Origin: Rhodococcus qingshengii
GTDB taxonomy: Bacteria; Actinomycetota; Actinomycetes; Mycobacteriales; Mycobacteriaceae
Assembly (NCBI RefSeq): GCF_021025955.1
Contig: NZ_JAJNCL010000012.1
Span: forward strand, 62,001-126,000
DNA: 64,000 nucleotides
Direction: 5' to 3'
The number at the start of each line of letters is the position of its first letter. Position 1 is the stretch's first letter. The position numbers and the translations under genes were made by a program. The notes beneath the pieces are model-generated. The model was not told where the DNA came from, ran no database searches, and saw nothing but the letters and a program-made list of their open reading frames with translations. Shown here piece by piece: positions 1-64,000 of this stretch.

Positions 1-1355
1 TCCGGCGGGATCGGCGCCGCGTTGTCGGCGGTGAAGGCCGACTTTGCCGAAGCGTAGATCGTGGTGAACAGTGCGGTGCCGAGTGCGCCGCCGATCTGCA
101 GTGTGGCGTTCACGAGGGCACTGGCAGCGCCGGCGTCGTGGTCGGGGACGCCGATCAGTGCGAGGTTCTGCATCGGCACCATCAGTAGACCCAGTCCGAA
201 GCCGAAGATCGCGAGGCCGGGGAACACGTGCGTCCAGTAGGAGCTGTGTACCTCGATCTGTGTGAGCATGAGCAGCCCTACCGCAGCCACCAGCGGGCCG
301 GCGACCATGAGCGGCTTGGGGCCGATCTTGGTGGACAGCTGTGCTGCGATGGTCGACGCCAGGACGATGAAGAATGCCATCGGCAGCGATCCGACGCCGG
401 CCATGACCGGGCTGAATCCGAGCACGATCTGCAGGTAGAACGTCAGGTACAACGTGCCGCCGAGCAGGGCGGCGCCCACCAACATTGATCCGATGAGAGC
501 AGCGCCGCGATCGCGATGCCACGGAACGCTCAGCGGTAGAAGCGGATTCTTGCTGCGGCTCTCGACCACCACGAAGATCGCGAGGAAGACCAGGCCCAGA
601 GCGATGAACAGCAAAGTGTCAGCCTGGCCCCAGCCGTGCTCGGCGCGAGTGAATCCGTAGACCAGTGAGCCGAGGCCGAGCGCGATGAGAATCGCACCGG
701 GAAGGTCGTAGCTCGTGTCGCCGTGCGCCTTGGTTTCCTTGACGATCGGGACGGCTGCAGCGATGGCGATCAGAGCGATCGGGATGTTGACGAGCAGGCA
801 CCAGCGCCAATCGACGTACTGCGTCAGCACTCCACCGAGGAGCAGGCCGATAGCAGCGCCACCGCCGGAGATTGCGCCGTAGACGGCAAAAGCCTTGGCG
901 CGCTCCTTCTCTCCGATGAAGGTGGTGGTGAGCATCGACAGCGCGGCGGGCGCGAGCAGGGCGGCGAAAACGCCCTGGCCGGCGCGGGCGATGAACAGTT
1001 CGATACCGCTCTGCGCGATGCCGCCGATGCCGGAGGCAACCGCGAAGCCCGCCATGCCGACGATGAAGGAGCGCTTGCGGCCCCAGTAGTCGGCGATACG
1101 TCCGCCGAGGAGCAGCAGCGCACCGAACGCCAAAGCGTACGACGTGACCACCCACGCGCGGTCCAGGTCGCTGATGCCCAGTTCCTCCTGGGCCGCCGGT
1201 AGGGCGATCGAGACGATGGTGCCGTCGAGCACCACCATGAGTTGAGCGAACGCGACGATGCAGAGCACCAGCCAGCGACGTTGATGATTCGGATTCTCGG
1301 AGACAGCCGGGATCGGTGGCAGAGTGCCGCCGTCGACGTGGGACGTGGTGGTCAT
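1..1355 (-). CDS. MFS drug efflux transporter (DHA2/EmrB type), 3' end cut by window
   Basis: The reading frame starts at the ATG at 1355 (N-terminus MTTTSHVDGG) and stays open to the left edge, giving about 451 residues, so the C-terminus is missing. It has many hydrophobic segments. The first-helix stretch LMVVLDGTIVSIALP and the loop GGRIADYWGRKR are typical of 14-helix DHA2 proton antiporters, which export drugs or toxic compounds across the plasma membrane. It is divergent from a TetR gene 68 bp away, with a palindrome between them, which is the usual layout for a repressor-controlled efflux pump. The substrate cannot be told. Family call is firm. Confidence 0.9.
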   Translation of the reverse strand, partial: MTTTSHVDGGTLPPIPAVSENPNHQRRWLVLCIVAFAQLMVVLDGTIVSIALPAAQEELGISDLDRAWVVTSYALAFGALLLLGGRIADYWGRKRSFIVGMAGFAVASGIGGIAQSGIELFIARAGQGVFAALLAPAALSMLTTTFIGEKERAKAFAVYGAISGGGAAIGLLLGGVLTQYVDWRWCLLVNIPIALIAIAAAVPIVKETKAHGDTSYDLPGAILIALGLGSLVYGFTRAEHGWGQADTLLFIALGLVFLAIFVVVESRSKNPLLPLSVPWHRDRGAALIGSMLVGAALLGGTLYLTFYLQIVLGFSPVMAGVGSLPMAFFIVLASTIAAQLSTKIGPKPLMVAGPLVAAVGLLMLTQIEVHSSYWTHVFPGLAIFGFGLGLLMVPMQNLALIGVPDHDAGAASALVNATLQIGGALGTALFTTIYASAKSAFTADNAAPIPP

Positions 1356-1390
1356 TGGAAAAAGGTATTCCAGCCTTCTCGGGTGAGTCA

Positions 1391-1406
1391 AACGAAATAG
1401 TTCGTT
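1391..1406. promoter_or_regulatory. Probable TetR operator, perfect inverted repeat
   Basis: AACGAA-ATAG-TTCGTT is a perfect 6-bp inverted repeat with a 4-bp centre. It lies between the divergent MFS and TetR starts, 17 bp before the TetR ATG. Its position and symmetry fit a TetR dimer site that could control both genes. Binding is inferred. Confidence 0.7.
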
Positions 1407-1423
1407 CGGTTACCATCATCACT

Positions 1424-1999
1424 ATGGCTCCCACCGACGTGACCGCGACGAAACAGCGAATCCTCGACGCTGCGCAAGAAGAATTCGGCACCTACGGGCT
1501 TGCCGGTGCGCGCATCGATCGGATTGCGAAGAACGGAAACGCCAGTAAGGAGCGCCTCTACGCATATTTCGGCGACAAGGTCGCGTTGTTCCACGCGGTG
1601 CTCGACGTCGACTTCGAGCAGGCGATGGAATCCGTCGAGTTCACCGGTGAGGACATGCCCGCGCATGCCGTCGAACTGTTCGACGCGATGCTCGGCAAAC
1701 CACAGATTCAACGGATGATGATCTGGGGTCAGTTGCAGGGTGAGGCACCACGGATGAAGAAGCTGGCCGAGGAACATTCCAGTTGGGTTCCGCGAATGGC
1801 CACGATCCGCAAGGCTCAAGAAGACGGCCTCATCTCCAAGCACTGGGATCCCCAGGACCTGATCACGATGCTGTTCGGCCTCGTGTTCGGCTGGGTGGTG
1901 GCCCCCGGTGTGGTTGATAACCAGAACGTCGACGCCGAAGAGATTGCACGCCGCCGTGAAGTGGTGCGCGAGGCCGTCACTCGAATCTGCAAGCCGTGA
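1424..1999 (+). CDS. TetR family transcriptional regulator
   Basis: This 191-residue protein has an N-terminal TetR HTH at about residues 10-55 (ILDAAQEEFGTYGLAGARID, then KERLYAYFGDK). The ATG at 1424 was chosen because it begins right before the conserved domain; the longer frame upstream runs through the intergenic operator. It most likely represses itself and the divergent MFS gene through the palindrome at 1391-1406. The C-terminal ligand domain gives no ligand clue. Its stop is only 3 bp from the convergent allophanate hydrolase stop. Confidence 0.88.
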   Translation: MAPTDVTATKQRILDAAQEEFGTYGLAGARIDRIAKNGNASKERLYAYFGDKVALFHAVLDVDFEQAMESVEFTGEDMPAHAVELFDAMLGKPQIQRMMIWGQLQGEAPRMKKLAEEHSSWVPRMATIRKAQEDGLISKHWDPQDLITMLFGLVFGWVVAPGVVDNQNVDAEEIARRREVVREAVTRICKP

Positions 2000-2002
2000 C
2001 TG

Positions 2003-3712
2003 TCAGCGAGAGAGGTACGCGGCCCAACCGCCGTAGCCGGTGATGTCGGCTGCGCCGTTTACGGCGTCATGAGTGCAGCTGAAACCGACAGTCGTTCTAC
2101 CGTCGGATAACTCGACGCTCGTGAGCGCCATCGGTGCCGGCAAGGCGGAGAGGAATGTTCCCAGGCCAGCCGGTGAGATCCGGAAGATCTCGCCGACGAC
2201 CGGTGCACCGAGACCGGGTCCACGGCGGACCAGTCCGGGCTTCGGTGGCGTCGTGTCGAGAGCGAAGAGCCTGTAGGCATCCGAGGTCGTGACGGTTTCG
2301 ACGTACCGCGCGCCGAGGTCGACCAACTGTGTGTTGAGGGGTTGCCCGCGCAGGTGAGCGCCGAATACTGCGAGGTCGATTCCGGTATTGACGAGGGTGG
2401 GTGATGGTATACCACCGAGTCGCGCAGCGAGGTCGATGGCGATCTGGTCGTAGAAAGCGGGTACGACGAACATGACGCCGAACGGGTGATCTTCGGGGGT
2501 GCGGTGTCCGGGCACCGCGACGGCCGCCATGTCGAGCAGGTTGCAGAAGTTGGTGAAAGTTCCCATCCGGCGATTGATTCCGAACGGATCTTCGGTCACG
2601 GCGGCGATGGTCGGATGTTCGGTGGTGGTGGGAAGCAGTAGCGCGTCGAACCCGGCGAGGAGTGCCCGGGCAGCGGCCTTGGCGCGGGTGAGCGCGTCGA
2701 GATCGTCGACCAGCTGGTATCCGGTGGGGTGCTTCGCGCCGAGCACGATGTCGGAAACAGCGGGATCGGCTCCGGCTGGGCGGGTTTCGAGGAACTCGCC
2801 GGCCGCGGCGTATCGCTGCGCTACCACGGCGCCGTCGTAGAGCAATCGGGCTGCGTCGAGCAGTCCGGAGATGTCGACGGTCTCGGTCTCGGCGCCGCCG
2901 GCCACCAGAGCTGTCACAGTGTCCTGAAACGCTGCCAGATACAACGGGCTCAGTTGCGCCAGATCCTCGATTCGGGGCACGGCGACACGCGGATTCGGCG
3001 CCGCCGCGAGACGAACATCCGAAGGCCAGACTCGGCTGCGGGGATCCCGAGGTTCGTGGCCGACCATGATTGCCGCTGCCGCGGTTGCTGATTCGAGATC
3101 ACCGGCGAATGCCGTCACAGCGTCGTAGTCGACGCAGGCGGGCACTACTCCGTGGACTGGGATGACGCCCAGCGAGAGCTTGAGTCCGTAGATCCCGTGG
3201 AACGCTGCCGGCACCCGGCCGGAACCGGCAGTGTCGGTGCCGATTCCGATGTCTGCAATCCCCAGCGCGACAGCGACGGCAGATCCGGAGCTACTACCGC
3301 CGGAGATCAATTCTTCGTCCCAGGCGCAGCGAACGGCTCCGTACGGACTACGCGTTCCGACCAGTCCGGTGGCGAACTGGTCCAGGTTGGTCTTCCCCAG
3401 AACAACAGCCCCGTGCTCGATCAACCGCGCAACGGCACTGGCAGTTTCATTCGGCGCATACGCGAATTCGGGGCACGCCGCTGTGGTCGGCAGACCGGCG
3501 ACGTCGACGTTGTCCTTGACGGCGACCAGACGCCCAGCCAGAGGAAGGTGCTCGCCCGCGGCGATTCTGGCTTCGACCGAGGCGGCGTCGGCAAGCACAT
3601 CTTCCTTGCAGCGCAACGTGATCCAGACTTCGGGGCGATCTACTTCCTCGATCCGCTGGAATGCCTGCTCGACCCGGGCTGTCGGGGTGAAAACCTCTGC
3701 TGCGATGGTCAT
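2003..3712 (-). CDS. atzF: Allophanate hydrolase (amidase-signature family)
   Basis: This 569-residue protein hydrolyses allophanate to ammonia and CO2, the last step of ATP-dependent urea breakdown and of biuret or cyanurate breakdown. The amidase-signature core is visible: Lys66 in AVKDNVD, the Gly/Ser loop GGSSSGS at about 138-144, and the nucleophile region DTAGSGR with Ser164. The last roughly 120 residues (from about GRTTVGF backwards) match the small C-terminal domain typical of AtzF. The ATG at 3712 (MTIAAEVF) was chosen over a longer frame running into the GntR gene. The GntR gene lies 17 bp upstream on the same strand. No urea carboxylase is present in the window, so the source of allophanate is not shown here. 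Confidence 0.88.
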   Translation of the reverse strand: MTIAAEVFTPTARVEQAFQRIEEVDRPEVWITLRCKEDVLADAASVEARIAAGEHLPLAGRLVAVKDNVDVAGLPTTAACPEFAYAPNETASAVARLIEHGAVVLGKTNLDQFATGLVGTRSPYGAVRCAWDEELISGGSSSGSAVAVALGIADIGIGTDTAGSGRVPAAFHGIYGLKLSLGVIPVHGVVPACVDYDAVTAFAGDLESATAAAAIMVGHEPRDPRSRVWPSDVRLAAAPNPRVAVPRIEDLAQLSPLYLAAFQDTVTALVAGGAETETVDISGLLDAARLLYDGAVVAQRYAAAGEFLETRPAGADPAVSDIVLGAKHPTGYQLVDDLDALTRAKAAARALLAGFDALLLPTTTEHPTIAAVTEDPFGINRRMGTFTNFCNLLDMAAVAVPGHRTPEDHPFGVMFVVPAFYDQIAIDLAARLGGIPSPTLVNTGIDLAVFGAHLRGQPLNTQLVDLGARYVETVTTSDAYRLFALDTTPPKPGLVRRGPGLGAPVVGEIFRISPAGLGTFLSALPAPMALTSVELSDGRTTVGFSCTHDAVNGAADITGYGGWAAYLSR

Positions 3713-3729
3713 GGTGTGTACTGCTCCGA

Positions 3730-4431
3730 TCAGTCCGTGATGTTGGCGAGTGAGAGCGCGGTGATCGCGCGGGTCACCCGATCGAGAACGACGTCGAGAG
3801 ACTCGCCGATGTGCTGGTGCAAAAGCGTGCGGGCCTCGGGCAGATTGCCGGCAAGTAGTTCCTCGAGGATTCGAATGTGCTCCGCAATCGAGGTGTCGAT
3901 GCGGCCGTTGACCATGAAGTCGTACATCCGAACGTGCCGGATACGGGAGTTCACCGAGAACAGTGATGCGACCAGTTCGTTGTTTCCCGACGCTCTCAGA
4001 ACGGCGACGTGGAATTCCTCGTCCCGTTCGACGAACCCAGGCTCCTGAGCGGGCGGATCGAGAGCAAGAGCGCGCCACCGCACCAACTCGTCGTCGAGGA
4101 TCGTTCGATCGTGCCGGATCGTCGGATCCGCGATCGCCCGGGTAATTCCTTGTAGTTCCAGAGTGATTCGGAGTTCGTACAGATCTCGGATCCGCGGGAT
4201 GCTCGGGCGCACGGCGGAGAACCCGTACTCTTCCCGGCGCAGGAGTCCATCGGCGCACAGCATCGTCAGCGCTTCCCGTACTGGCGTGCGAGAAATGCCG
4301 AAACGCGTGGAGAGCTTCGGTTCCGTCAGGCGCTGATCGAACCCGATGGTCCCGTTGACCAGTTCGGTGCGTAGTTCCCGGTAGACCACCTCACGCAGTG
4401 GCACCGGAACCGTATTCATCCCTGTCGACAT
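3730..4431 (-). CDS. GntR/FadR (FCD) regulator of the allophanate hydrolase unit
   Basis: This 233-residue protein has an N-terminal winged helix (about 10-72, recognition stretch ISRTPVREAL) and a C-terminal FCD domain. The usual metal or ligand residues are visible as Asp137, His141, His185 and His207. It is a clear paralogue of the GntR protein at 11649-12338, and its gene directly precedes atzF, so it probably controls that gene in response to a urea-pathway metabolite. An internal ATG at 4419 is a possible start; using it would move the GTATAC motif at 4435-4443 to a more normal distance from the start. Confidence 0.88.
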   Translation of the reverse strand: MSTGMNTVPVPLREVVYRELRTELVNGTIGFDQRLTEPKLSTRFGISRTPVREALTMLCADGLLRREEYGFSAVRPSIPRIRDLYELRITLELQGITRAIADPTIRHDRTILDDELVRWRALALDPPAQEPGFVERDEEFHVAVLRASGNNELVASLFSVNSRIRHVRMYDFMVNGRIDTSIAEHIRILEELLAGNLPEARTLLHQHIGESLDVVLDRVTRAITALSLANITD

Positions 4432-4434
4432 ACC

Positions 4435-4443
4435 TGTATACGC
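4435..4443. promoter_or_regulatory. Candidate GntR/FCD operator (TGTATACGC)
   Basis: TGTATACGC lies just upstream of the GntR-atzF unit. The same nine bases occur, inverted, at 17231-17239 upstream of urtA. GTATAC cores are common in sites of FCD-type GntR regulators (family knowledge). Binding by either GntR paralogue is inferred. Confidence 0.45.
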
Positions 4444-4506
4444 TATTGATCAGGTGTTTCGTCCAGATGTCTTCGGGTTAGAGCTGAGTTACGGCCACCG
4501 CGAACT

Positions 4507-5040
4507 TCAGGAGAAGTCGCGCTGAACCCGCAAGGTTCCGATCGTGGTGGCCAGGCCGTCGTACTGAGTGACCAACAAGGTGAATTCGATCAACCGACGA
4601 TCGTCGAGATGCTGTGAAAGCGTTCCCCATGTGTTGTCGGTGACGTCCTTGGTGGTGACCAACTCGTCGACCGCAGTCAAGATCGCACGGTGACGTGGAC
4701 TCAGCTCGGAAGCGCCAGGGCCCTCGATGATTCGGGCCAGTTCTTCTGCGTCGATTCCGGCTTTGCGGCCGAGCCTGATGTGGTGATCCATCTCGTAACC
4801 GCAGTCCCGCAGATGCGCGACCCGCAGGATGATCAGTTCGGTGTCGTGGCGAGAGATCTTGCCGCCGGGCATGAGTGAGCCGGAGTAGTGCAGCCAACCG
4901 CGGAAGAGTCCACCCGTGCGTCCCAATGTGCTGAACAGATGCGCATCGGGTGCTCCGGCAACCTTCGACAGGACACGCCAGATTCCCCAGTTGATCGGAC
5001 CGAGGTCCTTGAATCGGCCGGGCGGGATGCGGGGGTTCAT
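4507..5040 (-). CDS. Carboxymuconolactone decarboxylase-family protein
   Basis: This 177-residue protein has the CMD/AhpD-like fold signature: an Arg-Asp-Cys80 stretch followed by YEMDHH with His87, matching the C-x6-H pattern of the single-cysteine CMD subgroup rather than the CxxC of peroxidase-type AhpD. It overlaps the upstream SDR gene by 4 bp and is therefore translationally coupled to it. Single-Cys CMD proteins often sit beside SDRs in uncharacterised catabolic operons. The substrate is unknown, and true carboxymuconolactone decarboxylase activity should not be assumed. Confidence 0.82.
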   Translation of the reverse strand: MNPRIPPGRFKDLGPINWGIWRVLSKVAGAPDAHLFSTLGRTGGLFRGWLHYSGSLMPGGKISRHDTELIILRVAHLRDCGYEMDHHIRLGRKAGIDAEELARIIEGPGASELSPRHRAILTAVDELVTTKDVTDNTWGTLSQHLDDRRLIEFTLLVTQYDGLATTIGTLRVQRDFS

Positions 5041-5843
5041 GCGACTCCACGGACGTGAGAGGGACGGAGGTCGATAGCTCGTTGCGCGATGTGGCGAACC
5101 GCAGCGCTGCGGCGGGGCGCGTGTACGCGTGACTTCCGGCCGACGATACCGCGCTCGAACGCGTCGACGGCGTCAGCGACGGTCGTGGTGCCGGAGCTGG
5201 CGAGAGTTCCGCGTGCTCCGTCGAACGACAGTGCGGTGGTGTCGGTGTCGATGTCGCCGATGTACGCGACGCCCACCTTGGTGCCGAGGTGTTTCATTTC
5301 CAGGCGTAACGCGTCTCCCAACGCTTCGACGCCGGCGCGCGAAGCACGAAGCGGTCCGCGAAACGGATGCTTGGCGGCGCCGTGGGCGGATGCGACCACC
5401 AGGGCGTAACCGTTCTCATGACTGATGTGGGGACCCGCTGCGCGCAGGGTGTAGTACGTGCCCATGAGATTGACTTCGACCGCGCGGCGCATGTCCGCAG
5501 GGTCGCCGCCGAGGATCGACGAGTTCGCCTCGACGCCGGCATTGGCGACGACTACGTCGATGCCGCCCAGCTTCTCGGCTATGTAGTCGACGCCGCGAGA
5601 TACCTGCTCGAGATCAGCGACGTCGCACAACTGCCAGGGCGCGCGGCCGCAGGAGGTGGCGACTTGTTCGAGAAGTTCCGGCTCGAGGCCGAGGAGTCCG
5701 ACGGATGCACCGCGGTCGTAGAGGCGTCTGGCCAGCGAAGAACCGATATTGCGGGCGGCGCCGGTGATCAGGATGCGCCGACCCGTCAGGTCGTCCGCAC
5801 TACTCTTGGCCGATTCGGCCTTGCCCGCCTCGCTCTTGCCCAT
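5037..5843 (-). CDS. SDR-fold protein lacking the catalytic Tyr and Lys
   Basis: This 268-residue protein has a Rossmann start (ITGAARNIG at 26-34), NAG at 101-103 and a conserved Ser152. At the positions where SDR enzymes carry the catalytic YxxxK (13 and 17 residues after that Ser) it has Leu165 and Arg169 (stretch GPLRASRAG). It therefore keeps the nucleotide fold but lacks the normal acid/base pair, so ordinary dehydrogenase activity is doubtful. It may be a binding or structural partner of the overlapping CMD protein, or use other chemistry. The start is the ATG at 5843; about 18 polar residues precede the fold. Confidence 0.85.
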   Translation of the reverse strand: MGKSEAGKAESAKSSADDLTGRRILITGAARNIGSSLARRLYDRGASVGLLGLEPELLEQVATSCGRAPWQLCDVADLEQVSRGVDYIAEKLGGIDVVVANAGVEANSSILGGDPADMRRAVEVNLMGTYYTLRAAGPHISHENGYALVVASAHGAAKHPFRGPLRASRAGVEALGDALRLEMKHLGTKVGVAYIGDIDTDTTALSFDGARGTLASSGTTTVADAVDAFERGIVGRKSRVHAPRRSAAVRHIAQRAIDLRPSHVRGVA

Positions 5844-5939
5844 TGCTGTGTCCCTACGCAGTGACTTTCTGGTCCTCCGACGCTAACACCGCCGGGTAGC
5901 TGCGACTGCAAGTACCGCCAACTCCGTCCGAATGGACGC

Positions 5940-7127
5940 TCAGACCGATGCGGCTTCGAGACGCGGATGTGACGCGGAAGCCTGTGTCGACCGCAATCGG
6001 CGGAATCGGACCACGGCAACGACGGCGGCAACAGCGGCGAGGATCACCAACGGCAGTGACGGACCCATCGTGGGTTCGATGACGACCAGCAGCACCGGCA
6101 GTCCGAATCCGAGATAGGTGCCGACGTAGAAGATCCCGGTCAAAGCGCCCCGCGAGGCTGGGGGAGCCAGCGACTCGAGATCGAGTAGGCCTTCACGCAA
6201 GCACAGTCCGTAGGCCGTACCGAGGACGAGCGAGCAGACAATGAACAACCCGAGCGCGGGGTGTGCACCGCCGACGGCGACCAGGCAGTATCCGAGCGCC
6301 GCCAGTGCGGCGCCGACCGTGCCGGCCTGAGGACCCCAATTGCGATGGCGCGCAGCGGTTTGAACCAGGATTCCAGCACCCAGAGTCAGCGCCGCCGCGA
6401 AACCCGGAAGGAGAGGGCCCGAATAGCGGTCTCCGAGCCTGGCCGTCATGGTCACGAAAGACACTGTTGCGCTGGCGAACACCCATGGCGCCAACGGAAG
6501 AGCCCAGAACAGAGCAGATGCGACGGAGCGCTCCGCGCCGTCGGGAACGGGTGTGAACGTCGCAGCTTTGGTGGGAGCCGGAGTGCGACTCCACGCGGCA
6601 GCAGCGGCAACCGAACCCACCGACAAGACGGCCGAGACGACAAACGGCGTGGCGAGCGGGAAAGCGGCAAATTGCGCCAACAGGCCCGTAAACAGCGGTC
6701 CCAGTGCAAAACCCGAGGTAAGTACGACGCCCGCCATCACGGTGCCGGACTTGCCGCGAAGGTCAGCCGCCCACGCGGTACCGGCGCCGATCGCCAGACC
6801 GGCACCGATACCGACTACGAGGCGCCCGACCATGAGCCCGGGCGCGTCGTGCCAGAGGAGAAGAGTCAAGGTTCCGAGTGAGGCTATGAGCGCTCCGGGC
6901 AGGACGACTACGGCTCGGCCGACGCGGTCCGACAGTGCTCCACCGGTCAACAGGCCGGGCAGGAGTCCGAGCGCGTAGATACCGAAAACACCGTCGAGCA
7001 CGGCATGCGAAAGGCCCTCGTCCACCCGGAGAACCGGGATGAGCGAGGCAAAGTGGTTGGCTGCCCAACCCGTCGAAAGTAGAACGGCCAGTACCGAGAT
7101 GAACCCCCGACGGGATGGATCGCCCAT
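5940..7127 (-). CDS. MFS transporter
   Basis: This 395-residue, 12-segment membrane protein has the MFS loop 2-3 pattern (GGALSDRVGRAVV at about 61-73) and Gly-rich helices. It resembles sugar/drug-type major facilitator antiporters, but no substrate signature is recognisable. It starts 9 bp after the stop of the luciferase-like monooxygenase on the same strand, so the two genes probably form one transcript. Confidence 0.85.
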   Translation of the reverse strand: MGDPSRRGFISVLAVLLSTGWAANHFASLIPVLRVDEGLSHAVLDGVFGIYALGLLPGLLTGGALSDRVGRAVVVLPGALIASLGTLTLLLWHDAPGLMVGRLVVGIGAGLAIGAGTAWAADLRGKSGTVMAGVVLTSGFALGPLFTGLLAQFAAFPLATPFVVSAVLSVGSVAAAAAWSRTPAPTKAATFTPVPDGAERSVASALFWALPLAPWVFASATVSFVTMTARLGDRYSGPLLPGFAAALTLGAGILVQTAARHRNWGPQAGTVGAALAALGYCLVAVGGAHPALGLFIVCSLVLGTAYGLCLREGLLDLESLAPPASRGALTGIFYVGTYLGFGLPVLLVVIEPTMGPSLPLVILAAVAAVVAVVRFRRLRSTQASASHPRLEAASV

Positions 7128-7136
7128 ACCGGCAGC

Positions 7137-8126
7137 TTAGGCGGGCACCAGATCGCTCACGTCGGCGAGGAGTTCGAACGTGCGCAACCAAGCCTCGCGG
7201 TTGGTACCGGTTGACACCGTGATCAGCTCGTCGGCCTGCGCGTGCTCGGTGAACTCGTCGAGGTAGGCACGCACCTCCGTGGGCGTGCCGATGGCGCTGT
7301 ACTTGGTCATCTGAAGAACCTGCTGACCGGCGGGGGAGTCGAGCAGCATGTCCGCTTCGTCGTCCGTGAACTTGCGTCCGCGTCCGAGAAGAAGGCTGAC
7401 GCGCGAACGCTTGGCCGCGAGGAAGTCCTGCTGGGCCTGCTCATGGGTGTCGGCGGCGATGACGTTGACGCCGGCGATGACGTACGGCTCCGCCAGTTGC
7501 TCCGACGGCTTGAACTCGCGTCGGTAGATCGCAACGGCATCGCGCAGGGCGTTGGGAGCGAAGTGTGAGGCAAATGCATACGGCAGGCCGAGCATCGCGG
7601 CGAGCTTGGCGCCGAAGAGTGACGATCCGAGGATGTAGAGCGGAACGTGAGTGCCCTTGCCGGGAACGGCGTTGATTCCGGGGACGCGCGAGGTGTCGCC
7701 GAGGTAGCCCTGAAGCTCGAGTACGTCCTGCGGGAAGCTGTCCGAAGAACTCGGGTCGCGTCGCAGTGCCTGCATCGTCTTCTGATCACTACCGGGTGCG
7801 CGGCCGAGACCGAGATCGATGCGACCCGGGTGCAGTGTCTCGAGGGTGCCGAACTGCTCGGCGATCGTCAGCGGTGCGTGGTTGGGGAGCATGATGCCCC
7901 CGGCGCCGAGGCGGATTCTACTGGTGTTCGCGGCGACGTGGCTGATCAGGACGCTGGTTGCCGAAGAAGCGATGGAACCCATGTTGTGGTGCTCGGCGTA
8001 CCAGATTCGCTTGTAGCCCCACTCCTCGGCACGCTGCGCCAACGTCACGCTGGCGTCGAAGCTGTCTTTGGCGGTTTCGTTGTCGCCGATGTGGGCGAGG
8101 TCGAGGATGGAAAGTGGGACGGCCAT
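7137..8126 (-). CDS. LLM-class flavin-dependent oxidoreductase
   Basis: This 329-residue bacterial-luciferase-like TIM barrel begins [14 protein letters not shown] and contains the family stretches [14 protein letters not shown] and [15 protein letters not shown]. Such enzymes use reduced flavin (FMNH2 or F420H2) and O2 to oxidise a small substrate; it resembles the MsnO8-like subgroup. The ATG at 8126 is preceded by GAAAGG on the minus strand and is preferred over the longer frame. It is probably co-transcribed with the MFS gene downstream. The substrate is unknown. Confidence 0.87.
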
Positions 8127-8262
8127 GAATGTGGTGCCTTTCTCAGCGATCAGAACGCAAGTGTCGTTGGAAGGTGCAACCATCTGGCCGGCTTTCCTAT
8201 TTCCCCCTGGTCAGCGCCCACGGATGGCGGCGGGGCGGCGAAGGCGTCAAGTCTTTGTCTCA

Positions 8263-8315
8263 ATTTCGGCCATTTCGGATATTTCGGGTAAAAGCGGGGG
8301 CTAGATTTCCCGAAT
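8263..8315. promoter_or_regulatory. Three 9-bp-spaced ATTTCGG iterons plus one inverted copy
   Basis: ATTTCGG occurs at 8263-8269, 8272-8278 and 8281-8287, exactly 9 bp apart, and an inverted copy (CCCGAAT) lies at 8309-8315. The array sits in the 227-bp gap between the divergent LLM gene and the SipW locus, ending 38 bp before the first exported-protein ATG. It looks like an operator array. The regulator is unknown. Confidence 0.5.
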
Positions 8316-8353
8316 CGGAGGTTCTTTCGCATTCCAAGTGAATCGAGACCAGA

Positions 8354-8995
8354 ATGACCACTGATCGGAAAGCTGTAAACAAGCGCAAAGTACGTGCATT
8401 GCTTGCCGGAGGACTTGTCCTCGGTATCGGCGCTGCCGTCACCTTGGCAGCGTGGACGGACAATGTTTTCGGCGACGCGCAGTTCCAGACGGGAAGTTGG
8501 AATCTCCAAGGCAGCTTCGACGGACTGACGACCTGGGGCGAGTACCAGGTCGACGCCTCCGCCGGCCACTTCACATTCAGCACCGGATTCGCAGCGCTCT
8601 CGCCTGGGACGACGGTGTATGCACCGGTAGCGCTACGGATCGGTCCCGCAGCCAGCACACTCGGTGCGACGGTACAACTGCTCGGTGCGACCGGCGGCGA
8701 TGCCGTACTCAAACCTGCCCTGCGGTATTCGGTGTATCGAAATGTCCCGTCGGCGACCTGCACTGCGGCCGGTATCGGATCAGGTATCGCATGGGTGGGC
8801 ACGACAGCCAGTCCGGTGGCCTTGACGGCAGGTTCGGGCTCGGACGTCACCTTGGCCGGTGGCGCAGCGGGTCCCGGCACTCCGGTCGAACTCTGCTTCG
8901 CGGTCACGCTGCCTGCCGGAGTGGACCCCTCGATCGTGTCGGGCCAGGACACCGGGCGCTTGCTCTGGCAGTTCACCGGCCAGTCCACCCCCTGA
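8354..8995 (+). CDS. SipW-dependent exported protein, RER_14450 family (copy 1)
   Basis: This 213-residue protein has an alternate signal peptide: basic start RKAVNKRKVR, short hydrophobic run ALLAGGLVLGIGAAVTLAAW, then TDNVFGDAQFQTGSW. That is the pattern of proteins processed by a dedicated SipW-type peptidase (TasA/camelysin-like logic). The rest is predicted extracellular beta-rich sequence with two well separated Cys. It is the first gene of a locus that also encodes the peptidase at 9631. Function is unknown; by analogy it may be a surface fibre or matrix subunit, but that is inference. Confidence 0.85.
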   Translation: MTTDRKAVNKRKVRALLAGGLVLGIGAAVTLAAWTDNVFGDAQFQTGSWNLQGSFDGLTTWGEYQVDASAGHFTFSTGFAALSPGTTVYAPVALRIGPAASTLGATVQLLGATGGDAVLKPALRYSVYRNVPSATCTAAGIGSGIAWVGTTASPVALTAGSGSDVTLAGGAAGPGTPVELCFAVTLPAGVDPSIVSGQDTGRLLWQFTGQSTP

Positions 8996-9002
8996 CGCCT
9001 GC

Positions 9003-9620
9003 GTGGTCACACGGCGAATGCGTCAGGTGTACGCACTGGCGGCCTCGGGACTCGTCCTGGGTATCGGTGCAACTACCGTGGCCGCCAGTTGGGTGGACAG
9101 CACGATGGGCGATGCATCGTTTCGCACCGGAACATTCGGAATCGAGTCGAACATCGGCGGCGGATGGTTGTCGCATTCGTCCAGCGCCCCTGGGGTTTTC
9201 ACGTACACGCCCTCGGCGCTCCTGATACGCCCCGGTGCGTTCTCGTACGGCCCGGTCTCCCTTCGAACAGTGCCGGTCTCGCCGGCAGCATCCGTCACTC
9301 TGCAGGCGGCCACGGTTGCCGGCGACTCCACTCTGGCGTCGGCGCTGCGGTATCGGGTGGTCAAGTCGACCACCTGTGATGCGTCAGCCTTCTCCACGGG
9401 AACACCACAATTCGTAGTGGGAAGTGCGACGGTGTTTCCGTCGCTCTCAACTGGTTCCGCAGTCGGGGCCATCGCGCTACCCACCGGTGGGGTATCCCCG
9501 GGAGCTCCGGTGGCGCTGTGCTTCGAGATTTCACTGCCCGGGACCTCGGCCAATTGGAGCAACTCGGCGTTGATCGGTAAAACGGCAACTCCCACTTGGC
9601 AGTTCAGTGCAACACCCTGA
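9003..9620 (+). CDS. SipW-dependent exported protein, RER_14450 family (copy 2)
   Basis: This paralogue of the preceding gene, about 205 residues, has the alternate signal RQVYALAASGLVLGIGATT followed by ASWVDSTMGDASFRTGTF, parallel to AAWTDNVFGDAQFQTGSW in copy 1. I chose the GTG at 9003 because it supplies a basic N-terminus (VVTRRM) like that of copy 1; an ATG at 9018 is the alternative, and neither has a strong ribosome site. It lies 7 bp after copy 1 and is probably translated by coupling. Two Cys in the C-terminal half match those of copy 1. Confidence 0.83.
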   Translation: MVTRRMRQVYALAASGLVLGIGATTVAASWVDSTMGDASFRTGTFGIESNIGGGWLSHSSSAPGVFTYTPSALLIRPGAFSYGPVSLRTVPVSPAASVTLQAATVAGDSTLASALRYRVVKSTTCDASAFSTGTPQFVVGSATVFPSLSTGSAVGAIALPTGGVSPGAPVALCFEISLPGTSANWSNSALIGKTATPTWQFSATP

Positions 9621-9630
9621 AGGAGCTGCA

Positions 9631-10239
9631 ATGCCAACACGTGCCCGGGCAACACATGCCCGGACGAAGAAGCGTTCGGTCCCGACGATCATCGGGGACT
9701 GCATCCTTCAGGTTCTTGCAGTCGGTGGGGTCATCTGTATCGCTTTGGTGGTCTGTGCCTTCGCCTTCGACATCACGCTGATCATGTTCAAGACGGGCTC
9801 CATGTCGCCGACCATTCCGACCGGATCTCTGGCAGTTGTGCGTGAAGTGCCTGCGGATTCGGTCGGGGTGGGCGACGTCGTCACCGTCGATCGGGGAGTG
9901 TCCGAACTGCCGGTGACCCACCGGGTCGTCTCCGCTCGTACCCAGGACAACGGCATCACGATTCTCGATCTCAAGGGTGATGCCAACGCCTCGGCTGATC
10001 CCGCGGTTTACGAGGTCTCCACGGTTCGGAAGGTGCTCTGGCACGTTCCGGGACTGGCGCGGGTGATCGTCTACTTCTCGAATCCTCTTGTTCTGGGGGC
10101 GATCACGCTGACCATGGCCGCTTTGGTGGTCGCGGTATTCTGGCCGCGCAATACCGATGACGACGCTGATGCCGACTCGGCCGACCCGAAAACCGAACCC
10201 ATTCAGGTTCTTCTACCGCCGGGGGGCGGTAGGCAATGA
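9631..10239 (+). CDS. sipW: Signal peptidase I, ER/SipW type
   Basis: This 202-residue membrane protease has a first transmembrane helix at about 25-48, the nucleophile in TGSMSP (Ser57), a His in VTHRVV (His97) in place of the bacterial Lys, Asp117 in KGDAN, and a second helix at about 152-171. The Ser-His-Asp pattern defines the ER/archaeal/SipW branch rather than LepB. AAGGAG upstream fixes the ATG at 9631. It sits between the two small exported proteins and the Thr-rich one, overlapping the latter by 4 bp, so it is almost certainly their dedicated peptidase. Confidence 0.9.
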   Translation: MPTRARATHARTKKRSVPTIIGDCILQVLAVGGVICIALVVCAFAFDITLIMFKTGSMSPTIPTGSLAVVREVPADSVGVGDVVTVDRGVSELPVTHRVVSARTQDNGITILDLKGDANASADPAVYEVSTVRKVLWHVPGLARVIVYFSNPLVLGAITLTMAALVVAVFWPRNTDDDADADSADPKTEPIQVLLPPGGGRQ

Positions 10240-11648
10240 AGCGTCGCCACCTGTTCTCAGTCATCGTATTGGCAGTTGCGGTAGTGCTGGGCTCCGGATT
10301 TTCGGCTCACCCACTTCTGGGCGAGACCGAAGCGGCGTGGACCGACTCGGAGTACGTGACCGGCCCGATTTCCACCGGAACCTGGACAACCAGCGGGTAC
10401 GGCAGATCGACGTCGGGCAAAGGAACAGCGACCGGCGGATTAATAACTCTCGGAGGAAATCTCGGCGGTTCGTTGATCGAACATCCGACCGTGCAAACTC
10501 AACTCGCGCCGGGCAAAACCACGGGGACCGTTTCGTTGGCGGACAACTCCGGTGTATTGCTGGGGTTGCCCGCACTCAGCCGCACTGGTAGCGCCGTTCA
10601 GTGCGCCGCGTATCTCGTAGGAGCGTCGGCATCGACCCCATGCGGGGCGGCCGGGTCGGATGCGGACGCGGAAACTACATCTACATTGGGTTTGCAATTG
10701 AATCTGGTTTCGGTACTGGGGATCACGTTGATACCGGCGGACGCGATCACGAGCACGAGCGTCAAGACAAACGCACGCTGTGCGAGTACGTCGGCGGCTA
10801 CTGACCAGCCGACGGGAACCGTGAAAGTCGGCGGCGCCACGGTTGCCATCCCGGCAGTGGGTGCAAACGGTTCGGCCACGTCGACGTCGCCAACTACTGC
10901 AACCTTCGTGATGGCGAATGTCCCACTGCTCGCGCGGGTAGAAGCGCGCTTCTCGAACATCAAGGTCACCAGTACCCGAGCGGCTTCCGGTTCCGCGCCT
11001 TTTGTCGCGTCTTCGACTGTTTCAGTGAGCTTCACTGTTGAGGCCGTAACTGTCGCATTGTCGATCTTGGGTGAAGGGCTGGTCACAGTGATCCTGGGAT
11101 CGACGAACATATCCGTCAATCTGTCGGCCGCTCAGTGCGGGCTTGATTCTTCACCCCCGGTGACGCCGCTGAGCCTTGTCGCCGGACAGGCAGCGCGAGT
11201 CGCCGAGCCGACACCGACAACAGCGACAGCTGTTCCCGTGACCACCACGCCGACTACGGGAACGACGACGCCTGAACCTACAGCGGCCACAACCACCACC
11301 GCGGCAACAGCCACCACGCTGCAGACAAGTCCATCGCTAACCACAACACCCGTCACCACAACGCCCGTCACCTCGACTCCGGCGGACTCAATCGGGACGG
11401 TAATCCACGGGCCCGTCGGTTCGAGTATCTCCGCCTTCACCACAGATGACGGACTCACCTGCGAAGTTGTGCCTGATGTGGACTACGCGGGCGAAGTCGC
11501 CGTCGAATGCTCTGATGGCACAACGGGTACGGTCCCAGGCTCTGAACTCGGTCCGAAGCCAACCGTACCGGGGGAGTCTCTGCTGATCCCCCTGACGAGA
11601 GACCACGTCACCGAAGTCGTGACCCTCGAGTCAGCGACACGAACCTGA
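10236..11648 (+). CDS. Thr-rich exported protein with SipW-type signal
   Basis: This 470-residue protein has a signal-like N-terminus (MKRRHLFSVIVLAVAVVLGSGF) followed by EAAWTDSEYVTG, the post-signal AWTD pattern of SipW substrates. A Ser/Thr/Gly-rich body runs to about residue 320, then a mucin-like Thr/Pro tract at about 325-385, then a compact acidic C-terminal domain of about 80 residues with two Cys. There is no LPXTG or membrane anchor. It overlaps sipW by ATGA and is the last gene of the locus. It may be the larger surface component or the anchor of the small subunits (inference). Its stop abuts the convergent gntR stop with no gap. Confidence 0.82.
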   Translation: MKRRHLFSVIVLAVAVVLGSGFSAHPLLGETEAAWTDSEYVTGPISTGTWTTSGYGRSTSGKGTATGGLITLGGNLGGSLIEHPTVQTQLAPGKTTGTVSLADNSGVLLGLPALSRTGSAVQCAAYLVGASASTPCGAAGSDADAETTSTLGLQLNLVSVLGITLIPADAITSTSVKTNARCASTSAATDQPTGTVKVGGATVAIPAVGANGSATSTSPTTATFVMANVPLLARVEARFSNIKVTSTRAASGSAPFVASSTVSVSFTVEAVTVALSILGEGLVTVILGSTNISVNLSAAQCGLDSSPPVTPLSLVAGQAARVAEPTPTTATAVPVTTTPTTGTTTPEPTAATTTTAATATTLQTSPSLTTTPVTTTPVTSTPADSIGTVIHGPVGSSISAFTTDDGLTCEVVPDVDYAGEVAVECSDGTTGTVPGSELGPKPTVPGESLLIPLTRDHVTEVVTLESATRT

Positions 11649-12338
11649 TCAATTCCGCACGGCATTCGCCATAGCGGCCAACGAGAGGGCTTGCCGAGCG
11701 CGGTCGAGTACGACCGCGCGAGAGATGTCGATGTGCGATACCAGTGCCTCGTGCGCTTGCGGAATCTTGCCGTCCAGAACCAGTTCGACGACGGAGATAT
11801 GTTCCTCCACGGTGGCCTTCATACGGTCGGGAGTCAGGTAGTCGAACATCCTCACGGGGCGCAGCTTCGAGTTGACGGCCTGAAGAGCGTCGACCAGTGC
11901 GTGGTTGCCGGACGAGGCGAGGAGCGCAATGTGAAACTCCTCGTCGAGAGTCACGAAACCGGCGTCCGGCGACGGCATCTGTTTGCGAAACGCGTACCAC
12001 CGGTCCAGTTCGGAACCGAGCGCGTCTTTGTCATGGACGGGGGCTTCACCATCGAGTACCCGCCGAAGTCCGTGCACCTCGAGGAGTATGCGCAGCTCGT
12101 AGAGGCCACCCAACTCGTCGAGGTGCGGTCGGTACGGAAAGAGGCCGTGTTCGTCGCGTTCGACGAGCCCGTCGGATTCCAACTTTGCGAGCGCCTCGCG
12201 GACCGGTGTTCGCGAGACGCCGTAGAGATGAGCCAACCGCTCCTCGCCGAGTCGTTCGGATGGCGCGATCTGACCCGACATCAGATCGTTCCGGATCGAC
12301 CGGTAGACCTGCTCGCGCAGCGGCGGCCGCACACTCAT
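11649..12338 (-). CDS. GntR/FadR (FCD) regulator at the end of the urt operon
   Basis: This 229-residue protein has a winged helix at about 1-65 (recognition stretch VSRTPVREAL) and an FCD domain with the D-x3-H motif in LDEEFHIAL. It is clearly paralogous to the GntR protein beside atzF, including LYELRI, VNSKLRPVRMFDY and the C-terminus. The ATG at 12338 begins 1 bp after the urtE stop, so it is the last gene of the urt operon; the longer frame would overlap urtE. It probably regulates urea/amide uptake. Confidence 0.88.
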   Translation of the reverse strand: MSVRPPLREQVYRSIRNDLMSGQIAPSERLGEERLAHLYGVSRTPVREALAKLESDGLVERDEHGLFPYRPHLDELGGLYELRILLEVHGLRRVLDGEAPVHDKDALGSELDRWYAFRKQMPSPDAGFVTLDEEFHIALLASSGNHALVDALQAVNSKLRPVRMFDYLTPDRMKATVEEHISVVELVLDGKIPQAHEALVSHIDISRAVVLDRARQALSLAAMANAVRN

Positions 12339-12339
12339 G

Positions 12340-13032
12340 TCAGATTGCCATCGCTCGACGAACCGCATCGGTGGACGTGGTGCCGCCCTCACCGGTCGAG
12401 GTCACGTGTCCGGCCGCGAGGATGCTGTAATGCTGTGCTGATTGGAGCGCGAAACCGATGTGTTGCTCCACGAGGAGGACACCGAGATCGCCTCGCTCGG
12501 TGAGTTCCATTACGGTTCTTTCGATTTCGGCGACCACGTTCGGCTGAATGCCCTCGGTCGGCTCGTCCAGGATGAGGATCTTGGGTTCGGTGATCAGTGC
12601 GCGAGCGATCGCAAGCTGCTGTCGCTGCCCACCGGAGAGAAGCCCGGCCCGTCGATCGAGCAGCGTGGTGAGTGCTGGAAACAGATCCAATGCCTCTGCG
12701 ATGAGTGCCTTTCCGCGTTTGCGCCCGTCGGCGACGACCCGAAGATTCTCGGCAGTTGTCAGTTGTCCGAACGACTGCTGACCCTGGGGTACGTAGGCGA
12801 GTCCGCGAGCGACGCGGGCGCTCGGCCGTAGACCGGTGATGTCCTCACCGTTCAGAAGTACCTTTCCCCGTGTGGGTTTGATCAGTCCGACGGCGGCGCG
12901 CAGCAAGGTGGTTTTACCTGCACCGTTGTGACCCATGACTGCCGCAACCCCGTCGCTGGGAACCAGCAGGGAAACGCCGTGGATCACTTCGGTACGTCCG
13001 TAGCCGGCGCGGATGTCGACGAGTTCGAGCAT
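12340..13032 (-). CDS. urtE: Urea ABC transporter ATP-binding protein UrtE
   Basis: This 230-residue ABC ATPase has Walker A GHNGAGKTT (34-42), Q-loop VPQGQQSFG, signature LSGGQ (132-136) and Walker B ILILDEP (152-158). YVPQGQ and GIQPNVVAEIE are characteristic of UrtE within the LivF group. It powers urea or short-amide import together with UrtD. It lies 3 bp after urtD and 1 bp before gntR in a tight operon. Confidence 0.92.
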   Translation of the reverse strand: MLELVDIRAGYGRTEVIHGVSLLVPSDGVAAVMGHNGAGKTTLLRAAVGLIKPTRGKVLLNGEDITGLRPSARVARGLAYVPQGQQSFGQLTTAENLRVVADGRKRGKALIAEALDLFPALTTLLDRRAGLLSGGQRQQLAIARALITEPKILILDEPTEGIQPNVVAEIERTVMELTERGDLGVLLVEQHIGFALQSAQHYSILAAGHVTSTGEGGTTSTDAVRRAMAI

Positions 13033-13035
13033 GGT

Positions 13036-13872
13036 TCAGTCCTCCGGGGTCGGTTCGGTGTCGGCGCCGAGATCTGTTCCGGCAGCGGCTGTGCCGAGGT
13101 AGACCTCTTGCACCTTGGGGTCGGCTTGTACCTCCGCCACAGTTCCTTCGGCAAGCACTTTCCCAGCGGCGAGCACTGTGACGGACGTGGCGAAGGATCG
13201 CATGAAGTCCATGTCGTGCTCGACTACGACGACGGTTCGTGCACCGCCGATGCGCCGCAGAAGGTTCCCGGTCTCCTCGCGCTCCTCGAGGCTCATGCCT
13301 GCGACGGGCTCGTCGAGCAGGAGCACGGAACAGTTCTGTACCAACAACATTCCGATTTCGAGCCACTGCTTCTGTCCGTGCGCCAGAATGCCCGCGGCGG
13401 TGTCCCTGAGGTGCTCCAACCCGGTTGTCTCCAACGCCTCTTCGATCTCGGGAAGCACACCTTTGCGTTTTCTGAGCAGGTTCCACGGTGATCGGCCGGC
13501 TCCGGCCGCGATATCGAGATTCTGAAGCACCGAGAGCTCTTCGAAGACGCTTGCCGTCTGGAAGGTTCGCCCGACGCCGAGGCGGGCGATCTTATGAACC
13601 TTCTTGCCGAGCAGTTGCTCGCCGGACTTCGTGATGGAACCCGTCGCGGGAACGAGTCCGGTGATGGCGTCGACCAGCGTTGTCTTTCCAGCCCCGTTCG
13701 GGCCGATGAGAAACCTCAGGTCGCCCTGCATGAGGGTCAAGTCGACGCCGTCGACGGCCTTGAAACCGTCGAAGCTGACCGAAAGATTCCGTACTTCGAG
13801 GTACTCGGACGACATTCCGGCGTTGCCGCCCAGTGCCGGTGTGGGTTCGCTGGTGGCGGTTGTGTTGGTCAT
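13036..13872 (-). CDS. urtD: Urea ABC transporter ATP-binding protein UrtD
   Basis: This 278-residue ABC ATPase of the LivG group has Walker A GPNGAGKTT (57-65), the UrtD-typical region GVGRTFQTASVFEELSV, the degenerate signature LAHGQKQWLE that UrtD proteins carry in place of LSGGQ, and Walker B VLLLDEPVAGM. The first roughly 20 residues are a polar extension; an internal Met20 is an alternative start. Its ATG overlaps the urtC stop by 4 bp. Confidence 0.92.
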   Translation of the reverse strand: MTNTTATSEPTPALGGNAGMSSEYLEVRNLSVSFDGFKAVDGVDLTLMQGDLRFLIGPNGAGKTTLVDAITGLVPATGSITKSGEQLLGKKVHKIARLGVGRTFQTASVFEELSVLQNLDIAAGAGRSPWNLLRKRKGVLPEIEEALETTGLEHLRDTAAGILAHGQKQWLEIGMLLVQNCSVLLLDEPVAGMSLEEREETGNLLRRIGGARTVVVVEHDMDFMRSFATSVTVLAAGKVLAEGTVAEVQADPKVQEVYLGTAAAGTDLGADTEPTPED

Positions 13873-14975
13873 GACGACACCTCCACTGGTTCGGGTTGGG
13901 AGACCTTGACCGGTGGGTCAGCCGGGGTCTCACGCTTCTTGCGGTGGCGCATCAGGGCGAACAATCCGGCCACACCTGCCGGGAAGAATCCGACCACGAC
14001 GATGAACATCAGCCCCTGAGCGTAGATCCATCCCGATGGGAGTTTCTCCGAGAATGTCGACTGTGCCCATGCGACGCCGATCGCACCGAGTACCGGACCG
14101 AGAAGCGTTGCGCGGCCGCCGATCGCGACCCCGATGAGGAAAGCGATGGACGGGACGATCCCGACGTCGGCGGGGGAAATGATGCCCACGATCGGAACGA
14201 ACAGCGCGCCGGCGATACCGGCAAGGAACGCCGCGGTCACGTAGGCGACCAGTTTGATGTTCGCCGGATCGTATCCGAGGAAACGTACTCGCTCCTCTTG
14301 ATCACGGACGGCGACGAGGAGTTCGCCGTATCGGGAGTTCATCAGCTGGCGAATGAGAGCGACCGACGCGAGAAGAACTCCGGCAGCGATGAAGAACAAC
14401 ATCTGCTTGTTCGCCGGATCGTTGAGATTGAAACCGAAGAACGTACGAAAACGATTGAGGCCGTTGCTGCCACCGATCGACTGCTGGCCGATCAAGAGGA
14501 TTGCGAAAGCCGCGGCGAGTGCCTGCGAGAGGATCGCGAAGTACGCGCCCTTGACTCTCCGCTTGAACACACCGAGTCCGAGGAGAAAGGCAACAGCGGC
14601 CGGCAGGAAAAGGATGGCGAAGATCGCCACGAATGGCGAGGCGAACGGTTGCCAGTATCCCGGCAGTTCGGTCTTGCCGGCGATGGACATGAAGTCCGGG
14701 ACCGCGTCACCCTTGAGTTCGGCATCGGCGATCTTGAGGTGCATCGCCATCACGTAAGCGCCGATCCCGAAGAACACACCCTGGCCGAGTGTGAGCATTC
14801 CGCCTCTGCCCCAAGCCAAACCGATACCGACAGCGACTATGGCGAAGCACAGGAACTTGGCCAACAGTGACAGCCTGAAGTCCGAGAGCACAGCCGGAGC
14901 GACGGCGAACAGCACGATGGCGGCGAGTGCAAAACCGCCCCACACCCGAATTCGGGAATAGTTCAGGATGCTCAT
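13869..14975 (-). CDS. urtC: Urea ABC transporter permease UrtC
   Basis: This 368-residue LivM-type permease has about 9-10 membrane segments. Family stretches include GRGGMLTLGQGVFFGIGAYV, GSNGLNRF and RDQEERVRFLGYD; the last is typical of UrtC. It forms the channel with UrtB. The basic C-terminus (RHRKKRETP) is cytoplasmic. It overlaps both neighbours by 4 bp. Confidence 0.92.
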   Translation of the reverse strand: MSILNYSRIRVWGGFALAAIVLFAVAPAVLSDFRLSLLAKFLCFAIVAVGIGLAWGRGGMLTLGQGVFFGIGAYVMAMHLKIADAELKGDAVPDFMSIAGKTELPGYWQPFASPFVAIFAILFLPAAVAFLLGLGVFKRRVKGAYFAILSQALAAAFAILLIGQQSIGGSNGLNRFRTFFGFNLNDPANKQMLFFIAAGVLLASVALIRQLMNSRYGELLVAVRDQEERVRFLGYDPANIKLVAYVTAAFLAGIAGALFVPIVGIISPADVGIVPSIAFLIGVAIGGRATLLGPVLGAIGVAWAQSTFSEKLPSGWIYAQGLMFIVVVGFFPAGVAGLFALMRHRKKRETPADPPVKVSQPEPVEVSS

Positions 14976-15856
14976 ACGAGGCTCCTCGTCTTGACTGCGA
15001 ACAGGCCCTGTGGCCGGACTTGAAGGAAGACGACGATGATGACGAACACGATCACCTTCGCGATCGACGCCGTCGTCGAGTACTCGATGAACGAGTTCAA
15101 GATGCCGAGGGCGAAGGCTGCGATCACGGCTCCCTTCATCTGACCGAGACCGCCGACGACAACAACCAGGAAGGCGTCGATCAGATACGACTGGCCGATG
15201 GTCGGGCTGGTGGAACCGATGAGCGTCAACGCGACACCCGCGACACCGGCGAGCCCGGAACCGAGGAAGAAGGTCGTGATGTCCGTACGACGAGAGGAGA
15301 TTCCGCTCGTCTCGGCCAGATCACGATTCTGGACGACGGCGCGGATGCGCCTACCCATCGACGACTGCTTCAGTGCGACCGAAAGTGCGATCACCGCTGC
15401 GATGGCCAACACCAGAATGAAGATGCGGGTTTTCGGTACCACCGCGCCGAAAATATCGACACCGCCCGAAAGCCAGTTCGGTGCTGAAACATTGACTGCC
15501 GGCGCCCCGAAAATGTCTCGTGCCAACTGCTGAAGGATCAATCCGACGCCGAAGGTCACCAACAGAGTGTCGAGGGGGCGGTGGTACATCCGCGATACCA
15601 GGACAACTTCGAGCACGACACCCATCAGTCCGCCGACGACAAAACCGACGAGCAGAGAAATGATCAACGATCCCGTTGCATTCGAGATCACCTGCTGCAC
15701 TACGTATGCGGTGTACGAGCCGGCCATGATGAACTCGCCGTGTGCCATGTTGATGACACCCATCTGCCCGAACGTGAGAGACAACCCCAACGCTGCCAAC
15801 AGGAGAATCGATCCGATACTCAAACCCGTGAACAACTGCCCGATCACAACATCCAT
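14972..15856 (-). CDS. urtB: Urea ABC transporter permease UrtB
   Basis: This 294-residue LivH-type permease has about 8 membrane segments. It carries the UrtB signatures GVINMAHGEFIMAGSY near residue 33 and MGRRIRAVVQNRDLAETSG, plus GGLGQMKGAV in the last third. It is the membrane partner of UrtC. It starts 54 bp after the urtA stop, a gap often used to allow higher binding-protein expression. Confidence 0.92.
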   Translation of the reverse strand: MDVVIGQLFTGLSIGSILLLAALGLSLTFGQMGVINMAHGEFIMAGSYTAYVVQQVISNATGSLIISLLVGFVVGGLMGVVLEVVLVSRMYHRPLDTLLVTFGVGLILQQLARDIFGAPAVNVSAPNWLSGGVDIFGAVVPKTRIFILVLAIAAVIALSVALKQSSMGRRIRAVVQNRDLAETSGISSRRTDITTFFLGSGLAGVAGVALTLIGSTSPTIGQSYLIDAFLVVVVGGLGQMKGAVIAAFALGILNSFIEYSTTASIAKVIVFVIIVVFLQVRPQGLFAVKTRSLV

Positions 15857-15910
15857 GACAGACGCTCCACCTCTCTACTCGTCGATTCCGTCAATTCCGC
15901 CTTTCCTCGA

Positions 15911-17167
15911 TCAGCTGCCGAGTCCCTCGGCCCAGGGGTAGTTCTTCAGGTACGGATCCGGCTCGATCGGCTGTCCCGAATCCCAGACCGTGTAGATCAG
16001 TCCGTCGGAACGGATTTCGCCGATCCGAGCAGTCTTGGTGATGTGGTGGTTGTCGCCGTCGATGGTGACGAGTCCTTCGGGCGCTTGGAAAGTCACACCG
16101 TCGGCGTTGTCCTGAATATCCTTGACCGCAAACGAGTTGGCCTTCTCGACGGTGTTCTTCCAGAGGTAGACGGAGGTGTATGCCGCTTCCATCGGATCGG
16201 ACGTGGGCTTGTCCTGGCCGAACTTCGCCTTGTACGCTGCGACGAACTTCTTGTTCTCGGGGGAGTCGATTGTCTGGTAGTAGTTCCACGCCGTCAGCTG
16301 GCCTTCGACGTTCTGGACCCCGATTCCGCCGACCTCTTCCTCCGCAATGGAGACGGAGACGACGGGCATGTCGGCGGGCTTCAGGCCGACATTCGAGTAT
16401 TCACGGAAGAACGCAACGTTGGAATCGCCGTTGAGTGTGTTGAACACGGCATCCGCGTCGGCAGTGCGGACCTTGTTCACGATGGTGGAGAAGTCGGTCG
16501 AACCCAGAGGCGTGTAATCCTCGCCCTTGATCTCGATTCCGTTCGCTGCCGCGTACGCCTTGATGATGCGGTTCGCGGTCTGCGGGAACACGTAGTCGCT
16601 CCCGACCAGATACAGCGACTTGACGCCCTTCTCCTTCAGGTAATCCAGAGCGGGGATGATCTGCTGGTTGGTCGTTGCACCCGTGTAGAAGATGTTCTTC
16701 GAATCTTCCAGTCCCTCGTACTGGACCGGGTAGTAGAGCAAAGAGTTGTTGTCCTCGAACACCGGCAGCATGGCCTTACGGCTCGAGGAGGTCCAGCCAC
16801 CGAAAACTGCTGCGACGCAATCGCTGCTGATCAGTTTCTCGGCCTTCTCGGCGAACACCGTCGGCTCCGACGCGCCGTCCTCTGCCACGATCTGGATCTT
16901 CTTACCCAGTACACCGCCGGAATCGTTGATCTCCTGCACCGCCAACGAGATGGAGTCGCGGACCGTCACTTCACTGATGGCCATGGTGCCCGAGAGCGAA
17001 TTCAGGGAACCGACCTTGATCGTGTCTCCCGAGGTGTCGACGCACGACGTAGCCGTCGAATCTCCCGCTGCGGTGTCTGTCGCCTTGCTTCCGCAACCGG
17101 TGAGAACCAAGCCCAGCGCGGCGAGAGCGGCCGGCGCGGCAAGGGTGCGCTTCGAGAAGGTTCGCAT
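15911..17167 (-). CDS. urtA: Urea ABC transporter substrate-binding lipoprotein UrtA
   Basis: This 418-residue lipoprotein has signal peptide [19 protein letters not shown] and lipobox LTGC with Cys25. The mature part has the UrtA signatures [29 protein letters not shown] and [12 protein letters not shown]. It binds urea (or short amides, as the related FmdD does) outside the membrane and delivers it to UrtBC. The ATG at 17167 is preceded by GAAAGG; the longer frame is rejected because it would bury the signal peptide. First gene of the operon. Confidence 0.93.
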
Positions 17168-17230
17168 GTACGGGCCTTTCGTGTCGATGGCTCTGGCAGA
17201 CAATGGCTCTGACAGATCTGTATCCGGGGT

Positions 17231-17239
17231 GCGTATACA
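17231..17239. promoter_or_regulatory. Candidate GntR/FCD operator upstream of urtA
   Basis: GCGTATACA is the inverse of the TGTATACGC found before the GntR-atzF unit. It lies 64 bp upstream of the urtA ATG and is embedded in GCGTATACAACGC, itself a short inverted repeat. It suggests shared control of urea uptake and allophanate hydrolysis by the GntR paralogues. Confidence 0.45.
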
Positions 17240-17391
17240 ACGCTGTATTCGTCGAGTGCACAGAGTAGGTGGAAGTTGTTGCGGTGGAATGACTGTCGGT
17301 GACAAGTGTGTGTCCGGTGTTTCGATTGGATGTCCAGGACCTCACACCGCAGGTCAGCGAGGGTGCGGTGTTAGCATCGACGAGAAATTGA

Positions 17392-17407
17392 TCAAGCACT
17401 CGCTTGA
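17392..17407. promoter_or_regulatory. TetR operator 1 (TCAAGC-ACTC-GCTTGA)
   Basis: This perfect 6-bp inverted repeat with a 4-bp centre lies 27 bp before the GTG start of the TetR gene at 17435. It matches operator 2 at 18254-18269 at 13 of 16 positions. This supports autoregulation plus control of the downstream transporter operon by the same protein. Confidence 0.7.
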
Positions 17408-17434
17408 CGATCGGAACGTCGGAAGGATCTTCTC

Positions 17435-18175
17435 GTGCGCTCGACCCGACGGGACGAAATACTCGCTCATGCGGCCAAGCTGTTCAGCGAGCGGGGAATC
17501 GCCGCGACGACGGTGCGCGACATTGCCGACGAAGTCGGGATCCTTTCCGGGAGCCTTTATCACTACTTCGACTCCAAGGATGCGATAGCAAACGAGATCG
17601 TCGTCCGGTTCCTCGAAGATCTCAACGTCCGGTACGAGGACTCGATCGAGCCGGAAGGTTCGGCTCGCGATCGCCTGGCCACGATGGTTTCGGTGTCTTT
17701 CGCCTCCGCGGTCGATCACCCATATGCCACAGAGGTGTATCAGGGCGAGGCCATTCTTTCGTCGCAGCCGGCTGACGCTCCCATCACCGTCCTGGTGCAG
17801 AAGGCCCACAGTTACTGGCGATCAGCCATCACGCGCGGAATCGCGGACGGGGAGTTCCGAGAGGACATCGATCCCGAGCAATTTCATCGGCTCCTGCGTG
17901 AATCCGTCTGGTCCACCGTCGCGCAGTATCGCCCGCAGCTTTCCGAGTTGGCCGACGATCTGCAGCGCAATCTGATTTCTGTGTTCCTGGACGGCTTCGC
18001 CGCACGTTCCGGCGACGGAGAGCCAGTGGCACGCATTGCGCGACGCGCAGCGGGAAAGGATACGCAGACCGGATCTCCGGACTCCCAAATGGCCGAACTC
18101 CGTTCGGACGTTGACGAATTGAAATCCGTCATTCGCGAACTCAGCTCCTCGATCCGGCACCTGCAGAAGCCGTAA
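17435..18175 (+). CDS. TetR regulator of the ABC importer/CoA-ligase operon
   Basis: This 246-residue protein has a TetR HTH at about 8-52 (AAKLFSERGIAATTVRDIA, then SLYHYFDSKD). A ligand domain follows, and the C-terminal roughly 35 residues form a heptad-like acidic helix (DELKSVIRELSSSIRHL), unusual for TetR proteins and perhaps an extra dimer contact. GTG at 17435 has GGAAGG 8-9 bp upstream. It is divergent from urtA and precedes the transporter operon on the same strand. Given the CoA ligase in that operon, the ligand may be an acyl-CoA or the imported acid (inference). Confidence 0.87.
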   Translation: MRSTRRDEILAHAAKLFSERGIAATTVRDIADEVGILSGSLYHYFDSKDAIANEIVVRFLEDLNVRYEDSIEPEGSARDRLATMVSVSFASAVDHPYATEVYQGEAILSSQPADAPITVLVQKAHSYWRSAITRGIADGEFREDIDPEQFHRLLRESVWSTVAQYRPQLSELADDLQRNLISVFLDGFAARSGDGEPVARIARRAAGKDTQTGSPDSQMAELRSDVDELKSVIRELSSSIRHLQKP

Positions 18176-18253
18176 CACCGCAGTTCCTCCGCGTGTAGTT
18201 CGGATTTTGACTATCGGTGTGACCCAGTGCATACTTCTGTCCACAGTCGCAAA

Positions 18254-18269
18254 TCAAGCGCTTGTTTGA
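18254..18269. promoter_or_regulatory. TetR operator 2 (TCAAGCGCTTGTTTGA)
   Basis: This partly symmetric 16-bp site lies 32 bp before the substrate-binding-protein start. It aligns with operator 1 as TCAAGC(A/G)CT(C/T)G(C/T)TTGA. The wider AAATCAA and TTGATTT ends also form an inverted repeat. Confidence 0.65.
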
Positions 18270-18301
18270 TTTGCCAAGCAGAATTTGGACGGGAGTTCGA
18301 T

Positions 18302-19486
18302 GTGAGACTCGGAAAGGCGCTCGCCGTCTGCGCGGCAGTGGTCCTCGGGACGAGCGCGTGCGCATCTGCCGGTGTCATTCCCGAAGACACCATCGTCATC
18401 GGTTTGGACGAGGATTCCACCGGGCCTGGTGCGTCGTACAGCACGATCGCGGGAAAGACCGTTCGCATGACTGTCGACCTGATCAACCAGGCAGGCGGAA
18501 TCAACGGCAAGCAGGTGGAATTGGTTGTCGAGAACGACGAGAGCAGTCCCACCAAGACTCCGTCGATCATTCGGAAGTTGGTCGATCACGGATCCAGTGC
18601 GGTCATCCTCGCCACGGGCAGCGGGTCGGTGCTGCAGGCCAAGTCGATTCTCCAGCAGTCGAAGATTCCTGCGATAGCTCCGGTCGTTCTCAGCGACGCC
18701 TTTGCCTCGGCGCCCGACAACGACTACTCGTTCATGATTCCGAACTCCTTGAAGCAGTACGCCCAGGTGTACTGCGGGGCTTTCGAGAAGATGGGGTACA
18801 AGTCCCTGGGAATTCTCGGTGACGCGAGTGCGTCCATCGACGGAATCATCAAGACCCTGCGGCCGGCGCTCGAGAAGTGCGCGAGAGTGACGGGCGTCGA
18901 AAAGGCGCCGGTCGATGCCGCGGACATCACCGCACAGGTCTCACGTCTCGCGGAAACCGAACCGGACGCGATTCTGGTCGCCAGTATCGGCGGGCACTTC
19001 GAAATCCTCGCGCACAACACCTTGTCGAAGATCACCCCGCAGACGCAACGCTTCTCACTCGCTTCCATCGGAAACCAGCCCGCATCTTGGGCTTTGGCGG
19101 ACCCGAAGGCGTTGAGCGGCATGGTGTACATGGGCTCGCTCAGTGAGAACAACCCGAGAACCGCCGAACTGCGTCGCAAGGTGCAGGCGGTGAAGGGGCC
19201 TGATTATCAACTGACCGCCTACGACGCACAGGCGTACGACGCCGTCATGATGTTGGCCGAGGCCATCGAGATTGCCGGCGACCACCGAGATCGAACGGCC
19301 GTTCGTGATGCTCTTCAACAGGTTTCGGCACTTCCCGCCAGCTTCGGCCAGGACGGATTGACACTGTCGTTCTCCTCGCAGGATCACCTGGCTCCGGACA
19401 GCCTCTGCGGACTGGTGCTCGTCGAATTCGGTGAGGACAACAAGCCGGCCCATCCGTGGGATTCCTACCAACCCCCGTGCGGATAA
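18302..19486 (+). CDS. ABC transporter substrate-binding lipoprotein (branched-chain/aromatic acid type)
   Basis: This 394-residue lipoprotein has signal VRLGKALAVCAAVVLG and lipobox TSAC with Cys20. The mature part is a periplasmic-binding-protein type I (LivK-like) fold with DEDSTGPGASYST, LINQAGGINGKQVELVVEND and YDAQAYDAVMMLAEAIE. GTG at 18302 has GGGAG upstream; the ATG at 18299 reads straight into a stop. LivK-like proteins of this sort bind amino acids, aromatic acids or other carboxylates. The CoA ligase at the operon end favours a carboxylic acid ligand (inference). Confidence 0.88.
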   Translation: MRLGKALAVCAAVVLGTSACASAGVIPEDTIVIGLDEDSTGPGASYSTIAGKTVRMTVDLINQAGGINGKQVELVVENDESSPTKTPSIIRKLVDHGSSAVILATGSGSVLQAKSILQQSKIPAIAPVVLSDAFASAPDNDYSFMIPNSLKQYAQVYCGAFEKMGYKSLGILGDASASIDGIIKTLRPALEKCARVTGVEKAPVDAADITAQVSRLAETEPDAILVASIGGHFEILAHNTLSKITPQTQRFSLASIGNQPASWALADPKALSGMVYMGSLSENNPRTAELRRKVQAVKGPDYQLTAYDAQAYDAVMMLAEAIEIAGDHRDRTAVRDALQQVSALPASFGQDGLTLSFSSQDHLAPDSLCGLVLVEFGEDNKPAHPWDSYQPPCG

Positions 19487-19501
19487 CCGAGGAGCCTTGA
19501 C

Positions 19502-20377
19502 ATGACAGACGCACAACTGTGGCTCGCAGCCATCGAGATCGGTGCATTCTTTTCACTGATAGCCCTCGGCATGTATCTCGTGGTGGTCGGCGCTGATTTC
19601 TTCAACTTTGCGATGGGCCCGTACGCGATGGCTGCGGCCATGGCGTCGAGTTGGGTCGCGATCAATTACGGGCTCGCTCTCTGGATTGCCATGCCGCTAG
19701 GGATCGCGGTAGCGGTGGCGCTGTCGATCCTGACGGAAAAGCTTGTGGTCAAACAGGTTCAGAAGCGATCGGGTCGTGGGGAACTACCGGCGTTGGTGGC
19801 TGTGACCGCAGTACTGTTCGGGATCCAGCAGCTCGCCGGCACTGTCTTCGGCCGAACACCACTTCCCGGGCAGAAGATCTTCGACTTCGATCCGATATCG
19901 GTGCTCGGTGCCACCGTCGACAGTTCGACCGTTGTACTCGTCGTCGGAACTGCCGTGATCTTCGTCGGTATCGGACTGTGGCTGAACCGGTCCACCTCGG
20001 GACGTCTGCTACGCGCCGTCGGCGACAGTCCGGATGCCGCCCGCGTCCTGGGCTTGCCGGTGGATCGGGTACGCCTCATCGCGTTCACCCTCGCGGGTGT
20101 GATTGCCGCCGTCGCCGGACTTCTGTTCGCTCCCAAGGCCGGTGTTCAGTTCACGAGCGGTCTGTCATGGACGCTGACGGCATTCATCGCACTCGTCATC
20201 GGTGGTACCGGCCGGAGTTGGGCTCCGCTGATCGGCGGAATGGTGTTGGGCGTCGTCCAGGTATTCGCCCCGTACTACTTCGGTGCGAGTGCTGCTCAAA
20301 CCGCGATTCTGTTGATTGCCCTGGTGTTCTTCGCTTTCCGTCCGGAAGGCTTGCTCTCGAGGAAGGTTCGCGTCTGA
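19502..20377 (+). CDS. Branched-chain-type ABC permease (LivH family)
   Basis: This 291-residue protein has about 8 membrane segments and the LivH-like regions FSLIALGMYLVVVGADFFNF near the start and GRLLRAVGDSPDAARVLGL in the middle. It pairs with the LivM-type permease that follows (TGATG overlap). The start ATG at 19502 lies 15 bp after the binding-protein stop, behind GAGG. Confidence 0.88.
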   Translation: MTDAQLWLAAIEIGAFFSLIALGMYLVVVGADFFNFAMGPYAMAAAMASSWVAINYGLALWIAMPLGIAVAVALSILTEKLVVKQVQKRSGRGELPALVAVTAVLFGIQQLAGTVFGRTPLPGQKIFDFDPISVLGATVDSSTVVLVVGTAVIFVGIGLWLNRSTSGRLLRAVGDSPDAARVLGLPVDRVRLIAFTLAGVIAAVAGLLFAPKAGVQFTSGLSWTLTAFIALVIGGTGRSWAPLIGGMVLGVVQVFAPYYFGASAAQTAILLIALVFFAFRPEGLLSRKVRV

Positions 20378-21405
20378 TGGCCTCGCTTTCTACCAGTCCG
20401 CTGACGTCAAATTCGCCCACTCCGGCCTCCAGTTCCCGGACGAGGATGCTCGCTGTGTCACGGGAAGCGCTGATCACCGTGGTCGTGGTTGCTGCCGTGC
20501 TGCTGTGGATGGGGCCGAGTCTGTACCGGCAGGATCTGGTGTTCCTCGCTGCGACGTATTCGCTGATCGCACTTGGCATGTACGTGCCATTCGTGCTCGC
20601 GGGATCACTGTCGATGGCGTACAGCGCGTATGCGGCGATCGGCGCGTATGCCGTTGCGCTGATCTCGGTTCGGACCGGGTTGTCGATGTGGTGGGGATGG
20701 ATTCTCGGCGCCCTCGCCGCTGCAGCGGTTGCAGTACTCCTCAGCTTGGCAACACAGAAACTCTCCGGCTTCTACCTTGCCGCGGTGACCTTGTTGTTCG
20801 GTATCGCTTTCGAGCACTGGTTGATCGACGGGCCGAGTTTCACCGGCGGGTCGGCCGGGATCTCGGGCGTCGAGACTGTGACGATGTTCGGCTGGGAGCC
20901 ACCGCGCTACGCATTGGTCGTGTTCGCGATCTTGTTCGTGTGTCTGATCGGGGTCGCTGTCGATCGACTCCGGAAATCGGTGTGGGGGCTGATGTTGCAA
21001 GCTGCCCGCGACAATCGTAATGTCGCACGGTCTTCCGGCGTCAATCCTGCGCACCTGACCGTCGTGGCGCTGGCGATCGGTGCCGCGATCGCGTCGACCG
21101 GCGGATCGCTGTTCACCGTGTCGGTGCAAGCTGTCACTCCTGAAACCTTCACTCTCAGTATTGTTTTCCTTGCGATATTCATGCCGATCATCGGCGGTCG
21201 CGGTTCGGCGTGGGGTGCTCCGCTCGGTGCATTGATCGTGGTGATCGTGACGCTGAACATGCCCGGCTACCAGGGAAGCGGCGAACTCCTGCTTGCCGGA
21301 GCCGTCCTGGTGATCCTCATCGTCGCGCCTGGTGGGGTGATCGGGTGGAGTCAGAACGTTCTGGGTCGAATGAACCGTCTGTACAAGGAGCGTGGCAATC
21401 GATGA
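20377..21405 (+). CDS. Branched-chain-type ABC permease (LivM family)
   Basis: This 342-residue permease has a roughly 28-residue polar, Ser/Thr-rich N-terminal extension, then about 9-10 membrane segments. Family stretches include LIALGMYVPFVLAGSLSMAY, FTGGSAGISGV and MLQAARDNRNVARSSGVNP. The ATG at 20377 overlaps the previous stop in TGATG. It ends inside the start of the ATPase gene (ATGA). Confidence 0.88.
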   Translation: MASLSTSPLTSNSPTPASSSRTRMLAVSREALITVVVVAAVLLWMGPSLYRQDLVFLAATYSLIALGMYVPFVLAGSLSMAYSAYAAIGAYAVALISVRTGLSMWWGWILGALAAAAVAVLLSLATQKLSGFYLAAVTLLFGIAFEHWLIDGPSFTGGSAGISGVETVTMFGWEPPRYALVVFAILFVCLIGVAVDRLRKSVWGLMLQAARDNRNVARSSGVNPAHLTVVALAIGAAIASTGGSLFTVSVQAVTPETFTLSIVFLAIFMPIIGGRGSAWGAPLGALIVVIVTLNMPGYQGSGELLLAGAVLVILIVAPGGVIGWSQNVLGRMNRLYKERGNR

Positions 21406-22175
21406 CTCGGCTACTCGAAGTGAGCGGGCTCCACAAGTCCTACGGCGGCGTCCGCGCTGTCGACGATGTCTCGTTCAGCGTCGGACCGGGAGAGGTGATC
21501 GGACTGGTCGGCCCGAACGGGGCAGGCAAGACCACACTGGTGGACTGCATCTTCGGCACACAGCAAGCAGATTCCGGAACCGTCGCGCTCGCGGGTGCTG
21601 CCTTGACCGGGCCGTCGGAGCGCCGTGCACGGCAAGGGCTCTCGCGCACGTTTCAACATCCGCAGCTCGCGGCGGAACTCGACGCCGTCGACAACATCAT
21701 CCCGGGACTGTACGGACACAAGATCACCTCACCTCTGCACTCGCTGTGGTGGGCGATCAAAGGGCCGTTCGAGAACTGGGACCGGACAGCACAGCGGGCC
21801 CGGGAGATTGCTGCGCGATACTCGGTCACCGACGTCGAGAGTGCTTGCGGGGATCTCAGTTTGGGCGCGCAGCGTCTGGTCGAGGTGGCGCGGGCGATGG
21901 CGACCGAACCCGATGTTCTCCTGTTGGACGAACCGTTTGCCGGCGCGGATCACGACGGCATCGCTGCAATCTCCGGTGCCGTGCGATCGATTGCAGCGCA
22001 GGGCAAAGGAGTAGTCCTGGTCGATCACAACGTCGATCTCATCGCGGCGCTCGCCACCAAGATCGTGCTGCTCAATTTCGGATCAGTGGCGTTCTACGGA
22101 CCACCGCAGGAGTGCTTGGCCAGCGACGCGATGCGAGAAGTCTATTTCGGTTCCGAATACGAGGAAGGCGCCTGA
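21402..22175 (+). CDS. Branched-chain-type ABC ATPase (LivG family)
   Basis: This 257-residue ATPase has Walker A GPNGAGKTT (37-45), the Q-loop region LSRTFQHPQL, Walker B VLLLDEPFAGAD and H-loop VDHNVD. The signature is LSLGAQR rather than LSGGQ, a substitution seen in some LivG-group partners. The ATG overlaps the LivM stop by 4 bp. Confidence 0.88.
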   Translation: MTRLLEVSGLHKSYGGVRAVDDVSFSVGPGEVIGLVGPNGAGKTTLVDCIFGTQQADSGTVALAGAALTGPSERRARQGLSRTFQHPQLAAELDAVDNIIPGLYGHKITSPLHSLWWAIKGPFENWDRTAQRAREIAARYSVTDVESACGDLSLGAQRLVEVARAMATEPDVLLLDEPFAGADHDGIAAISGAVRSIAAQGKGVVLVDHNVDLIAALATKIVLLNFGSVAFYGPPQECLASDAMREVYFGSEYEEGA

Positions 22176-22176
22176 C

Positions 22177-22881
22177 ATGCTCGAACTCGACAGAGTCACA
22201 GTTCGATACGGATCCGCTGTCGCCGTCCGGGAAGTCTCCCTTGTCGCCCCCGCCGGTGAAGTGACCGCGATCGTCGGTCCGAACGGTGCAGGCAAGACCA
22301 GTTTGGCGGGATCCATCTACGGCTCGGTTCCCGCCACCGGGACAATCAGATTCGATGGTCGAGAGATCCAGAAATTATCGGCACTGGATCGTGTCCGCAG
22401 CGGATTTGCCTACGTTCCCCAAGGCAGGCAACTGTTCATGCGAATGTCCGTTCGCGAGAACCTACGCGTCGGCGCAGACCTGCTGGGATTGAAAGCCGAA
22501 GCCGTGGAAACAGCTTTCGAGAGGTTCGGGATCCTGCGTGAACGCTCGGAGAGTTATGCCGGGGTCCTCAGCGGTGGTGAGCAGCAGATGTTGGTTCTGG
22601 GGCGGGCCCTTCTGGAAACCCCGAAGGTGTTGCTCCTCGACGAGATGATGACAGGACTGGCACCGAAAATCGTCGCGGAGCTGCGAGCGCTGGTCGGGGG
22701 TCTGGCCGCCGAGGGTGTGACCGTCATCGTGACGGAACCGGCACTTACTGCACTGAAATCGGTTGTCGACCGCGGATATGTCATGCAGCGCGGCGAACTC
22801 GTCCGCGAATGCGATTCCGCAGCGACACTGGACAACGCGTACAAACAATCGATGGGCGTCCTCAGCGCCGACGGGAGATGA
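22177..22881 (+). CDS. Branched-chain-type ABC ATPase (LivF family)
   Basis: This 234-residue ATPase has Walker A GPNGAGKTS (34-42), Q-loop YVPQGRQLF, canonical signature LSGGEQQ and Walker B VLLLDEMMTGL. At the H-loop it has VTEPAL instead of the usual EQ/DH-type His, so ATP hydrolysis may depend on the LivG partner, which keeps VDHNVD. It starts 1 bp after the LivG stop. Confidence 0.87.
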   Translation: MLELDRVTVRYGSAVAVREVSLVAPAGEVTAIVGPNGAGKTSLAGSIYGSVPATGTIRFDGREIQKLSALDRVRSGFAYVPQGRQLFMRMSVRENLRVGADLLGLKAEAVETAFERFGILRERSESYAGVLSGGEQQMLVLGRALLETPKVLLLDEMMTGLAPKIVAELRALVGGLAAEGVTVIVTEPALTALKSVVDRGYVMQRGELVRECDSAATLDNAYKQSMGVLSADGR

Positions 22882-22890
22882 TCGACGATC

Positions 22891-24531
22891 ATGCTTGAAA
22901 CGAAGACACTCGACTTCACCGTCGGTGAATTCGCCACGAATCCGGACCGGTTCGCCGGCGTCAGCATCAGCGAAATGGTCAGGCATTGGTCTGAGACCAT
23001 CCCGGACGAAACCGCCTTTGTCACTCCGGAATCGAGGGTGTCGTGGAAACAGTACGACGCGATTGCCGATGCGATCGCGTCGGCGCTGGATCTAGCTGGT
23101 GAGGGATACGGACATGTAGCCGTGTTGCTCCCCGACACCGCTGTATTCCATGCGGCTCTCTGCGCAGCATTTCGTACCGGCCGCGTCGCCGTCGGAATCG
23201 GTTCGCGCTCGGGCATTCGCGAGATCTCTCATCTGATCGCCCGCTCGGAAGCCTCCGTTCTCGTCACCACTCGCACGCTGCGAGGCGTCGATACCGCCGA
23301 ACTCGTGGCGAGTCTGCGGGCAGAGCATCCCGGACTGGACGTCGTCTTCGCCGACGAACGCGCAGACGTGAGTTTCGAACGCGTGAGCGCACACGGCGAA
23401 CTCATCTCGTTGCCGGTCGAGCTAAAGCAGTTCCCCGCAACCAGTCCGTGTTTTGTCACGTCAGCTGTTTCGATGCTGAACTCGACCTCCGGCACAACAG
23501 GCCTGCCCAAATTGGTGACACAAACCGAGGATCGTTGGGTTGCCTTCTCCGAGATTGCAGCCGAGGCCGCGGCGATCAGTGCAGACGAGGTGTTCTTCGG
23601 CGCGGTTCCGGCACCTTTCGGATTCGGTCTCTGGACTTCGCATTTCCTGCCCGCGCTACTCGGTGCTCGTAATGTCGTCATGGAACGCTTCGACGTTTCG
23701 GTGATGATCGAGTTGATCGAGCGCGAACGGGTAACTGCTTTGAATTGTGTGAGTACACAATTCAAGATGCTGTTGCGCTCGGAGGCCGCGGAATCCGCCG
23801 ATCTCTCGTCACTTCGTTTCATGTTCACCGGTGGTGAAGCCGTGCCGTATTCGGAGGCACTGGCTTTCGAGCAACGTACCGGGGCGGCAGTCCTGCAGTT
23901 CTACGGATCGAACGAAACCGGCGCCGTCTCGGTGACGACGGTCATGGACGATTCCGACACCCGCCTGAAGACGTGCGGTCACGTCATCGATCGAATGCAA
24001 GTTCGTGTATTCGACGATGCGGCAAAGGAAGTGACCGAAGCCGTCCGTCGAGGTCAGCCTGCGGTCAACGGCCCGCTGATGTGCCAGGGTTATTGGGGCG
24101 ACGTCGATGCAAACGACGAGTTGTACACCGACGACGGTTGGATGCTTCTCGGCGACATCGTCGAGATCGACGAGACCGGGCGGGTGCGTGTGGTCGGGCG
24201 CAAAGCCGACATCATCATTCGAGGCGGCAAGAACATCTCCGCGGTCGAGGTCGAGGAGTACGTGCTCGCGCACCCTTCGGTGGAACTGGTCGCCGTGGTC
24301 GGAGTCGACGATCCGCTGTTCGGTGAGAAGGTCTGTGCGGTCGTCGTGTCCGCCGATGACGATCTGAGTTCGGTGGACCTGACCGCCTGGCTGCAGAGCC
24401 GAGGAGTGACCCGCGAGTACATACCCGAGTACGTGATGACGGTCGCCGAATTGCCGATGGCGGCAGGCGGCAAAGTAGCCAAGGGCGAAGTCAAGGCACT
24501 CGCGCAGAGGCGGATCGCTGAACTCGGCTGA
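22891..24531 (+). CDS. Acyl-CoA ligase (ANL superfamily, AMP-forming)
   Basis: This 546-residue enzyme has the adenylation P-loop STSGTTGLPK (198-207), A5 motif YGSNETG (338-344), the hinge region GRKADIIIRGGKNIS and the C-terminal GGKVAKGEV with the probable catalytic Lys. ANL enzymes activate a carboxylic acid with ATP and transfer it to CoA. As the last gene of a TetR-ABC importer operon (9 bp after LivF) it probably activates the imported acid. It resembles the cyclohexanecarboxylate/benzoate/medium-chain ligase groups, but the substrate cannot be assigned from sequence alone. Confidence 0.87.
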   Translation: MLETKTLDFTVGEFATNPDRFAGVSISEMVRHWSETIPDETAFVTPESRVSWKQYDAIADAIASALDLAGEGYGHVAVLLPDTAVFHAALCAAFRTGRVAVGIGSRSGIREISHLIARSEASVLVTTRTLRGVDTAELVASLRAEHPGLDVVFADERADVSFERVSAHGELISLPVELKQFPATSPCFVTSAVSMLNSTSGTTGLPKLVTQTEDRWVAFSEIAAEAAAISADEVFFGAVPAPFGFGLWTSHFLPALLGARNVVMERFDVSVMIELIERERVTALNCVSTQFKMLLRSEAAESADLSSLRFMFTGGEAVPYSEALAFEQRTGAAVLQFYGSNETGAVSVTTVMDDSDTRLKTCGHVIDRMQVRVFDDAAKEVTEAVRRGQPAVNGPLMCQGYWGDVDANDELYTDDGWMLLGDIVEIDETGRVRVVGRKADIIIRGGKNISAVEVEEYVLAHPSVELVAVVGVDDPLFGEKVCAVVVSADDDLSSVDLTAWLQSRGVTREYIPEYVMTVAELPMAAGGKVAKGEVKALAQRRIAELG

Positions 24532-24599
24532 TCGCGCCTGGCAGTACCGGCGTCGCGTTACGCTGATCCGGACATTTTGCCGAGAGTGAAGGAAACCCG

Positions 24600-25619
24600 A
24601 TGACGAACCCTTCACCGCATCGGTGGCGCAGGCGCTTGCTGTGGGCTCTGGCAATTGTGTTCGTTCTGGTCGGAGCCGTGGTTCTGGCCTTCGTTCTGAG
24701 CCCGAGACCTGGCGCACTCACCGTGCGCTGGGTCTTCGATCGTGATGCTGTGAAAGTCACCGAGGCTCTCGAGAAGCACGCCCCCGAAGGCGTCGACTCG
24801 ATCAAGGACCAGCAGTACCGCGCCGATGACGACGACGCATACCTGGACGTCTACTTTCCCGCAGCGACGACGACCACATTGCCTACGGTGATCTGGACTC
24901 ATGGCGGTGCCTGGATCTCGGGAAGCAAGTCCAACTACGCGTCGTATTACGAATTGCTGGCTTCGCGCGGATACACCGTTGTCTCCCTGGACTACTCACT
25001 CGGGCCCGAGCATCACTATCCGACCGCGGTGCGACAGCTCAACGACGCACACGCGTACGTCGTCGCGAATGCGGAACGGCTGCATGTTGATCCGACGAAA
25101 ATCGTTCTCGCCGGTGATTCTGCGGGAGCGCAACTCTCGAGTCAGCTCGCCACTCTCGTCACTGATCCCGCGTATGCGGACCGCGTGGGCGTGAACCCGT
25201 CGCTGCGGCCGGATCAGCTACGCGGAGTAATCCTGAACTGTGGAATCTACGACGTCGGGAACATGGTCGGCGGACCCGGCATCATCGGCTGGGGAGTTGA
25301 TCGGTCCCTCTGGGCGTATACCGGTGTGCGCGACTTCATGAGTACCGATGCAGCGGATCAGATGTCGACCTTGAACTACGTTACCGACCGATTTCCGCCC
25401 GCCTACATCAGCGGCGGTAACGCGGATCCGTTGACCGATTCTCAGTCGAAACCGTTGGCTGACAAATTGACGGGGTGGGGAGTTTCGGTCGACACACTGT
25501 TCTATCCGGCCGATCACGTTCCGGCGCTCGGTCACGAGTATCAGTTCGATCTGGACAATGCCGACGGTCTGACTGCACTCGATCGGACTGTTCAGTTTCT
25601 CGACTCACACACCCGCTAG
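24600..25619 (+). CDS. Membrane-anchored alpha/beta-hydrolase (HSL-type esterase), copy 1
   Basis: This 339-residue protein has a basic N-terminus and one transmembrane helix at about 13-33, so the catalytic domain is outside. The oxyanion motif HGGAW (101-105) and nucleophile motif GDSAGA (Ser174) place it in the hormone-sensitive-lipase/BD-FAE group; the acid is probably in the NADPLTD stretch and the base His in the following YPADHVPALGH stretch. It is paralogous to the next gene with all motifs at the same residue numbers. Substrate unknown. Confidence 0.85.
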   Translation: MTNPSPHRWRRRLLWALAIVFVLVGAVVLAFVLSPRPGALTVRWVFDRDAVKVTEALEKHAPEGVDSIKDQQYRADDDDAYLDVYFPAATTTTLPTVIWTHGGAWISGSKSNYASYYELLASRGYTVVSLDYSLGPEHHYPTAVRQLNDAHAYVVANAERLHVDPTKIVLAGDSAGAQLSSQLATLVTDPAYADRVGVNPSLRPDQLRGVILNCGIYDVGNMVGGPGIIGWGVDRSLWAYTGVRDFMSTDAADQMSTLNYVTDRFPPAYISGGNADPLTDSQSKPLADKLTGWGVSVDTLFYPADHVPALGHEYQFDLDNADGLTALDRTVQFLDSHTR

Positions 25620-25750
25620 TTGTCGGATGATGGTGAACCACTGGGAAAATGGTCATTTCAGACAAAGTGCCGCGCGTGTGTTGCTGGGGAATTCTCAACT
25701 AGTCCTTTTGGTCTAGCCTGGGTGAATCCGATCCGACCCCAGGAGTTGTT

Positions 25751-26773
25751 GTGCGCGCGTCTTCCCCCGACAGACGGCGAAGCCGCATTGTCGGAATCGC
25801 GGCGGTATTCGTCGTCATTCTGCTGTCCGGCGTAACCGCGGCACTCGTCAGTCCGTGGCCGGGAGTTCTCCTCGTACGGTGGATGTCAGCGGGTGGCTCC
25901 GAAGCGACTCACGCACAACTCGACAGGCATGCACCGTCAGGAATCGTCTCGATTCTCGATCAGTCGTACCGCGACGGCGACGACGATGCGCAACTGGACG
26001 TGTACTACCCGTCGGAGTCCACTTCGGCGCTACCGACGGTGGTCTGGGTGCACGGCGGTGGCTGGGTATCGGGATCGAGAACTGATGCCGACGGTTACTA
26101 CAAACTGTTGGCAAATCAAGGTTTCACTGTGATTTCGGTGGACTATTCACTGGGGCCGGAGGCGTATTACCCCACCGCAGTGAATCAACTGAACGACGCG
26201 TATCGATTCATTGTGAGCAATGCGGACAGGTTGCATGTCGATTCGAACAATCTCTTTCTTGCGGGAGATTCGGCAGGCGCGCAGTTGTCCAGTCAGTTGG
26301 CGACGGTCATGACCAGCCCTGACTACGCGTCGGAAATGGGTGTGGAACCGGCATTGCGTCCCGAGCAGATACGCGGAGTTGTCCTTGACTGCGGGGTCTT
26401 CGATCTGAAACCGCTACTGTCACAGGGGAAGTACTTCGGTTGGGGCGTCGACAAGCAATCGCTGTGGGGATACCTCGGAAGGAGGGACTTCGACGGGTCG
26501 ACTGCAGTGGGTCAGATGTCGACACTCGGGCATGTCACCTCGACCTTTCCAGCGACGTTCATCACCGGCGGAAACATCGATCCGCTGACTGCCAGCCAGT
26601 CGAAACCCATGGCAGAACGGCTCGCCGGTCTGGGCGTCGAAGTAGACGCACTGTTCTACCCGGACGATCACGAGCTTGCACTGGACCACGAATATCAGTT
26701 CGACCTCGATACCGTGGACGGGATGATTGCGTTCGATCGCACAGTCGCGTTCCTTCGCAACCACGTGAGTTAG
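25751..26773 (+). CDS. Membrane-anchored alpha/beta-hydrolase (HSL-type esterase), copy 2
   Basis: This 340-residue tandem paralogue of the previous gene has a transmembrane helix at about 13-33, HGGGW (101-105) and GDSAGA (Ser174). GTG at 25751 has AGGAG 6 bp upstream. Long stretches are shared with copy 1, for example DYSLGPE, YPTAV and QLNDA. Its stop lies 9 bp from the convergent ramB stop. Confidence 0.85.
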   Translation: MRASSPDRRRSRIVGIAAVFVVILLSGVTAALVSPWPGVLLVRWMSAGGSEATHAQLDRHAPSGIVSILDQSYRDGDDDAQLDVYYPSESTSALPTVVWVHGGGWVSGSRTDADGYYKLLANQGFTVISVDYSLGPEAYYPTAVNQLNDAYRFIVSNADRLHVDSNNLFLAGDSAGAQLSSQLATVMTSPDYASEMGVEPALRPEQIRGVVLDCGVFDLKPLLSQGKYFGWGVDKQSLWGYLGRRDFDGSTAVGQMSTLGHVTSTFPATFITGGNIDPLTASQSKPMAERLAGLGVEVDALFYPDDHELALDHEYQFDLDTVDGMIAFDRTVAFLRNHVS

Positions 26774-26782
26774 TCAGTGCGC

Positions 26783-28195
26783 TCAGCGAATCACGTACGG
26801 CGAAATCGAACTCCGGTGCTCGCTGATATCGAGGTCTTTACCCAACGGGGGGAAGGCACGCTGCGGACAGTTGAGGCGTTCGCAGACGCGGCAGCCCGAG
26901 CCGATCGGCGTTCCCGGATTCGACTCGTCCAGATCCAGACCGTCGCTGTAGACGAGTCGGTGGGCGTGTCGAATCTCGCATCCCAATCCGATGGCGAAGA
27001 TCTTTGCGGGCTGTCCGTATCGAGCCGCTCGACGTTCGACCGTGCGCGCAACCCAGAGGTATCGGCGGCCGTCGGGCATCTGCGCGATCTGGGGCATGAT
27101 CTTGCCCGGATATGAGAACGTTTCGTAGACGTTCCACAGCGGGCACGTACCGCCGCTGGTGGAGAAGTGGAATCCGGTGGCGGACTGACGCTTCGACATG
27201 TTTCCGGCACGGTCGACACGTACGAACATGAAGGGGACCCCGCGAAGTTTGGGGCGCTGCAGGGTCGAGAGGCGGTGACAGATCGTTTCGTAGCTCGCGG
27301 AATAGAAGGCAGACATGCGCTCGATGTCGTAGCGGAAGTCCTCGGCAACCTCGTGAAACTGGCTGTAGGGCAGCACGGTGGCCGCAGCGAAATAGTTGGC
27401 CAAGCCAAGCTTCGCCAGGGAGACCGATGCTTCGCTGGTGAAGTTTCCCTCGGCCACCAACGAGTCGAGCAGCTCGCCGTGTTCGAGGTACGCGAGTTCT
27501 GTCGCGAACTTGAAGACCTGTTGCCCGCCCGAGAGCCTTGCGGAGATTTCCAGCACCCTGGTGTCGGGGTCGTAGCGATGAAGTATGTTCTCGCCCAAGT
27601 CGACTCGTCGAACGATCTGCACGTCGTGGACGGACTCGAGACGTCTGGCGATCTCGCCGGCGACGTCGCCACGGTGAAAGCGCATTCGGGCGGTGAGTTC
27701 TTCGGCTGCGGTGTCGAGATCGTGGATGTAGTTCTGTCGCTGATAGAAGTAGTCGCGCACTTCCTCGTGTGGCATGGTGATCGAACCGCTGCCGCTGCCG
27801 TCCGAGAAGCGGTCTTCCGTGGCTGCGGCGAGCTGGGCCGTCGTGTTGCGGAAGCGGCGATGCATGTTGACCATCGCCTTGGCGAGGCCGGGGTGGGTGG
27901 AGACCATCTCCGCGATTTCGTGGGCGTCGGCGTCGATACCCATCTCCTGATCGAGGGCAACTTCACGCATTTCCGCGATCAGGCGTGTGTCGTCCTGCGG
28001 GGAGAAGAAGGTGGTGTCGACACCGAAGACTTCACTGATTCGCAGGAGGACCGGCACGGTGAGTGGCCGAACGTCGTGCTCGATCTGATTGAGATAGCTT
28101 GCCGAGATCTCCAGCGTCTTGGCCAGCGAAGCCTGACTCAACCCGCGCTCGGTCCGCAGTTGGCGGAGCCGGACACCGACAAAGGTTTTCGACAT
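26783..28195 (-). CDS. ramB: RamB-type regulator of acetate/glyoxylate metabolism
   Basis: This 470-residue protein has an N-terminal XRE HTH at about 8-62 (RLRQLRTERGLSQASLAKTL), a long ScfR/IrrE-like middle domain, and a C-terminal Cys cluster GCRVCERLNC. This is the RamB architecture (M. tuberculosis Rv0465c, C. glutamicum RamB), which controls isocitrate lyase and related acetate genes in response to acyl-CoA status. The ATG at 28195 starts at MSKTFVGVRL; the longer frame has no support. aceA lies 3 kb away, and a CTTTGC box upstream suggests autoregulation. Confidence 0.92.
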   Translation of the reverse strand: MSKTFVGVRLRQLRTERGLSQASLAKTLEISASYLNQIEHDVRPLTVPVLLRISEVFGVDTTFFSPQDDTRLIAEMREVALDQEMGIDADAHEIAEMVSTHPGLAKAMVNMHRRFRNTTAQLAAATEDRFSDGSGSGSITMPHEEVRDYFYQRQNYIHDLDTAAEELTARMRFHRGDVAGEIARRLESVHDVQIVRRVDLGENILHRYDPDTRVLEISARLSGGQQVFKFATELAYLEHGELLDSLVAEGNFTSEASVSLAKLGLANYFAAATVLPYSQFHEVAEDFRYDIERMSAFYSASYETICHRLSTLQRPKLRGVPFMFVRVDRAGNMSKRQSATGFHFSTSGGTCPLWNVYETFSYPGKIMPQIAQMPDGRRYLWVARTVERRAARYGQPAKIFAIGLGCEIRHAHRLVYSDGLDLDESNPGTPIGSGCRVCERLNCPQRAFPPLGKDLDISEHRSSISPYVIR

Positions 28196-28223
28196 TTTCC
28201 CAGGATACGAGCGACGGTCCGGC

Positions 28224-28233
28224 TTCGCAAAGG
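28224..28233. promoter_or_regulatory. RamB-like box upstream of ramB
   Basis: TTCGCAAAGG (minus strand CCTTTGCGAA) lies 29 bp before the ramB ATG. It shares the CTTTGC core of the RamB consensus known from Corynebacterium (ACTTTGCAAA, from memory). RamB autoregulation is described in relatives. Confidence 0.35.
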
Positions 28234-28265
28234 TGGGTTCGCAGTCTTCGCACAGGGGCTCCGCC

Positions 28266-28311
28266 CCCGTGAGTGGTTGAGGAGCCTTGGCACTCCCTAA
28301 CCACTCACGGG
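28266..28311 (-). terminator. Strong hairpin 3' of fmdA
   Basis: A 13-bp perfect inverted repeat (CCCGTGAGTGGTT and AACCACTCACGGG, with a 20-nt loop) begins 9 bp after the fmdA stop. There is no clear U-tract. It probably ends the fmdB-fmdA transcript before the ramB promoter. Confidence 0.6.
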
Positions 28312-28319
28312 CCGAAGGC

Positions 28320-29579
28320 TTAGACCCTGTTCTCCGAACGAGGGGCGCCGATTCCGGGATCGATCTGGAACGGTCCGCTCGACGACGGTGCGAGCGGGAA
28401 GTCGAAGATCGCGGTCGGGAGATACACCGTCGAACACGAGTTGGGGATATCCACGACACCCGACAGACGGCCCTCGATCGGTGCCGCACCGAGTAGCAGG
28501 TACGCCTGCTCTGGCGCGTACCCGAATTTGGTCAGGTACTCGATCGCGTGCAGGCACGCACGCTGGTACGACAGATGTGAATCCAGGTACTTCTGCTCGC
28601 CGTCCAACGTGACGGACGTGCCCGAGAATGCAAGCCACTCGGAATACTGCGGATCCGTGTTGCCCGGCATGAAGATGGCGTTCTCGGAAACACCGTAGGT
28701 ATCCATTCCACCCTTGATGATGTCCACACGAAGATCGATGAAGCCGCCCATCTCGATGGCACCGCAGAAAGTGATCTCACCGTCGCCCTGAGAGAAGTGA
28801 AGATCGCCGACCGACAGATTCGCACCGTCCACGAACACCGGATAGAAGATTCGGCTGCCCTTGGTGAGGTTCTTGATGTCCTGATTTCCGCCGTTCTCGC
28901 GCGGGGGAGCGGTGCGAGCCGCCTCGCCGGCCACGCGTGTGTACTCGTCACCGGTCAAGGTTCCCAGAACGGCATCGCGGGGCTCAGGCGGAAGCGCAAG
29001 CGGGGGAACCCGATTGGGGTCGGTGGCAATCAAGGCACCCTCGCGGGCATTCCACTTGGCGAGCAAGGCTGCCGACGGAGCCGTGCCCATGAGTCCTGGG
29101 TGGACGATGCCTGTGAACGAGACGTGCGGAATGTGACGTGACGTCGCCGTTTGTCCGGAGAAATCCCAGACAGCCTTGTACGCGTCGGGGAACTGTTCTG
29201 TGAGGAAGCCGCCGCCGTTGTTCCGGGGGAAGATGCCTGTGTACCCCCAGCCTTGGCCGGCCAACGGACCAGAATCCTCTTGGGGGATAGGACCGATATC
29301 CAAGATGTCGACGATCAGCAGGTCGCCGGGCTTCGCGCCTTCGACGGAAAAGGGGCCGGACAGCGTGTGGACCGTGGTCAGTGGCGCATTGAGAATGTCG
29401 TCGGCGGAGTCGTCGTTGTGGATTGCGCCGTCGAACCATTCGCGGCAATGGACACGAAACGCATCACCGGGTTTCACCGTCACCGCTGCCGGGATGTCCG
29501 GGTGCCACCGATTGTGGCCGACGATCGCCTGGTCGGTGAATTTCTTGGCGGAATCGAGTGGAAACAGCAGTTCAGGCAT
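28320..29579 (-). CDS. fmdA: Formamidase (acetamidase/formamidase family)
   Basis: This 419-residue enzyme hydrolyses formamide (possibly other short amides) to the acid and ammonia. Family signatures include PGDAFRVHCREWFDGAI, HPGLMGTAPS, FSQGDGEITFCGAIEMGG and YLLLGAAPIEGRLSGVVD. The ATG at 29579 has GAGGAG 5 bp upstream; a GTG at 29585 lies too close to that ribosome site. The fmdB gene is directly upstream, as in known fmd clusters. Together with the urt importer it supports an amide-nitrogen scavenging theme. Confidence 0.92.
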   Translation of the reverse strand: MPELLFPLDSAKKFTDQAIVGHNRWHPDIPAAVTVKPGDAFRVHCREWFDGAIHNDDSADDILNAPLTTVHTLSGPFSVEGAKPGDLLIVDILDIGPIPQEDSGPLAGQGWGYTGIFPRNNGGGFLTEQFPDAYKAVWDFSGQTATSRHIPHVSFTGIVHPGLMGTAPSAALLAKWNAREGALIATDPNRVPPLALPPEPRDAVLGTLTGDEYTRVAGEAARTAPPRENGGNQDIKNLTKGSRIFYPVFVDGANLSVGDLHFSQGDGEITFCGAIEMGGFIDLRVDIIKGGMDTYGVSENAIFMPGNTDPQYSEWLAFSGTSVTLDGEQKYLDSHLSYQRACLHAIEYLTKFGYAPEQAYLLLGAAPIEGRLSGVVDIPNSCSTVYLPTAIFDFPLAPSSSGPFQIDPGIGAPRSENRV

Positions 29580-29660
29580 ATGCACTCCTCATTCTCGAAG
29601 AAACGGAAAACTCGTGGCGGCAGGACTTTCGTGTCGGATCGTGACTCGCGGCGAGGGTGC

Positions 29661-29948
29661 TCAGGGGCGAGGCAGCTTGCGGTGCAACGGATTGGATGTG
29701 GTCGGGGCAGTTTTTCGGCCGCGGCCAGGTAGTGACCCACTGACCACGGCAGGCTCGTGAGCCGATCGAGCAGTGCTGTCCAGCAGACCCATCGCGGCCG
29801 ACGACGCGTGACTCAACCGGGGAGACGAGACCACCCGCTTGGACTCGAGACTGCACTGGGGGCAACTGATCGACTGGGGCACTTCGGCCATCGCGAACGA
29901 CCGCTCGAGTGGGCCGCAGCCGGTACAGCGAAACTCGTACAGGGGCAT
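29661..29948 (-). CDS. fmdB: FmdB-family zinc-ribbon protein
   Basis: This 95-residue protein starts MPLYEFRCTGCG and has a zinc ribbon of Cys8, Cys11, Cys29 and Cys32, followed by a low-complexity basic tail. FmdB is described as a putative regulator of formamidase expression in Methylophilus; the mechanism is unclear. It lies 81 bp upstream of fmdA on the same strand and probably shares its transcript. Confidence 0.88.
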   Translation of the reverse strand: MPLYEFRCTGCGPLERSFAMAEVPQSISCPQCSLESKRVVSSPRLSHASSAAMGLLDSTARSAHEPAVVSGSLPGRGRKTAPTTSNPLHRKLPRP

Positions 29949-30027
29949 GCGGTCACGCTATCGGAGGATCCGTCAGTGCGACACTGGAACGACAAGCGCC
30001 GGGTTGCTACCGCCGCAAGTGTGCACG

Positions 30028-30657
30028 TCAGCGGAGGTACACAACTGCGTTGTCTCCGCCGGTGCAGGTGACGATGCCGGAGGCCACCTTGCACGCCATC
30101 GTGTACTCCTTGCCGGTCACCGGACTACGTGCGGAAACCGTGCTGGATCGACCGGCGGCACCGGAGTTTCCGTAGGCGATCCGAACTGCCTCGGCAAACT
30201 CGCACGATGTCTTACCCCCGCTGGTCGCGGACTCCTTGTAACTTCCGGCAGGCTGCCCGCCGGGGCAGGCGGACGCGCCTGCCGGGAAGTTCGCGGCGCG
30301 TGTGGTCGTCGGGGATGTTGTGCTGGGAGCAGTTGTCGTGGCACCGGTGGTGCCGGGTGTGTTCGCGGCGGTGGTGGTGTGGGCGGCTCCACCGGCTGTT
30401 GAATTGGGGACGTCCTTCGGCCACAGAACCCATGCAAGCCCGCCGAAGAGAGCCAATACGGTGATGACACCGATGATCGATACCGGAATCACCCAGCCGG
30501 GTCGTCGTGGCGGCGGATTTCCACGTGGCGGACCAGGCGGGAATCCCTGCGGTGGGGGATAGGACTGCGGCGCGGCCCGGTATCCCAACTGCGGCGGTTG
30601 AGGCCCGGATTGCGACCATGCCTGGTTGTTCGGTGGCTGCTGATAGTTGTCCGGCAC
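30028..30657 (-). CDS. Pro-rich single-pass membrane protein, function unknown
   Basis: This 209-residue protein has a cytoplasmic Pro/Gln-rich N-terminus (1-53), one transmembrane helix at about 55-79, an extracytoplasmic Thr/Ala linker (85-122), and a small C-terminal domain with four Cys (CPGG, SCEF, MACKV, VTCTGG), likely two disulfides. I do not recognise a functional family; the layout is common in mycobacterial and rhodococcal envelope proteins. It is the first minus-strand gene upstream of fmdB, 79 bp away. Confidence 0.75.
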   Translation of the reverse strand: MPDNYQQPPNNQAWSQSGPQPPQLGYRAAPQSYPPPQGFPPGPPRGNPPPRRPGWVIPVSIIGVITVLALFGGLAWVLWPKDVPNSTAGGAAHTTTAANTPGTTGATTTAPSTTSPTTTRAANFPAGASACPGGQPAGSYKESATSGGKTSCEFAEAVRIAYGNSGAAGRSSTVSARSPVTGKEYTMACKVASGIVTCTGGDNAVVYLR

Positions 30658-30997
30658 AGCTTTATCGCCCGTTCAGTGGTGTCGAGGGCGTCGAACGACA
30701 AGTCATGGTTCGACAGCATATGGCCGGCGAACGTGTTGTCGGGGGCTTTGCGAGACCTCGATCTCGGGAAAGTGCTCGCGCGAATGCTGTTGCGACGAAG
30801 TGATTGCGGTCACTTGCGGGCAATGAAGTTGACTCCGAAGTAGCGGACAGGCCCGTTCCGTGCGCTGCGCGAACAGGCGTAATTCACTAGTGGCGAAGTT
30901 GAGTGCATTTCGTTCACAGCCTGCGGTTTCATTACTACTCGCCAGTACAGAACCTGTCCGAATGGGTAGTGCTCGCCGTGTAGAAATCTTCACAGAC

Positions 30998-31009
30998 TTA
31001 GCAAAGTGC
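30998..31009. promoter_or_regulatory. RamB-like box upstream of aceA
   Basis: TTAGCAAAGTGC reads GCACTTTGCTAA on the minus strand. It shares ACTTTGC and the trailing AA with the RamB consensus as known from Corynebacterium (from memory). It lies 162 bp before the aceA ATG. Confidence 0.45.
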
Positions 31010-31113
31010 GTTGAAAAGGTAGCGAAGATTGGCATTAGCAACAGGTAGACGGCACTTTTTCGATGTGCCATTCTCGGTAAGTACACAAGAAGGGCCTGGC
31101 AAGTATGTGAAGT

Positions 31114-31127
31114 AGTACGCACGTACT
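31114..31127. promoter_or_regulatory. 14-bp palindrome AGTACG-CA-CGTACT before aceA
   Basis: This perfect inverted repeat is centred about 50 bp before the aceA ATG and framed by GGCCTG and CAGGCC. It could be an operator for a second regulator or an RNA hairpin in the leader. The binding protein is unknown. Confidence 0.45.
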
Positions 31128-31171
31128 GCTCACAACAGGCCGGACCAGCAGATCAAAGAGATGGAGTCTTG

Positions 31172-32461
31172 ATGTCGACCACCGGCACCCCGAAGACCGC
31201 AGCTGAGCTCCAGCAGGATTGGGACACCAACCCTCGCTGGAAGGGCGTTACTCGTAACTACACGGCCGATCAGGTCGTCAAGCTCCAGGGCACCGTCGTC
31301 GAGGAGCAGACCCTCGCTCGTCGCGGATCCGAGATCCTGTGGGATCTCGTGAACAACGAGGACTACATCAACTCCCTCGGTGCACTTACCGGCAACATGG
31401 CTGTGCAGCAGGTTCGCGCCGGCCTGAAGGCCATCTACCTCTCCGGTTGGCAGGTTGCAGGCGACGCGAACCTCTCGGGCCACACGTACCCGGACCAGAG
31501 CCTCTACCCGGCCAACTCGGTTCCGACCGTCGTTCGTCGCATCAACAACGCACTGCTGCGCGCCGACGAGATCGCCAAGACCGAGGGTGACACCTCCGTC
31601 AGCAACTGGCTCGCTCCGATCGTTGCCGACGCCGAAGCCGGCTTCGGTGGCGCTCTCAACGCTTACGAGCTGCAGAAGGCCATGATCGGCGCCGGCGCTG
31701 CCGGTGTCCACTGGGAGGATCAGCTCGCTTCGGAGAAGAAGTGCGGCCACCTCGGTGGCAAGGTGCTCATCCCCACGCAGCAGCACATCCGCACCCTGAC
31801 CTCGGCTCGCCTGGCTTCCGACGTTGCGGACGTTCCGTCCGTCATCATCGCCCGCACCGACGCTGAGGCCGCAACCCTCATCACCTCCGACGTTGACGAG
31901 CGTGACCGCCCGTTCCTCGACGGAACCCGCACGGCTGAAGGCTTCTACGGCGTCAAGAACGGCATCGAGCCCTGCATCGCTCGCGCCAAGGCTTACGCAC
32001 CGTACGCAGACCTCATCTGGATGGAGACCGGCGTGCCGGATCTCGAGGTTGCAAAGAAGTTCGCCGAGTCCGTTCGCAGCGAATTCCCGGACCAGCTCCT
32101 GGCCTACAACTGCTCCCCTTCCTTCAACTGGAAGGCGCACCTGGACGACGCGACCATCGCGAAGTTCCAGAAGGAGCTCGGCGCAATGGGCTTCAAGTTC
32201 CAGTTCATCACGCTGGCCGGCTTCCACTCGCTCAACTACGGCATGTTCGACCTGGCCTACGGCTACGCCCGCGAAGGCATGACGGCATTCGTCGACCTGC
32301 AGGAGCGCGAGTTCAAGGCTGCTGAAGAGCGTGGCTTCACCGCCATCAAGCACCAGCGTGAGGTTGGCGCCGGCTACTTCGACACCATCGCCACCACCGT
32401 TGACCCCAACACCTCGACGGCAGCTCTCAAGGGCTCCACCGAAGAGGGCCAGTTCCACTAA
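31172..32461 (+). CDS. aceA: Isocitrate lyase
   Basis: This 429-residue enzyme splits isocitrate to glyoxylate and succinate, the entry to the glyoxylate shunt during growth on acetate or fatty acids. The catalytic motif KKCGHLGGK lies at 189-197 with Cys191, and the substrate-binding NCSPSFNWK stretch is present. The length matches the short actinobacterial Icl1 form. The ATG at 31172 is preferred to the adjacent TTG. Codon use is strongly biased to optimal codons, suggesting high expression. ramB lies 3 kb away and fadB2 follows. Confidence 0.97.
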
Positions 32462-32477
32462 GAACTGACTTCGGGTG

Positions 32478-32507
32478 GGGGAGAGGCTCGGCTTCGGGTC
32501 TCTCCCC
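32478..32507 (+). terminator. Hairpin 3' of aceA
   Basis: GGGGAGAG and CTCTCCCC form an 8-bp stem with a 14-nt loop, 17 bp after the aceA stop. The U-tract is weak. It probably reduces read-through into fadB2. Confidence 0.6.
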
Positions 32508-32594
32508 TGCTTGTATCACCGATCTACTTTCTCTCGTCTTCAAGGCAGTTCCAATTGCGTCGGCCACCAGTGTCGACGCAGTTCGAAGTGCTTT

Positions 32595-32602
32595 CTTTGC
32601 AA
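32595..32602. promoter_or_regulatory. RamB-like box upstream of fadB2
   Basis: CTTTGCAA within TTCTTTGCAAC matches the RamB core. It lies 63 bp before the fadB2 start and touches the first copy of a 19-bp tandem repeat. Confidence 0.4.
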
Positions 32603-32635
32603 CACCTTGATCAGACTGCAACACCTTCACCAGAC
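32598..32635. repeat. 19-bp direct tandem repeat in the fadB2 leader
   Basis: TGCAACACCTT-GATC-AGAC (32598-32616) is followed immediately by TGCAACACCTT-CACC-AGAC (32617-32635), 17 of 19 bases identical. The repeat sits between the RamB-like box and the fadB2 ribosome site, so it may be part of the promoter. Confidence 0.6.
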
Positions 32636-32664
32636 AAACTCCACGAGACAAACAAGGAGCTGAC

Positions 32665-33561
32665 GTGACCAGCGAAAAAATTCAGCGCGTCGGCGTTATC
32701 GGCGCCGGAATCATGGGTGCCGGAATCGCCGAGGTGTGCGCCCGCGCACATGTCGATGTTCTGGTCTTCGAGCAGACTCGCGAGCTTGCAGCAGCCGGGC
32801 GTTCACGCATCCTGCGTTCGCTCGACCGCGGCGTGAGCAGCGGAAAGATCACAGAACGCGAGCGTGAGCAGGCCGCATGGCGTCTGCGTTTCACCTCCGA
32901 TCTGGGCGATTTCGCGGACCGCCAGCTCGTCGTGGAGGCCGTCGTCGAAGACGAGAAGATCAAGAGCGAAATCTTCGCCGAGCTCGACGCGGTCGTGACG
33001 GACCCGGATGCGGTTCTCGCGTCCAACACGTCGTCGATCCCGATCATGAAGCTCGGCATCTCGACCAAGCGTCCCGAGCGAGTCATCGGTATGCACTTCT
33101 TCAACCCGGTGCCGGTTCTGCCGCTCGTCGAATTGGTGACAACGCTCAAGACCAGTGCCTCCGTCTCGCAGCGCGCCGAGGCTTTTGCCAGCGACATCCT
33201 CGGCAAGCAGGTCGTCCGCAGTGCCGACCGCTCCGGCTTTGTCGTCAACGCGCTCCTCGTGCCGTACCTGCTCTCGGCGATCCGCATGGTCGAGTCGGGC
33301 TTCGCCACCAAGGAAGACATCGACAAGGCAACCGTTCTGGGCCTCGCGCACCCCATGGGTCCGCTGGCGCTGACCGACCTGGTCGGCCTCGACACCGTCA
33401 AGTCCATCGCCGACTCCATGTACGAAGAGTTCAAGGAGCCGCTGTACTCCGCTCCGCCGCTGCTCCTGCGTATGGTCGAAGCCGGATTGACCGGCAAGAA
33501 GTCCGGCGCGGGCTTCTACGAATACGCCGACAACGGTCGCTCCACCAAGCAGGCAAGCTAA
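32665..33561 (+). CDS. fadB2: 3-hydroxybutyryl-CoA dehydrogenase
   Basis: This 298-residue NAD(P)-dependent enzyme interconverts 3-hydroxybutyryl-CoA and acetoacetyl-CoA in short-chain fatty acid and butanoate metabolism. The Rossmann motif GVIGAGIMGAGIAE is at 10-23 and the catalytic-His stretch GMHFFNPVPVLPLVE is present; the C-terminal domain ends SGAGFYEYA. GTG at 32665 has AAGGAG upstream. Like M. tuberculosis FadB2 (Rv0468), it follows isocitrate lyase. Codon bias is high. Confidence 0.94.
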   Translation: MTSEKIQRVGVIGAGIMGAGIAEVCARAHVDVLVFEQTRELAAAGRSRILRSLDRGVSSGKITEREREQAAWRLRFTSDLGDFADRQLVVEAVVEDEKIKSEIFAELDAVVTDPDAVLASNTSSIPIMKLGISTKRPERVIGMHFFNPVPVLPLVELVTTLKTSASVSQRAEAFASDILGKQVVRSADRSGFVVNALLVPYLLSAIRMVESGFATKEDIDKATVLGLAHPMGPLALTDLVGLDTVKSIADSMYEEFKEPLYSAPPLLLRMVEAGLTGKKSGAGFYEYADNGRSTKQAS

Positions 33562-33571
33562 GGCCCAACGC

Positions 33572-33619
33572 CCCTGTGCGCCTTTCTGGTAGTTCCGGCT
33601 ACCACAAAGGCGCACAGGG
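33572..33619 (+). terminator. Very strong hairpin between fadB2 and metE-like gene
   Basis: There is a 14-bp perfect outer stem (CCCTGTGCGCCTTT and AAAGGCGCACAGGG) with an inner 5-bp stem (GGTAG and CTACC). It starts 10 bp after the fadB2 stop and ends 33 bp before the next ATG. It is probably a terminator of fadB2. Its position in the metE-like leader also allows an attenuator role, but no alternative structure is evident. Confidence 0.7.
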
Positions 33620-33652
33620 CGCTCGCGCCCCTCGGTTAGAAAGGTCGACCGC

Positions 33653-35959
33653 ATGTCCAGCAGCACTGCAGCATTCGGCTCCAGCGTCCTGGGGTATCCG
33701 CGCATCGGGCCGCGCCGTGAGCTCAAGCGCGCCCTCGAGTCCTACTGGCACGGCACTTCGGACAAGGACGCACTCCTCGCGGTCGCCAAGGAACTCCAGG
33801 AATCGACCTGGAGCGAATTGGCTGCGACGGGTTTGAGCCAGGTTCCCGGAAACACCTTCTCCTTCTACGATCACGTGCTCGACAATGCGCTTCTTTTCGG
33901 CGCAGTGCCGGAGCGGTTCAAGCCGCTCGAGGGCGCACTCGATTCGCTCGATTTCTACTTCACGATGGCCCGCGGTCGCCCCGACTTCCCGCCTCTCGAG
34001 TTGGTGCGTTTCTTCGGCACGAACTACTACTACCGTCAGCCCGAAATCGACGCGAACACGGTGTTCTCGCTCAACTCGGAAGCACTGCTCGACGAGTTCG
34101 AACGTGCGAAGGCGCGCGGCATCGAATTGCGCCCCGTCATCATGGGACCCGTTTCGCTGCTTCTGCTCTCGAAGGTCGGGCCTGCCACCGAGAAGTCCGA
34201 TCCGAACTTCACCCCACTCGATCTGTTGGACGCAATCCTGCCCGAGTACGAGAGGCTCTTCGAGCAGCTCGCCAAGGCCGGTGCCACCTGTGTTCAGTTG
34301 GACGAGCCTTCGGTGACCGAGGACCGCACCGCCGAGGAGCTCGCCGCTCTGGGACGTGCGTACGAGAAGCTTTCGACGGCCCCGCTGCGCCCGCGCCTGT
34401 TGGTGACGGGTCCGTACGGCAAGTTCGGCGAAGCCCTCAACATCCTGGCGCCCACCAAGATCGAGGCCTTCGGTCTGGACTTGGTGCACGGCAAGATCAC
34501 GGCCGAGGAACTGGCCGCGGTGCCGAACATCAAGCGCAAGCGCATCTACGCAGGCGTCGTCGACGGTCGCAACGTGTGGCGCGTCGACCGGTTCAACACC
34601 TTGACGTACCTCAACGAACTCAAGGACGTCGTGCCTGACCTCGTCGTCTCCACGTCGTCGTCGCTGCTGCACGTGCCGTACGACGTGCTCTCCGAGTACG
34701 ACATCCCGGGAGACGTCGCAGACCGTCTGGCTTTTGCGAAGCAGAAGGTCGGCGAGGTCGTCTCACTGGCAAAGGCGCTCACCGAAGGTCCTTCGGACAA
34801 GTGGCGTAAGCGTCCGACGAAGGTGCACTTCAAGCTCAAGCACGCAGTCCGTGCTCGGGTCAACGCGATCAAGCCCGAAGATCGCGTGCGTGCACCGTAC
34901 GAGGAGCGTCGCAAAGCGCAGCAGGAACGGTTGAACCTGCCTTTGGTTCCGGCCCAGACACTGGGTTCGTTCCCGCAGACCGACGCGATTCGCCAGGCGC
35001 GTTACGAACTCGGCCAGGGGCGTTTGGAGTGGGACGACTACTACAAGCGCATCCAGGAAGAGATCGAGCGCACAATCCGTCTGCAAGAGGACATTGGTCT
35101 CGATGTTTTCGTGCACGGTGAGCACGAGCGCAACGACATGGTCCAGTACTTCGCCGAACTGCTCGAGGGCTATGCCTTCACGCACAACGGTTGGGTTCAG
35201 GCCTACGGATCTCGTTGTACGCGTCCGCCGATTCTCTACGGCGACATCGCACGTCCGAAGCCGATGACGGTCGAGTGGATTGCCTACGCGCAGTCGCTGA
35301 CCGACAAGCCGGTCAAGGGCATGCTGACGGGTCCGGTCACCATGATCGCTCGTTCGTTCGTTCGTCAGGATCAGCCGCTCTACGAAACGGCAGAGCAACT
35401 GGCACTTGTCATTCGAGACGAAATCGCGGATCTCGAAGCCGCCGGAATCGCCATCATCCAGGTGGACGAGCCGGCAATTCGTGAACTGCTGCCACTGCGT
35501 GAGGACGGCCGGGAGGCCTACCTGGAGTGGGCCGTCGACGCGTTCCGTCTGGCAACAGGTGGAGCGAAGCCGGAAACACAGATCCACACACATCTGACGT
35601 ACTCCGCTCGGTCGTCGGTGGTCGACGCCATCGAACGGTTGGACGCAGATGTGACGGCTATCGTCGCGACCCGCTCCATCACGTGGGTTCTCGAAGCACT
35701 CAAGGAAGGCGCGCTTACACACGGCGTCGGCCCCGGTGTCTACGAATCTCGCTCGGCTCGGATTCCCGACATCGACGAGCTCGACGAATTGCTCACTGAG
35801 GCAAGCGAATCGATCTCACTCGATCGTTTGTGGGCAAACCCGGACGGCGGCCTCAAGACCCGCCATCCCTGGCAGCTCGAGCCTTCGCTGCGCAACATGG
35901 TTGCGGCCGCGAGGCGCCTGCGTCGTCGCGCCGAGCAAGCCGAGCGCGACGCCGGGTAA
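33653..35959 (+). CDS. metE: MetE-family protein lacking three of four zinc ligands
   Basis: This 768-residue protein has the full two-domain length of cobalamin-independent methionine synthase, which methylates homocysteine from 5-methyltetrahydrofolate. The N-terminal domain starts LGYPRIGPRRELKRALE, and the C-terminal barrel has LGSFPQTDAIR, HNGWVQAYGSRC and VKGMLTGPVT. The zinc site is broken. Aligned to E. coli MetE with a constant offset of 6, His641 is kept (His647) but Cys643, Glu665 and Cys726 are Thr649, Val671 and Gly732 (stretches IHTHLTYS, AIVATRS, NPDGGLKTR). Without zinc to activate homocysteine thiol, normal activity is doubtful. The frame is intact with good codon bias, so it looks like a maintained paralogue, not a pseudogene. 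No B12 riboswitch fits upstream. Confidence 0.9.
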   Translation: MSSSTAAFGSSVLGYPRIGPRRELKRALESYWHGTSDKDALLAVAKELQESTWSELAATGLSQVPGNTFSFYDHVLDNALLFGAVPERFKPLEGALDSLDFYFTMARGRPDFPPLELVRFFGTNYYYRQPEIDANTVFSLNSEALLDEFERAKARGIELRPVIMGPVSLLLLSKVGPATEKSDPNFTPLDLLDAILPEYERLFEQLAKAGATCVQLDEPSVTEDRTAEELAALGRAYEKLSTAPLRPRLLVTGPYGKFGEALNILAPTKIEAFGLDLVHGKITAEELAAVPNIKRKRIYAGVVDGRNVWRVDRFNTLTYLNELKDVVPDLVVSTSSSLLHVPYDVLSEYDIPGDVADRLAFAKQKVGEVVSLAKALTEGPSDKWRKRPTKVHFKLKHAVRARVNAIKPEDRVRAPYEERRKAQQERLNLPLVPAQTLGSFPQTDAIRQARYELGQGRLEWDDYYKRIQEEIERTIRLQEDIGLDVFVHGEHERNDMVQYFAELLEGYAFTHNGWVQAYGSRCTRPPILYGDIARPKPMTVEWIAYAQSLTDKPVKGMLTGPVTMIARSFVRQDQPLYETAEQLALVIRDEIADLEAAGIAIIQVDEPAIRELLPLREDGREAYLEWAVDAFRLATGGAKPETQIHTHLTYSARSSVVDAIERLDADVTAIVATRSITWVLEALKEGALTHGVGPGVYESRSARIPDIDELDELLTEASESISLDRLWANPDGGLKTRHPWQLEPSLRNMVAAARRLRRRAEQAERDAG

Positions 35960-35977
35960 ATCACGTAAAGAACTAGT

Positions 35978-36012
35978 CATGGAGGGGCCTGCGATTTGCA
36001 GGTCCCTCCATG
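35978..36012 (+). terminator. Hairpin 3' of the metE-like gene
   Basis: The outer stem is CATGGAGGG/CCCTCCATG and the inner stem CCTGC/GCAGG around GATTT. It begins 18 bp after the stop and lies 20 bp before the alcohol dehydrogenase ATG. It likely separates the two transcripts. Confidence 0.65.
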
Positions 36013-36031
36013 CACGGGTAGGCATGTGTGC

Positions 36032-37072
36032 ATGGTTACTGCTGCTGCTTATGCCGCGACGTCCGCTGACGGTCCCCTCGAGAAGACCACCGTCGAACGC
36101 CGCGAGCTCGGTCCACTGGACATTCTCATCGACATCAAATTTGCAGGCATCTGCCATTCCGACATCCACACAGCTCGCAACGAGTGGGGCGGAGCCAAGT
36201 ACCCGATCGTCCCCGGACACGAAATCGCCGGCGTCGTCGCCGCTGTGGGTTCCGACGTCACCAAGCACAAGGTCGGCGACCGCGTCGGCGTCGGCTGCTT
36301 CGTCGACTCGTGCGGGGAGTGCGAAGCCTGCACCGCCGGCGAAGAGCAGTACTGCCGCAAGGGTGTGACCGGTACATACAACGCCACCGGACGCGACGGC
36401 GAGCGCACACAGGGTGGCTACTCGACGCACATCGTCGTCACCGAGCACTTCGTGCTCTCGATCCCGGAGGGCATCGAACTCGACGTTGCCGCGCCGCTCC
36501 TGTGCGCAGGCATCACCTTGTACTCACCGCTGCGGCACTGGAACGCCGGCCCCGGCAAGAAGGTCGCCATCATCGGTTTCGGCGGCCTCGGTCACGTCGG
36601 TGTGAAGATCGCCAAGGCGCTCGGCGCGGAAGTCACCGTCCTGAGCCAGACGCTCGGCAAGAAAGAAGACGGGCTCCGCCTCGGCGCCGATCACTACTAC
36701 GCGACCAACGACCGTGAGACGTTCAAGGCTCTTCGCGGCGAGTTCGACCTGATCCTCAACACGGTCTCGGTCAATCTCGACATCGACGCCTACATGTCCC
36801 TGCTCGCCATCAACGGCACTCTCGTCGAACTGGGCCTGCCGGAGAAGCCGATCGAAGTTCGAGCATTCTCGCTCGCCGCAAACCGTCGTAGCCTCGCCGG
36901 CTCCATGGTCGGCGGTATCCCGCAGACACAGGAGATGCTCGATTTCTGCGCCGAGCACGGCATCGGTGCAGAAATCGAACTGATCCCGGCGAGCGACATC
37001 AACGATGCTTACGAGCGCGTGATCAAGAGCGATGTGCGATACCGATTCGTGATCGACACCGCAACGATCTGA
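36032..37072 (+). CDS. Zinc-dependent alcohol dehydrogenase (CAD/AdhC-like MDR)
   Basis: This 346-residue medium-chain dehydrogenase oxidises an alcohol or reduces an aldehyde with NAD(P). Catalytic zinc ligands are Cys41 (GICHSDIH), His63/Glu64 (PGHEIAG) and a Cys in PLLCAGIT; structural zinc ligands are Cys94, 97, 100 and 108. The coenzyme loop is GFGGLGHVG. It belongs to the cinnamyl-alcohol-dehydrogenase-like/YahK group, which takes a broad range of aldehydes. The ATG at 36032 (MVTAAAYAA) fits the family start. Confidence 0.92.
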
Positions 37073-37087
37073 CCCGCTCAGTCCCAC

Positions 37088-37882
37088 TCAGTCGAGTTGC
37101 TCGCGGAGATTACTCAGTGTCTTCGCGAGCAATCTCGACACGTGCATCTGGGATACGCCGACTTTCTCGGCGATCTGTGTTTGCGTCAGGTTTCCGAAGA
37201 ATCTGAGCATCAACACCGTCCGCTCTCGTTCGGGAAGCTTGTCGAGAAGAGGACGCAACGCCTCGTGATTCTCGACGTTCTCGAGTGCGGCGTCGTAGTC
37301 ACCGAGTGTCTCCACGAGCGGGAGATCATCGGTGTGATTGGACGCGGCACCGTCGACCGAGACGGTCTGGTACGCATTGCCGGCGATCAACGCCTGGGCG
37401 ACTTCTTCGCGCTCGATTCCCAACGTCTCGGCCAACTCGTCGACGGTCGGCGCGTGCCCGAGTTGTTGTGACAGCTCACTGATCGCCTGCCCGAGTTGGA
37501 AATGCAACTCCTTCATCCGACGCGGAACTCGTAGCGCCCAACCGGTGTCACGGAAGTGTCGCCGAACCTCACCCATCACGGTGGGAACTGCGAACGAGAC
37601 GAAATCGGAGCCGCGAGTGGAATCGAAACGGTCGACGGCGTTGACCAGACCGAGCCGCGCCACCTGAACCAAATCGTCGTGCGCCTCGCCGCGACCGTCG
37701 AATCGTCTGGCAATGTGCTCGGCCAACGGTAGGCACCTGGTGATGAGTGCAGTGCGCACTCGTTCGTACTCGTGGCTGTGGGGTTCGAGGGTCCGCATTT
37801 CCTCGAAAACTGGTATGACGTCCCGATATTCGTCGGTGGACCGCCGACGCGGGCGTGACGGGCCGTCTGCGGAAGCGGTCAC
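37088..37882 (-). CDS. SigF/SigB-family RNA polymerase sigma factor
   Basis: This 264-residue group-3 sigma factor has region 2 (HDDLVQVARLGLVNAVDRFD, VPTVMGEVRRHFRDTGWALR), region 3 (ELAETLGIEREEVAQAL) and a region 4 HTH (QTQIAEKVGVSQMHVSRLLA). GTG at 37882 overlaps the anti-sigma stop by 4 bp, so the pair is translationally coupled like usfX-sigF. It probably directs stress or stationary-phase genes. Confidence 0.9.
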   Translation of the reverse strand: MTASADGPSRPRRRSTDEYRDVIPVFEEMRTLEPHSHEYERVRTALITRCLPLAEHIARRFDGRGEAHDDLVQVARLGLVNAVDRFDSTRGSDFVSFAVPTVMGEVRRHFRDTGWALRVPRRMKELHFQLGQAISELSQQLGHAPTVDELAETLGIEREEVAQALIAGNAYQTVSVDGAASNHTDDLPLVETLGDYDAALENVENHEALRPLLDKLPERERTVLMLRFFGNLTQTQIAEKVGVSQMHVSRLLAKTLSNLREQLD

Positions 37883-38310
37883 AGGCGCCCGCTGAGGGCC
37901 TTGGTGAACTTCATGGTCGTGATGTAGCCGGCACCGCCGAGATTCTCTTCCTGGTCGAGCGAAATCGAATCGGTCAGTTCGGTGAGGATGTGCCACCCGA
38001 ACGAGCGCTGACTGCCGTCCTCGTACTCCGTGGTGGTCGTCGAAACGGACACGTGCAGTTGTGGGGGAGTGAAGACGAACCGACACACCAGAACAGAATC
38101 AGGGGCAGCACGAACAATCAGATGCGTACAGATTTCGTCCATGGCCAGCTTGATGTCGGCGATGGCGTCGAGATCGAAGTTCTCCTGAATGGCAACGGTG
38201 GCAGCCAGTGCACGCAAAATCGACAGCTGATCGAGAGTCGCTTGAATCCTCAACTCCACGACGGGTTGAGTCTGATCCTGATCGGGCTCGAGTGCGCTGA
38301 GGTGTGCCAT
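37879..38310 (-). CDS. Anti-sigma factor, RsbW/UsfX-like kinase fold
   Basis: This 143-residue HATPase-fold protein lies just upstream of the sigma gene. The N-box region is MDEICTHLI, where His63 replaces the Asn that binds Mg-ATP in active kinases, and the G-boxes are degenerate (SFGWHILTELTD). It can probably still bind and hold the sigma factor but may not phosphorylate its antagonist. The ATG at 38310 has GGAGAA upstream. Confidence 0.82.
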   Translation of the reverse strand: MAHLSALEPDQDQTQPVVELRIQATLDQLSILRALAATVAIQENFDLDAIADIKLAMDEICTHLIVRAAPDSVLVCRFVFTPPQLHVSVSTTTTEYEDGSQRSFGWHILTELTDSISLDQEENLGGAGYITTMKFTKALSGRL

Positions 38311-38701
38311 AAGTTCTCCGGATCGTCGTACCAGGGGTCGTCGTGAAGTCTGGTGCCGAGAACGATACCCATCTCGACCTTCACAGTGACCCCCGAACAC
38401 GAAATTTTGTCGATGGTGGTGCCGGGGTAATCGACACAGATTTGCTCACGACCGTTGGCGGTCGCAACATCGGATTACCTCGCGGAACCGCAGACCAAAC
38501 CACATTTTTGTTCGGAACACCGAAACGAATGGTCGCAACGCACTTGTGACGTCGGTCATGCTGGCGTACTGTTTCAAACCGAGGTTGAGCACACAGCCGA
38601 TGAGGGATTTATCCGTAATTCTGGAGACCCGTTCATCGTGCGTCTCCTTCGGAGGTCCCTTCTCTTTTGCAGAGTGTAAACCGTTGCGGGATGGGAGAAC
38701 C
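38311..38701. other. 391-bp non-coding region between divergent anti-sigma and STAS genes
   Basis: No credible gene is seen. A SigF-like -10 element (GGGTAT on the minus strand, 38364-38369) lies 53 bp before the anti-sigma ATG, but its -35 is poor (GGTCA at 16 bp), so autoregulation is only possible. The right half is comparatively AT-rich and probably carries the STAS-gene promoter. Confidence 0.4.
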
Positions 38702-39145
38702 ATGACTGTTGTTCCAGGATCATCTATTTCAGGCTTTACGAACGCGGCGAAGGGATCGGTTGATTACGGACCTCCCGCGACCGGAACAGCGACCGCATCG
38801 TTTCACGCGCACCGCATCAGTGCACAGACCGCTGTGATTCAAGTTCGTGGCGAGATCGACCTGATGAGCGCCAATGCTTTTCGCGATTATTTGACGTACC
38901 ACGTGGCCGCGGACCGGACACTGGTCGTTGATCTCTCCGAACTCGAGTTCATGGGGACGTGCGGCTTGTCCGTGCTGTCGGTGCTGTCGACGCGATCACG
39001 CGACGTGGGCTGCACACTGGCGCTCGTCTGCGCTCGCCCGGTTCAAAGGTTGCTCAAAGCAGCTGGTCAGGAGTCGATGTTTGCCTGCTACGAGTCGCTG
39101 GATCACGCGATCGGCCTCGAAGAGACCCGACGTTTCCCGGCTTGA
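38702..39145 (+). CDS. STAS-domain anti-sigma factor antagonist
   Basis: This 147-residue protein has a STAS domain at about 35-135 (AVIQVRGEIDLMSANAF, LVVDLSELEFMGTCGLSVL). The usual Asp-Ser of the phosphorylation loop reads Gly85-Thr86, so the acceptor would be Thr86 and the preceding Asp is missing. About 33 residues precede the domain. The ATG at 38702 has GGGAGAA upstream. It is divergent from the anti-sigma/sigma pair and is the likely partner-switching antagonist. Confidence 0.85.
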   Translation: MTVVPGSSISGFTNAAKGSVDYGPPATGTATASFHAHRISAQTAVIQVRGEIDLMSANAFRDYLTYHVAADRTLVVDLSELEFMGTCGLSVLSVLSTRSRDVGCTLALVCARPVQRLLKAAGQESMFACYESLDHAIGLEETRRFPA

Positions 39146-39151
39146 TTCCGC

Positions 39152-39219
39152 AGTGTCACTCACAGCGCAGCTTCACTCACAGCACGGTGTCACCCACAGC
39201 GGAGTTTCACTCACAGCTT
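39152..39219. repeat. Four tandem 17-bp repeats
   Basis: Units of the form AGTNTCACTCACAGCNN lie at 39152, 39169, 39186 and 39203 with a constant 17-bp period and conserved TCAC(T/C)CACAGC. They start 7 bp after the STAS gene stop, in the convergent gap before the glycosyltransferase. 17 is not a multiple of 3, so the array is not coding. Confidence 0.75.
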
Positions 39220-39250
39220 TGTGAAATCAGGTTCGTAGAGCCCGTCAGCG

Positions 39251-40519
39251 TCAGTGCACTTCACTTCGGTGAGTGCCTTTGTGTTGGCGGGCTCTCGGCG
39301 GTGCTGTGACGCAGCGGCCGTAGGTTCGGACCACTTCGGTGGCGACGTGATCCCATGAATACGATTCGCACGCGCGAGCCCGGCTCTGCCGTGCAAATGC
39401 CGCGCCTTCGTCCTCGTCGTCGAGAAGATGCCGGACTGCCCGCGCGGTTTCCGCCGGATTGTTGACCGGGACCCGCCGTCCGGTGAGCCCGTCGATCACG
39501 GTATCCCGCAGTCCGCCAACAGGAGTCGCCACAACTGGGACTCCGCACGCCATCGCCTCCAGAGCCGCGATTCCGAACGGTTCGTATCTGGGGGTACAGA
39601 CGAGGGCGTCGGCCGATCGCATCAGTTTAGGTAGTTGGCGGTGCGGAACCCGTCCCAATAATTGGACTCGATCTGCGACGCCGAGCCGCTCGGCGAGCTT
39701 GACCAAGCGGATCGCCACCTCGTCGGTGCTCAGTTGTGCGACGGGCGGCCCACCGATCACCACCAACTCCGTGTCCGGCAGCGAAGCCAGCGCGGCGACG
39801 GCAACATCGAAGCCCTTCTGCTCCACCAGCCTTCCGACGCAGATCAATCGATGCGGTGCGGTCTTCTTCGCGGCGGGTCCTTCAGGGGTGAACGCCTCGG
39901 TGTCGACGCCCGAGGGCACCATCGTGGTGCGTGATCGTGGTGATCCCTGCCGAACTAGATCGAAGATTTCGTCCGAACTGGTCGCGATGACATGGGTTGC
40001 GCCCCGGGCGATCAACGGTTCCAGGTGAGTCCGCTCCGAGGGACTGTCGTCGGCTGCTCCGAGGTGGCGGTGCGCGGCAGATCCCAGGGAATGGAATGTC
40101 TGAAGTACAGGGATGCCGAGCGAGCGGGTCGCGAGTTCCGTTGCCACACCAGACATCCAGAAATGCGAGTGCACCACATCGGGTCGGTCGGTACTCCATT
40201 GAGCGCGCAGAATGCTGGCAAAGGTTCCCAGGTGAGGAAGGATTTCGGCATCTGGGAGAGCCTGAGTCGGACCGGCCTCGAGATAGTCGACGCAGTACCC
40301 GGCGCGAGCGCGAACGCGGTCCGGTCCACCGACATGCGCCCTCCGGGTGAAGACGGTGACGTCGTGTCCGGCGCGAACCAAGGCCGCGGACAGCTCGTCG
40401 ACGTGCAGGTTCTGTGCACCAGCTGCCGAGCAGCCCACCGGTGCGAGTGGATCGGCGTTGACCGACACCATGGAGATCTTGAGCATTCGTCCGGGAGCCA
40501 TAGCGGGCGAGTACTTCAT
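39251..40519 (-). CDS. Glycosyltransferase family 4 protein
   Basis: This 422-residue GT-B enzyme has an N-terminal acceptor domain (VHSHFWMSG, TFHSLG) and a C-terminal donor domain with GRLVEQKGFD and the E-x7-E motif EPFGIAALE (313-321). It resembles actinobacterial MshA/sucrose-synthase-like GT4 enzymes that use nucleotide sugars for lipid or envelope glycans. The start at 40519 has GAGAGGGG on the minus strand; internal ATGs at 40501 and 40486 are alternatives. Acceptor unknown. Confidence 0.88.
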   Translation of the reverse strand: MKYSPAMAPGRMLKISMVSVNADPLAPVGCSAAGAQNLHVDELSAALVRAGHDVTVFTRRAHVGGPDRVRARAGYCVDYLEAGPTQALPDAEILPHLGTFASILRAQWSTDRPDVVHSHFWMSGVATELATRSLGIPVLQTFHSLGSAAHRHLGAADDSPSERTHLEPLIARGATHVIATSSDEIFDLVRQGSPRSRTTMVPSGVDTEAFTPEGPAAKKTAPHRLICVGRLVEQKGFDVAVAALASLPDTELVVIGGPPVAQLSTDEVAIRLVKLAERLGVADRVQLLGRVPHRQLPKLMRSADALVCTPRYEPFGIAALEAMACGVPVVATPVGGLRDTVIDGLTGRRVPVNNPAETARAVRHLLDDEDEGAAFARQSRARACESYSWDHVATEVVRTYGRCVTAPPRARQHKGTHRSEVH

Positions 40520-40639
40520 CGGGTCCCCTCTCCACTTGATCGGTTCGTCTGGGGATACCCGGAGTCCATGATCTGAACCGGGTTTCGGCGCGGTCGGCGC
40601 TGGGCACATTCCAAACACGATGGCGAGGAGTGAGGTTCG

Positions 40640-41053
40640 ATGACAGAACAAATGCTGGTCGACGCAACCGTCGGACTCGGGTTCGAGCGGTACGTACAAC
40701 GTGTGGCGGTCGGCGTGGGAGCCGGCATCGAGCAATGGTGTTGCAGGCGCGAGCACCCCCTGGAGGCCTACATCGCGTTGGACCGAACGCTGCCGCGTTT
40801 TCCCGGGCGTGAGGTGGCGTTGCTCTGGGAGGAGACGTGCGGTTGGGCCTTGGCCGTGGAGACTCGTTCGGGGGAGGACCTGATCGTTCTCGGATATCTG
40901 GGCGAACATGCGGTGCCGGCCCCGGACGCAGTCGCCGACTTTGCCGCGACACTGGGCACCCGCAGCCCGCACTGGGTCATGAACAGGCCGCTGGCGGATT
41001 CGGACGAGACCGCGCGGGAACTGCGAAGTTATTCCGGAAGTGCTTACGCCTGA
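40640..41053 (+). CDS. DUF6292-like hypothetical protein
   Basis: This 137-residue soluble protein has no signal peptide or membrane segment. It resembles the DUF6292 family of actinobacterial proteins of unknown function (ALLWEETCGWALAVET; YLGEHAVPAPDAVADF). The ATG at 40640 has GAGGAG upstream. It is divergent from the glycosyltransferase, 120 bp away. No function is proposed. Confidence 0.7.
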   Translation: MTEQMLVDATVGLGFERYVQRVAVGVGAGIEQWCCRREHPLEAYIALDRTLPRFPGREVALLWEETCGWALAVETRSGEDLIVLGYLGEHAVPAPDAVADFAATLGTRSPHWVMNRPLADSDETARELRSYSGSAYA

Positions 41054-41075
41054 ACAGTATTCAGATTCGATCAGC

Positions 41076-41648
41076 TCAGTTGACCACGTCCAGGATGGGA
41101 TCGAGAACGGGCGTCGAGGCAGCTTCGACGCCCGGATCGTCCATGAGTCGAAAGACGATGTGACCGCCGAGCGCACCACCGATGCCGACCGCGGCGAGTC
41201 CCAGCGCCGAGAGAACCCGCGCCAGCGCTAGTGAGTCCTTTCCGCGTAACCGATACGACGCGGCAAAGGACCAGATACCCACTGCATTCGACGCAGCGTG
41301 CACCAGTCCCACACGGCGGGCGACGTCGCCACGTTCGGACCAGTCCAGCCAGCCCGTCAGCAAAACCGGTGGCGTCGAGACCAACCCGAGCCCGATCAAT
41401 CGTCGTGCGGTCCGCGGGTCGCGGAGCACGGTGTCGAACATCAGCGAAGCCGTCCAGGCGCCGACCGGAATCGCTACGAGGGCGGGATGGATGGGATGCC
41501 CGACAGCAGCGCCCCGGAGAAGCGCTGCGACAGTATGTGACCCGTCTGATCGCTCGGTGATCGCGAGGATCCTGCGCCTCATGCCAGTGGACGGACCGTC
41601 CAGTCCGCGCGCCGATTCGATTCCGCGGTAAAGAGTTCCGATGTCCAT
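41076..41648 (-). CDS. DUF2231 membrane protein
   Basis: This 190-residue protein has about four membrane helices in the second two thirds. The conserved GHPIHPALVAIPVGAW near residue 50 is the DUF2231 signature; the His residues resemble heme or metal ligands, but function is unknown. The N-terminal 40 residues are cytoplasmic. It is divergent from the small membrane protein that follows. Confidence 0.82.
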   Translation of the reverse strand: MDIGTLYRGIESARGLDGPSTGMRRRILAITERSDGSHTVAALLRGAAVGHPIHPALVAIPVGAWTASLMFDTVLRDPRTARRLIGLGLVSTPPVLLTGWLDWSERGDVARRVGLVHAASNAVGIWSFAASYRLRGKDSLALARVLSALGLAAVGIGGALGGHIVFRLMDDPGVEAASTPVLDPILDVVN

Positions 41649-41762
41649 GTAATTCGGCTACCCGGCGTGGTCGTCGGGAAACCTCGCGACGAGTGTGTCT
41701 TGTCGACCGTCATACTCCGGCGTACGGTCGAATCGAAAGAGATCCGACCGGAGGAGCGAACG

Positions 41763-41984
41763 ATGAAGCTCAATCTCTTTGCAGCGTGGGCGTCGTACTT
41801 CCTGGTGTTGGCCACAGTGGTCTGCCTCGGCAGTTTCCTGGTGGCGGCAGGCTCAGGACAGGGTGGTTGGGCATTGATCGCCGGACTCGCCGGCGTCGCG
41901 TCCATCGGCCTCGCGGTAGCCCTGTACGCCAGCACTGTGCGCCACGACCACAAAGTGCACCGCGAATCCCCACACCTGTTCTGA
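41763..41984 (+). CDS. Small two-helix membrane protein, function unknown
   Basis: This 73-residue protein has two predicted transmembrane helices (about 6-29 and 36-56) and a short charged His-rich tail (RHDHKVHRESPHLF). The ATG at 41763 has GGAGGAGCG upstream; the longer frame is not supported. No family recognised. Its stop lies in the first copy of a 16-bp duplication. Confidence 0.75.
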   Translation: MKLNLFAAWASYFLVLATVVCLGSFLVAAGSGQGGWALIAGLAGVASIGLAVALYASTVRHDHKVHRESPHLF

Positions 41985-42010
41985 TCAGGACTGTTTCTGA
42001 TCAGGACTGT
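41979..42010. repeat. Perfect 16-bp tandem duplication between convergent genes
   Basis: TTCTGATCAGGACTGT occurs twice without a gap (41979-41994 and 41995-42010). The small membrane gene stops at the TGA in copy 1, and ppk2 stops at the TCA in copy 2; both lie within TGATCA. Removing one copy would leave the two stop codons abutting. Confidence 0.85.
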
Positions 42011-42855
42011 GCGAGTCGCGCCTTCTCCGCCTCGATGTCGAAGTTGGCAGGCGGCCAGTCGAGATCGAGCTTCTCCAGAGCATCGATCAGTAGCTCCGTG
42101 ACCGCAATTCGGCTGTACCACTTGCGATCACACGGCACGACGTACCACGGTGCACGCTCGGTCGACGTCTTGTCGAGCATTGCCTGATACGCCTGCTGAT
42201 AAGCCGGCCACAACCCGCGCTCGGTCACGTCGCCCGGGTTGTACTTCCAGTACTTGTCCGGACGGACGAGACGTTCTTCGAGTCGCTTCTTCTGTTCGTC
42301 GAGCGAGACGAACATTGCAACCTTCACGATGGTGGTTCCGGCGTCGACGAGTTCCTTCTCGAACTGGTTGATCTCGTCGTAGCGCTTGCTCCAGACATCC
42401 TCCGGGACAAGATCGTGAACGCGCACGACCAGGACGTCCTCGTAGTGGGAGCGATCGAACACACCGAGATAGCCGCCGCGGGGTAGTTCCTTCTGGATCC
42501 GCCAGAGGTAGTGGTGTTGCTTCTCTTCTTCGGTCGGGACACCGAAAGCTGCGTGCTGAACTCCTGAAGGATCCACATGACCGATCACGTGCCGGACCAT
42601 GCCGCCCTTGCCTGCGGTGTCCATGCCTTGCAGGACCAGCAGAATCGAGCGACTGTCCCCGGACCGGCCGTTGGCGTACAGCAACTCCTGCAGGTCGGAC
42701 AGAACCGCGCCGCGCTCCTCGAGCAGACGTTCGCCGTCAGCTTTGTTTCCGGTGAATCCCGAAGTGCTGTTGCGATCGAGTTGATCGAGTTCGAACCCGG
42801 GCTCTGCCCGCAGGGCTTTGGCGGCTGGTGTTTCCCACAGCGAGTCTTGTGCCAT
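42001..42855 (-). CDS. ppk2: Polyphosphate kinase 2
   Basis: This 284-residue single-domain PPK2 uses polyphosphate to phosphorylate nucleotides (ADP or GDP, or AMP). Walker A GMDTAGKGG is at 77-85, Walker B is in FDRSHYEDVL, and the lid region RLVRPDKYWKYNPGD is present. Its roughly 280-residue length fits class I or III; the substrate nucleotide is not certain. Short polar N-terminus. Confidence 0.9.
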   Translation of the reverse strand: MAQDSLWETPAAKALRAEPGFELDQLDRNSTSGFTGNKADGERLLEERGAVLSDLQELLYANGRSGDSRSILLVLQGMDTAGKGGMVRHVIGHVDPSGVQHAAFGVPTEEEKQHHYLWRIQKELPRGGYLGVFDRSHYEDVLVVRVHDLVPEDVWSKRYDEINQFEKELVDAGTTIVKVAMFVSLDEQKKRLEERLVRPDKYWKYNPGDVTERGLWPAYQQAYQAMLDKTSTERAPWYVVPCDRKWYSRIAVTELLIDALEKLDLDWPPANFDIEAEKARLAQS

Positions 42856-42912
42856 GCCGAAAGAATGTCACAGGATTGGCCCCCGTGACTCGAAAGTTCG
42901 GTCTCGGGCGAG

Positions 42913-43647
42913 TCAGTTCTCGGCGGGCTTGACGAGGGGATGCGGAACGGACTTGAACTTGGCCGGTGATCCATTGACCGCAGCGATGCCGGTGATTCCG
43001 CCCCAGGTCATCATCGTGAGGTAGTCGATCAGCGATTCTGCGGACATCGACTTGTTGGAGATCCACCAGTGCGTCGCGAGCTGAATTCCGCCGACGATCC
43101 CGAACGCCCACGGCAGGGAGCCGCCGGAATCCATTTCCATCTCGCGAAGACGATTGCCCAACACCGTGGAGAGCAATTCGGCGATCATGCGCTCGGAGTC
43201 GGCAACGACGTCGCGGTTGGCGCCGGCGCCGTTGGCCATGACGTAGAGGTAGATGTCCGGGTCGGATGCCACGGTTTCGACGTACGCGGTGATGCTGGCC
43301 TGAGTGAGTTCGAAATCGTCGAGATCACCGCTGATCGCTTCGTAGATACGCGGCGAGAGGATCGTCTCGACGTACCGCATCATCGTGGCGGTGGTGAGGT
43401 CGCTCTTGTCGGCGAAGTAGCGGTAGAGCACTGTCTTGGAGACACCGATCTCGGATGCGATCTCGTCCATGCCGATCTCACGGCCGCGCGCCCGGATTGC
43501 GGCGATGGTGCCGTCGACGAGTTCCTCGCGGCGAGCGATCTTGTGCTCACGCCAACGACGCTTGCGACCGTCGGATTTCTCGGGCTTCGCATCAGCAACG
43601 ACTGTGCCGTCTACCTGCTCGTTGTCCTGCACGGCATTCTTGGCCAC
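42913..43647 (-). CDS. TetR family regulator (Rv0472c-like)
   Basis: This 244-residue protein has an unusually long basic N-terminal arm (1-38, GRKRRWREHKIARREEL) before the TetR HTH at about 40-85 (MDEIASEIGVSKTVLYRYFADK). The C-terminal domain includes a Trp/His patch ATHWWISNKSMS. By gene order it corresponds to M. tuberculosis Rv0472c. It is divergent from the DUF445 gene. Ligand unknown. Confidence 0.86.
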   Translation of the reverse strand: MAKNAVQDNEQVDGTVVADAKPEKSDGRKRRWREHKIARREELVDGTIAAIRARGREIGMDEIASEIGVSKTVLYRYFADKSDLTTATMMRYVETILSPRIYEAISGDLDDFELTQASITAYVETVASDPDIYLYVMANGAGANRDVVADSERMIAELLSTVLGNRLREMEMDSGGSLPWAFGIVGGIQLATHWWISNKSMSAESLIDYLTMMTWGGITGIAAVNGSPAKFKSVPHPLVKPAEN

Positions 43648-43818
43648 GAGTCATCTCATATCTGTGGTGCGAGCCACGTCCGATCGGTCTACTTTTCCGT
43701 TCCAGCTTAATGTCCGTGCCTTTGTCTCGGGCACTCACATCGGCAGTTAGGGGGATTAGGTCCTGCAGGATCAGACTTCGCGTCGCTCGCGCTACGCCGC
43801 GTCACACCTTTCGGCACA

Positions 43819-45099
43819 ATGGCGAGGGTGCAGCAATTGAGCCTCTCCGCCTTCGACGACGCCGCCAAGCGTCGGGACCTTCGCAAGATGAAGGTCTTCG
43901 CCACGGGCCTCCTCGGCTTCGCGACGGTGGTCTACATCTTCTGCCGGTGGCAGGAATCCCGCGGTGCCGGAGAGTGGGTCGGATACGTCCGGGCCGCGTC
44001 GGAGGCCGGCATGGTCGGCGCACTTGCCGACTGGTTTGCCGTCACCGCACTCTTCCGTCATCCGATGGGGCTTCCCATCCCACACACCGCGATCATCAAG
44101 CGCAAGAAGGACCAGCTCGGGGCCAGTCTGAGTTCGTTCGTCGGACAGAACTTCCTGGCTCCCGAAGTTGTGTCGGCCAAGGTGCAGCAGGCGCAGATTC
44201 CGCTCCGACTCGGCACGTGGATGGCTGAACCTGCCAATGCCGCTCGCGTCGCCGCCGAGACGTCGACGGTCTTGCGCGGCATGGTTGAGGTTCTTCGCGA
44301 CGAGGACATCGCCCAGATCATCGACAACACGATCGTGAAGCGTCTCGCCGAGCCGATGTGGGGACCGCCGATCGGCCGAGTGCTCGGTGAGCTTCTCAAG
44401 GACAACAAGCAACTGCCGATCATCGAACTGCTGGCCGAGCGCGCGCATCAGTGGGCTCTCGGCAGCCAGGAAACGATCGATCGTGTGATCGTTCGTGATT
44501 CGCCGGCATGGTCACCGAAGTTCGTCGACGCCATGCTGGGGGAGAAGATCTACAAGGAGCTCGTCGAGTTCACCTGGAAAGTTCGTTCCAATCCCGAGCA
44601 CGAGGTGCGCCTCGCTGCCAATCGCTTCCTGATCGATTTCGCGGACGATCTTCAGAACGACCCGGAGACCATCAAGAAGGCCGAGGGGATCAAGGCCGAG
44701 ATCATGGGCCGCGAAGAAGTGACCGGTCTGGCGTCGTCGACGTGGCAGGTCGCCAAGCGACTCATCATGGAGTCCGTCGACGATCCGAACAGCACCCTGC
44801 GAACCAAGGTCGCCGAGAACGTGGCCGGCCTCGGAATCAGGCTGCGCGACGACGACTCCATGCGCGCGAAGGTCGACGGCTGGCTGGTGCAGGGCACCAA
44901 GTACATCGCAGAGAACTACACCGACGAGATCACCGGGGTCATCAGCGACACGGTCGAGCGGTGGGATGCCGACGAAGCAAGCGAAAAGATCGAATTGCAG
45001 GTCGGTCGAGACCTTCAGTTCATCCGTATCAACGGCACCGTTGTCGGGTCGATCGCCGGTCTGCTGATCTATACGATTTCGACGCTCATCTTCGGCTGA
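43819..45099 (+). CDS. DUF445 family membrane-associated protein
   Basis: This 426-residue protein has a hydrophobic N-terminal segment (about 28-42) and a C-terminal transmembrane helix at about 405-425 (VVGSIAGLLIYTISTLIF). The DUF445 signature ADWFAVTALFRHPMGLPIPHTAIIK is near residue 68. The middle is long alpha-helical. By gene order it corresponds to Rv0473. Function unknown. Confidence 0.87.
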   Translation: MARVQQLSLSAFDDAAKRRDLRKMKVFATGLLGFATVVYIFCRWQESRGAGEWVGYVRAASEAGMVGALADWFAVTALFRHPMGLPIPHTAIIKRKKDQLGASLSSFVGQNFLAPEVVSAKVQQAQIPLRLGTWMAEPANAARVAAETSTVLRGMVEVLRDEDIAQIIDNTIVKRLAEPMWGPPIGRVLGELLKDNKQLPIIELLAERAHQWALGSQETIDRVIVRDSPAWSPKFVDAMLGEKIYKELVEFTWKVRSNPEHEVRLAANRFLIDFADDLQNDPETIKKAEGIKAEIMGREEVTGLASSTWQVAKRLIMESVDDPNSTLRTKVAENVAGLGIRLRDDDSMRAKVDGWLVQGTKYIAENYTDEITGVISDTVERWDADEASEKIELQVGRDLQFIRINGTVVGSIAGLLIYTISTLIFG

Positions 45100-45126
45100 G
45101 ATGTCCGATATGTGACGTCCACCACG

Positions 45127-45162
45127 AGTGCTAGCAGTAGTGCTTGCAATAGTTAGCACCCT
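45127..45162. promoter_or_regulatory. Tandem 12-bp TGC(T/A)NGCA-type boxes before the XRE gene
   Basis: AGTGCTAGCAGT (45127-45138) and AGTGCTTGCAAT (45139-45150) are adjacent near-copies, followed by AGTTAGCACC. TGCTAGCA is itself palindromic. The array ends 40 bp before the XRE-gene ATG and is a plausible autoregulatory operator. Confidence 0.5.
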
Positions 45163-45202
45163 CTCCTATCCTGGGAAATGTCCACTGGAAAGGGAGGACG
45201 CA

Positions 45203-45709
45203 ATGCCAGCGAAGTCGACGAACTCCGATGACGGAGATCGTGAATCATCCGGTGCCGCAGCCGGAGCAAGCGACTTGGCAGCTCGCGTCGTCAGCTCTGC
45301 GGCACACGACATCGGGGGGTTCATTCGTGCACAGCGGGAAGCCGCCCAAGTTTCGATGCGCCAACTTGCTCAACTCGCCGGCGTCAGCAATCCGTATCTG
45401 AGTCAGATCGAACGCGGATTGCGCAAACCGTCGGCAGACGTACTGGCGCAAATTGCCAAGGGCCTTCGAGTCTCCTCGGAAGTCCTGTACGTCCAAGCGG
45501 GATATCTCGAACAACGCCCGCACAGTCCCATCAGGGACGCGGTGTTGGCCGAGACGGCCATCAACGAACGGCAGAAGCAAGTACTGCTCGAAATCTACGA
45601 CTCGTTCTGTCGCGAAAACGAGTCGTCCAGACCAGCCGCAGCGCCCGATTTCGCTGAATCGGCCGCAATTCCAGACACCGAGACTTCACTAGGAGAAAAA
45701 GATGACTGA
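45203..45709 (+). CDS. XRE-family regulator upstream of hbhA
   Basis: This 168-residue protein has an XRE HTH at about 38-95 (IRAQREAAQVSMRQLAQLAG, SNPYLSQIERGLRKPS). The N-terminal 30 residues and the C-terminal 35 are acidic and low-complexity. It corresponds by order to M. tuberculosis Rv0474. The ATG at 45203 has AGGGAGGA upstream. It overlaps hbhA by 8 bp, so the two are co-expressed and it may control the operon. Confidence 0.88.
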   Translation: MPAKSTNSDDGDRESSGAAAGASDLAARVVSSAAHDIGGFIRAQREAAQVSMRQLAQLAGVSNPYLSQIERGLRKPSADVLAQIAKGLRVSSEVLYVQAGYLEQRPHSPIRDAVLAETAINERQKQVLLEIYDSFCRENESSRPAAAPDFAESAAIPDTETSLGEKDD

Positions 45710-46529
45710 CAAGAACGCCATCGACAGCGTCAAGACCTCGCTCTACGCCGCCGTCGGTGCAGGCGACCTCGTCGTCCAGGCCGTAGCCGACGTTGTTGCT
45801 CAGGTTCGTGAGCGCGCCGAGAACACCCAGGGTGACGTCAACGGCCGTGTCGACGGTGCCCGCGAGAAGCTTGCTTCCGTCCAGGGTGACGTCGCCGAGA
45901 GCGTCGATGCGCTGCGTGAGCGTCTCGCCGGCCTGCCGTCCGAGCTGCCCGAAGAGCTCGCCGAGCTGCGCGAGAAGTTCGCACCCGAGGAGCTCCGCAA
46001 GGTCGCCGAGGCATATCTCAAGGTTGCCGGCGATTTGTACAACTCCCTCGCAGAGCGCGGCGAAGACGCAGTCGAGCGCATCCGCAAGCAGCCCGCAGTC
46101 GAAGAGGGTATCGCTGCTGCAGAGTCGGCACTCGGCGACGCCGTCGAGCTGACCGAAGACGCACTCGGAACCGTTGCTCGTCAGACGCGCGCCGTGGGCG
46201 AGCAGGCTGCCAAGCTGGCCGGCCGCGCTGCCGGACGCATCTCCGACACCGCAGAAGAGGTCGGCGAGAAGATCTCTGACGCCGGTGAGAAGATTGCCGA
46301 CGCCGGCGACGAGGCTGCACTGAAGGTTCTCGACCTCGGTGACCAGGCTGACGAGGCTTCCAAGGAAGCTGCCGCTCGCGTGACCGCTGCTGCTTCCGAC
46401 GTCCAGGAGCGCGCAACCACAGCCGCCAAGAAGGCCGCTCCGGCCAAGGCTGCTCCCGCGAAGGCTGCACCGGCCAAGGCCACCGCGCCGGCTCCGGCCA
46501 AGAAGGCTGCTCCGGCCAAGAAGGCCTGA
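45702..46529 (+). CDS. hbhA: Heparin-binding hemagglutinin homologue
   Basis: This 275-residue protein has a long alpha-helical/coiled-coil body (about 20-235, many charged heptads such as LRERLAGLPSELPEELAELR) and a C-terminal Lys/Ala/Pro repeat tail (KKAAPAKAAPAKAAPAK, about 240-275). In mycobacteria the tail binds sulfated glycans and the protein is linked to lipid inclusions and surface adhesion; in rhodococci related proteins act on lipid droplets. There is no signal peptide. AGGAG precedes the ATG inside the XRE gene end. Confidence 0.92.
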   Translation: MTDKNAIDSVKTSLYAAVGAGDLVVQAVADVVAQVRERAENTQGDVNGRVDGAREKLASVQGDVAESVDALRERLAGLPSELPEELAELREKFAPEELRKVAEAYLKVAGDLYNSLAERGEDAVERIRKQPAVEEGIAAAESALGDAVELTEDALGTVARQTRAVGEQAAKLAGRAAGRISDTAEEVGEKISDAGEKIADAGDEAALKVLDLGDQADEASKEAAARVTAAASDVQERATTAAKKAAPAKAAPAKAAPAKATAPAPAKKAAPAKKA

Positions 46530-46547
46530 TTTGCCCAGCTCCACCTG

Positions 46548-46587
46548 ACGAAGGCTCCCGCGCTCAGCCGAGTGTGGGAGCCTTCGT
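46548..46587 (+). terminator. Hairpin 3' of hbhA
   Basis: ACGAAGGCTCCC and GGGAGCCTTCGT form a perfect 12-bp stem with a 16-nt loop, 18 bp after the hbhA stop. It likely terminates the XRE-hbhA transcript. Confidence 0.75.
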
Positions 46588-46624
46588 GTTCGTCGGGAAC
46601 CGGATGAGAACTTAGGATGTAGTT

Positions 46625-46921
46625 GTGACTCAAGTCGATGGGCTAGTCGGTCTGATATTTCTCGCACTGAAAGTGCTCGCGCTGGTGGGTGCTGTCTACG
46701 CGATCGTCCATGCCGTCAGGCAGCGCCCGGACGCCTTCACTGCCGTCAACAAATTGACCAAACCGATCTGGCTGGGAATTCTGATCGTCGCGGCGTTGAT
46801 CCTTTTGGCGACGTCTCCTGTCGGTCTCCTGGGCATCATCGCGGTCGTTGCAGTGTGCGTGTATCTCGTGGACGTTCGCCCGCGCGTGGATGACATCCAG
46901 CACGGCGGTTCTCGCTGGTAG
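46625..46921 (+). CDS. DUF2516 family membrane protein
   Basis: This 98-residue protein has transmembrane helices at about 5-27 and in the 40-85 region, with the charged loop HAVRQRPDAFTAVNKLTKPIW typical of DUF2516 (Rv0476 by order). GTG at 46625. Function unknown. Its last codons and stop fall in the first copy of a 23-bp tandem array, so the C-terminus HGGSRW is encoded by repeat DNA. Confidence 0.83.
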   Translation: MTQVDGLVGLIFLALKVLALVGAVYAIVHAVRQRPDAFTAVNKLTKPIWLGILIVAALILLATSPVGLLGIIAVVAVCVYLVDVRPRVDDIQHGGSRW

Positions 46922-47019
46922 TGCGCTGCGGTTCTCGCTGGTAGTGCGCTGCGGTTCCCGCTCATCTGGTGCTGCGGTTCCCGCTCATCCGGTGCTGCGG
47001 TTTCCGCTCATCGTGTGCT
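46905..47019. repeat. Five tandem 23-bp repeats overlapping a stop codon
   Basis: The period is 23 bp starting at 46905, 46928, 46951, 46974 and 46997. Copies 1 and 2 are identical; copies 3-5 differ in the middle (CTCAT replacing CTGGTA). The conserved part is GCGGTT(C/T)(C/T)CGCT and the unit end is a GCT. The array begins inside the DUF2516 gene and runs into the intergenic region. Confidence 0.85.
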
Positions 47020-47135
47020 GCCCCACTCTTCGCTTCAACGCTGACAACGAGCGTTGTTCGAGTGATAGTGTCGGTTAACGGCAGTCACACATAGATTGCA
47101 TCCGTCTGTCGTCAGCAGCAGTCAGGGGTAAATGC

Positions 47136-48167
47136 ATGTCCAGTCGTTCGCGCACCACAGAGCTACGAGTACTGGCAGGCGCCGTCGGAGTGGGAGCGCT
47201 CGTCGCGGTGGTCGCGGGGATCCGTCATCGCCGATCCACGCGCGGTTTGACCCTCTCGAGCGACGTCGAACCCAACGCACTCCTGAAGACTCCGACGCTC
47301 AAAGCCGATATCAGCGAACTGACCACCGACGACGGTGCGATCATCAACGTCCGGGCTTACGGTCCCGTCGACGGCGATCCGATCGTTCTCAGTCACGGAT
47401 GGACGTGCTCTACCGAATTCTGGTACCCGCAGGTCAATGCGCTTGCCGGCGAGTATCGCGTCATTACCTACGATCAGCGCGGTCACGGCCGCAGCACCGT
47501 CGGCAATCTTCCGCTCGGCCCGGAAGTCCTCGCCGACGACCTGTCTGCAGTGCTGGCAGCCACGGTTCGCGAGGACAAGAAGGCAGTCATCGTCGGTCAC
47601 AGCATGGGCGGGATGAGTATCATCGCCTGGGCTGGTCGCCACCCCGACGAGGTCAAGACGTACGCATCGGCGGTCATGCTCGCGAGCACCGCGAGCGAGA
47701 GGTTGATCGCGGAGACCACGGTCATCCCACTGCCCAATCGTTTTCCTCGGGTGCCGGTCCCGGTGGGCCGCGCCATCCTCAGCTCGCCCGTTCCGTTCGT
47801 CTCCTCGGGCGCGATGACGAAGGCGATCCAATACGTCTCGATGTCACCGAACGCCAGCAAGGCCGAGATTCAGTTCTGCGAGAACATCGTTCGTGAGTGC
47901 AAGCCCCGCATCCGTGGCGGTTGGGGAGCAGCGCTGAGCACCCTCGACATTCACGAGGGACTCGACAATCTCGAAGTGCCGACCACCGTGCTCGTCGGCT
48001 CGCTCGATCGGCTCACTCCGCCGGTCCATGCGCGCAAGCTTGCGCAGGTCCTTGACGACGCCGGCAACCTCGAACGGTTGATCGTGTTGCCGGGCGTCGG
48101 TCATATGTCGTCGATCGAGAACATCGACGAGTTCGACAAGGAAATCGTGCGACTGCGCAACCTCTAG
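47136..48167 (+). CDS. Alpha/beta-hydrolase with N-terminal membrane anchor
   Basis: This 343-residue protein has a transmembrane segment at about 11-28, then an alpha/beta-hydrolase fold: oxyanion SHGWTC, nucleophile GHSMGG, acid in GSLDRLTPP and His in LPGVGHMSS. It is similar to epoxide-hydrolase/esterase-like enzymes; substrate unknown. A short inverted repeat (CAACGCT/AGCGTTG, 47036-47056) lies about 80 bp upstream. Confidence 0.86.
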   Translation: MSSRSRTTELRVLAGAVGVGALVAVVAGIRHRRSTRGLTLSSDVEPNALLKTPTLKADISELTTDDGAIINVRAYGPVDGDPIVLSHGWTCSTEFWYPQVNALAGEYRVITYDQRGHGRSTVGNLPLGPEVLADDLSAVLAATVREDKKAVIVGHSMGGMSIIAWAGRHPDEVKTYASAVMLASTASERLIAETTVIPLPNRFPRVPVPVGRAILSSPVPFVSSGAMTKAIQYVSMSPNASKAEIQFCENIVRECKPRIRGGWGAALSTLDIHEGLDNLEVPTTVLVGSLDRLTPPVHARKLAQVLDDAGNLERLIVLPGVGHMSSIENIDEFDKEIVRLRNL

Positions 48168-48179
48168 CGCACCGCTGCT

Positions 48180-49067
48180 CTAGCTGAAGACAACCGTCTT
48201 GCGCCCGTGGACCAGGACACGATCCTCGAGATGCCAGCGTAGTCCGCGTGAGAGTACGAGCTTTTCGATGTCCCGACCCTGACGGACCATGTCGGCGACA
48301 TCGTCGGCATGGTCCACACGGATCACGTCCTGCTCGATGATCGGGCCGGCGTCGAGTTCGGCGGTCACGTAGTGGCACGTGGCGCCGATCAATTTCACAC
48401 CGCGCGCGAAGGCCTGGTGGTACGGGCGAGCACCGATGAACGACGGCAAGAAGCTGTGGTGGATGTTGATCGCGCGGCCGGCCCAGTGCTCGCACAGTGA
48501 TTCGGGCAGCACCTGCATGAAGCGTGCAAGAACCACGGCGTCGGGGTTGTGAGCGTCGACCAGGTCGCGGACCTTCTCGAAGGACGGTCCCCGTTCAGCC
48601 GGGTCCTTGGCGAACGGAACGTGGTGGAAGTCGATCCCGTGGCGCTCGGTGACACTGCGCAGATCCTCATGATTGCCGATGACGGCGCTGATTTCGGCCG
48701 GGAGTTCCCCGCCCGCAGCGCGGCCCAGGAGATCATGCAAGCAGTGACCTTCCTTGCTCACGAGCAGCACGATCTTCTTGGGAGCACCCGAGTCGTGAAG
48801 AGTCCACTCGGTTTCCGGACCGATCTCGGCCGCAACAGCTTTGAACCGTTCACGAAGCTCGTCGATGCTCATGTTCACCGAAGACGCACGGACCGCCTGC
48901 CGCGTGAAGAACCATCCGGTGTCGGCATCGGCGTGATACGCAGCTTCCACGATCCATCCACCGACGTCGGTGAGAAAGGTCGAGATGCGTGCGACGATGC
49001 CCGTGGTGTCGGGGCAGCCGAGGGACAGAACATAGCGACGATCATCGATCGAAGGTGCAGCGGTCAT
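48180..49067 (-). CDS. purU: Formyltetrahydrofolate deformylase
   Basis: This 295-residue enzyme hydrolyses 10-formyl-THF to formate and THF, balancing one-carbon pools. It has an N-terminal ACT domain (about 8-85, [18 protein letters not shown]) and a C-terminal formyltransferase domain with [20 protein letters not shown] and [17 protein letters not shown], including the usual Asn-His-Asp residues. The ATG at 49067 is chosen at MTAAPSIDD; the longer frame overlaps deoC. Divergent from deoC by 64 bp. Confidence 0.94.
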
Positions 49068-49131
49068 GCGGCCTAGTCTCTCAGGTGCGGCTGCGGCGAC
49101 GGTCGCGTGGTGGTGTGCCAAGCTTTCCATC

Positions 49132-49797
49132 ATGTCTGAAGCCGCACTCACTCGTTCCCAGGTTGCCGCGATGGTGGACCACACTCTGCTCAAACCCGAA
49201 GCCACCGCAGCCGATGTGACCGCCCTGATCGACGAAGCACGCAGCCTCGGTGTGCTCGCTGTCTGCGTCTCGCCGTCGATGTTGCCGATTCGCGCCGAAG
49301 GACTGGTGACGGCGGCCGTCGTCGGATTCCCGTCGGGGAAGCATCATTCACTGGTCAAGGGCGCTGAAGCGCGACTGGCCGTCGATCAAGGCGCAGCCGA
49401 GGTCGACATGGTCATCGACGTAGGAGCGGCGGTCGCCGGCGACTACAGCGCGGTGTTGGCAGACATCCTCACCGTCCGCGAGGCGATGGGGGAGAGCGCG
49501 ATCCTCAAAGTGATCCTCGAAACCGCAGCGCTGTCCGACGAGGCCATCGTCGAATGCTGCCGCGCAGCCGTGCGCGCCGGGGCGAACTTCGTCAAGACCT
49601 CCACCGGATTCCACCCTGCAGGCGGGGCAACTGTCGAGGCCGTCACACTGATGGCGCAGACCGTCGGTCCGGGCGTGGGAGTCAAGGCCAGTGGCGGAAT
49701 ACGTACGACGCAGGCGGCACTCGACATGATCGCGGCCGGTGCCACCCGCCTCGGATTGTCCGGAACCCGAGCAGTATTGGACGGTCTGACCGACTAG
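49132..49797 (+). CDS. deoC: Deoxyribose-phosphate aldolase
   Basis: This 221-residue class I aldolase splits 2-deoxyribose-5-phosphate to acetaldehyde and glyceraldehyde-3-phosphate. The Schiff-base Lys is in FVKTSTGF and the second Lys in [10 protein letters not shown]. It starts [12 protein letters not shown] with [11 protein letters not shown]. The ATG at 49132 is preferred. It overlaps the convergent DUF2993 gene by 4 bp at the stop. Confidence 0.94.
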
Positions 49798-50564
49798 GTC
49801 AGCAGGCCGCAGCTGTCCGGCACCGCCGAGGTGTTCTGGTTGTTCGCGTCGGCGACGGGCATGGCGTAGGCGCCACCCTCGAGCGAGATCTCGATAGCGT
49901 CGTCGGTGACGGTCAGTTCCGTGGGCTTCATGTCCAGCGGGTATGTCTGCAGGCTGTCGGTGAGTGTCTGGACGATGCCGTCGACCAGGTCGGTCGGCAG
50001 ACCCAATCCGAGAATCTCGGCACCGACGGTCTGAACGTCGACCACTCCGTTGGTGACGGTGGGCTTGACCGTGAGCTTCGCGAGCCCGACCGGTCCGACG
50101 TCGAATGCGAGTGTTCCGGCGCTCGAGTCGGCGGTGACGCCGGAGACGAGGCCACCGAAGGTCTGCTCCTGCAAAGTGGCGAGAATGCCTGCGGTAGACC
50201 AGTTGACGTCGGCGCTGGAGCTGCCGATGGTGCCGCTGTTACCCGCCGAGGGCTGCAAGTTGATGTCGTTCACCTTCGCGTGAACCTGCATTCCCGTTGC
50301 GGGGCCGAACGAAGAGTCGTCACTGTCGATGCTGATGTACGGCACCTTCTTGTCGACTGCCTGCAGGAGTACGGGTTTCCAGCTCAACCCGACATCGACC
50401 TGGGATCCCAGTTCGCTCTGGAACTGGTCGGCCATGCAGGTCTTCACCTGGTTGCGTACGTACAGTTCTCCACCGACGAGTGCCGCGACGAGTACGGCGA
50501 TCACCACGAGAAGGATGATGAGCACTCGGTTGCGCGGACGAGGGTTGTTCGCTGCGACAGTCAT
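49794..50564 (-). CDS. DUF2993 (LmeA-like) envelope protein
   Basis: This 256-residue protein has a basic start, one transmembrane or signal helix at about 14-35, and a DUF2993 domain outside the membrane. DUF2993 includes mycobacterial LmeA, which acts in lipomannan/LAM biosynthesis, but this copy sits elsewhere and its role is unproven. The ATG at 50564 ([13 protein letters not shown]) is chosen. Confidence 0.82.
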
Positions 50565-50691
50565 TCGCCAGATTCTTCCCGACGAGTCTGAACGAACTCT
50601 GTGAATACGCACTTCTTCATTCCTGTGATGCGCGACACAGTCGCCCGTAGTCTGTTCGAAACGGCGTTTTCGACGGTCACCGGAGGTGGTC

Positions 50692-51270
50692 ATGGCTTCG
50701 GACTACGAGTCACTCGAGCTGCTGGCGCTACGACAGTGTGGATTTGTCACGGCTCTGCAGGCATCCGAACTGGGTTTCGGTCTGGCCTTGATGGACGAGA
50801 TGACGGAATCCGGAGCTTGGACGACTGAGTGTCGCGGACTTTTTCGCCTCGAATGCGTCAGACATACTGCCTTGGACGAGTTTGCGAAGTGGTGTACGTG
50901 GTTCGCCGGTAGCGCCACTGTTTCGCACTACAGTGCCGCAGATCTGCACGGCCTCGGGCACCTGCAACCTCGCTTCATTCATCTCTCCGTTGCGCACCCT
51001 CTCGCGGCGCCGACCCGCCAGGTCGCCCTGCACCGACTGCCGCTCGCGGATGACGAGTGTGAACAGATCGGGCCCATCCGCATCACCACACCGTTGCGTA
51101 CCGTGCACGACCTGGCTTCCGGTGGAATTTCCCAAGTCCTACTCAACGAAGTAGTCGCCGATGCGGTGGCGATCGGTCGACTCGACGCGCACGAGTTGTA
51201 TCTCTCGTGTGAGAACGCGAGTGTGGATGTTGCTGTTCGAGTGGAGTTGGCGCTCGCCGCAAGCCTGTAA
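50692..51270 (+). CDS. AbiEi-antitoxin-like winged-helix protein
   Basis: This 192-residue protein has an N-terminal region (LALRQCGFVTALQASELG, then GLFRLE) that resembles the N-terminal winged helix of type IV AbiEi antitoxins and related rhodococcal proteins. The middle has HLSVAHPLAAPTRQVALHR and ITTPLRTVHDLAS, as in that family. The ATG at 50692 has GGAGG. No AbiEii nucleotidyltransferase toxin gene is adjacent, so it is an orphan or a regulator. Moderate confidence in the family. Confidence 0.65.
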   Translation: MASDYESLELLALRQCGFVTALQASELGFGLALMDEMTESGAWTTECRGLFRLECVRHTALDEFAKWCTWFAGSATVSHYSAADLHGLGHLQPRFIHLSVAHPLAAPTRQVALHRLPLADDECEQIGPIRITTPLRTVHDLASGGISQVLLNEVVADAVAIGRLDAHELYLSCENASVDVAVRVELALAASL

Positions 51271-51581
51271 TCGAGATTGATTTTTTATGCTTCTGCGACC
51301 TTCTGGCATCACGTCCGAAATCGAATATGACGCCGATATCAGAGATTTGAGATGTGCAACTTCGGGGCGAACATTTTCTCTTTCCTGCAGGTAGAACGAC
51401 ATCGAGATCGGTGGTCTAGGACTTTCGGCCTAGTGTTATTGCAGATCGGCGATGTCGCAGATGAACTAAATCTGCGAAAAGCGTAGTTACTTTACAGTCA
51501 ATGGGATAACGTCACGGCATCGAAAGCAGACGGACGCTTGTCCTGGACGGCTGTCTGCCCCCGTTGTCGAGAGGGTTGTGG
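51271..51581. other. 311-bp AT-richer non-coding region before the Ig-repeat genes
   Basis: No credible gene is seen. The stretch is clearly more AT-rich than its surroundings (T-runs near 51282, several A/T blocks) and contains a DosR-like box at 51416-51433. It probably carries the promoter for the first Ig-repeat gene. Confidence 0.5.
51416..51433. promoter_or_regulatory. DosR/DevR-like box (CTAGGACTTTCGGCCTAG)
   Basis: The core AGGACTTTCGGCCT agrees at 10 of 14 positions with the mycobacterial DosR consensus GGGACTWWAGTCCC (from memory). CTAGG/CCTAG flanks add symmetry. It lies 148 bp before the first Ig-protein ATG. Low certainty. Confidence 0.3.
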
Positions 51582-53015
51582 ATGTCCGTGAGTGGTGTTC
51601 GTCGTGTTGTCGGTGGTTTGAGTGTGTTTGCTGTTGCTGCCGGTTTCGCGGTGGTTGCGGGTGTCGGGGTTGCTGGTGCTGCTCCGGTGACGGCTGAGTT
51701 CAATTCCGATGGGTACAAGGTGACTCGGACGATCAGTAACGGCACGCCGTCCGAGGGTGATGTGATCACCTCGAAGACGGTGTTCAAGCGAACTGCCGCG
51801 GTTCACAATATGTATGCGGTGCGCGATTTTCATCCGGCGTGCATGACATACGTCGACGGTTCGGCGACGGTGAACGGTAGTGCGTTCAGGGTCAACGAGG
51901 TGGCTGCTGATTCTGTTCGGTTGAGTGCGGGTGCTACGGAATGGCCGATGTGGGGCGGCGACGTGAAGACGTTCGAGTTCCAGTACCGCGTTGGTGCGGA
52001 TTGTGCGCGTGGTACCGATTTGTCGACGACGGTGCATTTCGACGGCACGGTGTTCGTTGACGACACGACAAATGGTCGTGGTCCGTCGATCAACGTTCAG
52101 AAGAATGTTTCGACGACCGCCGTGTCGCCGGTCAGTGGGGCTCAGGTGGGACAACCGGTGACGTTGAGTGCGACTGTAACCGGTGGTGCCGACGGTGATC
52201 AGGTGGAGTTCTTCGACGCCGGTTCCAAAATCGGTGCAGGCTCTCTTGCCAATGGTGTTGCAACACTTGCCTGGACGCCGACCACCCGTGGAGACCACTC
52301 GATCACAGCGAAGTTCGCCGACACGGCGCGTGCCGTCGGTTCGGCTTCGGCAGCGCTGATCGTGAACGTTTCGCAGGCCGACGTTCAGTCCAGCACGACC
52401 CTGGCGCCGATCTCGGGCGCCCAGGTCGGCAAGTCGACCGCGCTCAAGGCAACGGTATCTGCGTCGGGCACCGGCGGAACGGTCACGTTCAAGGTCGGTG
52501 GAACGGTGCTGGCTTCGGTACCGGTGGCAGGCAACGGTGAAGCCACCTACGCCTGGGTTCCGACGGTTGCCGGTGCGCAGACGGTGGAAGCCGTATTCTC
52601 CGGCCGATCGGGCGTCACCGGGTCGAGTACCACCGCAAATGTAACAGTGGCCGAACAGCCCGCTGGAACAACAAGTTCCACAACAGATCTCAGTGTAGGA
52701 GCGGGGCAGGTGGGCGTAACGCAGACCATCTCCGCTCAGGTCAGCCCAGCAAATGCCGGTGGCACAGTCACCTTCAAGGACGGTGAGTCGGTCATCGGCA
52801 CGGCAACGGTCGATTCGTCCGGAAAAGCCAGTCTTTCGTGGAAGCCCGCAACTCAGGGTCAGCGAGTTGTCGCTGCCGAGTACTCGGGCGCTGGAACGGT
52901 GACGGCGTCGTCCGATCAGGTCTCCGTCCAGATCGCCGCACCGGTTGACGGTGGAGAACCCGGCAACGGTGGAACCGGTTCGCTCGGCAGCCTGGGCAAC
53001 ATCTTCGGCTCCTAG
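51582..53015 (+). CDS. Secreted Ig-like repeat protein 1
   Basis: This 477-residue protein has a signal peptide at about 1-34 (SVFAVAAGFAVVAGVGVAGA, then AP), a conserved N-terminal domain at about 35-175 with two Cys, then three bacterial Ig-like (Big_3_5-type) repeats marked by GGTVTFK and AGAQTVEAVFSG-like ends, and the tail GSLGSLGNIFGS. There is no LPXTG or transmembrane anchor, so it is probably secreted or held in the outer envelope. The first roughly 490 coding bases are identical to the next gene. The ATG at 51582 parallels the start of its twin. Confidence 0.85.
   Translation: MSVSGVRRVVGGLSVFAVAAGFAVVAGVGVAGAAPVTAEFNSDGYKVTRTISNGTPSEGDVITSKTVFKRTAAVHNMYAVRDFHPACMTYVDGSATVNGSAFRVNEVAADSVRLSAGATEWPMWGGDVKTFEFQYRVGADCARGTDLSTTVHFDGTVFVDDTTNGRGPSINVQKNVSTTAVSPVSGAQVGQPVTLSATVTGGADGDQVEFFDAGSKIGAGSLANGVATLAWTPTTRGDHSITAKFADTARAVGSASAALIVNVSQADVQSSTTLAPISGAQVGKSTALKATVSASGTGGTVTFKVGGTVLASVPVAGNGEATYAWVPTVAGAQTVEAVFSGRSGVTGSSTTANVTVAEQPAGTTSSTTDLSVGAGQVGVTQTISAQVSPANAGGTVTFKDGESVIGTATVDSSGKASLSWKPATQGQRVVAAEYSGAGTVTASSDQVSVQIAAPVDGGEPGNGGTGSLGSLGNIFGS
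51615..52105. repeat. 491-bp direct repeat, copy 1
   Basis: Identical by eye to 53130-53620 (constant offset 1515). It covers the end of the signal peptide and the whole N-terminal domain of Ig protein 1. Codons here are richer in third-position T and G than in the Ig repeats downstream. Confidence 0.9.
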
Positions 53016-53027
53016 CCACCGACACCT

Positions 53028-53065
53028 GGTGATGCCCCGCCCGCGTTCGGCGGCGGGGCATCACC
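53028..53065 (+). terminator. Hairpin between the two Ig-protein genes
   Basis: GGTGATGCCCCGCC and GGCGGGGCATCACC form a 14-bp perfect stem with a 10-nt loop, 12 bp after the stop. It likely terminates the first Ig gene. Confidence 0.75.
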
Positions 53066-53096
53066 CATTTCGCTCACTTCTCGAGAAGGAAAAGCT

Positions 53097-55130
53097 ATGT
53101 CTGTAGGTTCTGCCCGCCGTGCAGTTGCAGGTTTGAGTGTGTTTGCTGTTGCTGCCGGTTTCGCGGTGGTTGCGGGTGTCGGGGTTGCTGGTGCTGCTCC
53201 GGTGACGGCTGAGTTCAATTCCGATGGGTACAAGGTGACTCGGACGATCAGTAACGGCACGCCGTCCGAGGGTGATGTGATCACCTCGAAGACGGTGTTC
53301 AAGCGAACTGCCGCGGTTCACAATATGTATGCGGTGCGCGATTTTCATCCGGCGTGCATGACATACGTCGACGGTTCGGCGACGGTGAACGGTAGTGCGT
53401 TCAGGGTCAACGAGGTGGCTGCTGATTCTGTTCGGTTGAGTGCGGGTGCTACGGAATGGCCGATGTGGGGCGGCGACGTGAAGACGTTCGAGTTCCAGTA
53501 CCGCGTTGGTGCGGATTGTGCGCGTGGTACCGATTTGTCGACGACGGTGCATTTCGACGGCACGGTGTTCGTTGACGACACGACAAATGGTCGTGGTCCG
53601 TCGATCAACGTTCAGAAGAACGTCTCGACGACGACCCTGTCTCCCGCGGACGCCGTCAAGGTAGGGCAGTCTGTTGCGCTGAAGGCGGCAGTGACCGGTG
53701 GTGCCGACGGTGATTCGGTGGAGTTCTTCGACGGTGCCACCAAGATCGGTGCGGGCACGCTCGCCAATGGTGTTGCAACACTTGCCTGGACAGCTGCTGA
53801 CGTTCGAACGCACAGCGTGACGGCCAAATATCTCGGCAATGCGAAGGTAGCGACCTCGACGTCGTCGGCCGTCGACGTCGTCGTCTCCGAAGCCGACAAG
53901 AGCACTGCAACGACGATCACCGGTCCCGCAAGTGCTGTGGCGGGTGAGTCCGTGACCGTCGAGGCTACGGTGTCGCCTACTCCAGCGGGTGGCACGGTGC
54001 AGTTCAAGGACGGTGTAACCGACCTCGGCGGCGCCGTTACCGTCGATGCCAACGGCAAGGCTTCGCTGACGAATTCCTTTGCAGAAGGAGCGCATTCGAT
54101 CGTGGCGGTGTACTCCGGTTCCGGCGTATACCAGGCCTCGACGTCCGCGCCGCATGCGTTGACGGTCGCTCCGGTAGTGGTCGAGGAGAGCACCGCGACT
54201 ACCCTCGTCGGCCCGTCGACAGGTTCAACGGGGGAGGCCTTGTCGTTCACTGCCTCCGTCTCGACCGGTGTTGCAGGTGGAACCGTGCAGTTCAAGGAAG
54301 GTGGCAGGGATCTGGGCTCCCCGATTCTCGTGGACGCCTCGGGTAAGGCAACAACCACGCCGACCTTCAACTTGGCGGGCGAGTACAGCATCACTGCTGT
54401 GTTCTCGGGCTCGGGAAACTACCTGGGTTCGACGTCGAACATCCAGACTGTGAACGTCAAGGCGCCGGCTCCCACCGACCAGCAGACCCAAACGGCCTTG
54501 ACCGTTCCGGCGGATGCAAAAACCGGTACGGCAGTTGGTCTCTCCGTGATCATCACGCCGACTCCGGTAGGCGGTACGGTGCAGTTCAAGGACGGCTCGG
54601 GCAATCTCGGCTCGCCGGTGTCCGTTGTGGACGGCAAGGCGTCGATCATGTACGAGTTCGCGAGCGTCGGCACTCACGACATCACGGCCGTCTACTCGGG
54701 TGCATCAGGATTCCTCACCTCTACCTCGGCCGCGCGGGCGGTTTCGGTCACAGCTCCGGCCGCGGAGGATCAGGAAACGTCCATCACCGTGAGCGCCCCG
54801 GCGTCAGCGGTCAAGGGCGCGAAGGTCGATCTTGTTGCGGCAGTTGTACCTATGCTCAGCGCAGGAACGGTCCAGTTCATGGATGGAGCCACCCCGATCG
54901 GTGGACCGGTTGCCGTGGTGAACGGCAAGGCCACGCTCTCGCATACTTTCACCGAACTCGGCGATCGTCGAATCACCGCGGTGTTCAGCGGAACTGACGG
55001 CTACCTCGGTTCCGAGACCCAGGCTGCAGTCACCGTCAAGGTCACGGCAGAGTCTGACGGCGGCGATCCCGGCAACGGCGGCAGTTCGACCGGTTCGCTG
55101 GGAAGCCTGGAAAACATCTTCGGGTCCTAG
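53097..55130 (+). CDS. Secreted Ig-like repeat protein 2
   Basis: This 677-residue paralogue of the preceding gene has the same signal peptide and N-terminal domain (identical at DNA level over 491 bp), then about five Ig-like repeats, each with a GGTVQFKDG-type strand and an AVYSGSG-type end, and the tail GSLGSLENIFGS. The Ig repeats differ from those of protein 1 after the first. The ATG at 53097 has GAAGGAAAAG upstream. Likely surface or extracellular; adhesion is a guess from the fold only. Confidence 0.85.
   Translation: MSVGSARRAVAGLSVFAVAAGFAVVAGVGVAGAAPVTAEFNSDGYKVTRTISNGTPSEGDVITSKTVFKRTAAVHNMYAVRDFHPACMTYVDGSATVNGSAFRVNEVAADSVRLSAGATEWPMWGGDVKTFEFQYRVGADCARGTDLSTTVHFDGTVFVDDTTNGRGPSINVQKNVSTTTLSPADAVKVGQSVALKAAVTGGADGDSVEFFDGATKIGAGTLANGVATLAWTAADVRTHSVTAKYLGNAKVATSTSSAVDVVVSEADKSTATTITGPASAVAGESVTVEATVSPTPAGGTVQFKDGVTDLGGAVTVDANGKASLTNSFAEGAHSIVAVYSGSGVYQASTSAPHALTVAPVVVEESTATTLVGPSTGSTGEALSFTASVSTGVAGGTVQFKEGGRDLGSPILVDASGKATTTPTFNLAGEYSITAVFSGSGNYLGSTSNIQTVNVKAPAPTDQQTQTALTVPADAKTGTAVGLSVIITPTPVGGTVQFKDGSGNLGSPVSVVDGKASIMYEFASVGTHDITAVYSGASGFLTSTSAARAVSVTAPAAEDQETSITVSAPASAVKGAKVDLVAAVVPMLSAGTVQFMDGATPIGGPVAVVNGKATLSHTFTELGDRRITAVFSGTDGYLGSETQAAVTVKVTAESDGGDPGNGGSSTGSLGSLENIFGS
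53130..53620. repeat. 491-bp direct repeat, copy 2
   Basis: Identical to 51615-52105. Sharp boundaries on both sides (T/A at the left, T/C at the right) with diverged DNA beyond point to recent gene conversion or duplication rather than slow constraint. Confidence 0.9.
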
Positions 55131-55148
55131 CCCGACGCCGGCACGAAG

Positions 55149-55188
55149 ACGCCCCGCTGCGGAGAACACCTCCGCGGCGGGGCGTTTC
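55149..55188 (+). terminator. Intrinsic terminator of Ig protein 2
   Basis: A long stem (ACGCCCCGC with GCGGGGCGT outside, CGGAG with CTCCG inside) is followed by TTT, 18 bp after the stop. Confidence 0.8.
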
Positions 55189-55200
55189 CCGTCTGCGAGT

Positions 55201-55989
55201 TCAGGGATTCGGCGCTACGACATGCCAGGGCACGGTCAAGATGCAGTCACGAAGGCGTCGACGCGCGGGTTGGACGGGAATTCCCTGTGCCCGAAGAATT
55301 TCCAAGGCGGCGGCCCACCGGTGGCGAGGTCCGAACGAGGCGTGCGGCGCAGCAGTGGCCCAGGCTCGATCGGCAGCGCTCAGCAACGCATGGATCGGCT
55401 CGCCCGGAACATTGCGATGGATGAGAGCCTTCGGCAGTCGTTCCGCGATGTCGGACGGTCGCTCGATGTCGAAGGGGTCCCAAGCCAATGTCAGCGTCAG
55501 CGGACGATCGGCGTCGAGAAGTACCCAGGCGCAACGCCTCCCGAGTTCGTCGCAGGTGCCGTCGAGTAACAGTCCGCCCGGTGCGAGACCGGACTGGATG
55601 TGCGACCAGGCCGAATCAACCGCGTCCTCCGGGTACTGCCGGAGAACGTTGAATGCGCGCACGAAAACGGGTGTGAGACCGGCCAGTTCGAATCCACCGC
55701 GGGCGAAGCTGACACCGTCACGACTCTCGACCACGCGGGCGGGGTCGATCTCGAGTCCGATGACCCGTCGGTCCCGCCGGACAGCGGTGAGGCGGCTTGC
55801 CATCTCGAAGGTGGTATCCGGCCTCGCCCCGTATCCGAGGTCGACTATCAACGGATCGGCTGCGTTGTTCAGGGCGTGCGCGATCGTGCGGTTGTGGACG
55901 ATCCACCGGTCACTTCGTCGCAGTCTGTTGATCCCCGTCGTGCCACGGGTGATGACCCCCTCGATCTTCGGGGGTGGAGCCTTCTTCAC
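55201..55989 (-). CDS. Class I SAM-dependent methyltransferase-like protein
   Basis: This 262-residue protein has motif I at about residue 49 (IVDLGYGARPDTT), an acidic residue after beta-2 (IGLEIDP) and GLAPGGLLLDGT in the position of motif III. It fits a Rossmann methyltransferase of unknown substrate. The start is a GTG at 55989, 7 bp after the stop of the DUF2505 gene, so it is probably coupled to it. The C-terminal 60 residues are Arg-rich. Confidence 0.75.
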   Translation of the reverse strand: MKKAPPPKIEGVITRGTTGINRLRRSDRWIVHNRTIAHALNNAADPLIVDLGYGARPDTTFEMASRLTAVRRDRRVIGLEIDPARVVESRDGVSFARGGFELAGLTPVFVRAFNVLRQYPEDAVDSAWSHIQSGLAPGGLLLDGTCDELGRRCAWVLLDADRPLTLTLAWDPFDIERPSDIAERLPKALIHRNVPGEPIHALLSAADRAWATAAPHASFGPRHRWAAALEILRAQGIPVQPARRRLRDCILTVPWHVVAPNP

Positions 55990-55996
55990 GGCGGGT

Positions 55997-56497
55997 TCAG
56001 CGAGCGGCGAGCCAGGTCGCGGTGACCTGTGCCTCGGTGCGGAACAGATCCACGAGGTTGATCAGCATGAGCTGTTCCAACTTCGCGCCGATGAACGGGA
56101 TGAATACCTTGGCCTCGGACGTGGTTCGCAGTGTGGACCCGGTATCGGTAGCGAACAACTCCATGGTTCCGGACAGACTTCCCGGCCCGGCGGGGATGGA
56201 AGCCTCATATGTTCCGGTCACGGTGTCACCGAAGGTGCCGTACGACTCCTTGCGAGTGATGACAAGATCCTTCTTCATCACCGTCTGAGCGATGTCCGGC
56301 AAATCGGTGCGCGGAAGAATGTGGTGGAGCACGAGATCGATTCCGGAATCGGTGACCTCGAAATGTTCCACATGGTTCTCGGAATGCTTGCGCATCTCCT
56401 CGACGCGGGCCTCCCAGTACGAGCGGTCCGCCAGCGCCGCATAGACCTGATCGGGGGAATGCTGATAGCGGGCGGAGTAGTCGATGCGGCGAGCCAT
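55997..56497 (-). CDS. DUF2505 family protein, copy 1
   Basis: This 166-residue START/SRPBCC-like protein (MARRIDYSARYQHSPDQVYAA start, EAKVFIPFIGAKLEQLM near the end) corresponds to M. tuberculosis Rv0481c by order. Such folds bind hydrophobic ligands; no ligand is known. It is a paralogue of the next gene upstream, 77 bp away on the same strand. Confidence 0.82.
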   Translation of the reverse strand: MARRIDYSARYQHSPDQVYAALADRSYWEARVEEMRKHSENHVEHFEVTDSGIDLVLHHILPRTDLPDIAQTVMKKDLVITRKESYGTFGDTVTGTYEASIPAGPGSLSGTMELFATDTGSTLRTTSEAKVFIPFIGAKLEQLMLINLVDLFRTEAQVTATWLAAR

Positions 56498-56574
56498 GAT
56501 CGGAAAGAATACCTGTTACACGCTGTGGCAAGCCAAATTGGCCGTATCCACAACTATCGCCGCCCCGCAGGGTT

Positions 56575-57072
56575 CTACTTCGCGATCCACTCCCGGGTGA
56601 AGTCCTGTTCGGCCTGGATGAGCCGGACAACCTCGTCGACTATCGCGCTTTCGATCTTTCCGCCGAGGAACGGGATCTTGACCTCGACCTCACCGTCGAC
56701 CTCTAGAGTGGCGGAGTTCTCGTCACCCGTCAGTATCTGGGTGCCCTCGATACGGGCGGGAACACCGTCGACGTGGGCGGAGAAGGTGCCGGTGGCCTTG
56801 CCGTCCTTGAACGGTGCCATCGTTTCGCTGCGCTTGATGACGATGTCGCCGTTGACGACCTTCGACACCATGCTCGGGAGGTGCTCGGCGGCAATGATCT
56901 GCGACATCGTGACCGCGACGGTCTCGTCGCGGACGGTCAGCTCTTCGATCGTTGCGCCGGGACCACCGACAGCGACGATTCGGTCGCGCCAGTACTGCTC
57001 GGAGGTCACCGCCTCATGGACCTTTCCGGCGGGGACTGTGTACTTCGACGAATGCTCGATGCGACGGCTCAC
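56575..57072 (-). CDS. DUF2505 family protein, copy 2
   Basis: This 165-residue protein (MSRRIEHSSKYTVPAGKVHEA start, GEVEVKIPFLGGKIESAI near the end) aligns along its length with copy 1. It is divergent from murB by 26 bp. The two copies form a tandem duplication where, from memory, mycobacteria have a single gene. Confidence 0.82.
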   Translation of the reverse strand: MSRRIEHSSKYTVPAGKVHEAVTSEQYWRDRIVAVGGPGATIEELTVRDETVAVTMSQIIAAEHLPSMVSKVVNGDIVIKRSETMAPFKDGKATGTFSAHVDGVPARIEGTQILTGDENSATLEVDGEVEVKIPFLGGKIESAIVDEVVRLIQAEQDFTREWIAK

Positions 57073-57098
57073 GATTGTGGAGGCTACCGTTTATCGAT

Positions 57099-58190
57099 GT
57101 GTGGGACGTAACCATTGGCAGACGCGTCGTGGAATCAGGCGCTTTCGTGTCCGAGAACGTTGACTTGTCAGGATTGACGACGCTGCGAATCGGGGGACCG
57201 GCGCGGCTGCTCGCAGAATGCCCGACGACGCAGTCGTTGATCGACGTCGTGACGCTGCTCGATCGCGAGCAGATCCCGACGCTGATTCTCGCCGGCGGAT
57301 CGAATCTCGTGATTTCCGACGAGGGATTCGACGGAGTTGTCGTTCGTGTGGCCAACACCACCGTGAGCCTCGACACGGACCGCGTCGTTGCCGAAGCGGG
57401 CGCGGTGTGGGACGAAGTAGTCGGCCAATCCGTCGCCGCGGAGTTGGGTGGCCTCGAGTGTCTCTCCGGGATTCCGGGCTCCACTGGTGCGACGCCGGTA
57501 CAGAACGTCGGCGCGTACGGCGTCGAGGTGGGCTCGCGACTCCGGCGAGTTCAATTGCTCGACCGACGCAATGGCGAAGTGTCATGGGTCGAACCGTCGA
57601 AACTCGAATTGGGTTACCGGTCGAGCGTCCTCAAGCATTCGGACGCAGCACTGGTTCTCGCCGTCGAATTCGACGCGTCGACCGACGGATTGAGCGCCCC
57701 GCTCGCGTACCGCGAACTGTTCACCGCGCTGGGGGCAGAAGAAGGCGCGCGGTTGCCTGCGTCGCAGGTCCGTGAGGCAGTTCTGGGACTCCGGACAGGC
57801 AAGGCGATGGTCCTCGATCCGTACGATCACGACACCTGGAGCGCGGGTTCCTTCTTCACCAACCCCGTGGTGCCCGACGACAAGCTGCCTGCCGTGCTCG
57901 CAGCCATCGCCGAACAGCTCGGCGACGTCACCATGCCGCAGTTCCCCGTCAGTGGTGGAACCAAGCTCTCGGCCGGATGGTTGATCGAACGGGCCGGATT
58001 CTCGAAGGGTTATCCCGGCGAAGATGCACCGGCCAGGCTGTCAACCAAACACACCTTGGCGTTGACCAACAGAGGGTCCGCAACGAGTGCGGATGTGGTC
58101 TCGCTCGCGCGGACAGTGCGCGACGGGGTCGAGGCCGCGTTCGGCGTCCGCCTGGAACCGGAACCGGTAACTGTGGGCTGCACCGTCTGA
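57099..58190 (+). CDS. murB: UDP-N-acetylenolpyruvoylglucosamine reductase
   Basis: This enzyme of about 363 residues reduces UDP-GlcNAc-enolpyruvate to UDP-MurNAc in peptidoglycan synthesis. The FAD-binding region LAGGSNLVISDEGF, GIPGSTGATPVQNVGAYG and the substrate region YRSSVLKH are present, with WSAGSFFTNP in the C-terminal domain. The start is uncertain: GTG at 57099 is given; GTG at 57129 (VESGAFVSENV) is an equally possible start just before the conserved part. Neither has a good ribosome site. Confidence 0.92.
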   Translation: MWDVTIGRRVVESGAFVSENVDLSGLTTLRIGGPARLLAECPTTQSLIDVVTLLDREQIPTLILAGGSNLVISDEGFDGVVVRVANTTVSLDTDRVVAEAGAVWDEVVGQSVAAELGGLECLSGIPGSTGATPVQNVGAYGVEVGSRLRRVQLLDRRNGEVSWVEPSKLELGYRSSVLKHSDAALVLAVEFDASTDGLSAPLAYRELFTALGAEEGARLPASQVREAVLGLRTGKAMVLDPYDHDTWSAGSFFTNPVVPDDKLPAVLAAIAEQLGDVTMPQFPVSGGTKLSAGWLIERAGFSKGYPGEDAPARLSTKHTLALTNRGSATSADVVSLARTVRDGVEAAFGVRLEPEPVTVGCTV

Positions 58191-58222
58191 TTCCTGACAG
58201 AGCCCGCAGGTAGCCTGTTGAA

Positions 58223-59419
58223 GTGCATGAGCTGGGTGGTCGGAGAAGTCGTTCGCGTCTTGTTGCGTTGGTAGCTGTATTGCTCGCTGTGATGGTGGCC
58301 GTCGTCGGCTGCACGATCGGCGGCAAGGACGGACAGGGCGGCGCGGCGGCCGCCGAACCAGCACCGGTGGCGACCGTGGTGTCGACGCCGGCGCCCGGTA
58401 CCAAAGATGTCAGCCCGGTCGCCCCCGTCTCGGTAGCTGTGACCCAGGGAACGCTGTCCGATGTCAATCTCAGCAACGCGGCCGGTAAAGCCGTCGCCGG
58501 ACAACTGTCGCCCGACAAGACATCGTTCACCGTCAGTGAGGCACTCGGCTACGGCACCACGTATTCGTGGTCGGGCTCGGCAACCGGAACCGACGGTAAA
58601 TCCGTGCCAGTCCAAGGGAGCTTTACGACGGTTGCCCCGGAGTCGACCACCGGCGCCACCCTCAACATCGCCGACGGCCAAGAAGTTGGCATCGCGGCAC
58701 CGATCACCTTGCAGTTCGACAACTCCGTCGTCGACAAGGCGGCCGTCGAGAAGGCACTTGTCGTGACCACAGTGCCGCCCACCGCCGGATCGTGGGCTTG
58801 GTTGGCTGACGACAACGGCGGATCTCGGGCCCATTGGCGCCCGGCCGATTACTGGGTGCCAGGAACGACTGTCCATCTGGATGCCAAGCTCTACGGCTTG
58901 AACTACGGCGGTGGCGCCTACGGCGATCAGGATCTCACGCTCGATTTCACGATCGGTCGCAGCCAGATCGTGAAGGCGAATGCACCGAGCCACCGCATGC
59001 AGGTGGTGCGCGACGGCCAGACGATCATGGACATTCCCGTCAGCTACGGCGAGGGCAACGAACCCCGAAACGTCACGCGCAGTGGCATTCACATGGTGAC
59101 CGAGAAGTACGAGGACTTCATGATGTCCAACCCGCCGTTCTACGAGAACGTGCGCGAGCGTTGGGCGGTGCGCATCTCCAACAACGGCGAATTCATCCAC
59201 GCCAATCCTGAAACCACCGGGGTGCAGGGCTCGTCTAACGTCACGAACGGTTGCATCAACCTGTCGACGTCCGACGCACAGGAGTACTTCGGAACGGCCC
59301 TCTACGGTGACCCCGTCGAGGTGACCGGCACGTCGATCGACCTGTCTCCTGCGGACGGCGACATCTACGACTGGGCGATCGATCTGCCGACCTGGAAGTC
59401 GATGTCCGCACTGCCGTAA
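58223..59419 (+). CDS. L,D-transpeptidase lipoprotein (LprQ/LdtMt5-like)
   Basis: This 398-residue lipoprotein has a basic signal, hydrophobic run LVALVAVLLAVMVAV and lipobox VVGC (Cys30). Two Ig-like domains follow (about 55-140, 145-250), then a YkuD catalytic domain with His326 and the motif NVTNGCINLS, catalytic Cys344. It makes 3-3 crosslinks in peptidoglycan. By order it corresponds to Rv0483. The GTG at 58223 is the likely start. It follows murB by 32 bp and may share its transcript. Confidence 0.92.
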   Translation: MHELGGRRSRSRLVALVAVLLAVMVAVVGCTIGGKDGQGGAAAAEPAPVATVVSTPAPGTKDVSPVAPVSVAVTQGTLSDVNLSNAAGKAVAGQLSPDKTSFTVSEALGYGTTYSWSGSATGTDGKSVPVQGSFTTVAPESTTGATLNIADGQEVGIAAPITLQFDNSVVDKAAVEKALVVTTVPPTAGSWAWLADDNGGSRAHWRPADYWVPGTTVHLDAKLYGLNYGGGAYGDQDLTLDFTIGRSQIVKANAPSHRMQVVRDGQTIMDIPVSYGEGNEPRNVTRSGIHMVTEKYEDFMMSNPPFYENVRERWAVRISNNGEFIHANPETTGVQGSSNVTNGCINLSTSDAQEYFGTALYGDPVEVTGTSIDLSPADGDIYDWAIDLPTWKSMSALP

Positions 59420-59549
59420 ACCGATTTGTTGCTGTGAACCGAGCAATCTGTCGAAATTCGGAACCATCCGGTCGTTGCTTGCGTCAGTACAGGTAAGTGC
59501 TGTCGGCTCGGGGGAGTCTGACGGAGGTTTCGACGTCAGGGGGACGGCA

Positions 59550-61094
59550 GTGGGCATTCCATTTCTGGAAGACGTGCTGGGCAGAATTTCCGAAGCGACG
59601 CGGGCCGTCCCTTCCGGCGTGGCGGCATTGCCAGTTGTCGGTATTCCTGTCGCGAGCGCAATCGCTACATCTGCTCTGGTTCAATCCGTGACCGACGACC
59701 GCGGCGCGTTCGACGGCGAGATGGCTGTTGCCACTGCTGTCGCCGATGCAGAGCGCGCACGAGCCTGGGGTGAGCGCGATGCTCTCACCGCCCAGACCTC
59801 GTTACTGGAGTACAGCGAACACGCAATCGTGGACGACGATCCGTTCGACGCGATGTCGCACTCCGAAATCTTCGATCACGTCAATGAGATGGATCCGGCA
59901 ACCCTGCGTGCAATCGGCGAGGCGTGGAAGGCTATTGCCGGCCGGGTGGAAGCCGGCATCGGGAAGTTCCAGAACGATGTGAACGGCGCGATCACCGAAG
60001 GCTGGCAGGGGCGGGGCGGCTCGGCTGCGTTGGAAGCCGTGCTGGCCTACTCGGCAGATGCGGGTGAGCTGAAGGTGCGCGTCGATCTGATCTCGAACAA
60101 GATCGAGGAGGCAAAGATCGCACTCGACGAGGCCAAACGCTCGATTCCGGCACCCGACGGCGCCTCGACGGTCGAGAGGTTTCTCAGCTTGGTTCCCGGA
60201 GCGACGTGGAAGCAGGCCCAGTACGAAGCGGAAGAAGCCGAACGTCAAGCGCGCCAGGTGATGAAGGACGTGTATCTGCCGTACATGAAGCGCGCGGACG
60301 ACCAGGTGCCGATTCTCCCGGCCGCGTTCAATCCGGTCACCGGCAGTGGAGGGGCTGGCAGTGGAGGGTCTGGGGGCGGCGCATTCGGTGGCGGTGGTTC
60401 CGGCGGCGGGAACACTTCGGGCTCGGGGAACGGATCCGGCATGCCGTTCACATCAGGAGACGGAGCGGTTGAAGGGTCGGACGGTGGACACCTCGCCGGT
60501 GCACATCCGGCCGGAGACGGTTCCAGTCAGAACCCATCCGGCACCAATTCCGGAAATGGTGACAACCGTAGCGGCGTTGAGGCCCAAGGGAATTCGGGTG
60601 CCGATGCAGCCCGGGGCGCAAACGATTCCGGCCCGGCCGGGACTACCGCGGCAAATGCCGGCGCGCTGCCGGCCGGTGCAGCGCCAGGTGGCCTGGCAGG
60701 TGCAACTCCGAATGGCGCTCAACTCGGTTCCGGAGTGCCTTCAGGCCTCATGGGTAGTGGATCGGGTGGTGGCTCCGCAGGTGGAATCGGTACCGGCGGC
60801 TTCGGGCCAGGCGGCACCGGAGGTGGCGCTCTCGGCCCTGGCGGCCCTGGCGGCGGCGGTGGCCTCGCCGGTGGCGGACGTGGGGGAGTCAACGGAACCG
60901 GCGGTACTTCGGCGACGGGGGCGCAGAGTGGTCGGGGCGCGATGGGCGGCGTCGGCGGCATGGCACCGGGACGAGGGCAAGGGCAAGACGAAGACAACGT
61001 TCACGACACCCCCGGCTACCTCGTCACCGTCGAGAACGGCAACGCCCTGATCGGCGACCTACCCATGGTCTCCCCGGCGGTGCTGGGGGAATGA
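59550..61094 (+). CDS. PPE/WXG-like type VII secretion substrate with Gly-rich tail
   Basis: This protein of about 514 residues has an N-terminal helical part (60-250) with a WQG turn (Trp152-Gly154) and, after the second helix, Tyr225-x3-Glu229, matching the YxxxD/E export signal of type VII substrates. A Gly/Ser/Asn-rich tract (265-480) follows, then a conserved end DTPGYLVTVENGNALIGDLP. GTG at 59550 has AGGGGG 7 bp upstream; the longer frame is less likely. It overlaps the EspG-like gene by 4 bp, the usual PPE-chaperone pairing. Confidence 0.8.
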   Translation: MGIPFLEDVLGRISEATRAVPSGVAALPVVGIPVASAIATSALVQSVTDDRGAFDGEMAVATAVADAERARAWGERDALTAQTSLLEYSEHAIVDDDPFDAMSHSEIFDHVNEMDPATLRAIGEAWKAIAGRVEAGIGKFQNDVNGAITEGWQGRGGSAALEAVLAYSADAGELKVRVDLISNKIEEAKIALDEAKRSIPAPDGASTVERFLSLVPGATWKQAQYEAEEAERQARQVMKDVYLPYMKRADDQVPILPAAFNPVTGSGGAGSGGSGGGAFGGGGSGGGNTSGSGNGSGMPFTSGDGAVEGSDGGHLAGAHPAGDGSSQNPSGTNSGNGDNRSGVEAQGNSGADAARGANDSGPAGTTAANAGALPAGAAPGGLAGATPNGAQLGSGVPSGLMGSGSGGGSAGGIGTGGFGPGGTGGGALGPGGPGGGGGLAGGGRGGVNGTGGTSATGAQSGRGAMGGVGGMAPGRGQGQDEDNVHDTPGYLVTVENGNALIGDLPMVSPAVLGE

Positions 61095-61852
61095 CCACCA
61101 TGCAGTGGCAGTTCACCGGCCTCGAATTCCAGATTCTCTGGGAAGCGGTCGGACGTGACCGACTCCCGTACCCGCTGCGGTTTCGTCCGACGGCCGACAC
61201 CATGAACGAGCTGACAGCGGCGCGACGTCGAGCGGGAGCGCACCTGGCTGCCGTGCTCGACGATCGGCTGCATCATGTTCTCGGTGCTCTTGCGAATCCT
61301 GATGCTCGTGTGGAGGTTTCCGGTTTTCACGGGCAGAAGATGAGTACGGTGACGCGATTGCACGGTGTTGTTGCCGGCGACCTGGGTGTGCTCCTGACTC
61401 AACTGCCCGGCAGGACTGTCGACTGTGGCTCCGACGTGGTTTTCACCGTGGCACGCCCATCTGCAATTCCGCGGATGCTCGTCGATCACCTGCCGACCTG
61501 CCCCGCTGGATCGGAGCGTGGCCTGAGCATCGAAAGGCCGAAAACTGCCGGGAGGCAGAGCTTTCTGAGCAGCGCCGCCGGTGCGCGCGGGAGCGAGGAA
61601 GTGAGCAGATTCTTCGGCCGAGAGCGGATCTCGATCGGTGAAGTCACCGCATACCCGGGAGGAGCCGTCGACAGCAGGCCGACCGACGACGGAATAACTT
61701 TTCACTGGTACGACTATGCCGATGACGGTCGGTACATCATCGCCGCGGGTGAAACCGTGAGTGCCCGCAGCGCTTCCACGGAAGTGACGGAGGCCGAGAT
61801 TGCACGCAATCTCGACTCCGTCCTCCGTCAGTCGATTCGCCCGAGGCTCTAG
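61091..61852 (+). CDS. EspG-family ESX secretion chaperone
   Basis: This 253-residue protein has the EspG fold pattern: WQFTGLEFQILWEAVGRDRLPYPL at the start, VEVSGFHGQ in the sheet, and a C-terminal region with HWYDYADDGRYII. EspG proteins bind PE/PPE-type substrates in the cytosol and bring them to the ESX machine. Its overlap with the upstream PPE-like gene makes that protein its likely client. No ESX core genes (eccB-E, mycP) lie in the window. Confidence 0.82.
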   Translation: MTTMQWQFTGLEFQILWEAVGRDRLPYPLRFRPTADTMNELTAARRRAGAHLAAVLDDRLHHVLGALANPDARVEVSGFHGQKMSTVTRLHGVVAGDLGVLLTQLPGRTVDCGSDVVFTVARPSAIPRMLVDHLPTCPAGSERGLSIERPKTAGRQSFLSSAAGARGSEEVSRFFGRERISIGEVTAYPGGAVDSRPTDDGITFHWYDYADDGRYIIAAGETVSARSASTEVTEAEIARNLDSVLRQSIRPRL

Positions 61853-61871
61853 CTGTTCGGTGCGATTCGAA

Positions 61872-62621
61872 CTAGCTGGTGGTGCGGTGGAACCGACCGG
61901 GGCTTGCCTGATCCCGCGGCTTGACGATGATCTGATCGAGGTTCACGTGTGACGGCCGGGACGCGACAAAACCGATGATCTCGGCGATGTCCTGCGCCAC
62001 CAACGGTGTGATTCCCTCGTACACCTTGTCGGCCTTGTCCTGATCGCCTTCGAACCGGACGAGTGAGAACTCCGTCTCGACGGCTCCCGGCGCAATTTCG
62101 GTCAGACGAACGGGCTTACCCAAGAGTTCACCGCGCAATGTCCGATGGAGGACGGCTTGAGCGTGCTTGGCGGTGGTGTAACCCGAGCCGTTGTCGTATG
62201 CCTCCAGCGCGGCCACAGAGGTGATGGTCACGACCAGACCATCACCCGAATCGATCAGCTTGGGCAGCAGTGCCTTCGTCACACGTAACGTGCCCAGGAC
62301 ATTGGTCTCCCACATCCACCGCCAGTCGTCCAGATCGGCGTCCAGGACCGTCGCCAGACCCTTTGCCCCACCTGCGTTGTTGACCAACACGTCGACTCGG
62401 GGGACCACGGCCGCAAACGCGTCGACGGAATCCTCGTCGGTGACGTCGAGCTCGAGAGCAGTACCACCGATCTCCTCGGCGATTTTCTCGAGACGATCAA
62501 CGCGGCGAGCACCGATCACGACGTGGAATCCCTGAGCTGCCAGGGTGCGGGCGGTGGCCTCACCGATTCCGGAGCTGGCTCCGGTGACTACGGCGATGCG
62601 GGCATCGGAAGAAATGGTCAT
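61872..62621 (-). CDS. SDR family NAD(P)-dependent oxidoreductase (Rv0484c-like)
   Basis: This 249-residue classical SDR has TGASSGIG at 14-21, NNAGG near 81, a Ser in ITSVAALEAY and the catalytic YTTAK. Cofactor preference is probably NADP, judged from ARRVDR after beta-2. It corresponds by order to Rv0484c. Substrate unknown. Confidence 0.9.
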   Translation of the reverse strand: MTISSDARIAVVTGASSGIGEATARTLAAQGFHVVIGARRVDRLEKIAEEIGGTALELDVTDEDSVDAFAAVVPRVDVLVNNAGGAKGLATVLDADLDDWRWMWETNVLGTLRVTKALLPKLIDSGDGLVVTITSVAALEAYDNGSGYTTAKHAQAVLHRTLRGELLGKPVRLTEIAPGAVETEFSLVRFEGDQDKADKVYEGITPLVAQDIAEIIGFVASRPSHVNLDQIIVKPRDQASPGRFHRTTS

Positions 62622-62745
62622 GAAGCAATCGTAGGGCTAGTCGGCGGCATACTCTGCTTCCCGTTCGATGGATTCGATGTGACGACGCGGTACTTGTATC
62701 CGACCGGGTGTGTAGGTGACGGCGCGCAGAGTGATCGGGGAGTCG

Positions 62746-62780
62746 GGGCCGAATCGGCTGCGGTGCGGCCGATTCGGCCC
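62746..62780 (-). terminator. 13-bp perfect hairpin 3' of the TauD-type gene
   Basis: GGGCCGAATCGGC and GCCGATTCGGCCC are separated by 9 nt. It lies in the 211-bp gap between the dioxygenase and the SDR, 52 bp after the dioxygenase stop. There is no U-tract; termination is inferred. Confidence 0.55.
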
Positions 62781-62832
62781 TCGAAGCCTTCGCAACCGCG
62801 GGAATGCGGAGGAAGGGCGGAATCCGGTGAAG

Positions 62833-63810
62833 TCATGGGAGAGTCGAGGCACCTTCGATAATCGAGTATTCGGAAGCGTCGCCGGCGATGCTGCTGCTTC
62901 GTTCCCCGTGGATGTTGACCGGAATGTCACCGGCAAGTGTGATGCGCTCCAGACGGCGGTACTGATCGTCGTAGTCGGCGATCGCGTAGTGCTGGGTGGC
63001 GCGGTTGTCCCAGATGGCGACATCACCGGCCGCCCAGTTCCAGCGCGTCGTGTACTCGAGTTTGATGGCGTGATCCTGCAGGAGCTTGAATACACCGTTC
63101 GACTGTTCGGTGCTCAACCCGACGAAGTTCTTGACAAAGTGTCCGAGGACGAGCGTGCGTTCTCCGGTTTCGGGGTGGACACGAACCACTGGGTGTTCCG
63201 TCTCGAAGTACGTGGACTGGAACTCTTCGCGGTAGGCGGCCGTGCGATCTTCGGTGAGCCGCTCGGCGCTGGTGGCCGCGTAGTCGTAGATGTTCGTGTG
63301 GCGAGCCCAGAGGTTCTCCGCGAGCACCTTGAGCGGATCCGGCAGTCCGTTGTACGCGGCTACCCCTGACGCCCACGTCGTGGAACCGCCGTATTCGGGT
63401 AGCTGCACCGCGCGCAGGATCGACGCCTTGGGGATGCGATCGACGAAGGTGACGTCGGTGTGCCAACTGTTGGCCTTGCCGAGGTCCGAATCGATGGGGA
63501 GGACTTTTGCGCCGTGCGACTTCACCGTGGGGTGGGCAGTGGTCGGGGTGCCCAGCAGCTGGGCGAACTCGTACTGCGAATCGTTGTCGAGGTGGTCTTG
63601 ACCCCGGAAGAAGATCACCTTGTGTTCGAGAAGTGCCTGTCGGATGAGCGAGATCGTCGCCGGGTCGAGATGCCCGCCGAGAGTGATTCCGTCGATTCGG
63701 GCGCCGATATGCGCGCCGAGGGTGGTGACAGTGCCGCGAGCGGCGTCAACGGCCGCTCCGTTCGTTGATGCCGCATTCGTGAGGGTCGGCTTGGCGAAAG
63801 CTGTAGACAT
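62833..63810 (-). CDS. TauD/TfdA family Fe(II)/2-oxoglutarate dioxygenase
   Basis: This 325-residue enzyme has iron ligands His117 and Asp119 (SWHTDVTF) and distal His274 ([10 protein letters not shown]), and 2-oxoglutarate-binding Arg in YRRLERI (about 285-289). It oxidises a substrate such as taurine, an alkyl sulfate or a similar compound; the sequence resembles the alkylsulfatase/TauD group. The ATG at 63810 has GAAAGG; the longer frame is rejected. Next to a divergent gene at the window edge. Confidence 0.9.
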
Positions 63811-63936
63811 GGTGCACCTTTCGTGGGGAGTGTGCCCACCCAAACACGCGAGATTTCGCCCCGACAGGATTGCGTTCAGTGTGATCGTTACCGCACCTGA
63901 TTTGTGAATCTCCGTGAAGCTGCTACTTTTGGAGCC

Positions 63937-64000
63937 ATGTCGACCGACCAGCCTGCCGCTTTGCGGGTCACCTATGTGACCGCTGCGCTTGGTTCGCGTC
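63937..64000 (+). CDS. Start of an unidentified gene, cut by window end
   Basis: An ATG at 63937 follows GGAG and opens a frame beginning [20 protein letters not shown] that runs to the window edge. It is divergent from the TauD-type gene. Too little is visible to name it. Confidence 0.5.

Follow-up and report, generated by a model that had tools for sequence, protein, structure and literature searches.

Epoxyalkane:coenzyme M transferase, a zinc-dependent enzyme that acts on a thiol, is an example of a MetE fold taken over for a catabolic role in certain Rhodococcus and Xanthobacter strains. Within the same superfamily, the core methionine synthases MesA to MesD have a single barrel of the C-terminal type with a zinc site. 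The zinc ligands are not conserved in the MesB-like proteins of Chloroflexales and in MesC of MSBL-1 (FSHG, YCDQ, YREQ; Gly for Glu665), and Price et al. (2021) suggested a different function for the MSBL-1 group (passages of PMC7857596). Here we describe a full-length member of the superfamily from Rhodococcus qingshengii that we named zinc-less MetE-like protein (ZLM). Like the zinc-less MesB-like and MesC proteins, it belongs to the MetE superfamily and has no conserved set of zinc ligands, but those are core families with no second barrel, whereas ZLM has two barrels, an H-x-V/I-G pattern at the ligand positions and a constant gene neighborhood. It differs from MesA to MesD in having two barrels and in missing three ligands. 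With epoxyalkane:coenzyme M transferase it would share the recruitment of a MetE fold, although ZLM is devoid of the zinc ligands of that enzyme. Zinc-less superfamily members had already been noted in other groups, and for the full-length ZLM clade we found no description in open PMC papers. A zinc-less MetE beside aceA was likewise absent from the titles, abstract beginnings and passages of such papers that were searched, including passages of PMC10699116, PMC4262357, PMC12472514, and PMC9426449; a metE and an isocitrate lyase gene have been placed on one genomic region in Nocardia (passage of PMC3751702).

The window, i.e., the whole stretch of 64,000 nucleotides that was analyzed, carries the ZLM gene at positions 33653..35959 on the + strand. 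The frame is intact, as first annotated: it starts with ATG and is open over its full length, encoding 768 amino acids that include the two MetE barrels. Both MetE domains were recognized (PF08267, 350.6 bits; PF01717, 416.2 bits), and the protein passes the general MetE equivalog model NF003556 with 967.3 bits against a cut-off of 541. With the MetE equivalog TIGR01371, it reached 881.1 bits and stayed below the curated cut-off of 929.95. Three other ZLM proteins scored 811.2 to 891 bits, so that all four tested fell short; the canonical MetE encoded in this genome passed with 1052.1 bits. The predicted structure (mean pLDDT of 84.9) matched the double barrel of solved MetE structures (PDB 1u1h, 4l5z, 1t7l) with TM-scores of about 0.9 and up to 0.93. 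This model served for the fold match only. Its confidence drops below 50 in the segment 516-521, where one of the folate-tail residues lies. GC3 was 0.78 for the ZLM gene, as compared with 0.84 for aceA, 0.82 for fadB2, and 0.80 for adh nearby.

According to the initial annotation, only one of the four zinc ligands of MetE is left in this protein. A phmmer alignment to Arabidopsis MetE (1u1h; 660.9 bits), which spans ZLM residues 10-760, bears this out, the ligand losses being directly visible. The sole ligand kept is His647 (CAT, 35591..35593, + strand). Thr649 (ACG, 35597..35599), Val671 (GTC, 35663..35665), and Gly732 (GGC, 35846..35848), all on the + strand, take the places of E. coli Cys643, Glu665, and Cys726, respectively, and re-reading these three codons gave the same letters as before. 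The E. coli numbering of zinc-ligand and substrate residues was taken from passages of PMC7857596, and evidence from mutants had already assigned the His and the two Cys to zinc binding in that enzyme (passage of PMC539065). Also replaced, by Arg567 (35351..35353, +), is the Trp that stacks on the pterin in Thermotoga maritima MetE (Trp539; passage of PMC539065).

We then counted residues in 91 distinct ZLM and 53 canonical MetE sequences, duplicates and proteins shorter than 700 amino acids being excluded. All four zinc ligands were present in 53/53 canonical proteins, and Cys649, Glu671, and Cys732 were each absent from 91/91 ZLM. Position 649 was Thr in 39, Gly in 35, Ser, Pro, or Ala in four each, Asn in three and another residue in two, and never Cys; Glu was seen there in two ZLM loci. 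Position 671 was Val (87) or Ile (4), and position 732 was Gly in all but one sequence, which had Phe. Trp567, found in 53/53 canonical proteins, occurred in 0/91 ZLM, which had Arg (84), Phe (4), Leu (2), or Gly (1). The His of GPGVYDIH, which we take to be the catalytic His694 of E. coli, was conserved in 53/53 canonical proteins; in ZLM this position, 700 (codon 35750..35752, +), was Arg in 89 sequences and His in two. The barrel motifs had otherwise been considered intact. This held for the frame and for both barrels but not for Trp567 and His700, nor, more broadly, for 27 positions at which one residue is found in at least 90% of ZLM and another in at least 90% of canonical MetE; these include an Ala-to-Thr change at 673, Glu-to-Trp at 678, and ESR in place of DIH at 698-700.

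The residues that grip the substrates were, for the most part, retained. S439, E490, M496, R521, D605, H647, and R22 were invariant in 91/91 ZLM. Three of these, S439, E490, and D605 (E. coli Ser433, Glu484, and Asp599), are homocysteine contacts, and their T. maritima equivalents hold the carboxyl and amino groups of homocysteine (passage of PMC539065). The basic groove for the folate tail was also kept (R22 and R521 in 91/91, K25 in 90/91, and R524 in 35/35 sequences of a 35-sequence alignment). In T. maritima, the corresponding Arg15, Lys18, Arg493, and Arg496 hold the folate tail by its first glutamate and the equivalent of E611 binds the pterin (passages of PMC539065); the mapping of T. 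maritima residues onto ZLM is our own, by motif. E611 was present in 84/91 ZLM and was Thr or Gln in the other seven. Taken together, ZLM has lost the metal ligands and the stacking residue but retains most of both substrate clamps.

To see how ZLM relates to other MetE proteins, we built a quick tree of 84 proteins, in which all 31 ZLM fell on one side of a single branch (SH-aLRT 100). The T/V/G triad had been proposed as a clade marker; there is indeed one ZLM clade, but the exact triad does not define it, since positions 649, 671, and 732 vary. Among 80 named loci, the 29 at ≥62% identity were all H-x-V/I-G and the 51 at 48-56% identity were all H-C-E-C, with no intermediate ligand pattern between the two. 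Within the genus, ZLM was present in 27/28 genomes, the sole miss being a 74% complete assembly. In a family sample, at least 150 of 301 genomes had a match (62-100% identity), and 24 of 31 genera were represented among the matches listed; this family-wide count is of matches at ≥62% identity, the ligands having been checked in the fetched loci only. The clade has members in Rhodococcus, Nocardia, Williamsia, Dietzia, and their relatives. Profile searches of the order (121 genomes) and the class (197 genomes) sampled these groups rather than exhausting them, and the best-scoring 48 loci were fetched: 3 were ZLM, all within the family, and 45 were H-C-E-C. No ZLM was seen outside the family among these, as all 39 out-of-family loci fetched, one of them twice, encode a normal MetE.

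A sequencing error, an assembly artefact or a decaying duplicate could in principle account for missing ligands. We give this explanation practically no credence, and it is refuted by losses common to 91 distinct sequences, by the presence of ZLM across the genus and by dN/dS values of 0.056-0.129 (five pairs), which compare with 0.126-0.128 for canonical MetE (two pairs). In one genome pair, ZLM was even 85.8% identical as opposed to 77.4% for canonical MetE. These sequence comparisons indicate that ZLM is under purifying selection and agree with the initial view of a maintained protein.

The initial annotation had suggested looking for a second methionine synthase, and the same genome turned out to encode both a canonical MetE (54% identity to ZLM, all four zinc ligands) and a MetH. 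Across the genus, a MetE-type match at 52-54% identity was present in 23/28 genomes and MetH was matched in 28/28, 27 of them over the cut-off. We also chose 35 genomes from 15 genera in which ZLM apparently stands alone as a MetE-type protein; canonical MetE as a query returned one full-length match in each, which was ZLM by place or score. MetH was matched in 35/35 of these genomes, 34 over the cut-off. The two sets share three genomes, which leaves 0/60 genomes without a MetH match. One of these genomes, a single contig that also has no canonical MetE, carries MetH in two abutting frames (G030:C1:1747257-1750774), which may reflect a naturally split enzyme, a frameshift, or a mistake in the sequence. 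A cobalamin riboswitch stood directly upstream of canonical metE in 3/4 loci, including that of the genome studied here, but none was detected at the four ZLM loci tested, and Rfam found no family in the window. At the canonical locus of the latter genome (L065), the cobalamin riboswitch at 7636-7844 precedes metE, and a SAM riboswitch lies some 9 kb further (16835-16928).

The neighbors of ZLM had been described as acetate and aldehyde genes, and profile models confirmed this. Upstream on the + strand are aceA for isocitrate lyase (31169..32461; NF011645, 766.9 bits, cut-off 562), the first gene of the conserved run, and fadB2 for 3-hydroxybutyryl-CoA dehydrogenase (32665..33561; NF005875, 523 bits, cut-off 319). 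Downstream is a zinc alcohol/aldehyde dehydrogenase gene (35996..37072, +), Ahr-like by NF047908 (315.7 bits, below the cut-off of 470). RamB, a regulator of acetate metabolism, is encoded at 26786..28486 on the - strand (NF038139, 857.6 bits, cut-off 700; RamB part from residue 101). In 35/35 representative loci, aceA and fadB2 lie on the ZLM strand, and upstream of it wherever coordinates were read. At the 29 named ZLM loci, aceA was found in 27 and fadB2 in 28, the misses being at contig ends, and neither gene was seen beside canonical MetE in 51 loci. A similar dehydrogenase was near ZLM in 14/35 loci and shared its strand in 12 of them. A RamB-like gene (57-90% identity) was inside the fetched stretch at 28/35 loci, adjoining aceA divergently at several of them; the remaining seven loci may truly lack the gene or carry it beyond the stretch. 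The motif TTTGCAAA, presumably the RamB-type consensus, had 0 matches in the window, so that gene order is the sole pointer to putative control by RamB. A sigma-70 promoter scan of 30600-37200 gave one site, on the opposite strand and at chance level.

Two long and strong stem-loops with no T-run bracket the ZLM gene, one in the gap after fadB2 (33572-33619) and the other in the gap before the dehydrogenase gene (35979-36012), and may be terminators or elements of mRNA processing or stability. Similar hairpins were present at most loci of the genus and at some others. We rejected them as a clade-wide element, as they are mostly missing from distant genera. Because strong flanking hairpins occur in much of the genus, co-transcription with aceA-fadB2 is only putative. 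In genomes devoid of ZLM, the aceA-fadB2 pair was present in 9/10 tested, which implies that ZLM was either lost from, or added to, such a pair. In G159 (locus L205), whose genus includes genomes with ZLM, the dehydrogenase gene directly follows fadB2 and ZLM is cleanly absent, which shows that ZLM is dispensable. In three other loci with no ZLM (L211, L212, and L209), a mycolic acid cyclopropane synthetase gene sits after fadB2 instead.

We favor, with moderate confidence, the view that ZLM is a repurposed MetE-fold protein of C2/glyoxylate metabolism and not a methionine synthase. It would be an old paralogue of the cobalamin-independent methionine synthase, apparently inherited vertically and changed in function, and made during life on C2 units such as ethanol, acetate, or fatty acids via the glyoxylate shunt. 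In favor of this view, we count the residue losses, the retained substrate contacts (passages of PMC539065 and PMC7857596), the single clade, the aceA-fadB2 and RamB context, the purifying selection, the other methionine synthases, the TIGR01371 failures, the absence of a riboswitch at the ZLM loci tested, and the IGTS8 expression data (passages of PMC8557817). Against it, we count the lack of a match to TTTGCAAA, the flanking hairpins, the G159 locus, the NF003556 score, and the methyl-donor changes that accompany MetE abundance in IGTS8 (passages of PMC8557817). With no zinc there should be no homocysteine thiolate, and hence ZLM should not act as a methionine synthase; homocysteine methylation has presumably been lost. 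Since ZLM scores as a methionine synthase with a standard annotation model but is devoid of the metal ligands, annotations and metabolic models probably assign it the wrong reaction.

As for what ZLM does instead, the likeliest chemistry would be a metal-free one-carbon transfer between a folate and a carboxylate substrate that is not a thiol and is required while cells grow on C2 units. The cleft might still bind polyglutamyl folate, and the C-terminal barrel an amino-acid-like or carboxylate compound; in this barrel, the two positive charges of Arg567 and Arg700 would stand in for zinc, Trp, and His. Folate binding is our guess from the kept tail contacts; the loss of the stacking Trp and the Thr or Gln at E611 in 7/91 sequences count against it. 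More specifically, but only tentatively, we propose a hitherto undescribed folate reaction that is linked to the glyoxylate shunt and needs no metal: a one-carbon (or glyoxylate-derived) unit would be exchanged between polyglutamyl folate and an amino acid or non-thiol carboxylate, the latter substrate being held by the old homocysteine clamp and the two new arginines. If true, the MetE double barrel would have a second, unrecognized function, and about half of the family genomes sampled would encode it.

Two other readings share part of this evidence, and we think that metal-free one-carbon transfer is the most likely of the three, a pseudoenzyme the next and a zinc-free methionine synthase the least. 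The loss of the zinc ligands, Trp, and His together with the constant aceA-fadB2 neighborhood would also suit a non-catalytic protein, either a sensor or store of folate or amino acids or a partner of isocitrate lyase or FadB2. We regard this as rather unlikely, as the 27 group-specific replacements suggest that a new site has formed, not merely that the old one was emptied: they include former active-site positions (567, 671, 700, and 732) and positions near them in sequence (673, 678, 698, and 699). An essential partnership with AceA or FadB2 is further weakened by the aceA-fadB2 pairs that occur with no ZLM in 9/10 tested genomes. That ZLM is still a methionine synthase, one that dispenses with zinc or uses another metal to activate homocysteine and serves as a low-sulfur form under sulfur starvation, seems to us improbable. 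The invariant homocysteine contacts S439, E490, D605, and M496 speak for it, as do the 190- to 273-fold increase of a two-Cys MetE in strain IGTS8, the concomitant methyl-donor change, and the interpretation of both by the authors (passages of PMC8557817). However, the zinc ligands and the stacking Trp are lost in 91/91 sequences and the His of DIH in 89/91, the ligands concerned include residues shown to bind zinc in E. coli MetE (passage of PMC539065), and MetH is matched in each of the 35 genomes with no normal MetE. The ZLM loci tested have no cobalamin riboswitch, the dibenzothiophene cultures of IGTS8 are confounded by ethanol (passages of PMC8557817), and a low-sulfur version fits poorly with the 19/29 ZLM that carry four Cys.

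The C2-related reading that we prefer bears on published work with R. qingshengii IGTS8. In this strain, a MetE (IGTS8_peg5907; 2 Cys, 7 Met) was 190- to 273-fold more abundant with dibenzothiophene than with sulfate, which the authors explained by methionine synthesis under sulfur starvation. In the same passages, levels of the methyl donor 5-methyltetrahydropteroyltriglutamate were raised early in log phase and later fell, which they ascribed to its use by methionine synthase (PMC8557817). This change in the methyl donor fits methionine synthase use but would equally fit a folate-dependent ZLM. The ZLM of the window and of four other genomes at 99-100% identity have 2 Cys and 8 Met including the start, whereas the canonical MetE of the same genome and that of R. 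erythropolis NBRC 15567 have 4 Cys, and 0/51 canonical proteins have fewer than three; ZLM members are not generally sulfur-poor, with four Cys in 19/29. Dibenzothiophene was given from a 100 mM stock in ethanol, and to the dibenzothiophene cultures only (passages of PMC8557817), so that the carbon source is confounded with the sulfur source. By our arithmetic, a 1:200 dilution corresponds to 0.5% ethanol, or roughly 86 mM as against 20 mM glucose. The medium also contained cyanocobalamin (passage of PMC8557817), under which a riboswitch-controlled metE should be repressed. The induced MetE of IGTS8 is thus probably ZLM, responding to ethanol. If so, the conclusion on sulfur starvation and methionine would have to be reread as an effect of ethanol, and the deletion proposed for better desulfurization would need rereading too. 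MetE induction has also been reported with selenite (PMC13414329) and in the cold (PMC6080646), in passages that leave the copy unspecified.

Other features of the ZLM loci were recorded. The listed TTG start of the dehydrogenase gene falls within the downstream hairpin, and the in-frame ATG at 36032 is the likelier start. A formamidase is encoded at 28320-29585, between RamB and aceA (694 bits, cut-off 500), and also lies close to aceA in four of the five other genus loci of 18 kb, L067-L070 but not L071. Finally, a DUF445 protein is encoded about 5 kb downstream of ZLM in 21/35 loci (e.g., L043, 2905-5598).
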